A stretch of DNA of 32,221 bases from Candidatus Minthosoma caballi (lineage in GTDB: Bacteria; Bacteroidota; Bacteroidia; Bacteroidales; Bacteroidaceae). The translations under genes and the position numbers were made by a program. Positions 1-32,221 of this stretch are shown here, piece by piece. The stretch spans positions 1-32,221 of the forward strand of contig JAGHVC010000190.1 of assembly GCA_018064505.1 (NCBI GenBank). Reading direction: 5' to 3'. The notes below the pieces were generated by a model, which was not told the origin of the DNA, did not search any database, and saw only the letters and a list, made by a program, of their open reading frames with translations. Positions within the stretch are counted from its first letter, which is position 1. Each line of letters opens with the position of its first letter.

Positions 1-215
1 GTTCTTTGATAAATATCAATAAAAAGCATAATATTTTCGTTTTTCTTATTTTCGTTTTTGTCAAAAATCACAAAGAGCGTAGCTTTGCAGCGTGTTAAGA
101 AAGAACACAAGACACAAACACGACAAAAGGTTAGTTAAGGTATTAGTATTAAGGTAAGTTTTCTCAAAAAGGTATTAGTTAATAAGGTATTAGTAAGATT
201 GTTTTAGGTAAAGTA
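1..215 (+). other. Probable untranslated tail of an upstream transcription unit
   Basis: No credible ORF is seen here. The window opens with GTTCTTTGATAAATATC, whose core resembles the boxA-type antitermination sequence (CTCTTTNACA) seen in rRNA leaders. TTTG at 5-8 could equally be a -33 element, with a poor -7 box near 32-39. The phrase GGTATTAGT occurs three times (139-147, 171-179, 186-194). The stretch runs straight into a strong terminator at 216-250, so it is probably transcribed from the left. What gene or RNA precedes it lies outside the window. Confidence 0.35.
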
Positions 216-250
216 CAGAAAGCGATGCTTGTGAAAGCATCGCTTTCTTT
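216..250 (+). terminator. Intrinsic terminator
   Basis: GAAAGCGATGC (218-228) pairs perfectly with GCATCGCTTTC (237-247) around an 8-base loop. The stem ends in a T-rich TTTCTTT. It closes the transcription unit that enters from the left. Confidence 0.8.
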
Positions 251-323
251 ATGGCTCTGCTCATATAATTTTACTGATAATTTTAAGCCCTCCGCAGAGC
301 TCTTTATCTCTTTTCCCCTTTTT

Positions 324-427
324 GACTTCCCCACTTACCCTTTCCGCTCTAATTTATAGACAATGAAATGGTTATATAGGGTAAGTACCCACCCTCACAC
401 TTACCCCTATACTTACCCTGAACCTAC
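324..427 (-). repeat. Interspersed hairpin repeat, copy A (inverted)
   Basis: Read on the minus strand this matches the three plus-strand copies at 1315, 4229 and 5920. It has GGTAAGT-type blocks, a hairpin, about 45 AT-rich bases, then GGGTAAGTGGGGAAGT. The hairpin arms are TATAGGGTAAGT (375-386) and ACTTACCCCTATA (399-411), with one bulged C. It is the most divergent copy, differing mainly in the AT-rich spacer (341-374). Confidence 0.7.
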
Positions 428-740
428 CACAAAGAGCAAGCAGCAAAGGCAATCTGTTCCAGAGTTTCAGTTTCGTCTCAGTCGAATTGTTGTCAGAACG
501 ATGTTTGCAGGCTTTTCAGCATAATGTTGTGACGGCAACAGCGGTAATTTAATTGTGGCTCTTCCGTAATGTTATTCCCGCGCCTTACAGGAAAAATGTT
601 ACGGTTCGTCCGTAAATCTTTTACAGAAGAGTCAGGAAAAGTTTTACGGCGGAGGGATGGATTTGGTGATAACGAAAGGGAGCTATTTGGTGATAACGAA
701 TGTTTTCACAATTTGTACGCTATGTTTTCATTTTAAGTAC
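428..740. other. Intergenic region upstream of the mini-ORF unit
   Basis: No gene is supported. The stretch has several short ttACGG/CCGTaa words, including a perfect inverted repeat TTACGG-ttcgt-CCGTAA (599-615). It also has a 16-base direct repeat ATTTGGTGATAACGAA at 661-676 and 685-700. These sit 40 to 140 bases ahead of a promoter and could be regulator sites; that role is inference only. Confidence 0.4.
661..700 (+). promoter_or_regulatory. Tandem 16-base direct repeat, candidate operator pair
   Basis: ATTTGGTGATAACGAA occurs twice with a 24-base period, ending 40 bases before the -33 element of the promoter at 741-770. The placement fits a regulator acting on the mini-ORF unit. No regulator is identified. 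Confidence 0.35.
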
Positions 741-770
741 TTTGCGTGTAGGAAAATCGCCGTACCTTTG
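741..770 (+). promoter_or_regulatory. Bacteroidota-type promoter of the mini-ORF unit
   Basis: TTTG at 741-744 and TACCTTTG at 763-770 are separated by 18 bases, matching the TTTG / TAnnTTTG consensus. Transcription should start at about 775-780, just before an A-rich leader. Confidence 0.75.
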
Positions 771-818
771 CATCGTCAAACAAAAACAAAATGTACAACC
801 TCTTAAAATTACACAACT

Positions 819-857
819 ATGAGTCTTATCGAAATTCTCATCCATCTCTTCGGATAA
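819..857 (+). CDS. 12-codon mini-ORF, copy 1 (MSLIEILIHLFG)
   Basis: ATG at 819, stop TAA at 855-857, followed at once by an in-frame TGA. The peptide is short and hydrophobic, with one Glu and one His. The ATG is preceded by the A-rich TTAAAATTACACAACT, typical of Bacteroidota translation starts. The whole ORF recurs unchanged 117 bases downstream. No function is recognised: a type I toxin-like peptide, a signal, or a regulatory leader peptide are all possible. It competes with a longer frame (791-1030, 79 codons) on the same strand, so coding status is unproven. Confidence 0.4.
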   Translation: MSLIEILIHLFG

Positions 858-935
858 TGATTCCGAGACACAACAAAATAACAGATTGCACATCTGCAGT
901 ACATAAACTTTACAAATTCTTAAAATTACACAACT

Positions 936-974
936 ATGAGTCTTATCGAAATTCTCATCCATCTCTTCGGATAA
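936..974 (+). CDS. 12-codon mini-ORF, copy 2 (MSLIEILIHLFG)
   Basis: Identical at DNA level to copy 1, including the 18 bases before the ATG and the TAA TGA double stop. It lies in the second 117-base module, 65 bases before the terminator stem. Because the copies do not differ, no substitution pattern within this window can tell coding from RNA-level constraint. Confidence 0.4.
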   Translation: MSLIEILIHLFG

Positions 975-1039
975 TGATTCCGAGACACAACAAACAGCAG
1001 ATTTCACATCTGCAGTACATACAGTTATAGTAGCTGAAC

Positions 1040-1080
1040 TTTGAGCCTACCTTTTCGCAAGGGTGGGCTCAAATTTTTTT
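1040..1080 (+). terminator. Intrinsic terminator of the mini-ORF unit
   Basis: TTTGAGCCTACC (1040-1051) pairs with GGTGGGCTCAAA (1062-1073), with one T-G wobble, followed by seven or more T residues. It is strong and correctly oriented for the transcript from 776. Confidence 0.9.
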
Positions 1081-1226
1081 AGTGGGATAATTTTCATGGC
1101 TATGTTGTACATTTTGACTGATAATTTGGGAATGCCTACAGAGCGAGTCAGTTTTAGTGCCAATTTGCTCATGATGTAGGTAATTTAGTATGTGATTGCT
1201 ATTTCTTACGCCCTTTGAGAAGCGGT

Positions 1227-1291
1227 ACTCATGCCCTGTAAGAAGCGGTTTGTATGCTCTGTGCGAACCGCTACTCATGCCCTGTAAGAAG
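1227..1291. repeat. Direct repeat flanking an inverted repeat
   Basis: ACTCATGCCCTGTAAGAAG occurs at 1227-1245 and 1273-1291. Between the copies, GCGGTT (1245-1250) and AACCGC (1266-1271) form an inverted repeat. No gene is seen between 1081 and 1560, and the role of this structure is unknown. Confidence 0.6.
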
Positions 1292-1314
1292 GACATTCTC
1301 AGCTTGATTATTCG

Positions 1315-1484
1315 AGGTAAGTACAGGGGGAAGTATAGGGTAAGTGTCTGTATGGGTACTTACCCTATATAACTTTCTAATTATCTGTCTATTATAGCGA
1401 AAAGGGTAAGTGGGGAAGTAGAAAGAATGTGAAGATGTAAAAAACAAAATGGGTATAGAATTTCTCCTTCCCTTGATTTTCGCT
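1315..1484 (+). repeat. Interspersed hairpin repeat, copy B
   Basis: The hairpin TATAGGGTAAGT (1334-1345) / ACTTACCCTATA (1358-1369) is perfect for 12 pairs and extends inward by wobble pairs to a GTAT loop. After an AT-rich spacer comes GGGTAAGTGGGGAAGTAGA. Similarity with copy D continues about 55 bases further (GATGTAAAA..., then CTCCTT...TTGATTTT against CTCCTTAATTTT), so the full element may be about 165 bases. Confidence 0.85.
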
Positions 1485-1560
1485 ATCAATTATTCTTTTT
1501 TCTTTTTGTGTGAGACGCCTCTGTGTTTAATGTTTTTATATACATTATTTGACCAATTTC

Positions 1561-1591
1561 TTTCTCGTTCAGATTTTTATTTATAACTTTG
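1561..1591 (+). promoter_or_regulatory. Bacteroidota-type promoter upstream of the two-gene operon
   Basis: A consensus -7 box TAACTTTG lies at 1584-1591, with TTTC (one mismatch to TTTG) at 1561-1564, 19 bases upstream. A start near 1598 leaves a leader of about 225 bases before the ATG at 1823. A terminator-like hairpin lies inside that leader. Confidence 0.6.
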
Positions 1592-1710
1592 TGGATGAAT
1601 TGCCTCTATGCCTGAGTCATTTTGAAAGAGTGATGGATGGGCGAGAGCAAATTAGAGAAAGTGTTTTTCGTGCTTGGTCTTTGACTGTTGAAACTTTGAA
1701 AACTTCAGCA

Positions 1711-1748
1711 GTGAAGCGGTCAACATTGGGCTTCACGCTTTCTTTTTC
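1711..1748 (+). terminator. Terminator-like hairpin in the leader (attenuator or sRNA end)
   Basis: GTGAAGC (1711-1717) pairs with GCTTCAC (1730-1736), followed by GCTTTCTTTTT. It lies between the promoter at 1561-1591 and the gene at 1823. It could therefore end a small RNA of about 150 bases or attenuate the operon. Confidence 0.4.
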
Positions 1749-1822
1749 ATGTGCTTGCGAGCATATAATATAATAATGTATAATGTCTGAACAGAAGCCC
1801 TAAGACACTTAACAATAGTTTT

Positions 1823-3301
1823 ATGCTATCTGAACAATTAAAAGAACTGATATACTTGGCCGTTGAGCCAAATTGCTTCGATGAAGATAAGCGTCAGGTA
1901 ATCTACAGACGAGCTGATAGCGAAGGAAGCAATCGTCGTGAAGCGGATGAATACATAACCGAATTGCTATCTGCAAAATATCAGACAACTAAAAAACAGA
2001 GAACAAGCAAGCTAGATTATCTGAAGAAGTTCTTCCTGAAAAGATTGCACATTAATGGGGAGAGATTTTGGATTGATTGCATTCAATGTGACGGGCAAAC
2101 CATCGAGGCGGGAAGAAAGCATGCGTATTTGTTCTTTGGCAAGCCTATTTCATATTCGATACCCGTTGAAGACCTTGTGTACTTTGACATTTTCAGCAAG
2201 GTAGGAGTGCGCAAAAGAGCAGAATTCGGCAGTAAGGATTCGCAGTGGGATGTAAGACTCACAAAAGCAGATGCTGATGAACTGCGACAGGTGTGCATCA
2301 ATCATCTCGCGCGCTTTTCTTGGCCTGATGTGAAAATATACAAGACAGATAGAACCAAGACTCACTCCTTGACCCAGCCATTGCTTTGGGTCAGCAACGA
2401 CTGTATCATAAGAAGCCACAACTGCATGGGAGGAACAGAAAGCCGTGATATTGTTGATATTAAAGATGTTGCTTTCTTCTGCAAAACGAAAGGCGCTTTG
2501 AATTCTAACATTTACTTTGGCTATTATGATCAAATAGATATTGATGGCGTGCCACATAAGCTCGCCGATTATCTTGAGAATCATTGCAAAGAACATGGTG
2601 CGAAGATTGCCAAAGACCTGCTTCATGTGTTTAAGCCTGCGGATTCATTTGTCAAGAAGCTTAACCCTGCTAATTGGTTCAACAATGAAAAAGTTGTATT
2701 GAACGACGAAGCTATCATATATTATAGCAAGTCGTTGTTCAGCACAGAGTGCACTTACCTCCCTTACGAGAAAGTAAAAGTAGCAGATTTCGGTAGGGGG
2801 CTTTTTGGCAAGAGCATTAATCTTTTCGGAGAACAGAACATCATTACTCGCTACAAATACTCAAGCGGAAAATGCGTTGATGTGATTAAAAAAGAGTTGG
2901 ACAAGCATGGCATAAAACCAGGATTCGCAAGAGTTTATTATTCATGGCCGTGGTCTCGCGCATTTGGTGCAGATGTTGTAGCTATCACACATGAAGGCTT
3001 GTGCTTGTCTGCCCGTGAATACCAAGGCGGTGGCGTTTTCGGAAGAAGAAAAACATATTACCTACCGTATAGCGACATTATTCACTATGACAAATTTTGG
3101 TGGCGTGTTCTTTGGCGAACATATTACATCAAAGCTAAAGTACAAACCATTAGAAAAGACCAAAATACGAAATTTGTTAATTTCAAGTTCCGCAGGATGG
3201 TGTTCTGGTGCAATTTGTTCAAAACTTTGACGGGCTCAAGTGCTAAACAGGACGAACGAGAGCACAAGATTTGTAAAGAGGATTATAAGGAATTCAAATA
3301 A
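1823..3301 (+). CDS. Protein with four PH-like repeats, function unknown
   Basis: This 492-residue soluble protein has no signal peptide. Residues 1-52 form a short helical module (LSEQLKELIYLAV...DEDKRQVIYRRA...) of the type placed at the N-terminus of many Bacteroidota membrane or regulatory proteins. Four divergent repeats of about 80-95 residues follow, near 71-165, 184-260, 278-363 and 380-470. Each shows a 'D/HE-x-IIxxS' strand, a 'xLPYxDI/V' strand and often a Gly-rich turn before aromatic strands, as in bacterial PH domains (for example LPYEKVKVADF and LPYSDIIHYDKF). I infer PH-like folds from this pattern only. The next gene starts 9 bases downstream and has a similar N-terminal module plus a membrane span, so the two are probably co-transcribed and act together at the inner membrane. 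No catalytic motif is seen. Confidence 0.75.
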   Translation: MLSEQLKELIYLAVEPNCFDEDKRQVIYRRADSEGSNRREADEYITELLSAKYQTTKKQRTSKLDYLKKFFLKRLHINGERFWIDCIQCDGQTIEAGRKHAYLFFGKPISYSIPVEDLVYFDIFSKVGVRKRAEFGSKDSQWDVRLTKADADELRQVCINHLARFSWPDVKIYKTDRTKTHSLTQPLLWVSNDCIIRSHNCMGGTESRDIVDIKDVAFFCKTKGALNSNIYFGYYDQIDIDGVPHKLADYLENHCKEHGAKIAKDLLHVFKPADSFVKKLNPANWFNNEKVVLNDEAIIYYSKSLFSTECTYLPYEKVKVADFGRGLFGKSINLFGEQNIITRYKYSSGKCVDVIKKELDKHGIKPGFARVYYSWPWSRAFGADVVAITHEGLCLSAREYQGGGVFGRRKTYYLPYSDIIHYDKFWWRVLWRTYYIKAKVQTIRKDQNTKFVNFKFRRMVFWCNLFKTLTGSSAKQDEREHKICKEDYKEFK

Positions 3302-3310
3302 AAGGAAAAG

Positions 3311-4195
3311 ATGTACTCAAAAGAATTTGATAAAAAAATAGAAGAAGCTGTTGCGGAAGGACAGATATCTAAAAGTGGCAGAGCTACTTTGCATAGTGAG
3401 GCTTCACCGCAGAAGATCGATGATGAGGAATTGGATATTGTCATCGATGGAAAAGCATATCTGGCAAGAAATGGCAAAGAATATGAAGGGCTGGAAGGCA
3501 TAAGCACATATGCTCAATCCACAGAGTCTGAGGTAGAAACATCTGACGATGACGGGTTCAATCTAATGAAACTGCTAAAGCTGATTTTCCATAGTCGCAT
3601 AGCATTGGTCATAGCCATCATAGCTCTCATAATTCTGCTTTGGCCTGTCATTCTCCTCATCTTAGTGTATTTTGTTTCATTGTTCCCAAGTGGTTCCGAT
3701 TCGGCAAAACAAGAAACAGCTGCCAATGACACAACCGCCATTGTAACACAAAATGCTGAGAGTGCAGAAAGCATAGAACAAGCACCAAAGGAGAATAATA
3801 TTGCTGATGACAATATTGTTACCACACCCGACGGCCAACGATGCCGCATAGAATTTATCGACCGCACACTCTACGCAACAGTATTAGGAGATGACGGCTC
3901 AGAGCTTCGTGAAAAGGAGATGAAATTTGACAATAAGATAACTGAATTCTGCTGTGCAGGCTCTGCGGTATATGTCATTGTAAACATGCTGGAAGATGGA
4001 GAACAGTCCAGCTTGCCTTTTGTAGGTTTGTATAAAGTGGATGTTTACAATGAGCGTTGGGAGTTTATGGAAACATCCAACTACATATCTTTCAACAAAT
4101 CCGCAAAGAAGATTCACCTGAAAACAGCAAACGGACTTGCAGGAGATAGTGAGGCAGATGGATATTTGTGGGATGAAAGAGACATAAACATGTAA
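3311..4195 (+). CDS. Single-pass membrane protein with N-terminal helical module
   Basis: This 294-residue protein has three parts. Residues 1-50 resemble the N-terminal module of the preceding protein (EFDKKIEEAVAEGQISKSG...). An acidic linker leads to one strong membrane span at about 96-126. A Ser/Thr/Ala-rich stretch (about 127-165) then leads to a C-terminal beta-rich domain (about 170-290). With no signal peptide and one internal span, the N-terminus is probably cytoplasmic and the C-terminal domain periplasmic. It begins 9 bases after the PH-repeat gene. Interspersed repeat copy C follows 33 bases after the stop and its hairpin may serve as transcript end. No family name is recognised and the function is unknown. 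Confidence 0.7.
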   Translation: MYSKEFDKKIEEAVAEGQISKSGRATLHSEASPQKIDDEELDIVIDGKAYLARNGKEYEGLEGISTYAQSTESEVETSDDDGFNLMKLLKLIFHSRIALVIAIIALIILLWPVILLILVYFVSLFPSGSDSAKQETAANDTTAIVTQNAESAESIEQAPKENNIADDNIVTTPDGQRCRIEFIDRTLYATVLGDDGSELREKEMKFDNKITEFCCAGSAVYVIVNMLEDGEQSSLPFVGLYKVDVYNERWEFMETSNYISFNKSAKKIHLKTANGLAGDSEADGYLWDERDINM

Positions 4196-4228
4196 TTCAA
4201 ACAATGATCTCACAATCTCCTTCTCGGA

Positions 4229-4337
4229 TGGTAAGTCTGGGGTAAAGTATAGGGTAAGTGTCCGCATGGGTACTTACCCTATATAACTTTCTAATTATCT
4301 GTCTATTATAGCGAAAAGGGTAAGTGGGGAAGTAGAA
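4229..4337 (+). repeat. Interspersed hairpin repeat, copy C
   Basis: Starts with GGTAAGTCTGGGG, shared exactly with copy D. The hairpin arms are TATAGGGTAAGT (4248-4259) and ACTTACCCTATA (4272-4283); the stem continues GTCC/GGGT to a GCAT loop, giving 16 pairs including wobbles. It ends in GGGTAAGTGGGGAAGTAGA. From the hairpin through this end it is nearly identical to copy B. It lacks the extended tail seen in B and D. Confidence 0.85.
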
Positions 4338-4414
4338 ATAGGGAAAAAGGGGTTCTTCACCAATTTAGGTGCTGAATTTGAGAACCAAGCCATCAAGTAG
4401 CAAACGCCAACATA

Positions 4415-4656
4415 GCTAATGTGTTAGGATGGTGGCATCAGTGCCGTGAACTTGGCATCCATCGCATGAGGACGAAGTACGCGCCACTGCAATGGAAGGA
4501 TCCTTTGGAACACAGAAGGAGCATTACGGACTGAAACGCATAAACGGACGAATCAAGAAAACGGAAATCCTGATAATCTTCTTCGGCATCCATACGGCTA
4601 ATACGGTGCAAATGGCAAGGAGAATTGCAAAGGCTGAACTCAGCCAGGCAGCCTAA
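4415..4656 (+). pseudogene. Transposase C-terminal remnant (DDE type)
   Basis: From 4492 to 4656 the plus strand reads MEGSFGTQKEHYGLKRINGR, then IKKTEILIIFFGIHTAN and so on to a stop. This resembles the end of a DDE transposase, where the Glu of 'EGSFG' would be the last catalytic acid and 'GLKRI...R..KTE' is the usual basic tail. Upstream, similar-looking codons continue in two frames (for example HQCRELGIHRMRTKY) but are broken by a TGA at 4447 and other stops. The N-terminal two thirds are missing. I would place it near the IS1182 group, though the exact IS family is not certain. Confidence 0.55.
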
Positions 4657-4755
4657 CCACATATCTGTCACACATTATACCTCATACAAGGGATAACTAT
4701 GTCCAGACAATACAAAATAACGAGTCAAATAACGACAAAGCTCAGATAAAATGCA

Positions 4756-4788
4756 GACGAGGGTACCCCCTTAAGGCACACCCTCGTC
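4756..4788. terminator. Perfect inverted repeat, possible terminator or IS end
   Basis: GACGAGGGT (4756-4764) and ACCCTCGTC (4780-4788) pair perfectly around a 15-base loop, about 100 bases after the transposase remnant. There is no T-run directly after it, so a terminator role is not firm. Confidence 0.45.
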
Positions 4789-4857
4789 AATCAAAATTAA
4801 TTTCTCTGTATAAAACGACAATCCCTAAATAAAAAAGAAAACAAGAAAACGCTCTTT

Positions 4858-4878
4858 GACATATTGGAAACAAAAAAA
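4858..4878 (+). repeat. Left inverted repeat bracketing the toxin-antitoxin module
   Basis: Bases 4858-4878, starting GACATATTGG and ending in seven A residues, are the exact reverse complement of 5649-5669. Outside this, ACGCT recurs in register after four mismatches, so the repeat is about 30 bases overall. The outer part, CGCTCTTTGACA, also resembles a boxA antitermination core. Confidence 0.8.
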
Positions 4879-4888
4879 CAGAAAATGT

Positions 4889-4919
4889 TTTGCCATTTGG
4901 GAAGTTTGATGTAATTTTG
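4889..4919 (+). promoter_or_regulatory. Promoter of the antitoxin-toxin pair
   Basis: TTTG at 4889-4892 and TAATTTTG at 4912-4919 are 19 bases apart, a full match to the Bacteroidota consensus. The antitoxin ATG at 4937 follows 17 bases after the -7 box, so the leader is very short. Confidence 0.8.
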
Positions 4920-4936
4920 TCAAAAATAATATTGAT

Positions 4937-5212
4937 ATGAAAGCAAAAGAACCTATTATGACTTATATATCAATGCCTTCCACTTCCATCATGCGAGGTA
5001 GGCTGATTGAAGCTTTAGCGAATGAAAATGATGCAAGTTTCATTCAAACGATGTATGTAATGATGGTTCAAATAAAAAAAGAGTCGTATACTAAGGAGCC
5101 TGCAAAGTATTCCTTGTCAGAGCTTAAGGGCATTCTTGCCCATAATGACAGCAATGAATTGTCGTATGATGAAATGCGTATGGCGTACATGAAGGATAAG
5201 TTTTCGCTATGA
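4937..5212 (+). CDS. Putative antitoxin paired with PIN toxin
   Basis: This 91-residue protein starts at the ATG 17 bases after a consensus promoter. The N-terminal half carries no clear ribbon-helix-helix or helix-turn-helix motif. The C-terminal part (YSLSELKGIL, then YDEMRMAYMKDKFSL) is helical and charged, as expected for a toxin-wrapping tail. The assignment rests on its position: its stop codon TGA (5210-5212) overlaps an ATG (5209) in the ATGA arrangement usual for antitoxin-toxin pairs, and the next frame is a PIN domain. It probably represses its own promoter, although this cannot be seen in the sequence. Confidence 0.6.
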   Translation: MKAKEPIMTYISMPSTSIMRGRLIEALANENDASFIQTMYVMMVQIKKESYTKEPAKYSLSELKGILAHNDSNELSYDEMRMAYMKDKFSL

Positions 5213-5645
5213 AGAATTTCTTGATACAAATGTAGTGATGGATTATCTTGCATCACGGGGAGATGTAGAATCCGTAAGCAGAATCTTCAAACAGATAGAA
5301 GAAGGAGCGCATTCGGCGTTCATTTCAATAGGATCTTTCTATACGATAACTTATCTTACTGAGATTTTTCTCAAAAACAAAGGCTTGGAAAAAACAGAAA
5401 GGATTAAGATGCTCCGTGCCACATTGGAATCCTTGCTGGTGTATCTCAATGTAGCTGGACACACCAAAGCACAATTGTTGAAAGGTGTGAAAGATGTGGA
5501 ATTTCAGGATATTGAAGATTCATATCAGTATCAAGCTGCATTGTCTGCAAAATGTGAATGTTTGATTACAAGTAATATAAAGGATTTTTGTGAATTGGAA
5601 AATCCATTGATAGATATTATATTGCCGAAAGATTTCTGTAATTGA
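5209..5645 (+). CDS. PIN-domain (VapC-like) toxin with frameshifted start
   Basis: The open frame reads EEFLDTNVVMDYLASRG..., then DIEDSYQYQAALSAKCECLITSNIKDF near the end. This is a PIN ribonuclease fold with acids in LDTN, in TYLTEIF, in DIEDS and in NIKDF. Such proteins cleave RNA, often tRNA, using metal. The expected ATG at 5209, overlapping the antitoxin stop, is in another frame: it reads MKNFLIQM and stops at 5233-5235. One extra base after the ATG would restore M-K-x-F-L-D-T-N. Within the PIN frame the first usual starts are GTG 5235 and ATG 5238, which would lose the LDTN aspartate. It is therefore probably inactive, shifted by a sequencing error, or started unusually. The rest of the frame is intact. 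Confidence 0.7.
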
Positions 5646-5648
5646 TTT

Positions 5649-5669
5649 TTTTTTTGTTTCCAATATGTC
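5649..5669 (-). repeat. Right inverted repeat bracketing the toxin-antitoxin module
   Basis: Exact 21-base reverse complement of 4858-4878. It begins with seven T residues and ends CCAATATGTC, only 4 bases after the toxin stop codon. The T-run directly after the gene may also help to end transcription. Confidence 0.8.
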
Positions 5670-5694
5670 TCTTAGCGTATGAATTTCTTGCTGC

Positions 5695-5710
5695 TTTCAA
5701 GCGCTTGAAA
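5695..5710. repeat. 16-base perfect palindrome
   Basis: TTTCAAGCGCTTGAAA is its own reverse complement. It sits 26 bases beyond the right inverted repeat. It could be a dimeric regulator site, but no target is evident. Confidence 0.5.
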
Positions 5711-5786
5711 ACGAAGCTATGAAAATGTCAGCGATAGTTATTTGCGTGATATTCTAAGGAGATAGAATTGAGCCTTTTCATAGAGT

Positions 5787-5832
5787 ATACAAACGGCAAT
5801 TCCATTGTTTTTGGAATTGCCGCTTATTGTAT
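5787..5832. other. Strong hairpin, possible transcript end
   Basis: CGGCAATTCC (5794-5803) pairs perfectly with GGAATTGCCG (5813-5822). An outer ATACAA (5787-5792) / TTGTAT (5827-5832) pairing extends the structure. No T-run follows, so it is not a canonical terminator. Apart from this and the palindrome, nothing gene-like is seen between 5670 and 5919. Confidence 0.5.
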
Positions 5833-5919
5833 GCTTGATAGCGGAAGAGAAGAGCTGAAGGATGAGAGTTAGGAGATGCTTGTATCCAAAAACCTCAGTT
5901 CTGCTTCGAGCATTTCGTA

Positions 5920-6079
5920 TGGTAAGTCTGGGGGTAAGTATAGGGTAAGTGCCCGCATGGATACTTACCCTATATAACTTTATAATTATTTGTCGATTAT
6001 AACGAAAAGGGTAAGTGGGTAAGTAGAGAAAGATGTAAAACGACAGAATAGGTAGAACTTTGCCATCTCCTTAATTTTT
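5920..6079 (+). repeat. Interspersed hairpin repeat, copy D
   Basis: Hairpin arms TATAGGGTAAGT (5939-5950) and ACTTACCCTATA (5963-5974), a spacer with a few changes (TTTATAATTATTTGTCGATT), then GGGTAAGTGGGTAAGTAGA. A tail similar to copy B runs to about 6079. It lies between the accessory region and the core genes, just downstream of the CobW-type gene. Confidence 0.85.
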
Positions 6080-6096
6080 AACCCTTAACCTTTACC

Positions 6097-7434
6097 TTAC
6101 CCCACCAGGCAAGCATCGAGTTCTGCTTTGATTGCAGCTTTGTCCATCTTTTGTCCGATGAATACAAGTTTCTGCATGCGGTCGCCATAAACAGGATCCC
6201 ATTCTGCAGCAATCTTAGGATTCTGCTCCAGAAGTTGCTTTAGTTCGTCGGACGGCATGGTAGCATACCACTGTCCAGCGTTGCGAAGATTCACCTGCTT
6301 GCCTGCTTGCTCGAAAACATAGCATGCTTCTTGTTCGTCATCGAAGTAGCAAAGACCTTTGGCACGAATGATGCTCTTTGGCCATTTGCGAGCGACAAAC
6401 TCGTCGAACAATCCGAGGCTGAATGGCTTACGGGCGAAATAAACGAATGTGCCAATGCCGTATTCTTCAACTTCGCCGCCATCGTGATGGTGGTGATGAT
6501 GATGGTGATGGCAGCAATGCTCATCGCACACATGCCCCTCTTCACCATGCTCAGGATTGTCATGGTCGTGGTGATTGTGGTGGTGATGATGCTCTTCATG
6601 TTCATCATCGTCATCGTCTTCGTGGTGATGGTGGTGCTCGTGTTCCTCCTCCTCATCATCATCGTGATGGTGGTGCTCATGCTCCTCATCTTCGTCATCG
6701 TGAATGTCTTCAACCTCACGCACCCATGTGGCAGAAGTGGCAACTTTCTCAAAATCGAATAGGCGAGTGTCAACAAGCTTCTCTAAATCGACATCGCAGT
6801 AGTCACACTCTATGATTTCTGCCTTTGGCTGAAGGGCGCGGATAATCTCCTTGATACGGCCAAGTTCCTCGCGAGTGACTTCTGACGCTTTGTTGAGCAG
6901 AACCATATTGCAGAATTCAATCTGCTGAATGACAAGGTTTTCAATATCTTCCTCGTCGATGTCTTTTTTCAACAAATCAAGACCGCCTGCAAACTCATCC
7001 TTGAGACGGAGTGCATCAACAACTGTGACTATGCAGTCGAGGCGCGCCATGCCGTCTTTCACGAATTCCACTCCCATGCCAGGGATAGAACAAATTGTCT
7101 GTGCTATTGGAGCAGGCTCGCAAATGCCGCTTGCTTCAATAACGATGTAGTCGAACTTGTGCATCTTTGTGATGTCGCGAAGTTGCTCGACGAGATCCAT
7201 CTTGAGAGTGCAGCAGATGCAACCATTCTGCAACGCTACGAGGCTCTCATCTTTCTGTCCCACAATGCCTCCTTTTTCTACGAGGTCAGCATCTATATTC
7301 ACTTCGCCTATGTCGTTCACAATCACGGCAAACTTTATGCCCTGCTTGTTTGTGAGTATGCGGTTCAGCAATGTTGTTTTGCCACTGCCCAAATAACCAG
7401 TGAGCAGCAGCACAGGTAATTCCTTAATTTTCAT
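6097..7434 (-). CDS. CobW/COG0523-family metal GTPase with His-rich insert
   Basis: This 445-residue protein is a G3E-family P-loop GTPase thought to hand metal to target proteins. Visible motifs are the Walker A GYLGSGKTT (13-21), the metal-binding CICC (72-75), EASGICEP (100-107) and NKAS (181-184) as the guanine-specificity element. A C-terminal CobW_C domain runs from about 325 to the end. Between the two domains, residues 244-318 are almost all His, Asp and Glu with a few Cys (CDEHCC), a likely zinc, nickel or cobalt store. The start is set at ATG 7434. A TTG 30 bases upstream is in frame but lies inside the -7 box of the gene's own promoter. Zinc is the likeliest metal, but this is inference. 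Confidence 0.9.
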   Translation of the reverse strand: MKIKELPVLLLTGYLGSGKTTLLNRILTNKQGIKFAVIVNDIGEVNIDADLVEKGGIVGQKDESLVALQNGCICCTLKMDLVEQLRDITKMHKFDYIVIEASGICEPAPIAQTICSIPGMGVEFVKDGMARLDCIVTVVDALRLKDEFAGGLDLLKKDIDEEDIENLVIQQIEFCNMVLLNKASEVTREELGRIKEIIRALQPKAEIIECDYCDVDLEKLVDTRLFDFEKVATSATWVREVEDIHDDEDEEHEHHHHDDDEEEEHEHHHHHEDDDDDEHEEHHHHHNHHDHDNPEHGEEGHVCDEHCCHHHHHHHHHDGGEVEEYGIGTFVYFARKPFSLGLFDEFVARKWPKSIIRAKGLCYFDDEQEACYVFEQAGKQVNLRNAGQWYATMPSDELKQLLEQNPKIAAEWDPVYGDRMQKLVFIGQKMDKAAIKAELDACLVG

Positions 7435-7461
7435 AGTTTGTGCATGTTTTGAATTATGCGG

Positions 7462-7493
7462 CAAATTTACTGATTATTGAGGAGAATTGCAAA
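7462..7493 (-). promoter_or_regulatory. Promoter of the CobW-type GTPase gene
   Basis: On the minus strand, TTTG (7493-7490) and TAAATTTG (7469-7462) are 20 bases apart, a full consensus match. The -33 element and part of the spacer lie inside the last codons of the GH3 gene. The GTPase can therefore be expressed separately from the genes upstream. No zinc-regulator palindrome is evident. Confidence 0.75.
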
Positions 7494-9693
7494 TTTCGAT
7501 AGTTGTTTGTAGAGGAAGGTTTTCAGAAGAACTTCCTACATATATAATAGCTTTGCCTGTTTCTACATTCCATGCATGCTGGAATTCATTCCAATGGCGA
7601 AGGTGCTGAATAGGAATGCTAATTGTCACATTCTCAGTAGCTCCAGCTTTTATAGCTACGCGCTTGAATCCCTTTAACTCATACTTTGGACGCTCTACTT
7701 TAGAGTCAGGTCGTGCAATGTACACTTGGGCAACTTCGTCTGCTTCCATTTTGCCCGCATTTGTGAGTTTGAAGGTGACATCGAGATTGGTGCCGTTTAT
7801 CTCTGCCTTTGCATCAGCGTAGTTGAAAGGAACATAAGACATGCCGTAACCGAAAGGATACATAGGCTTCACATTCTTGGTTGTGAACCAACGATAACCG
7901 ACTAAAATGCCTTCTGAGTAGTCGGCTTCGGCATTGCGCTCTGCACGGAATTTATCCTTATTCACCAAGTCAACAAATACATCGCTGCTGCCTGCTTGTT
8001 CTTTTTGCGGGAACACGCCAAGAGCGTAGGCAGGGGAATCCTCAAGCTTTTCTGGTAATGTGAAAGGAAGTTTTCCGGAAGGGGCAATTTTACCTGTGAG
8101 AATATCTGCTAATGCATGTCCGCCCTCAGAGCCATTAAACCAAGAATATACAAGGCTCTTAACGGCAGGGTTTACTTTTCTCAGATCAACAGGAGCACCT
8201 GCTACCATCACAGCCACGATGTTTGGATTTACGGCAGCAAGAGCTTCGACGAGTTCTTCCTGCCCGAATGGCATATTGATGTCTTTGCGGTCAGAACCTT
8301 CTGTTTCTACTTCTCGGTTGTCGCCTCCTACAAAGATTACCATGTCAGCTTTCTTTGCTGCTGCAACAGCTTCTGTTTTAAGTACTTCTGCTTTCTTTTC
8401 CCACTCTTCTGTGTTGACTGTCTGACCACGGCGCGCTCGTGGCTTAGGTTCGTACCCTTGGGCAAAGATTACCTTTGCCTTGCCTTTAAGTGCAGTCTGC
8501 AAACCCTCCAAAGGAGTGATTTCGTAAAGTGCTTTCACGCCAGCGCCAACACCGCCTTGAGCCATCTTGCGAGTAGCATTGTCGCCAATCACAGCAATGG
8601 TTTTTACCTTCTTGCTAATAGGCAGAAGGTTGTCTGCATTCTTGAGCAAAACGATGCTCTTGCTTGCCACTTCGTAGGCAATCTTTTGTTGTGCAGGCTG
8701 TGAAGTGACTTGCTTGTTTGCTTCTGATTTTGGAACAGCGGGAATTGCCATTCTCACTCGAAGAAGATTGCGCACCTTGGCGTCAATAACTTCCATTGGC
8801 ACGGCGCCAGAGCGAACAGAGTCGATAAGTGCCTGACCCATGTATGTGTTTCCTGGCATCTCAACATCAAGTCCTCCAACGGCAGCTCCAACAGTGGAGT
8901 GAGTGCCGCCCCAGTCGGAAATAATGATGCCTCGGAATCCCCACTCATTGCGGAGAATGCGATTCTGGAGATTGTCATTTTCAGAGCACCAGCGTCCCCA
9001 TACTTTATTATATGCAGCCATCACGCCATAAGCATTGGCGTCTCTGACAGCCATTTCGAAAGGAATGAGGTATATTTCTCTCATAGCACGCTCTGTCACA
9101 TTCACATTGACGAAACCGCGCATGTTCTCTTGATTGTTCAATGCAAAATGCTTCAGACAAACAGCCTCTTTATTGTCTTGAGCGCCAAGGGTATAGCCAA
9201 CTGCAAGCTGTCCGCTCAGTATAGGGTCTTCACTCAAATACTCGTATGTGCGGCCGCCTGTAGGAATGCGCTGAATGTTGATGGCTGGTCCGAGAATCAT
9301 GTCTTTGCCACGAAGGCGAGCTTCTATAGCCATTGCTTTGCCGTATTGATATGCAATGTCTTTTGACCAAGTTGCAGCGAGGGCTGAACCTGTAGGGAAG
9401 AATGTTGCTTTGTCTGTTTCCCATTTCAGGGAGTTCCAAGAATGTGGCTCCATTTCCTCTCTGATTCCAAAAGGCCCGTCGGCATATTCTATGTCTGCAA
9501 TGCCAAGCCTTTCAATGCCAGCAGAAGAGAACATGTTCTTGCCATGCAGCATGTTCACTTTCTCTTCAAGAGTCATGGACTTGATGATGTCTGTGATTTC
9601 GGTTTCGTGCTGTAGCAGAGGGTTTGACTGCTGAGCATAGATGCAGCTTTGGGCCAGCAGCAAAGCAAAGAGGAAAGTAAAAGTTTTTTTCAT
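7474..9693 (-). CDS. Glycoside hydrolase family 3 (beta-glucosidase-like), secreted
   Basis: This 739-residue enzyme has a signal peptide (MKKTFTFLFALLLAQSCIYA, cut near residue 20). It then shows the three-part GH3 layout: a TIM barrel (about 30-320), an alpha/beta sandwich (about 350-570) and a fibronectin III-like domain (about 650-735). The barrel contains KHFALNNQE and the nucleophile Asp260 in GIIISDWGG. The second domain contains EGSDRKDINMP, which supplies the usual acid/base region. It should release terminal beta-linked glucose or related sugars in the periplasm or at the cell surface; the exact substrate cannot be read. It lies 46 bases after tamL on the same strand, with no promoter visible in the gap, so co-transcription is likely. 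The length is normal for the family. Confidence 0.93.
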   Translation of the reverse strand: MKKTFTFLFALLLAQSCIYAQQSNPLLQHETEITDIIKSMTLEEKVNMLHGKNMFSSAGIERLGIADIEYADGPFGIREEMEPHSWNSLKWETDKATFFPTGSALAATWSKDIAYQYGKAMAIEARLRGKDMILGPAINIQRIPTGGRTYEYLSEDPILSGQLAVGYTLGAQDNKEAVCLKHFALNNQENMRGFVNVNVTERAMREIYLIPFEMAVRDANAYGVMAAYNKVWGRWCSENDNLQNRILRNEWGFRGIIISDWGGTHSTVGAAVGGLDVEMPGNTYMGQALIDSVRSGAVPMEVIDAKVRNLLRVRMAIPAVPKSEANKQVTSQPAQQKIAYEVASKSIVLLKNADNLLPISKKVKTIAVIGDNATRKMAQGGVGAGVKALYEITPLEGLQTALKGKAKVIFAQGYEPKPRARRGQTVNTEEWEKKAEVLKTEAVAAAKKADMVIFVGGDNREVETEGSDRKDINMPFGQEELVEALAAVNPNIVAVMVAGAPVDLRKVNPAVKSLVYSWFNGSEGGHALADILTGKIAPSGKLPFTLPEKLEDSPAYALGVFPQKEQAGSSDVFVDLVNKDKFRAERNAEADYSEGILVGYRWFTTKNVKPMYPFGYGMSYVPFNYADAKAEINGTNLDVTFKLTNAGKMEADEVAQVYIARPDSKVERPKYELKGFKRVAIKAGATENVTISIPIQHLRHWNEFQHAWNVETGKAIIYVGSSSENLPLQTTIEICNSPQ

Positions 9694-9739
9694 GGGGAAG
9701 TTAGTTTATTTGTGTAGTTTTTTGCAGGTAGGGAAGGAT

Positions 9740-12178
9740 TTAGAATGGATAGCCTACCGCAAAGTGTAATCCTACGCCTTCAGAAAACTTGCTAATGTTG
9801 TAGTAGCTTTTCTTGCCAGTGTTGTAAGGTGCGTGAATTCCGATGCCGAGGTCAAGGCGCAGCACGAGGAATTCCATGTCATATCTGATGCCAAAACCTG
9901 TGCCGAGAGCAAGTTGGTCAATGAAATCACGCATTGAAAGCTGAGCACCTTTTTGCACCGTGTTGGAGTTGGTGTTCATAATCCACACATTGCCCGCATC
10001 GACGAAAAAGGCACCATTTAATGTGTTGACAATTGGGAAACGATATTCGGCGTTCACCTCAAGCTTGAAGTCGCCTGTCTGATACACATAGCTGCCATAG
10101 CCTTGTTTGTCGTAGAAGCTGCCAGGGCCAATGCTTCTCACAGCAAATGCACGAATACTGTTGGCTCCTCCCACATAGAACAGTTCACTATAGGGAGCAT
10201 AGCTTGAGTTGCCGTAGCTCCAAATTGTGCCCAATTGCACTCGTGTTGCCAGTTGAGTGTTTCGTGTTAGATGGAACTTGTTCTTAAGCGTGAACTGAGC
10301 TTTAAGGAACTGAGAATAAGGAGTCCAAAGTAGTTTCTTGTCTTCTTGATGATAGTTAAATCCAAGCCATGAGTTGACAAGGTTCAAACCATTCGCAGAT
10401 TCTTTCACCGAAGCCTCGAAGTGCATGGTGTGGCGAATGCGTGTGTTCCATGTGTTGTCATACACAATTGCATACTTGATGGCAGGGATGAGCTGCTCTT
10501 TCATGCTTGCATTTATCACAGAGTTGTGGTCCATCATGTACTGCATAGTGTCAGAAAGCTCCAAAACCTTGCGATAGGCAATCGAAATCGGAGTGAGCTG
10601 ATGGCTCCATGAGCGGCTTGTCTGGAATCCGTAAGTAGCATCTACCTCTCCTGTGACAGTGCGGAAGTATGATGAGCGTTTCAAATGATCAATGTCGATG
10701 GAGAAGGAGGATGAAGTAGGGTACTTATATATTTTTTTATTCAGCCATGGGAATGCAATCCATGGGTATGAAAGCGAGGTGACAATGCCTGCTTCGTAGG
10801 AGTCGATGCGCTTGCCTGTGTCTGTTCGCCAACCATTGTTGCCGAGAGTTTGCCATTCGTAGCTGCCTTTAAGTCCTACCGAAAAGGTCTCGCCGTGGTG
10901 AAAAGCATTTCGTTTTGAGAATGTTATGCCGGCATGAGGACCTATTTGTGAGTTTGATTTTTGAGTGATGTTGAAGTCGAGCTCTGCGTCTATCAATTTA
11001 TCCATAGTCACATCCAATCTAACATCGAGAGTATCGCACATGTCTGTGGTGTCGCGAGGGGTGAATGACATTCTGACATTAGAGAAGATGTTCATATTGT
11101 GAAGGTTTGTAATAGTCTGATTCACACGACTCTGATTATACATTCTTCCTTTCCAGAACTTGAAGTTCTTGAACATAACTCGTGGCTTGATAGGCATACG
11201 GTTACCTTGGTAAGCAATCTTCAATCCATTGAGCACAAGGGAGTCGTCATACTGCACTCCTCGTCTTGAGCCAGTGCCTCTTTGACTGTTTTGTGTGCTG
11301 TCAACGCTGAGGGAATCTCGATTGATCAAATTGGTGAATCCCATACGCGTTCTCGATGCCATTCTGCTTGCTGCATTAATGTTAGAGCTTTTGCGAATGT
11401 ATGCATTCACATTGCCAATATAGTACTGATGCAGTGCATTCAGGGGAGTCTCTGCGTCTTGCTCTACGATAAGCGATACATGCTTTGGATGATTGATGGA
11501 ATCAGCAAAATAATTGATGTAGTCAGGCCTGTAGAAGTAGAAGCCATTGTTATGGAATGCATCTACGAGTCTTGTTTTCTCATTGGTCAAATCGAGAGTG
11601 GAGAATTGTCCTCCTTTCTTGAGGTAAGCTTCATTTTGGGTAGCCTTGATAATGCTGTCTTCTATTGCTGGGAACACATATCTGATAGAATCATAGAGGT
11701 AAGGCTCTCCAAGATTTATGTTGTAAGTGATTTTCTGCTTGCGCGGATTCTTTTGGTTTACTAGTGCATAGCCAACATTGCCATTGAAGTAGCCGTAGTT
11801 TTGCAGCAAGTTGGTAGCCACCTTTGTTCTTGTCAACGGCGAGACATGGGCAATAGTAATAGGGGTGGTACTGAATGCATTGAACATCCACTTCTTGAAA
11901 GGGGTGCTTTGGTCATTCACAAAAGCATTATAAACCCATAATCCTACAGGGAAAGGAGTGCGAGCAGACGAACTGCCCATGAAAGCTCCATTAGGTTCGT
12001 AAGCCAAAGCTCCTTCTATTTCTATAAGAGCTTGCTCTTCTGCTGTGGTACCTTTGCTGTCATGCACCTTTATTGATTTTATGCCGGTGTACAGCACTTC
12101 ACCTTCAGGCAGATTGCTCGTTGTAGAACAGCTTGCAAGAATCAGTATTAATAATATGTATAGTAAATGCTTTCTCAT
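9740..12178 (-). CDS. tamL: TamL: lipoprotein Omp85-family outer-membrane assembly protein
   Basis: This 812-residue protein begins MRKHLLYILLILILASC, a lipoprotein signal with the lipidated Cys at 17. POTRA-like repeats follow in the first half and a 16-strand-type barrel from about residue 400. The barrel holds NSIRAFAVRSIGPGS (from about 674), which corresponds to the Omp85 loop-6 motif, and the chain ends in Phe, as outer-membrane barrels do. In Bacteroidota the TamA partner of TamB is known in this lipidated form, TamL. It works with TamB to move material to, or assemble proteins in, the outer membrane. The start is ATG 12178 rather than the TTG one codon earlier. The tamB stop lies 12 bases upstream, so the two are translated as a pair. 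Confidence 0.88.
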   Translation of the reverse strand: MRKHLLYILLILILASCSTTSNLPEGEVLYTGIKSIKVHDSKGTTAEEQALIEIEGALAYEPNGAFMGSSSARTPFPVGLWVYNAFVNDQSTPFKKWMFNAFSTTPITIAHVSPLTRTKVATNLLQNYGYFNGNVGYALVNQKNPRKQKITYNINLGEPYLYDSIRYVFPAIEDSIIKATQNEAYLKKGGQFSTLDLTNEKTRLVDAFHNNGFYFYRPDYINYFADSINHPKHVSLIVEQDAETPLNALHQYYIGNVNAYIRKSSNINAASRMASRTRMGFTNLINRDSLSVDSTQNSQRGTGSRRGVQYDDSLVLNGLKIAYQGNRMPIKPRVMFKNFKFWKGRMYNQSRVNQTITNLHNMNIFSNVRMSFTPRDTTDMCDTLDVRLDVTMDKLIDAELDFNITQKSNSQIGPHAGITFSKRNAFHHGETFSVGLKGSYEWQTLGNNGWRTDTGKRIDSYEAGIVTSLSYPWIAFPWLNKKIYKYPTSSSFSIDIDHLKRSSYFRTVTGEVDATYGFQTSRSWSHQLTPISIAYRKVLELSDTMQYMMDHNSVINASMKEQLIPAIKYAIVYDNTWNTRIRHTMHFEASVKESANGLNLVNSWLGFNYHQEDKKLLWTPYSQFLKAQFTLKNKFHLTRNTQLATRVQLGTIWSYGNSSYAPYSELFYVGGANSIRAFAVRSIGPGSFYDKQGYGSYVYQTGDFKLEVNAEYRFPIVNTLNGAFFVDAGNVWIMNTNSNTVQKGAQLSMRDFIDQLALGTGFGIRYDMEFLVLRLDLGIGIHAPYNTGKKSYYNISKFSEGVGLHFAVGYPF

Positions 12179-12190
12179 CAATTCTTCAGA

Positions 12191-15100
12191 TTAATCCTTC
12201 TTGCCGCCTTCTTCGTTTTGGCGCTTTTTGTCTTTCTTGTTCTCTTTTTTATCCTTTTGCTCGGAATTTCTATTGGTGTCACCCTTTTCATCTTTCTTTT
12301 TCTTCCAGATGAAAAGGTCAGAGAATTTGTCAACCTTCTTGCGCAACAACACACCACCGCCATTCTTGTCCAATTCTCCCTCAACCAGATTGCTGAAGTC
12401 TTTCTCGTGGAACACTCTCACATATTGAGTGCCACCGTCGTCAAGACGCCATTCAAGTGAGATGTCATCGATGTATGTGCCGGATTCATTGCGCTCTTTG
12501 TCGCCGTCAGCGCTCACCTTGCCGCCAATCACCACATTGAGTCGGTCGCTGAAGAATCGGCGAGAGAACTTGAATGAGTAGTCGGTGCGAGTGGTTCCGT
12601 TGTCACGAGTTGTTTGTTCCATGCCAACATCCACATTCACAAGAGTGCTGAATGCTTTGCCTGCAATGTTGTTTATTTCATTCTGCAAGAAGCTGTTAAG
12701 GGCATTCCCGGCAGTGAATCCTTTACTGTTGGCACTTGAGAGATACATGCTTGTAGCCAACATTGCCACAGCAAGCTTGTTGCGTTCTTCAGGCCCCATA
12801 GCTGCCAATTCGCTCTGCACGGTCAGATCTTCTGGAGCTTCTATGGTGAATTCAAGTCCCATGTTTGACAAGGTGTTGGTGATTTTCAAACCTGCATCGA
12901 AAGTCACGCTTCGACTTGCTCCTGTACCGTCTGCCACAGTTGCACGAGTGCGTTCTGTTGCAGCAATGTTCAGGATTGGGTTGGCTGGATCGCCTGTGAA
13001 CTCTATGTAGGAACCATTGTGTATCCTGAAGGTTTTCAGAGGAATGATAGGGAGGGTGTATTTCATTTCACCCTCGTTGATGGTGTATCGTCCTTGCATG
13101 TTCAGCACGCCTTGAGGGGAGAGTGTCATTCTGATTGTGCCTCCACCTTGCACATTCACATAGCTTTGTTTGTCAGCAGAGATTTCTGCTCTAAGATGCG
13201 CTCCATTTTCCACTTCAAGGCTCATGTTCATATCAATGCCCATGAAGGTCTTCTTTTCTTCTTCTCCACTTGATTCAATAGGCGCTTTGAAGTCGATGAA
13301 TGTGACGATGTCATCTAAACGATCTCCTTGAGAAATAGGCGTTTCCGTCATGATGTAAGTCATGTCGGTTGACTTCAGCACTCTCACCAATCCTCTTACA
13401 GAGAGATCCTTCAGAGAACCGTTCACGCGAGCAAAGAAGTCTCCGTACATGTCGCCATAAAGCACCTTCTTTGCTGTGCGCTTTGCTTCTACCAGCTTGA
13501 AGTTGTTGCCGTAGAGGCTCAAGGCCATGTTGATGTTTTTGAAATTAGCAAAGTCCACATATCCGTTCAGAGCGAGTGGATTGTCGTCGGCGCCATAAAT
13601 CTTGAATTGTTCAAAGGTTAAATGGCTGTCTTTGAATCGTATGGTATCATTTGCAAGACCTAAGTCGAGACTGTAGGAATTAGCTATTGCATGAACATTC
13701 TTTGGTCTAAGTTCACCAGTGAACAAGAGAGCATCTGTAGGCCCTTCGACATAAGCATTACCAGCCAGGTGACCAGAGAATGCAACAATTTGGTCAGGGA
13801 TGAATGGCGAAATCATTGACATTGGAATGTCCTTGAGATTTGCTTCTGCTATCAGAGCCCCTTTATCTTTGGCGTCGTATCGTCCTTGTAAATCAAGTAT
13901 TTCCGTGCTATTGTATTTCATACTCATGCCGAAGTTGTGAGCTGTTTCTCCCTCTGGTACATAGTGGAATGTAGCTCCTAAGTCGCCCACTTTCATACCT
14001 TCGTACATGAAGTCATCTACGCCTGTAGTGCCGCTCACGGTAAACATATTTTGTTCCACATCATAGTCGGCATCGATGTTCAACAATCCATCCATCTTTG
14101 GCAAGCCGGGGATTGGGACCACGGAGAGCACATCAGAAATGTCGAGGTTCTGAATGATAGCACATGCGCTTTGTTCTCCAAATTTGTTTTCTTCGGCTGT
14201 GAGGGATACGAAACAACTGTCTTCCAATGACTTGAGTTTTACATCAGCAATGATAGGACTTCCGTCTCGCCGTAAGCAAACAAAATTGTCGTCGTTCAAG
14301 GCAAACTTCTTGTATGCTATGATTGGTTGCTCTGGATAGAGCTTCACATGATGACAAGAGTCTGTACCTGTTGCTCGCAATCCCAGGTCTATGCCTTTCT
14401 CGTTGAATTTGTTGAAATATGTGAGATGAAGGTCTGCGTCTTTCATTCCAAGCACACCATCCATATAGGCTCGGAAGGCTGGCAACTGAGCTTGTTCATG
14501 ACATGTGACACCAGTGTGCACAACAAGGTTTGAGCTGTCTTGTGCGATGTCGAAGAATACGGTGTCAACAAGAATGCTATCCATCTTGAATGCGTACACA
14601 TGGCCATTGCCAGATATGCCTTCAGCAGGAGATGCGTCGATGTCGGCAAAGAACTCCTTAAACTTAATGCCATAGATGGCAAGAATTTGTGAGACAGGGT
14701 TGTTGTTGCCCGCTGTTGCATGCATGCAGATATCAGGGAAATACTGCTTCAAGATGCTGATATCAATAGCTCGTTTCTTTGCTTGATTTGAGGCTACGGA
14801 GGCAAGTTTTTCAAATCGTGGCTGAAGTTTGAATAGATTGTTTGGCGAGAAGAATTCAAAGCTGAGGTCGCCAGTGTTCAGTGTTGCAGCAGTTGAATCT
14901 TGCTTCGCTTCAGCATATAGATCGAAATGATCTGTCATGATGCTGTCTTTGCCCATGTGTAGCTGCAAAGCATCCACATGAGAGTCCACCCTGAACAGCT
15001 TGTCTAGATTGTAAGAGAAGTCGAATACTCCTGCTGTGCTGACTTGCAGCCTGTCTTCGCTGAATCCCATGCCCTGAATGTCGGCAAAAGGCAAATTGAT

Positions 15101-16777
15101 GTTCAATACGCCGCTGACGAGGTTTTTCTGCAGTTCTCCGTCGAGGATGAAATCTGTTTGCAACTGGTTGTTATCGCAGCCCAAGTCGAGGGATAGCTTG
15201 CGTCCTGTGAGCGAAGCTGATGCATCAATGTTGCTGAGATTTATCTTGCCGTAATTAGCATTTCCGAGGCTTATGTCGGCATCGAGTGTAGTTGTTGGGG
15301 CAAAGAAGTCAAACCCCTTGCCGCTTGCTGATGCCTTGCCAGAGAGCATGCACTGGTCTTCCATGGCAACAAACTGATTGACAAGTATATTGCTAAAATC
15401 GATGTCTGCTCTGTATGCTTCACTTGCCATCACATAGCTGCCATCTATGCTCACAGATGATGTTTTACCAAAACGGGCGTCGGCATCTGCCTTGAGTGCC
15501 AAGTCATTAACAACATCCCACAGTGTAGCGTTGGCATCTACGATCACCATGCCAGGCACTTTGATGCGCATGTCCTTGATGTTCAGTTCTTCCAGGTTGC
15601 CGCTTGCTTTCATTGCTACTTGCACAGGTTGGGCAGGCAGTGTTTGAGACATCATAGAGCGGACATCCTTTGTGTCTTCTCCGCCCATTTTGGTGAAATA
15701 TATGATGTCGCCTTTGCCAATCTGACCTTCTGCAACAGCGGTGAAGGTGCCTGGGTTCGTATCTTCAAAGGCGTTCATATCCATGCGGTATGAGAGTGCC
15801 AAATTGCTGTCATCGGTCTTCACCGTCAGCTTGGGCACGAAGAGCGAGACGGAGTCCATTTCCACGCGTCCCTTGGTCTCTGTAATGTTAAGGCCGCTTT
15901 GTTCTCTTGCTGCTAGCTGTTTGATGTTCAGTACCATATCTCCTGTGCCTTTGTAACAGAGAGAGTCGATGTCTAATGTCATGTTGTCAAACAGCATGTG
16001 TGCAGGATCGAGTTGGTCGGGCAGTCTTTTTTCACTTCTGATTTCAAAGCTTGCTGCTGATTCCTCTATGTGAAGTTCATCAACTTTGTACACTTCAGCT
16101 CCAAGGTCGAGGAATGCTTTTGCATGTCCGTTGCCGATGTTGGCCATCACATAGGTGCTGTCAGCGTTAGGAGTCAGGAGCACGGTGGCTTTTACATTGC
16201 GCAGCACAGCGTCGTCGAGTTGCACTTTCCATAAGATGGGCTCGGATGTGGTCGTGTCCTCAGGCACGGAGTCTTTCAGCTCAATGAACAAGTCTGCATC
16301 ACAGATGAGTGCCTTGTTTACCACAGCAAATTCTTCCAGAAAGTCAGTGCTGTGGGAATCAAGACTAATTTCTCCAACATGTCCAGTGATTGCACAAGCT
16401 TCAATCATCCCCTTCGTGTTCAGCCTTGTGTCCTTCAGTGTTACTCCGTCCACTTCTGCCTTACCCTCGAATAGTGGCAGAGCCTTGATGCTTATGTCGA
16501 GTGTGCCGGCATGAATTAGCGTGTCGCCGTCCTGTACTGCGGTCATTCCGCCCATGGATAGGTCGAGCGGGAATTTGAGGCAAATGTCCTCTATGGTGAC
16601 TTCCATTCCCATCTCTTCGCTCAGCACTTCAGCAGCTTTGTCCACAGCCCATTTCTGCACAGGAGGGATATAAATTATTACGAAAAGCAATAGGAATAAC
16701 AAGATTGGAGTTAGCACAACCCACATCAGGGTGCGCCAACTCCAACCAACGAGTGTATATTTGCCGTATTTCTTCAT
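12191..16777 (-). CDS. tamB: TamB: inner-membrane anchored envelope-bridging protein (DUF490)
   Basis: This 1528-residue protein has an N-terminal membrane anchor (about 17-38, TPILLFLLLFVIIYIPPV). A very long run of beta-strand repeats follows, the groove-like fold of TamB/AsmA-type bridging proteins. The DUF490 region lies in the last third, with INEGEMKYTLPIIPLKTFRI and FTGDPANPILNIAATERTRA, and ends near RVFHEKDFSNLVEG. The last 40 or so residues are almost all Lys, Glu, Asp and Asn, an unusual highly charged tail. TamB spans the periplasm and meets TamL at the outer membrane, probably guiding lipids or barrel proteins. tamL follows 12 bases later, which supports the assignment. A hairpin separates it from mdh upstream. 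Confidence 0.92.
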   Translation of the reverse strand: MKKYGKYTLVGWSWRTLMWVVLTPILLFLLLFVIIYIPPVQKWAVDKAAEVLSEEMGMEVTIEDICLKFPLDLSMGGMTAVQDGDTLIHAGTLDISIKALPLFEGKAEVDGVTLKDTRLNTKGMIEACAITGHVGEISLDSHSTDFLEEFAVVNKALICDADLFIELKDSVPEDTTTSEPILWKVQLDDAVLRNVKATVLLTPNADSTYVMANIGNGHAKAFLDLGAEVYKVDELHIEESAASFEIRSEKRLPDQLDPAHMLFDNMTLDIDSLCYKGTGDMVLNIKQLAAREQSGLNITETKGRVEMDSVSLFVPKLTVKTDDSNLALSYRMDMNAFEDTNPGTFTAVAEGQIGKGDIIYFTKMGGEDTKDVRSMMSQTLPAQPVQVAMKASGNLEELNIKDMRIKVPGMVIVDANATLWDVVNDLALKADADARFGKTSSVSIDGSYVMASEAYRADIDFSNILVNQFVAMEDQCMLSGKASASGKGFDFFAPTTTLDADISLGNANYGKINLSNIDASASLTGRKLSLDLGCDNNQLQTDFILDGELQKNLVSGVLNINLPFADIQGMGFSEDRLQVSTAGVFDFSYNLDKLFRVDSHVDALQLHMGKDSIMTDHFDLYAEAKQDSTAATLNTGDLSFEFFSPNNLFKLQPRFEKLASVASNQAKKRAIDISILKQYFPDICMHATAGNNNPVSQILAIYGIKFKEFFADIDASPAEGISGNGHVYAFKMDSILVDTVFFDIAQDSSNLVVHTGVTCHEQAQLPAFRAYMDGVLGMKDADLHLTYFNKFNEKGIDLGLRATGTDSCHHVKLYPEQPIIAYKKFALNDDNFVCLRRDGSPIIADVKLKSLEDSCFVSLTAEENKFGEQSACAIIQNLDISDVLSVVPIPGLPKMDGLLNIDADYDVEQNMFTVSGTTGVDDFMYEGMKVGDLGATFHYVPEGETAHNFGMSMKYNSTEILDLQGRYDAKDKGALIAEANLKDIPMSMISPFIPDQIVAFSGHLAGNAYVEGPTDALLFTGELRPKNVHAIANSYSLDLGLANDTIRFKDSHLTFEQFKIYGADDNPLALNGYVDFANFKNINMALSLYGNNFKLVEAKRTAKKVLYGDMYGDFFARVNGSLKDLSVRGLVRVLKSTDMTYIMTETPISQGDRLDDIVTFIDFKAPIESSGEEEKKTFMGIDMNMSLEVENGAHLRAEISADKQSYVNVQGGGTIRMTLSPQGVLNMQGRYTINEGEMKYTLPIIPLKTFRIHNGSYIEFTGDPANPILNIAATERTRATVADGTGASRSVTFDAGLKITNTLSNMGLEFTIEAPEDLTVQSELAAMGPEERNKLAVAMLATSMYLSSANSKGFTAGNALNSFLQNEINNIAGKAFSTLVNVDVGMEQTTRDNGTTRTDYSFKFSRRFFSDRLNVVIGGKVSADGDKERNESGTYIDDISLEWRLDDGGTQYVRVFHEKDFSNLVEGELDKNGGGVLLRKKVDKFSDLFIWKKKKDEKGDTNRNSEQKDKKENKKDKKRQNEEGGKKD

Positions 16778-16783
16778 ATGGTA

Positions 16784-16834
16784 AGCGAATAGTGAAAAAC
16801 TAAATGGTTCACATTTCGCTTTTTACTATTCGCT
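16784..16834. terminator. Long inverted repeat between mdh and tamB
   Basis: AGCGAATAGTGAAAA (16784-16798) pairs with TTTTTACTATTCGCT (16820-16834) over 15 positions with one wobble. It fills the 65-base gap, starting 6 bases before the tamB ATG. It may end or weaken mdh transcripts, or be a remnant of the TCGAAT-type intergenic repeats seen elsewhere in the window. With no T-run, its strength as a terminator is unclear. Confidence 0.55.
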
Positions 16835-16842
16835 AAATCTTA

Positions 16843-17829
16843 TTAAAGATTAGGGTTTTCTGTGTTCCATTCTGCCACTGCAGGGATGATGCCAAGGCCG
16901 ATGATTTCGTCGCGCATCTTCTGGAGGTGCTCGTATGAAGCCTTGAGAGCAGCCATCTCTTCCTCTGTACCCTCTGGTGCTGTGAAGTGAACGCCGTCCT
17001 TGTCGATAGTTGTTGGCATAGCCATCATTACATTCTTGTACTCGCCGCAGTTTACATAGCAGCCAGCAGGCCAAGTGAATGGCTCACCACCCATAGCGCC
17101 CTCAATCATCTTCACTGCCTGATAAGCAGGGCTCTGGAATGAAGAGCGGCCACGGAGTTTGATGATGTTAGAGCCACCCTGAGTAGTCATGTGCTTAATT
17201 TCTGCCCAACGCTCAGCAGAAGGCATCATGTCCGCAAGTGGCTTGCCGTCGATGAGAGCCTTTGAAGCGAATACAGCCATCTGCTCACCATGACCGCCGT
17301 AAGTGTAAGCGTTAGTTACCTTGTCCTGCTGAACGCCGAACTCAAGAGCAAGCTGCTGCTGAAGACGAGTTGAGTCGAGAGCAGCAAGTGAAGTGAGCTG
17401 GTTTGGCTTCAATCCTGAGTGGATGAGAGCTGTGAGGGCTGTAACATCAGCTGGGTTGAAGATAACCACAACATGCTTTACGTCTGGGCAATACTTCTTG
17501 ATGTTCTCGCCGAAGTCTGCAGCAATCTGGCAGTTACCCTTGAGAAGATCCTCGCGAGTCATGCCCTCCTTACGTGGAGCACCGCCTGAAGAAATGATGT
17601 ACTTAGCACCAGTGAAAGCAACCTCTGGGTCAACAGTGTAAGAAAGGTTTGCACCAGGGAATGCACAGTGGCACATTTCGTCATAAACGCCATGAACGCC
17701 TGGCTCATAGATATCGTATAGACAAATGTTTGGAGTGAGACCGAGCATAAGAACGCTCTGTACCATGTTTGAGCCGATCATGCCGCCAGCTCCAACAATA
17801 ACGAGTTTTTCGTCTGTTAAGAATGCCAT
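16843..17829 (-). CDS. mdh: Malate dehydrogenase
   Basis: This 328-residue NAD-dependent dehydrogenase interconverts malate and oxaloacetate, here probably in the reductive branch leading to fumarate and succinate in an anaerobe. It shows the dinucleotide-binding GAGGMIG (13-19) and the active-site arginines in GGAPRKEGMTRED (R86, R92). It also has Asp152 and Arg155 in LDSTR, and the catalytic His180 in YGGHGEQM. The length and sequence style fit the LDH-like malate dehydrogenase group of Bacteroidales. It has its own consensus promoter and is followed by tamB after a hairpin. Confidence in the activity is high; lactate as substrate is less likely given the arginine pattern. Confidence 0.93.
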   Translation of the reverse strand: MAFLTDEKLVIVGAGGMIGSNMVQSVLMLGLTPNICLYDIYEPGVHGVYDEMCHCAFPGANLSYTVDPEVAFTGAKYIISSGGAPRKEGMTREDLLKGNCQIAADFGENIKKYCPDVKHVVVIFNPADVTALTALIHSGLKPNQLTSLAALDSTRLQQQLALEFGVQQDKVTNAYTYGGHGEQMAVFASKALIDGKPLADMMPSAERWAEIKHMTTQGGSNIIKLRGRSSFQSPAYQAVKMIEGAMGGEPFTWPAGCYVNCGEYKNVMMAMPTTIDKDGVHFTAPEGTEEEMAALKASYEHLQKMRDEIIGLGIIPAVAEWNTENPNL

Positions 17830-17866
17830 AGTTATTTATGTTTTTATTTTTGAATATTATTTTTCG

Positions 17867-17898
17867 CAAATTTATTCTTTTCTTTTGTCATATCCAAC
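17867..17898 (-). promoter_or_regulatory. Promoter of mdh
   Basis: The minus strand shows TAAATTTG at 17874-17867 and GTTG (near-TTTG) at 17898-17895, with 20 bases between. The -7 box lies 37 bases before the mdh ATG. Confidence 0.65.
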
Positions 17899-18120
17899 AA
17901 ACTCAGGATTTTTTTTGTTTTTTTTTCAAAACTTTCATGATAACCGTTACCAAAAAGCCTTTTTTGTGAGCTCAAGTTTTCTCGGCGCCTGCTTGCGCAT
18001 CTTGCTGGCTACAGTGATTAGATGCCATATTTTATATATGTATAATGTTGTGCCGGATATGAATTTTGCATACCGAGCATGGCGTGAAAAATGGGGGAAA
18101 CATGCTTTGTGTGTGCTTTT
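17899..18120. other. Intergenic gap between gluQ and mdh, no gene seen
   Basis: T-rich sequence with short unsupported frames only. A GCATG/CATGC pairing around 18077-18105 is too weak to call a terminator for gluQ. No tRNA or conserved RNA is recognised. Confidence 0.4.
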
Positions 18121-19014
18121 TTATTTGAGAATAATGTCGGAAGTTGGCACTTTTGCCCACGAAAAGAGAGGAATGAGATCTTGTGGCATGAGTGGTTCTG
18201 GGGAAGGAATGAGGCCTGCATGGTGGGCGAGTATTCCGATGATTTGGGGTGCGGTATGAGTAGTGCGCAGATGAGACATGTCGAGGCTCTTGTCGCGTTT
18301 TGAGAGACGCTGCATGGAACTGTTGCAGAGCAGAGGGAGATGGGCAAATGAAGGAGGTGTGAAACCGAGCAATTGATGCAAGTATATCTGCTGTGCGGTG
18401 GAGAGTAGAAGGTCTCTTCCTCGCACCACTTCGGTGATGCCCATGAGTGCGTCATCGAGCACCACAGCTATCTGATAAGCCCAGGCACCGTCGGCTCTGC
18501 GAAGAATGAAATCACCGCAGTGAGAGGATAGGTTGACGGTGTGAGGCCCATAATGATGATCTGTGAAATGGATGTCGCGGTCGGGAACAATGAGACGCAG
18601 TTTCTGAGGCGTGTCAACGGTGTCCATTGGCTGCGGATTGATAGGTCGGCATGTACCTTTGTACACCACGCGTCCATCAGACTCGTGAGGAGCTTGCGTG
18701 GCCATGATTTCGGCTCGTGTGCAGTGGCAAGGATACACGAGCCCGAGGCTGTTGAGTTGCTCGAGATGCTGATGGGAGATGGCTCCGTGTTGGCTTTGAT
18801 AGTATGGCCCTTCGTCCCATGGCATTCCAAGCCACTGCAGGTCGTCGAGGATATGCTTTGTGAATTCGATTCTCGAGCGGTCGGGATCAATGTCTTCAAT
18901 GCGCAGCACCCATTGCCCCTTCTGGCTCTTTGCCGAGAGGTATGAGAGTAGGGCGCTGTATATGTTGCCCAGATGCATGCGTCCTGTGGGTGATGGGGCG
19001 AATCTTCCTTTCAT
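18121..19014 (-). CDS. gluQ: Glutamyl-Q tRNA(Asp) synthetase
   Basis: This 297-residue protein is a shortened glutamyl-tRNA synthetase lacking the anticodon-binding domain. It attaches glutamate to queuosine at position 34 of tRNA(Asp). It starts MKGRFAPSPTGRMHLGN, with the HIGH-like HLGN. Asp/Glu residues in RIEDIDPDR bind the amino acid. The zinc site typical of GluQ is complete: Cys96, Cys98, Tyr118 and Cys122 (YPCHCTRAEI, then YKGTC). The KMSKS-like loop is RLSKRD (236-241). The length is typical of GluQ rather than GltX (about 480-500). It stands alone on the minus strand, divergent from the metallopeptidase gene. Confidence 0.92.
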   Translation of the reverse strand: MKGRFAPSPTGRMHLGNIYSALLSYLSAKSQKGQWVLRIEDIDPDRSRIEFTKHILDDLQWLGMPWDEGPYYQSQHGAISHQHLEQLNSLGLVYPCHCTRAEIMATQAPHESDGRVVYKGTCRPINPQPMDTVDTPQKLRLIVPDRDIHFTDHHYGPHTVNLSSHCGDFILRRADGAWAYQIAVVLDDALMGITEVVRGRDLLLSTAQQIYLHQLLGFTPPSFAHLPLLCNSSMQRLSKRDKSLDMSHLRTTHTAPQIIGILAHHAGLIPSPEPLMPQDLIPLFSWAKVPTSDIILK

Positions 19015-19028
19015 GTCTGATTTTTTTG

Positions 19029-19036
19029 CAAAGTTA
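19029..19036 (-). promoter_or_regulatory. -7 box of gluQ promoter
   Basis: The minus strand reads TAACTTTG, a full -7 consensus, 15 bases before the gluQ ATG. No TTTG is found at the expected -33 distance. Confidence 0.5.
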
Positions 19037-19065
19037 ATGGTTTCGATTATTTTTTTTGTGGTTTG

Positions 19066-19097
19066 TTTGTCGAAAAATATTATTATTTGTAATTTTG
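19066..19097 (+). promoter_or_regulatory. Promoter of the metallopeptidase operon
   Basis: TTTG (19066-19069) and TAATTTTG (19090-19097) are 20 bases apart. A start near 19104 gives a leader of about 124 bases. The leader contains AAGTAAG and, about 35 bases on, CTTACTT, which could pair. Confidence 0.75.
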
Positions 19098-19227
19098 CAC
19101 AATAAGTAATAAGTAAGTGAACAGAATCAGCTTTATATTTTTATAAGGAACTCGCTTACTTTACGCTATTATGAAAATTTGTTTACTTTTTTTTATTAAA
19201 TGACAATCTAAAAAACTTTGTAGAATC

Positions 19228-20118
19228 ATGAAAATGGATGGCAGACGCGAGAGCAGCAATGTTGACGATCGTCGCGGCAGTTCTGGCAGAATCGGTTTCG
19301 GAGGCAAAGGTGGCGGCCTTGGCATTATTGGCGTAATCGTAGTTGGTGTAATCGTTTGGCTCATGGGCGGCAACCCAATGTCAGTGTTGCAGAATGTAGA
19401 CATGTCGCAGGTGGCTCCTACTGAGGTAAGCAACGGTCAGAATGGCGAGTATGTGGAAAGCGCTCAGGAGCAGGAACTGTCAAAGTTTGCAAGACAAGTG
19501 CTTGCAGGCACAGAGGATGTGTGGACACAGGAGTTTCGCAAGATAGGTCGCAGATACGAACCACCAACACTTGTGCTCTTCAGCGGCAGCGTGCAATCGG
19601 GGTGTGGGGGCGCTACATCGTCGTCGGGTCCATTCTATTGTTCTGCTGACCAGTGTGTGTACATCGATCTCGATTTCTTTATGTCTATGCGTAAGCAGCT
19701 AGGGGCTGATGGTGACTTTGCCTATGCCTATGTGATTGCTCATGAGGTTGGACACCATGTGCAGTATCTGCTTGGTACTCTTGATGATGCGCACGCAAAG
19801 ATGTCAAGATTGAGCGAGTCGGAAGCCAACAAAATAAGCGTGAAGCTTGAACTTCAAGCCGACTGCTACGCAGGCATCTGGGCTTATCATGACAACAAGA
19901 TGTTTGACTCGCTTGAGGATGGCGATATTGAGGAAGCTATTAGATGTGCTCAGGTGATAGGTGACGACTATTTGCAGAAGAAAGCTCAAGGCTACACAGT
20001 GCCAGAGTCGTTCAACCACGGCACTTCTGCTCAGCGTTCAAAGTGGCTGAAGAGAGGCTTGACAAGCGGAAATATGAAGGATGCAGACACATTTGCAGTG
20101 TCATATTCCCAGTTGTAA
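19228..20118 (+). CDS. ypfJ: Neutral zinc metallopeptidase, YpfJ family
   Basis: This 296-residue membrane-anchored protein has a basic, Gly-rich N-terminus, then one membrane span at about 31-47. The large remaining domain is probably outside the cytoplasm. The zinc-binding HEVGHHVQ is at 172-179, and Glu208 in LELQADC is the likely third metal ligand. SGCGGATSSSGPFYC (124-138) and the DQCVYIDLDF strand are typical of the YpfJ/KPN_02809 group (PF04228). The physiological substrate of the family is not established. The gene follows a consensus promoter and leads an apparent three-gene unit with the DUF386 protein 46 bases downstream. The start MKMDGRRE is the first ATG of the frame and gives the usual family N-terminus. 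Confidence 0.9.
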   Translation: MKMDGRRESSNVDDRRGSSGRIGFGGKGGGLGIIGVIVVGVIVWLMGGNPMSVLQNVDMSQVAPTEVSNGQNGEYVESAQEQELSKFARQVLAGTEDVWTQEFRKIGRRYEPPTLVLFSGSVQSGCGGATSSSGPFYCSADQCVYIDLDFFMSMRKQLGADGDFAYAYVIAHEVGHHVQYLLGTLDDAHAKMSRLSESEANKISVKLELQADCYAGIWAYHDNKMFDSLEDGDIEEAIRCAQVIGDDYLQKKAQGYTVPESFNHGTSAQRSKWLKRGLTSGNMKDADTFAVSYSQL

Positions 20119-20164
20119 TAATATTGAAGGACAAACCTAAGGAAACCGGAAATACTTTGATGAC

Positions 20165-20815
20165 ATGATGAAGCTAAGAATGGTGTTGGCAGCTTTGCTT
20201 ATGGCTGCTTTTGCAATGAACGCCGGGGCGCAGACCTATACGAATGAATATAGCAAGGAGCTCGTGAAACTGGCCAATAAATGGGCTAAGAAAGGCGAAT
20301 GGCGCAATGGATTTGTCAAAGCAAGCCCTGCCGAGCAAGTGAATCTTGTGGAGTTTTATCTGCAGTATCAGAAGAATCCGCAAGAGTGGAAAGCGCTGTT
20401 CAAATGGTTGCAGACAAACGACTTGCTTGCTGTGCCAGGAGGCAGAATCCCGATTGAAGGAACTGATCTCACAGTGAGTGTGGAAGACAGCGAAAACTGG
20501 TGTTCGGAGCAGGATTTGGCCAATGGTAAAGGTTCAGAAAGCCATGAGCGCAAAATAGACTTCATGTATGTGGTTAAGGGCACCGAAGGTTTTGCAAAGA
20601 TTGACCATGACAGTGCTAAGGATAAGACGGGCTACATGGCAGAAAAAGACAGGCACGAGTATGAGTTTGACGCAGCAAAGCTGCAGCGTTTCGAGTCAGT
20701 GCCAGGCACATTTGTCCTTATGTTTCCTTGCGACTGGCACATAGCAAAAGTCAAGACAAAGGCAGACAGCCAAAAGCTGCGTGTACTTGTGATAAAAGTG
20801 AATTACAAACTGTAG
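20165..20815 (+). CDS. Secreted YhcH/YjgK/YiaL-family (DUF386) protein
   Basis: This 216-residue protein has a clear signal peptide (MMKLRMVLAALLMAAFAMNAGA). The C-terminal half shows the cupin-like DUF386 pattern: ESHERKIDFMYVVKGTE (His127, Asp132, Glu141), then FVLMFPCDWHIAK (His192) and a closing VLVIKVNY strand. The His and Glu residues match the metal site of the family. Cytoplasmic members, such as YhcH/NanQ and the EbgC group, act on sugar anomers or uronate/sialate catabolism. An exported version would work on sugars in the periplasm; this is inference. The first 100 residues are longer than in minimal family members. It lies between the metallopeptidase and the ATP-grasp fusion gene with short gaps and no promoter. 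Confidence 0.8.
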   Translation: MMKLRMVLAALLMAAFAMNAGAQTYTNEYSKELVKLANKWAKKGEWRNGFVKASPAEQVNLVEFYLQYQKNPQEWKALFKWLQTNDLLAVPGGRIPIEGTDLTVSVEDSENWCSEQDLANGKGSESHERKIDFMYVVKGTEGFAKIDHDSAKDKTGYMAEKDRHEYEFDAAKLQRFESVPGTFVLMFPCDWHIAKVKTKADSQKLRVLVIKVNYKL

Positions 20816-20863
20816 TTCATGATATGGTTTGAGGGCATTGCTGCTCTTAAAATTACTTGAAAA

Positions 20864-23860
20864 ATGACAGAGATAAAGAAAGAGAATAGTAACCCTATTC
20901 TGCGTGACACGGCATTTGTGGATTTGATGCAGCGACGCATTTTCAATGTGTTGCTCATTGCTAATCCATACGACGCGTTCATGCTTGAGGACGATGGTCG
21001 AATAGACGAGAAGATTTTTACAGAATACTCAAAGCTGGGTCTTCGCTATCCTCCTCGTTTCTACCAGGTTGGCAACATGGAAGAAGCCGATGCGATGCTC
21101 GCAAAGCAGTCTTTCGACTTGCTGATTTGTATGCCTGGTACGGACAACAACGATGTTTTTGATATTGCACGAAGCATTAAGGCGGCCAACAGAAATGTGC
21201 CAGTAGTTGTTCTCACTCCGTTCTCTCACGGCATCACTCGCCGCATGGAAAATGAAGACCTGAGCGACTTCGAGTATGTGTTCTGCTGGCTTGGCAACAC
21301 CGAGCTGCTCCTTTCCATAATCAAGCTGATAGAGGACAAGATGAACCTTGAACATGACCTGGAGGCAGGCGTGCAAATGGTTATGCTTGTGGAAGATAGC
21401 ATACGATTCTACTCATCCGTGTTGCCAAATCTGTATCAATTCGTGCTCACTCAGAGTCTTGAGTTTGCCACAGAGGCGCTCAACTCTCAGCTCGAGACGC
21501 TGCGCATGCGAGGAAGACCAAAGATTGTCTTGGCGCGCAGTTATGATGAGGCATGGAAGCTCTATGAGAAATATTCTGACAATGTGCTCGGAGTGATTTC
21601 CGATTGCCGTTTCCCAATGAAGGAAGACAGCAACTTGCACAAAGACTCGGAGAAAGACGAGCTGGCAGGCTTCAAGCTTCTTTCTGCCATTCGTGAAAAC
21701 GATGAGTATGTGCCTTTGATCATGGAGTCAACAGAAGTGGACAAGAAGGTGTATGCCGACCTTTGCCATGCCGCTTTCATTGACAAGAATTCAAAGACAA
21801 TGGGGCAGGAGTTGCGTCAAATCATACGCAAGAACTTCGGCTTCGGCGACTTCGTGTTCCGCAATCCAGGCACAATGGAAGTGATTGCGAGAGTTCGCAA
21901 CCTCAAGGATTTGCAGGATAATATTTTCACCCTTCCTAAAGAATCTCTCCTCTATCATATTTCGCGCAACAATGTAAGTCGCTGGCTTAGCAGTCGTGCT
22001 ATTTTCCCAGTGGCAGAGTTCTTGAAAAAGATTACTTGGAAGTCACTTCGGGATGTGGATGCTCACAGGCAGATTATCTTTGATGCCATCGTGAGCTATC
22101 GCAAAATGAAGAACCAGGGAGTTGTGGCTGTTTTCCAGCGTGACCGATTCGACCGTTACAGCAATTTTGCCCGCATCGGTGACGGCTCGCTTGGTGGAAA
22201 AGGCAGAGGCCTTGCGTTCTTGGACAATATAATAATGAAGCATTCGGATCTGAACGAGTACGACAATGCTAATGTGATGATTCCGAAGACGCTTGTGCTT
22301 TGCACAGATATTTTTGACGAGTTCATGGAGACTAACGAACTCTATGACATTGCTCTGAGCGACATTCCTGACTCTGAGATTCTGCAGCATTTCTTGCACG
22401 GACGACTTCCAGAGCGACTTGCCGACGACCTCATGACCTTCATGGATGTGGTGCATTGCCCAATTGCCATACGCTCTTCTTCATTGCTCGAAGATAGTCA
22501 TTATCAGCCGTTTGCAGGCATTTATAGCACATACATGATTCCGTTTGTGGATGATAAATATGGGCGTTTGAAGATGCTTAGCGATGCAATTAAGTCCGTC
22601 TATGCATCGGTGTACTATCGCGACTCAAAAGCGTACATGACAGCCACTCGCAATGTGATTGACCAAGAGAAGATGGCGGTGATTTTGCAAGAGGTTGTGG
22701 GCATGCAGTATGGCAATCGCTACTATCCTACAATCTCTGGCGTAGCTCGTTCCATCAACTACTATCCAATTGGTGACGAACAGGCAGAGGAAGGTATTGT
22801 GAATCTTGCTCTTGGCCTTGGCAAATACATCGTAGATGGAGGTCAGACATTGCGTGTGTGCCCAGCTCACCCTGACAAAGTGCTTCAAATGAGCGAGACG
22901 GAGATGGCTCTTCGTGAGACGCAGACAAAATTCTTAGCTCTTGAAATGAAGGACAAAACTGAGCAGAAAGACCTTGATTTCCAAGTTGATGACGGATTCA
23001 ATCTGAAATCTGTCACAGTGCGTGATGCTGATCATGATGGCTCGCTTCAATGGATTGTGAGCACATTCGACCCATACGACCAATGCATCTACGACGGATA
23101 CTATGAGGGCAAAAACCGTAAGATAATTTCATTCGTCGGAGTGTTGCAGAACGGCATTTTCCCATTGCCAGAACTGCTCAGCAAGGTGCTTGAATATGGC
23201 CATGGAGAGATGCGTCGCCCAGTGGAAATAGAGCTTGCCGTGAACATTCACCCTGACAAGACGGGCGACTTCTACCTGCTTCAGATTCGACCTATGGTGG
23301 ACAACAAGATGCAGCTCGACGAAGACCTCACAGAGATTGCAGACGATAAGTGCCTCATCAGGAGCCACAATGCCATCGGGCATGGCGTGTCTAACGATGT
23401 ATATGATGTGGTTTATATCAAAACTGATAACTTCAATGCTAGCAACAATCAGCGTGTGGCAGACGAGATAGAGAAGATAAACCGCGGATTCTTAGACAGA
23501 AACGAAAGCTATGTGCTTGTAGGCCCAGGACGATGGGGCAGCAGCGACCCATGGCTCGGTGTGCCAGTCAAGTGGCCAAACATATCGGCAGCAAGAGTGA
23601 TTGTGGAGGCAGGACTTACCAACTATCGCGTAGATCCAAGCCAAGGCACTCACTTCTTCCAGAACCTGACGAGCTTCGGCGTTGGCTATTTCACTGTGAA
23701 TGACTTCATTGGTGATGGCGTTTACAATCAGGCGGTGCTCAATTCGCTCCCTGCAGTAGAAGAGACGGAACATGTGCGCCATGTGAGATTTGCTTCGCCG
23801 CTGTCAGTCAAGATTGATGGCATGAAAAAAGAAGGAGTTGTGCTCCTTCCTGAAGAATAG
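20864..23860 (+). CDS. Receiver-like / PEP-synthase-type ATP-grasp fusion protein
   Basis: This 998-residue cytoplasmic protein starts with two receiver-like domains. The first, about 27-160 (NVLLIANPYDAF...LICMPGTDN...VVVLTPF), lacks the usual phospho-acceptor Asp context. The second, about 170-320 (MVMLVEDS...GVISDCRFP...PLIMEST), keeps Asp178 and Asp247. A helical linker leads to a PPDK_N/PEP-synthase ATP-grasp domain, with GSLGGKGRG (441-449), CPIAIRSSSLLEDS (about 535-548) and YLLQIRPM (about 803-810). In PEP synthase and PPDK a phosphohistidine domain and a PEP barrel follow. Here neither is present. Instead there is a C-terminal region of about 190 residues with VGPGRWGSSDPWLG and DPSQGTHFFQN. 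PEP synthesis is therefore unlikely; a phosphotransfer or nucleotide-dependent regulatory role is plausible. It is last in the unit with the metallopeptidase and DUF386 genes. Confidence 0.8.
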   Translation: MTEIKKENSNPILRDTAFVDLMQRRIFNVLLIANPYDAFMLEDDGRIDEKIFTEYSKLGLRYPPRFYQVGNMEEADAMLAKQSFDLLICMPGTDNNDVFDIARSIKAANRNVPVVVLTPFSHGITRRMENEDLSDFEYVFCWLGNTELLLSIIKLIEDKMNLEHDLEAGVQMVMLVEDSIRFYSSVLPNLYQFVLTQSLEFATEALNSQLETLRMRGRPKIVLARSYDEAWKLYEKYSDNVLGVISDCRFPMKEDSNLHKDSEKDELAGFKLLSAIRENDEYVPLIMESTEVDKKVYADLCHAAFIDKNSKTMGQELRQIIRKNFGFGDFVFRNPGTMEVIARVRNLKDLQDNIFTLPKESLLYHISRNNVSRWLSSRAIFPVAEFLKKITWKSLRDVDAHRQIIFDAIVSYRKMKNQGVVAVFQRDRFDRYSNFARIGDGSLGGKGRGLAFLDNIIMKHSDLNEYDNANVMIPKTLVLCTDIFDEFMETNELYDIALSDIPDSEILQHFLHGRLPERLADDLMTFMDVVHCPIAIRSSSLLEDSHYQPFAGIYSTYMIPFVDDKYGRLKMLSDAIKSVYASVYYRDSKAYMTATRNVIDQEKMAVILQEVVGMQYGNRYYPTISGVARSINYYPIGDEQAEEGIVNLALGLGKYIVDGGQTLRVCPAHPDKVLQMSETEMALRETQTKFLALEMKDKTEQKDLDFQVDDGFNLKSVTVRDADHDGSLQWIVSTFDPYDQCIYDGYYEGKNRKIISFVGVLQNGIFPLPELLSKVLEYGHGEMRRPVEIELAVNIHPDKTGDFYLLQIRPMVDNKMQLDEDLTEIADDKCLIRSHNAIGHGVSNDVYDVVYIKTDNFNASNNQRVADEIEKINRGFLDRNESYVLVGPGRWGSSDPWLGVPVKWPNISAARVIVEAGLTNYRVDPSQGTHFFQNLTSFGVGYFTVNDFIGDGVYNQAVLNSLPAVEETEHVRHVRFASPLSVKIDGMKKEGVVLLPEE

Positions 23861-23989
23861 GAAACTTGATTGTGAAGAAAAACATCTGCTCAAGAACCTT
23901 TGATGAGATTTTCCTAAAGATTGTTATTATTCTTGAAAAGATATTAAAAAAGATATTTAAAAGAATACTATTACGCTTGAAAAACTATT

Positions 23990-25648
23990 TTACGCTTGCC
24001 TCTGCATCGTGATGCAATCAGTGGTGAAATCTACCACGGCGAGGCGATGAGTGACAAATATAATAGTGGTATCAGTAAAGTGCTGTTTGATGTTCTCAAG
24101 CAGCATTTTTTCTGTCTGTACATCGAGTGCCGAAGTTGCCTCGTCGAGAAGCAATACCTTGCATGGGTGCAGGATGGCACGGGCGATTGCAATGCGCTGA
24201 GCTTGCCCTTCTGAGAGCCCTCCGCCTTGTTCGCTGCACTTTGTGCTTAGGCCTTCAGGTAATTCGAAAACGAAGTCAGCCATTGCAATGTGCAGTGCCT
24301 CTTTCATCTGTTCTGTAGTGGCATTTGGGTTGCCCATGAGGAGGTTTTCCCTAATTGTGCCCGAGAAAAGGGTGTTGCCCTGAGGAATGTATGAGAAGAG
24401 GTGTCGGTGAGCAACGGAGATAGGCAGTGCAGTGCCCGAAGTGATGGACAGTACCTCACCGCTTTGTGGGGAGATGAGAGACAACATCATGCGAATGAGA
24501 GTGGTCTTGCCAGCTCCTGTCTCTCCCAGAATTGCTGTGAATGAGCCAGGCATGAAGTCGTGTGAGAAATGGTTGAGCACCATTCTTCCTTTGTCGGAAT
24601 ATTGGTAGCAAACATCTTTGAAACTGATGCCGAGGGCCCCTTCCACATTCACAGGTTCGCTTTGTTGCTCGAGAGGCAAAGCTTCAAGCTCCATGAGACG
24701 CTCAGAGGATGTGAGGCTATTGACGAAGACAGGAAGCAGACGGGCAATGTCAAGCATAGGACGCTGTATGCGATGGATGAGCATGGTGAATGCCATGAGC
24801 ACACCCATGGTTATTATGCCTTGCTGAACTTGCAGCAATCCCCATACGAAAGCAATAATGTATGCTCCTGAAAAACCGATGCTTACGAATGTTTTCGTAA
24901 AGATGGAAAGACGGGCGCGCGACTTTGTCTGGCGACGCAAAAGCAGCTGGCGCTTTTCGAGTTTGTCCACTTGGCTCTGCTCTTGGCGCAGCACTTTTAT
25001 CACCATCTTGTGCTGCACGCACTCTTGAATAATTGCTTGAATGCTTGAGTTGCTATCCTTGATGCGTCGCACCAATCGATGCATCTTGCGGAAATAAATT
25101 CGGCTGAGGAGCAGGAACACAGGAGTGGTTGCCAGAAGGATGATGGCAAGCGTGCTGTCGAGGTAAAAAAGGTAGATAAGAGAAGCAGTGAACTGCACCA
25201 ATACAGAGAAAAGCATTGGTACGACTTCGGTCATAAGGTGCACAATGTCTCCCACATCGCCAAAAAGTCTGTTGAGCACATCGCCGCTGTGATATTTCTC
25301 AATGCCATTCCATTTGCCACGCAGCAGACGGGCAAAGAAGTATTGCTGCATGATGTTCTGTGTCTTCACGCCCAAAACAGCAGCTACCCATGTCTGAGTG
25401 ATGTGAAGCAGCAATTCCAAGACAAAGATACCCACGAGGATGAGAGCCGTCTGAATGATGTCACCCTCCAGCTTGCCCGTGGCAATGTCGGTGATGGTGC
25501 GATAGGTTTCCACGCCAACAAGCCCAAGTCCTACGAGGGAAACTCCAATGACGCCATTGATGGTGGCTTGCAGACGGCATCCAGAACTGTGTTGCCATAG
25601 CCATCGCGCTATCATTCGCATCGGATATTTCGTTTTGTTTATCTTCAT
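23990..25648 (-). CDS. ABC exporter, fused membrane and ATPase domains
   Basis: This 552-residue half-transporter has a six-helix ABC-exporter membrane domain (about 25-310). The ATPase domain has Walker A GETGAGKTT (375-383), Q-loop IPQGN, signature LSEGQ (478-482, with Glu instead of the usual Gly), Walker B VLLLDEATSALD (498-509) and the H-loop THR. It probably works as a homodimer in the inner membrane; the substrate is unknown. Multidrug, lipid or peptide export are all possible. No peptidase or LPS-specific (MsbA) hallmark is evident. It lies 101 bases after nadK on the same strand. The 130-base gap to the convergent upstream gene holds no clear terminator. Confidence 0.9.
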   Translation of the reverse strand: MKINKTKYPMRMIARWLWQHSSGCRLQATINGVIGVSLVGLGLVGVETYRTITDIATGKLEGDIIQTALILVGIFVLELLLHITQTWVAAVLGVKTQNIMQQYFFARLLRGKWNGIEKYHSGDVLNRLFGDVGDIVHLMTEVVPMLFSVLVQFTASLIYLFYLDSTLAIILLATTPVFLLLSRIYFRKMHRLVRRIKDSNSSIQAIIQECVQHKMVIKVLRQEQSQVDKLEKRQLLLRRQTKSRARLSIFTKTFVSIGFSGAYIIAFVWGLLQVQQGIITMGVLMAFTMLIHRIQRPMLDIARLLPVFVNSLTSSERLMELEALPLEQQSEPVNVEGALGISFKDVCYQYSDKGRMVLNHFSHDFMPGSFTAILGETGAGKTTLIRMMLSLISPQSGEVLSITSGTALPISVAHRHLFSYIPQGNTLFSGTIRENLLMGNPNATTEQMKEALHIAMADFVFELPEGLSTKCSEQGGGLSEGQAQRIAIARAILHPCKVLLLDEATSALDVQTEKMLLENIKQHFTDTTIIFVTHRLAVVDFTTDCITMQRQA

Positions 25649-25749
25649 GTTTCTTCTTGAAAATCAGTGCTATTCACTCTTGCCAATCGTGTGCTTCCAG
25701 TTTCTCATTCTTCACTCTTCGTTTTTAATTTTTCACTCTTCATTTCCCC

Positions 25750-26634
25750 TTAGCACCTTCTGTCAGCTCCCCACATCATCTTTTTTCTCAGAGTTGAGAA
25801 GAAACTCTGATCCTTGTGAGTAACTACATTCACATGGTATGGCGCCTTGCAAATGTGAAGATGCACATTCTCAGGATAGCTCTCGCTTCGTCCGTCGAGT
25901 GAGATGAGGAAGCTATGGCTTCTCGACTCAACGCGCAGCGTGATTTCGCAGTCGTCGGTCAGCACGATAGGTCGCATGTTGAGGCTGTGAGGAGCCACAG
26001 GAGTCAGGCAGATGGTGTTGCTTTGCGGAGCAATGATAGGCCCTCCCACGCTGAGCGAGTATGCCGTGCTGCCAGTAGGAGTGGCAATGATGAGCCCATC
26101 AGCTTGATATGTAGTGAGATATTCGTCGTTAATGTCGGTGTGAATAGTGATCATCGACGAGATATCGTGCTTGAGAATTGCAATCTCGTTGAGGGCGCAA
26201 GGGTAATCCTTGAGCTGCATTTCGTCGCACGAGATACAGAGCACGCTGTGCTGAGCCACAGAGAAATTGCCAGCGTAAATGTCGCGTATTGTCTTGTCTA
26301 TGTGGTCGGGCGAGAAATTGGCGAGGAATCCGAGCCTTCCCGTGTTGAATCCAATGATAGGTATCTCTTTTGACGCCACTCGGCTTGCCACATCGAGGAA
26401 AGTTCCGTCGCCTCCCATGCATACGGCATAGTCAGCAGTGAAGTTGTTATCGGTGATGATTTCACACTCTGGTATGCTGATTTTTAGATTGTTGCGCAAG
26501 AAGTTGCAGAATGACTCTGGTATGGCTATCTCTGCCTCCATTTCGTTTGCTACGGCAAAGAATTTCTGCACCGCCACACATTTGCGTTCTTGATAAACAT
26601 TGCCGAAAAGTGCAAACTTGAGTTTTTTAGTCAT
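25750..26634 (-). CDS. nadK: NAD kinase
   Basis: This 294-residue enzyme phosphorylates NAD to NADP. It has the diagnostic GGDGT (74-78) in CMGGDGTFLDVA, followed by GFNTGRLGFLAN. It also has the NE motif in CALNEIAILK and the nucleotide-binding TPTGSTAYSLSVGGPI. The C-terminal LDGRSES strand is also typical. The length is normal. It is transcribed away from exbB, and a TATCTTTG -7 box on the minus strand (26725-26718) lies 84 bases ahead of its start. The ABC exporter follows in the same direction. Confidence 0.95.
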   Translation of the reverse strand: MTKKLKFALFGNVYQERKCVAVQKFFAVANEMEAEIAIPESFCNFLRNNLKISIPECEIITDNNFTADYAVCMGGDGTFLDVASRVASKEIPIIGFNTGRLGFLANFSPDHIDKTIRDIYAGNFSVAQHSVLCISCDEMQLKDYPCALNEIAILKHDISSMITIHTDINDEYLTTYQADGLIIATPTGSTAYSLSVGGPIIAPQSNTICLTPVAPHSLNMRPIVLTDDCEITLRVESRSHSFLISLDGRSESYPENVHLHICKAPYHVNVVTHKDQSFFSTLRKKMMWGADRRC

Positions 26635-26674
26635 ATTTAAGTCTTTTTGTTAGGTCAATATTATTAAAAATGTA

Positions 26675-26725
26675 TATCTTTGCAACGGAAAATCTTCTAA
26701 TTGATACATTTTGACGGCAAAGATA
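26675..26725. promoter_or_regulatory. Divergent nadK/exbB promoter region with mirrored -7 boxes
   Basis: TATCTTTGC on the plus strand (26675-26683) and its exact reverse complement GCAAAGATA (26717-26725) each carry a -7 consensus, one pointing to exbB and one to nadK. The two predicted starts would overlap by about 20 bases. TTTG elements at the ideal -33 distance are not evident on either side, so one or both may be weak or regulated. Confidence 0.5.
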
Positions 26726-26797
26726 CAAAACTTAACCGACACAACTGAAAAAATACTTAACTAAAATTCAATAAGCAAAACAAAATTTCTGATAATT

Positions 26798-27418
26798 ATG
26801 GAAGAACTCAGCATTCTGGAACTCGCATCTAAAGGCGGCTGGATTATGATTGTGCTTGCAGCTTTGTCTGTGGCAGCAATCTACATTTTCGTGGAACGAT
26901 ACATTGCCATCACCCGTGCAGGCAAGGAGGACAAGCTCTTTATGGATCGCATCCGCGACTACATCAAGAACGGCGATGTGAAGAGCGCAATCAATTTCTG
27001 CCGTGTGACAAACACAGCCAGCTCTCGCATCATCGAGCGTGGCATCAGCCGAATGGGTAAGCCAGCAGCAGAGATTCAGTCAGCTATCGAAAATACTGGC
27101 AATCTTGAAGTTGCGGCTCTCGAGAAGCGTCTTCCTGTGCTTGCCACCATCAGTGGTGGAGCTCCGATGATAGGCTTCCTTGGCACTGTGATTGGTATGG
27201 TTGAGGCATTCTGGCAGATGAGCAATGCTGGCGGCAACATCGACATCAGCTTGCTTTCGGGAGGCATCTATCAGGCCATGATCACCACAGTAGGCGGCCT
27301 TGCAGTGGGCATCGTTGCTTTGTTTGCCTACAACTACCTCGTGGCAAAGGTTGATGGCGTGGTAAACGAGATTGAAGCTAAGTCTTTGGCATTCATGGAC
27401 ATTGTAAGCGAGGAGTAG
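26798..27418 (+). CDS. exbB: ExbB/TolQ-type proton channel subunit
   Basis: This 206-residue inner-membrane protein has three spans, at about 14-33, 112-135 and 150-180. The conserved channel region reads LATISGGAPMIGFLGTVIGM, then GGIYQAMITTVGGLAVGI. With ExbD it uses the proton gradient to energise TonB for uptake through outer-membrane receptors. exbD starts one base after the stop codon and tonB follows. It could be TolQ by sequence alone. The ExbD/TonB order favours ExbB, though the TonB here has TolA-like features. An A-rich leader without a Shine-Dalgarno site precedes the ATG. Confidence 0.92.
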   Translation: MEELSILELASKGGWIMIVLAALSVAAIYIFVERYIAITRAGKEDKLFMDRIRDYIKNGDVKSAINFCRVTNTASSRIIERGISRMGKPAAEIQSAIENTGNLEVAALEKRLPVLATISGGAPMIGFLGTVIGMVEAFWQMSNAGGNIDISLLSGGIYQAMITTVGGLAVGIVALFAYNYLVAKVDGVVNEIEAKSLAFMDIVSEE

Positions 27419-27419
27419 T

Positions 27420-27899
27420 ATGCTGAAAAGAAGAACCAAGATATCGCCAGTGTTCAACATGGCGTCAATGACCGACATCATATTCTTGCTGCTCATCTTC
27501 TTCATGATTACGAGCACCATGGTGTCGCCCAATGCAATCAAGGTGCTGCTGCCTCAGGGCAAGAAGCAAACCACAGTGAAGGCTACGGCTCGCGTGGTCA
27601 TCGACAAAGACCTCAACCTCTATGCCTCTGCAGGCAATGAGAAAGAAGAGCCAGTCACTCTCGAGCAGTTGCCACAAGTGCTTGGCGCTCAGCAGAATGA
27701 CTCTACCGAGTTGTTTGTTTCTCTCTATGCCGACGAGAGCGTGCCATACAAGAATATCGTGGAGGTGCTAAGCCTTGCCAACGAGCATCACTTCAAGATG
27801 GTGCTTGCCACAAGAGGCTCATCGGCAAAGTCGTCGGACAAGGAGGTAGCTCAGCCAGCAGCAGAGTCGGCTGGCGAGACACCGTCAAGCGAGAATTAG
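27420..27899 (+). CDS. exbD: ExbD/TolR-type energy-transduction protein
   Basis: This 159-residue protein has one N-terminal span (about 17-36). The span contains the essential Asp19 in MASMTDIIFLLLIFFMI. A periplasmic domain follows (VSPNAIKVLLPQGKK..., FVSLYADESVPYKNIVEVLSLANEH). It dimerises and works with ExbB and TonB. The last 25 residues are a Ser/Ala/Glu-rich tail not needed for the fold. It starts one base after the exbB stop, so translation is probably coupled. Confidence 0.93.
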   Translation: MLKRRTKISPVFNMASMTDIIFLLLIFFMITSTMVSPNAIKVLLPQGKKQTTVKATARVVIDKDLNLYASAGNEKEEPVTLEQLPQVLGAQQNDSTELFVSLYADESVPYKNIVEVLSLANEHHFKMVLATRGSSAKSSDKEVAQPAAESAGETPSSEN

Positions 27900-27916
27900 C
27901 CAAGTGAAACTAAAGT

Positions 27917-27930
27917 AACTTACGCAAGTT
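27917..27930 (+). other. Small hairpin between exbD and tonB
   Basis: AACTT-ACGC-AAGTT forms a five-pair stem in the 76-base gap. AAACT and AGTTT on either side could lengthen the structure. There is no T-run, so it may stabilise the upstream message rather than end it. Confidence 0.35.
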
Positions 27931-27975
27931 GTTAGCTTGCTCAGTTTAAGTGAAAAAGTGAACAAAAATTAGTTT

Positions 27976-28941
27976 ATGGACAACAAGAACGACAAGATAA
28001 AGGCTATTGCAACCACGCTGGGCGTGCATGCTCTGCTTGCCATTCTCCTTGCTTTTCTCACTCTCAGCGCAGCCAAGCCAGAGCATAAAGACGAAGACGG
28101 CGTGCCTGTGATGCTGGAGCAGGAAGAAGTGGAAGTGCCTCAATCTATGGCTGCCGACGAAGGCGGTACAGATCAGGCAGCAGAAGAAGACGACGCAGGC
28201 GATGGAGGCAGTGAGGCATCGGTTGAAGACCTCGCTCCGAAGGTAGGCAACCAGTCGCCTCAGCAGAAGCCAGTGCAGCCAACTCCAGCCGCAGCTCCAA
28301 AGCAGGCGCCAGTGGAGAAAGAAGCTGCCCGCCCTGATGCTAAGCCTGCTAAACCCCTTGTGACTCAGGACACAGAACGCTCCATAGCAGCAGAGAAAGC
28401 TGCCAAGAAGAAGGCAGAGGAGGAAGCTGCAGCGAAGAAGAAAGCCGCCGAAGAAGCCGCAGCCAGAAAAGCTGCCGAAGCTGCCGCAGCTAAGAAGCGA
28501 GCAGAAGAAGCTGCTGCCAAGAAAGCTGCAGAAGAGGCAGCCGCTGCTGCCGCCGCAAGCAAGGTGGCAGGTGCGTTTGGCAAGACAAGCGGCTCGGGCA
28601 CAGGAAGCAAATCTGGCTCTGGCTCGTCGGGTGGCGCAGGCACAGGCGGCTCAGGCACAGGCAGCGGTGCTGGCGGTGTGGGCGGAACAGCTTCGGTAGG
28701 TTCGCGCACGGTGAAGTACCTTGCCACTCCAAGCTATTCTGATGCCACCAACGAGGGCACCATCGTCGTGGCAATCACGGTGAGTCCTGCTGGCTCGGTG
28801 ACAAGTGCCACTATCAAGAGCAGCACCACAACATCGTCTCCTTTGCGCAACTCTGCCATCGCGGCAGCCAAGCAGTCAAAGTTCAGCGAGGGTGCTAATA
28901 CTGAGAACGGTACGATAACTTATAGGTTTAAATTGAGGTAG
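27976..28941 (+). CDS. tonB: TonB-family energy transducer with TolA-like helix
   Basis: This 321-residue protein has an N-terminal membrane anchor (about 11-31, with a His in GVHALL). An acidic and Pro/Gln-rich stretch leads to a long Ala/Lys/Glu helix (about 135-195, repeats of KKAAEEAAA type, as in TolA). A Gly/Ser-rich linker (about 200-240) follows. The C-terminal TonB_C domain (about 245-321) has GTIVVAITVSPAGSVTSATI and ends ITYRFKLR. It should transmit ExbBD energy to outer-membrane receptors. The Ala-rich helix and Gly/Ser linker make the domain order look like a TonB/TolA intermediate, so some tools may call it TolA. It is the third gene of the exbBD cluster. Confidence 0.88.
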   Translation: MDNKNDKIKAIATTLGVHALLAILLAFLTLSAAKPEHKDEDGVPVMLEQEEVEVPQSMAADEGGTDQAAEEDDAGDGGSEASVEDLAPKVGNQSPQQKPVQPTPAAAPKQAPVEKEAARPDAKPAKPLVTQDTERSIAAEKAAKKKAEEEAAAKKKAAEEAAARKAAEAAAAKKRAEEAAAKKAAEEAAAAAAASKVAGAFGKTSGSGTGSKSGSGSSGGAGTGGSGTGSGAGGVGGTASVGSRTVKYLATPSYSDATNEGTIVVAITVSPAGSVTSATIKSSTTTSSPLRNSAIAAAKQSKFSEGANTENGTITYRFKLR

Positions 28942-28956
28942 TTCAAGTTATTTTTG

Positions 28957-29037
28957 GAAACTGAATAACTGAAAAACTGAATAATCGAAAAATCGAAACA
29001 CCGAAAATCGAAACACGAAAAATCGAATAACCGAATA
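28957..29037. repeat. Low-complexity CGAAA/ATCGAA tract
   Basis: Between tonB and the DJ-1 gene the sequence is a run of related words (AACTGAATAAC, AATCGAAAAATCG, ACACCGAAAATCG). A similar tract on the other strand lies at 30275-30321. No gene or promoter is evident in it. Confidence 0.6.
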
Positions 29038-29043
29038 CAAATT

Positions 29044-29592
29044 ATGATATACGCATTTTTAGCAACAGGCTTCGAAGAAGTAGAAGCATTAGGCCCTATC
29101 GATGTATGCCGTCGTGCAGGCCTTGAAGTGAAGACAGTTTCAATCACAGGCGAGCTCACTGTGATGGGAGCGCATGGTGTTGGCATTGTAGCAGATAGCC
29201 TTTTTGAGGACAACGACTACAGCGATGCCGAGATGCTCTTCCTCCCTGGTGGAATGCCAGGTGCGACAAACCTCGATGCTCACAAGGGATTAGGCAAGGT
29301 CATCCTTGCTCACTACGCTCAGATAAAGCCTCTTGCAGCCATCTGCGCTGCTCCGCTTGTGTTTGGCAACCTCGGATTGACAGACAAGAGAAATATGACT
29401 TGCTACCCTGGCTTTGAGAAGTTCCTGAAGGGAGCCAACTACACAGCCGCCCTCGTTGAGCGCGACGGCCTTATGTTCACAGGCAAGGGCCCTGCAGCTG
29501 CTTTAGGTCTTGGCTATGCCATCGTAGAGTATTTCAAGGGTGCAGAAATGGCAGAAAGCCTGAAGCAAGGCATGATGTACAATGACCTCTAA
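29044..29592 (+). CDS. DJ-1/PfpI-family protein
   Basis: This 182-residue protein has the flavodoxin-like DJ-1 fold. [26 protein letters not shown] brings the conserved Glu (about 12). The nucleophile Cys101 lies in [12 protein letters not shown], after the [12 protein letters not shown] loop. DJ-1 relatives act in protein or metabolite repair (glyoxalase- or deglycase-like), or as redox sensors; the exact activity here is not known. Its stop codon overlaps the ispD start by 11 bases, so the two are translated together. Confidence 0.9.
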
Positions 29593-30256
29593 GGCAGTAA
29601 TAATAGTGGCAGGCGGCAAGGGCTTGCGCATGGGCGGAGATACCCCCAAGCAGTTTCTGCCAGTAGAAGGCAAGCCTGTGCTGATGCGCACCATCGAGCG
29701 TTTTCTCTCCTACGACAAGGACATGCAGGTGGTGCTCGTGTTGCCTCGCGATCATCAGGCATACTGGCAGCAGCTGGTTTCCGACTACTCCTTCAGCCTT
29801 CCTCACACCATTGCCGACGGAGGCGAGACGCGCTTCCATTCGGTGAAGAATGGATTGAGCAAAGTGGCAGCCGAGGTGAAGCTCATCGGGGTGCATGACG
29901 GTGTGCGCCCATTCGTGTCGGTAGAGACGATTGTCGCATGCTATGACGAGGCACTACGAAGCGGCGCGGCAGTGCCAGTGACAGATGTGGTGGAGACGGT
30001 TCGCCACATCGGACAGCAAGGTATGTCGGTCACTGTGCCACGCAGCGAATACCGATTGGTGCAGACACCTCAGGTGTTTGATGCCCAGCTGCTTCGCAAC
30101 TCCTACTCACAGCCATACACCGATTTCTTCACTGACGACGCTTCTGTTGTGGAGCGTTTCGGCCACGATGTCACGCTCGTGAGCGGCAACCGTGAAAACA
30201 TAAAGATCACCACTCCTTTCGACCTGAAGATTGCAAAGGCGATTTTAGAATCTTGA
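29582..30256 (+). CDS. ispD: 2-C-methyl-D-erythritol 4-phosphate cytidylyltransferase
   Basis: This 224-residue enzyme joins CTP and methylerythritol phosphate in the non-mevalonate isoprenoid pathway. It has the nucleotidyltransferase start [17 protein letters not shown] (9-25), the HDGVRPFVS strand with the catalytic Asp, [11 protein letters not shown], the [13 protein letters not shown] loop, and FTDDASVVE and NIKITTPFD near the end. All are typical of IspD. It starts inside the last codons of the DJ-1 gene. An AATTCGAT/ATCGAATT hairpin downstream followed by ATCGTTTTTT may end the message. Confidence 0.95.
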
Positions 30257-30274
30257 TAGGTTGTGATTTTTTTT

Positions 30275-30321
30275 AATTCGATTCTTCGATTTATCGAATT
30301 ATCGTTTTTTCGAATACTCGC
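30275..30321 (+). terminator. ATCGAA-rich hairpin after ispD, probable terminator
   Basis: AATTCGAT (30275-30282) pairs with ATCGAATT (30293-30300), followed by ATCGTTTTTT. The same word family forms the tract at 28957-29037. Confidence 0.5.
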
Positions 30322-30370
30322 AATCCTCGTTTAATTGCTATTCCCCCTCGTCTAAATCCTCAATTCTCCT

Positions 30371-31414
30371 ATGAAACTCAACCACATACTCACTCTCACC
30401 CTCTTGCTCGCCACCCTCAGCGCCTTCGCTCAAAACCTTCAGCGAGGCACATACGGCTACCTCTATTGCCACATGGCGGGCAATGGCGAATGGACATCCT
30501 ATGCCCTGAGCCGTGATGGGCTTAACTATCACGATCTGCTCGGCGGCAAGGAGGTGTATGACACAGAAAAGCTCTCTGCCATTGAGGGCGGTGCGCGTGA
30601 TGCCTACATCTGTCGCAAATCCGATTCGGGCAAGGGGTACCTGATGGTCACTACCGACATGGCCAACCACAAGTCGCGCACATGGTTCAACTACGGCATC
30701 GACCTCCTCAAGAGCGACGACCTCATTCACTGGACAAGCACCACCTTCGACTTCCGCCGCGGAGCAGAAATCTTCTGCGACCCCGAAAGCCCTGACATTT
30801 ATAAGAACTGGGCAGATGTGAAGCGCGTGTGGGCACCGCAGATCTTCTGGGATCCTGCCTATGTGTGGCCAGATGGCGACAAGGGTGGCTACTTCATCTA
30901 CTATTCTCTGTGGAATCCTGCAGAGGAAGAGTACGACCGCATGTACTACTCCTATGCCGACAAGACATTCACAAAGCTAACCAAGCCACGCTTGCTCTTC
31001 GACTGGGGTTATGCCACTATCGATGCCGATATCAACCTCCTGCCAAGCGATGGCAAGTACCACATGCTCATCAAGAAAGAGGGTGGTCATCCAGGCATCT
31101 TCCAAACCAAAGCTGATGCTCTCACAGGGCCTTGGCCACAGCCAGACGAAGACGACTTTGTGAGCTTCGAGGGCAACAAGAAGTGCGAGGGTTCAAGTGC
31201 CTTCCAGATAGCTGGAGAAGAAGGTTGGCGCGTTGCCTACATCGAGTATAGCAGCAAACCTCGCCACTACCGCATCTGTCAGGCAGACAAGTATCTGACC
31301 AACTTCCACGACCCTCACGACATTCAGGGCGTGGCAAATCCTCAGCATGGCTCGTTCATGCGACTGACAAAGAAAGAATACAAACGACTTGAAAAGTGGG
31401 GGACAACAAAATAA
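30371..31414 (+). CDS. Secreted GH43-like five-bladed propeller glycosidase
   Basis: This 347-residue protein has a signal peptide (MKLNHILTLTLLLATLSAFA). The remainder reads as a five-bladed beta-propeller of the GH43/GH32-type superfamily: GARDAYICR (Asp77), LLKSDDLIHWT, RVWAPQIFWDP (154-162), YATIDADINLL (Asp218, Asp220), and KCEGSSAF with Glu273 as the probable general acid. Family members remove arabinose, xylose or galactose from plant polysaccharides; this one's substrate cannot be assigned. No SusC/SusD pair or regulator lies beside it, so it is not in a typical polysaccharide utilisation locus within this window. It ends before a strong terminator. Confidence 0.8.
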   Translation: MKLNHILTLTLLLATLSAFAQNLQRGTYGYLYCHMAGNGEWTSYALSRDGLNYHDLLGGKEVYDTEKLSAIEGGARDAYICRKSDSGKGYLMVTTDMANHKSRTWFNYGIDLLKSDDLIHWTSTTFDFRRGAEIFCDPESPDIYKNWADVKRVWAPQIFWDPAYVWPDGDKGGYFIYYSLWNPAEEEYDRMYYSYADKTFTKLTKPRLLFDWGYATIDADINLLPSDGKYHMLIKKEGGHPGIFQTKADALTGPWPQPDEDDFVSFEGNKKCEGSSAFQIAGEEGWRVAYIEYSSKPRHYRICQADKYLTNFHDPHDIQGVANPQHGSFMRLTKKEYKRLEKWGTTK

Positions 31415-31441
31415 GAGTATAAAATAGTGTATCAATAAGTC

Positions 31442-31493
31442 AAAGAACGCTTGCTTTTGCAATTTTGCTGCAAAGGTAAGCGTTCTTTTTTTG
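31442..31493 (+). terminator. Intrinsic terminator after the GH43-like gene
   Basis: AAAGAACGCTT (31442-31452) pairs with AAGCGTTCTTT (31478-31488), followed by more T residues. TTTGCA/TGCAAA inside forms a nested stem. Confidence 0.85.
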
Positions 31494-31497
31494 TCAG

Positions 31498-31537
31498 AAT
31501 GCGATTCGATGCGATTCGATGCGTTTCGATGCGATAA
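31498..31537. repeat. 10-base tandem repeat GCGATTCGAT
   Basis: The unit GCGATTCGAT occurs nearly four times in a row (the third as GCGTTTCGAT, the last partial). It lies between two facing terminators. It shares the ATTCGAT word with the low-complexity tracts near 28957 and 30275. Confidence 0.75.
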
Positions 31538-31542
31538 AGTTG

Positions 31543-31580
31543 AAAAAAGGCTGCCACGATATGAAGTGACAACCTTTTTT
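31543..31580 (-). terminator. Intrinsic terminator of the right-edge minus-strand gene
   Basis: AAAAAAGG (31543-31550) and CCTTTTTT (31573-31580) pair, with inner TG/CA and CAC/GTG pairs. On the minus strand the stem ends in a T-run, 26 bases after the stop codon of the gene at 31607. Confidence 0.75.
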
Positions 31581-31606
31581 GTAGAAATGAAGCTCAAATA
31601 GATGAA

Positions 31607-32221
31607 CTATCTTGCAATGTATTTCTTTCCGTTCTTGATGTATATTCCTCGCTGAGGAGTCTGCACTTGCATGCCTTGGAGGTTGTAGATGGCAGAGTTA
31701 GAGTGTTCTGCATTCACAATCTGGATTGCGTTGGCATCGTCGTCAAGGGATGTGAATCTGACATTTGCGCCAGCAGGTACTCCGTTGAGCTGGAGGTATG
31801 CTTTGTGAATAGGCATTGTGAGATTTGTGCTTGCTGGCACAAGTCGGAATAGGCCTTGCTGAATCACATAGATAGAGTTTTCTGCCGAGCCAGTGAGTGG
31901 CTGTGCGTCAACAGTGATGCCCTTCATCACATTGTCAGTCACATCAGTGCTGACTGTCTCCGATGGTAAAGCCTCGTCGTTGTGCTCGCCTATGCAATAG
32001 TAAGTATTCTCGTTAGTTGCATCAGAGTCCATGCATTTCAGCAGCACGCCAGTGTTCTTAGGCACATACACTCCGTCATATCCGGCAATGCCCTCAAAGA
32101 TGCTGTGCATATGTACATGGTATTCAGTCTTGTCTCCCCAGTCGCCAGTGCCGGCATTCTTCACGCCTGCCTTGAAGGCGAATACTTTGCTGCCGCCAGC
32201 CGTTGTGCAATCGTATAAATC
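31607..32221 (-). CDS. Secreted/surface protein, C-terminal part (runs off window)
   Basis: Only the last 204 codons are in the window. The frame stays open to the right edge, so the true start lies outside. A GTG at 32164 is not a convincing start. The region reads as beta-rich (HVHMHSIFEGIAGYDGVYVPKNTGVLL..., NSIYVIQQGLFRLVPASTNLTMPIHKAYLQL). It ends SAIYNLQGMQVQTPQRGIYI and NGKKYIAR, a C-terminal tail typical of exported Prevotella proteins and similar to sorting domains of the type IX secretion system. The same tail is found on enzymes, adhesins and proteins of unknown role, so the main function cannot be given. Confidence 0.75.
   Translation of the reverse strand, partial: DLYDCTTAGGSKVFAFKAGVKNAGTGDWGDKTEYHVHMHSIFEGIAGYDGVYVPKNTGVLLKCMDSDATNENTYYCIGEHNDEALPSETVSTDVTDNVMKGITVDAQPLTGSAENSIYVIQQGLFRLVPASTNLTMPIHKAYLQLNGVPAGANVRFTSLDDDANAIQIVNAEHSNSAIYNLQGMQVQTPQRGIYIKNGKKYIAR

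Follow-up and report, generated by a model that had tools for sequence, protein, structure and literature searches.

The window, meaning the whole 32,221-nt stretch of Candidatus Minthosoma caballi DNA that we analyzed, is contig 70 of a 3.2-Mb draft genome in 245 contigs (completeness 88%, contamination 4%). Close to its left end lies a compact unit of about 300 bases, in which two 117-base modules (788-904 and 905-1021) stand in tandem between promoter and terminator signals. Each module contains a leader, a 12-codon open reading frame (ORF) encoding the peptide MSLIEILIHLFG, and three predicted hairpins. The features of the unit and of the repeat element around it are as follows.

303-406, + strand: left arm of a dispersed inverted-repeat (MITE-like) element; 104 nt, 77% complementary to 1338-1441
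705-719, + strand: upstream promoter element TTCACAATTTGTACG, a 15-mer, 43 nt before the -7 box; recurs in a congener (G025)
741-744, + strand: -33 box TTTG, 18 nt before the -7 box; from the sequence and the consensus given in PMC7366714
763-770, + strand: -7 box TACCTTTG; from the sequence motif scan
776-818, + strand: A-rich leader of module 1, with 6/6 favorable adenines before ATG 819
791-1030, + strand: 79-aa frame that spans both modules and overlaps the mini-ORFs; judged noncoding (codon score -0.60)
819-857, + strand: mini-ORF copy 1, MSLIEILIHLFG, TAA stop, coding-like codon use; second stop TGA at 858-860
819-841, + strand: predicted start-codon hairpin, copy 1; ATGAG 819-823 with CTCAT 837-841, 5 pairs
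849-867, + strand: predicted hairpin over the double stop, copy 1
882-896, + strand: predicted third hairpin, copy 1; CAGAT/ATCTG
905-935, + strand: leader of module 2; from the repeat comparison and start context
936-974, + strand: mini-ORF copy 2, all bases identical to copy 1; second stop TGA at 975-977
936-958, + strand: predicted start-codon hairpin, copy 2
966-984, + strand: predicted hairpin over the double stop, copy 2
997-1013, + strand: predicted third hairpin, copy 2; GCAGAT/ATCTGC
1040-1080, + strand: intrinsic terminator; stem-loop 1040-1073 (15 pairs) and a T tract (7 T)
1338-1441, - strand: right arm of the MITE-like element; from the inverted-repeat comparison and own-genome alignment

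Architecture of the tandem unit

An earlier, sequence-only reading of this DNA had described two 117-base modules with 77 identical bases, the identical part covering the leader, ORF, and first hairpin. Both statements held. Direct-repeat comparison paired 788-877 with 905-994 (90 nt, 96%) and 876-910 with 992-1026 (35 nt, 86%), a period of 116-117, and the sequence is identical without interruption for 77 bases (801-877 versus 918-994). When the modules were aligned, 9 of 118 columns differed, gap columns counted, and all of the differences fell outside the identical run. If differences were placed at random, at least 74 identical columns in a row would arise with P ~0.0008; this test used 74 columns because the aligner set a 1-nt gap within the 77-base stretch. 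The identity of the core points to either constraint on, or recent homogenization of, the leader, ORF, and stop hairpin.

In both copies, ATGAGTCTTATCGAAATTCTCATCCATCTCTTCGGA is followed by TAA TGA (819-860 and 936-977), so that each ORF consists of ATG plus 11 codons and a double stop. The A-rich leader, hydrophobic 12-codon ORF, and in-frame TAA TGA ascribed to each module were thus present twice. An overlapping stop/start, TAATG, also occurs in both copies.

The claim that a promoter and a terminator frame about 300 bases as a stand-alone unit is likewise upheld at the level of signals: TTTG and TACCTTTG correspond to the -33/-7 promoter consensus of the phylum as quoted in PMC7366714, and the terminator forms a 15-pair hairpin. 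Transcription would probably start near 775. Three terminator-like sites were found in 600-1300, compared to a shuffle mean of 0.4. The bare motif TAnnTTTG is common in the window (33 observed, 20.5 expected). A general promoter scan, built for another promoter type, made no call at 741-770.

The upstream element gave a more specific pattern. Allowing a spacing of 38-48, we found TTCACAATTTGTACG together with a -7 box in 2 of 45 genomes, once in the source genome and at five places in congener G025, each with exactly 43 nt between the two; a reversed-pattern control gave no matches in the 45 genomes. ORFs of 171, 279, and 433 codons follow three of the five G025 places; a fourth runs into a contig end, and at the fifth no ORF starting within 300 nt exceeds 43 codons. 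The promoter of the unit thus resembles a type that, in one relative, drives real genes.

We also observed that the five G025 places (contigs 12, 27, 51, 55, and 89) have a long upstream region in common (TTCACAATTTGTACG, 43 nt, TACCTTTG), and that the three inspected also have a common 5′ UTR with different ORFs downstream. The same promoter type, with a long AGGTTAG-rich leader, is present in the congeners L006, L009, L014, L024, and L078; in L006, L014, and L078 the leader runs on to an ORF of ~25 codons that encodes a hydrophobic peptide (MATMTIIAAVLVAVAAIVANISILK, for example). By eye, window positions 120-210 hold a similar AGGTTAG-rich leader that lacks the ~25-codon ORF.

Folding of the 305-nt RNA gave -66.7 kcal/mol, compared to -41.4 (sd 4.0) for 100 shuffles (z -6.4), a difference to which the terminator and the repeat contribute; single modules differed from shuffles by z -1.8 and -2.4 only. 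Three small hairpins were predicted per module, at the start codon, at the double stop, and downstream. The latter two are the hairpin over the stops and the second hairpin that had been noticed in each module, and the start-codon hairpin is a feature absent from that account. At the foot of the third hairpin, an A/C mismatch in copy 1 is replaced by a G-C pair in copy 2. Rfam 15 gave no match at the gathering score anywhere in the window.

The repeat element around the unit

The unit is enclosed by the two 104-nt arms, which the sequence-only reading did not mention. A query covering the left arm (290-440) had 20 matches in the source genome at E<=0.001, and a query covering the arm and interior (300-660) had 16; the latter had none in 44 congeners at E<=1e-8, and the carrier element was not found among plasmids. 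We aligned four other complete inverted pairs (contigs 217, 222, 101, and 191) and a partial copy on contig 50. All four complete copies are without the unit. In these copies, 72, 118, 73, and 85 bases separate the interior's shared TTTTACGG from the first GGTAAGT-type motif of the right arm, and in the partial copy the distances are 28 bases to a GGTAAGT-type motif and 50 to the next. The corresponding distance in the window copy is 666 bases, and the extra stretch contains the whole unit.

Judged by its sequence, the carrier is MITE-like: it has inverted terminal repeats in several dispersed copies and no transposase gene inside, the interiors of about 240-350 bases being too short for one. 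Like MITEs and REP-type repeats, it has inverted arms of ~105 nt, a length of ~500 bp, and four other complete copies in this genome. It departs from them in that, among the aligned copies, the window copy alone has ~550-600 extra bases with a promoter and ORFs. The arms are rich in GGGTAAGT/ACTTACCC motifs, and partnerless single arms occur at window positions 4229-4347 and 5932-6024 and on contigs 165, 101, 217, and 9.

Two stretches past the terminator, 1093-1130 and 1196-1298, gave matches to other dispersed repeats. The stretches 1093-1130 and 264-283 are pieces of a second dispersed repeat, like ATGGCTATGTTGTACATTTTGACTGATAATTTTGG, which in several copies is followed by CCACCCACAGAG; it has further copies in the source genome, ten of which were inspected. 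Positions 1207-1291 contain a 39-base repeat three times, 23 bases apart, with related stretches on contigs 9, 163, 101, 91, and 98. The next + strand gene of note starts at 1823, ~750 nt past the terminator, and the right arm and a -7-like site at 1584 lie between. Two neighboring ORFs of 492 and 294 aa (1823-4195) have no Pfam match, and the 492-aa ORF has one weak match (G022) among 44 congeners. Farther along, 4937-5645 holds a possible toxin-antitoxin pair, in which a 91-aa ORF without a Pfam match precedes a PIN-domain protein (PF13470, E 4e-6); this pair sits between two single arms of the MITE-like element.

Translation signals, relatives, and rarity

Start codons in Bacteroidota obey rules other than Shine-Dalgarno, and in Flavobacterium johnsoniae an A at -3, -6, and about -11 to -14 favors initiation (PMC6847099). 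Both ATG 819 and ATG 936 are preceded by A at all six of the favorable positions (-3, -6, and -11 to -14). This score was reached by 3 of the 1474 ATGs in the window, two of which are the mini-ORF starts, while 18 hand-picked gene starts of the window scored 0-5 and none reached 6.

Codon use was assessed on the mini-ORF without its Met, which scored 0.37 per codon (0.27 when the base composition of the unit served as background). A score of 0.37 was reached by 34% of 754 in-frame 11-codon chunks from the 18 window genes and by 1-5% of 754 wrong-frame chunks in each of five frames; a stretch as short as 12 codons does not allow a firm call. The repeat contains two further open frames that the earlier account had left out, one of 79 aa from ATG 791 on the + strand and one of 95 aa on the - strand. 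With an own-composition background, the mini-ORF scored 0.17, compared to -0.60 and -0.62 for the 79-aa and 95-aa frames; in-frame 79-codon chunks of window genes had a mean of 0.22 (sd 0.13). We rejected both frames as genes, the 95-aa frame as not coding-like and the 79-aa frame (791-1030) on its codon score and the lack of any PHROGs or phage match.

The peptide has 12 residues, 8 of them hydrophobic. Among 315 short ATG ORFs in the window, this hydrophobicity is reached by 7, which include both copies. Its hydrophobic moment of 0.35, compared to 0.20 (sd 0.10) for shuffles, is not decisive for an amphipathic helix.

A model of the two modules found 9 weak matches in 8 of the 44 congeners. 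Five of these place the module ATG where an ORF of 102-526 codons begins, 3-11 codons after an in-frame stop; a sixth places it on an 18-codon ORF resembling one of the five. We discarded the nine as relatives of the unit; what they show is a likeness of its leader to ordinary gene starts. The gene-start pattern was seen in none of four weak matches from the family sample described below; in L101, the ATG lies within a longer frame. The leader 13-mer TTACACAACTATG was also considered as a sequence enriched in the source genome and was rejected, with 4 further one-mismatch matches compared to 2 and 5 for controls; one of the four starts a 133-codon ORF. Start context, codon use, hydropathy, and the gene-start-like leader together suggest that the mini-ORF could be translated, in keeping with the earlier view of it as a mini-ORF.

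The earlier account had named a lack of homologous units in related genomes as a result that would count against it, and this was the result obtained: none was found among the congeners, the family sample, or the viral contigs searched. The family sample comprised 399 genomes: the source genome, 33 of the 44 congeners, and 365 from other genera. The back-translated peptide had no match with up to 3 mismatches in the 44 congeners, and no homologue that could show synonymous changes was detected in these or in the 365 family genomes of other genera. Searching the 399 genomes with a relaxed peptide pattern and up to 2 mismatches gave the unit's own locus and one other match, compared to 2 for the reversed control; we attribute the other match (G195) to chance, as it has two mismatches and no ATG start. 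An exact match to the degenerate peptide pattern in Niallia nealsonii, from the genome_contigs collection, was also judged to be chance. Viral contigs contained neither the exact DNA nor the relaxed pattern, and a sensitive DNA search of phages and plasmids at E<=1e-5 found no match to the unit.

An RNA model of the module gave nothing credible in the 44 congeners or in the 398 other genomes of the family sample, where stricter filters and the best 9 candidates per genome were used, so that weak relatives could escape. Four RNA-model matches in the 399 genomes (E 0.013-0.19 per genome) are at chance level. With 741-1080 as a DNA query against 45 genus genomes, taking the best 16 candidates per genome, 42 genomes including the source had matches. 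Among the matches listed beyond the unit itself, all but one lay in query positions 1-82 (promoter and leader); we did not accept these as kin, since they reflect a widespread promoter and leader type. The exception, in G010, covers query 137-172 within a coding-looking stretch. The literature search did not find the peptide string MSLIEILIHLFG, nor work on this unit in the literature on type I toxins and small hydrophobic tandem peptides of Prevotella and Bacteroidetes, and a search for Prevotella small RNAs, transcription start sites, and sORFs found none. As far as these comparisons reach, the unit is without known relatives, though such absence does not show lack of function.

To gauge how rare the arrangement is, we scanned 665,154 bases, consisting of the window and 632,933 bases of the source genome (about a fifth of it, a non-random sample). 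The scan contained 469 TAHHTTTG sites, 25 of which were dropped at stretch ends. A terminator-like hairpin lay within 330 nt of 13 of the 469 -7-like sites, in no case with a 100-aa ORF starting between. Of these 13 sites, two contained a short ORF whose start score was at least 4, and the window locus alone had a repeat or a start score of 6. In this unit and at one place on contig 208, exact direct repeats of 40 bases stood 40-400 apart. No second such unit was present in the ~20% of the genome scanned. The unit is well formed and unique within the scanned part of the genome, its signs of translation are better than the sequence-only reading could have known, and any function it may have is putative.

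What the unit may do

The explanation we favor, tentatively and at somewhat less than an even chance, is that the locus produces a stand-alone micro-mRNA whose two ORFs are both translated into MSLIEILIHLFG. A normal Bacteroidota initiation leader and its 12-codon ORF would have been duplicated in tandem, inside a MITE-like element that was absent from the congeners searched. The ~300-nt micro-mRNA would be driven by the primary-sigma promoter type of the phylum. Ribosomes would initiate on each transcript at both 819 and 936, so that the hydrophobic peptide would be made in two copies, and hairpins would cover the two stop sites. From these signals we infer that the unit is transcribed and translated and that it is young; with 8 of its 12 residues hydrophobic, the peptide presumably acts at the inner membrane. 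Set against this explanation, the identical core may come from gene conversion or recent duplication. Also weighing against it are the lack of homologues in the genomes searched, the 5-pair hairpin predicted over the start codon, the unenriched leader 13-mer, and the commonness of the bare -7 motif.

The lack of relatives in the searches made, the intergenic setting with pieces of several dispersed repeats, and the existence of carrier copies without the unit would all fit a proto-gene or by-product, that is, a promoter and leader captured in a mobile repeat and duplicated by chance, maybe expressed but with no selected function. We regard this as somewhat unlikely, as the 77-base core has stayed unchanged while its flanks drifted, as the unit has its promoter signals, its terminator, and an optimal start context, and as the scanned fifth of the genome holds no second such unit. 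Less probable still is a regulatory RNA, either a small RNA or a target decoy with two binding modules, in which the hairpins and leader do the work and the ORF is a bystander. Its first leader (787-799) can pair without mismatch with 1104-1116, a 13-nt inverted repeat whose distal half lies in a dispersed repeat past the terminator with further copies in the genome, but the second module does not preserve this complementarity. The three small predicted hairpins per module, the fold of the whole RNA (z -6.4), and the change from A/C mismatch to G-C pair at the foot of the third hairpin agree with a structural role, whereas the gain over shuffles is slight for single modules (z -1.8 and -2.4), Rfam has no match, and codon use and start context favor translation.

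In Escherichia coli, Ldr and Ibs occur in tandem copies, and the earlier account had likened the design of this unit to such small toxic peptides or to regulatory mini-ORFs, noting that its peptide is shorter than those toxins. Like Ibs/Sib and Ldr/Rdl, the unit has a short hydrophobic peptide, a short stand-alone mRNA, and close similar copies; it differs in its 12 residues, its single promoter for two ORFs, the absence of a visible antisense promoter, and the lack of relatives. A type I toxin-antitoxin-like system, in which a membrane toxin peptide is held off by antisense RNA and the two copies serve as a dose or redundancy device, would suit the stand-alone promoter signals, the structured mRNA, and the mobile-element setting, and seven antisense pairs of such architecture are reported in Bacteroides thetaiotaomicron (PMC7366714). 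IbsC, however, is reported to remain toxic when shortened to 15 residues, at least 10 of them hydrophobic (PMC8309996), and because the present peptide (12 residues, 8 hydrophobic) is below this minimum, it would not belong to the Ibs/Ldr type. No exact TAnnTTTG was seen on the minus strand of 1-3129, a search that covers this promoter type and cis-encoded antisense RNA. Kinship with the type I toxins was not supported, failing on peptide length, and we consider a type I-like system very unlikely.

Transcription-attenuation leader peptides are mini-ORFs with a stop-codon hairpin ahead of a terminator, an order of parts that the unit reproduces. Ribosomes on the mini-ORF might govern the terminator, or re-initiate at the TAATG overlap present in both copies and enter a 57-aa frame (857-1030). 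Unlike attenuation leaders, the unit has no regulated gene close downstream, consists of two identical ORFs, and encodes no single-amino-acid run, and the frame holding the 57-aa ORF is not coding-like (-0.60). Since the next + strand gene of note starts at 1823, with the right arm and the -7-like site at 1584 in between, an attenuator or coupled leader is the least probable of the readings that we weighed.

We return to the micro-mRNA that would be translated twice. Genome annotation seldom includes micropeptides below 15 codons. In B. thetaiotaomicron, 409 sORF candidates have been predicted, seven of them supported by ribosome profiling (PMC7366714). The unit shares with those predicted sORFs a phylum-typical promoter and a short ORF, and differs from them in its tandem identical ORFs on one predicted transcript inside a repeat element. 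A bolder version, which we put forward as a long shot, is that the MITE-like element, being non-autonomous, took up a twin micro-gene whose peptide, in a hitch-hiking or addiction role, affects the host membrane or translation. If so, no smaller peptide gene of this sort and no earlier MITE cargo of its kind would be known to us. With two identical ORFs, one promoter, and one terminator, the unit would offer a clean natural test of mini-ORF initiation and termination, and also a test of whether mobile repeats seed new genes.
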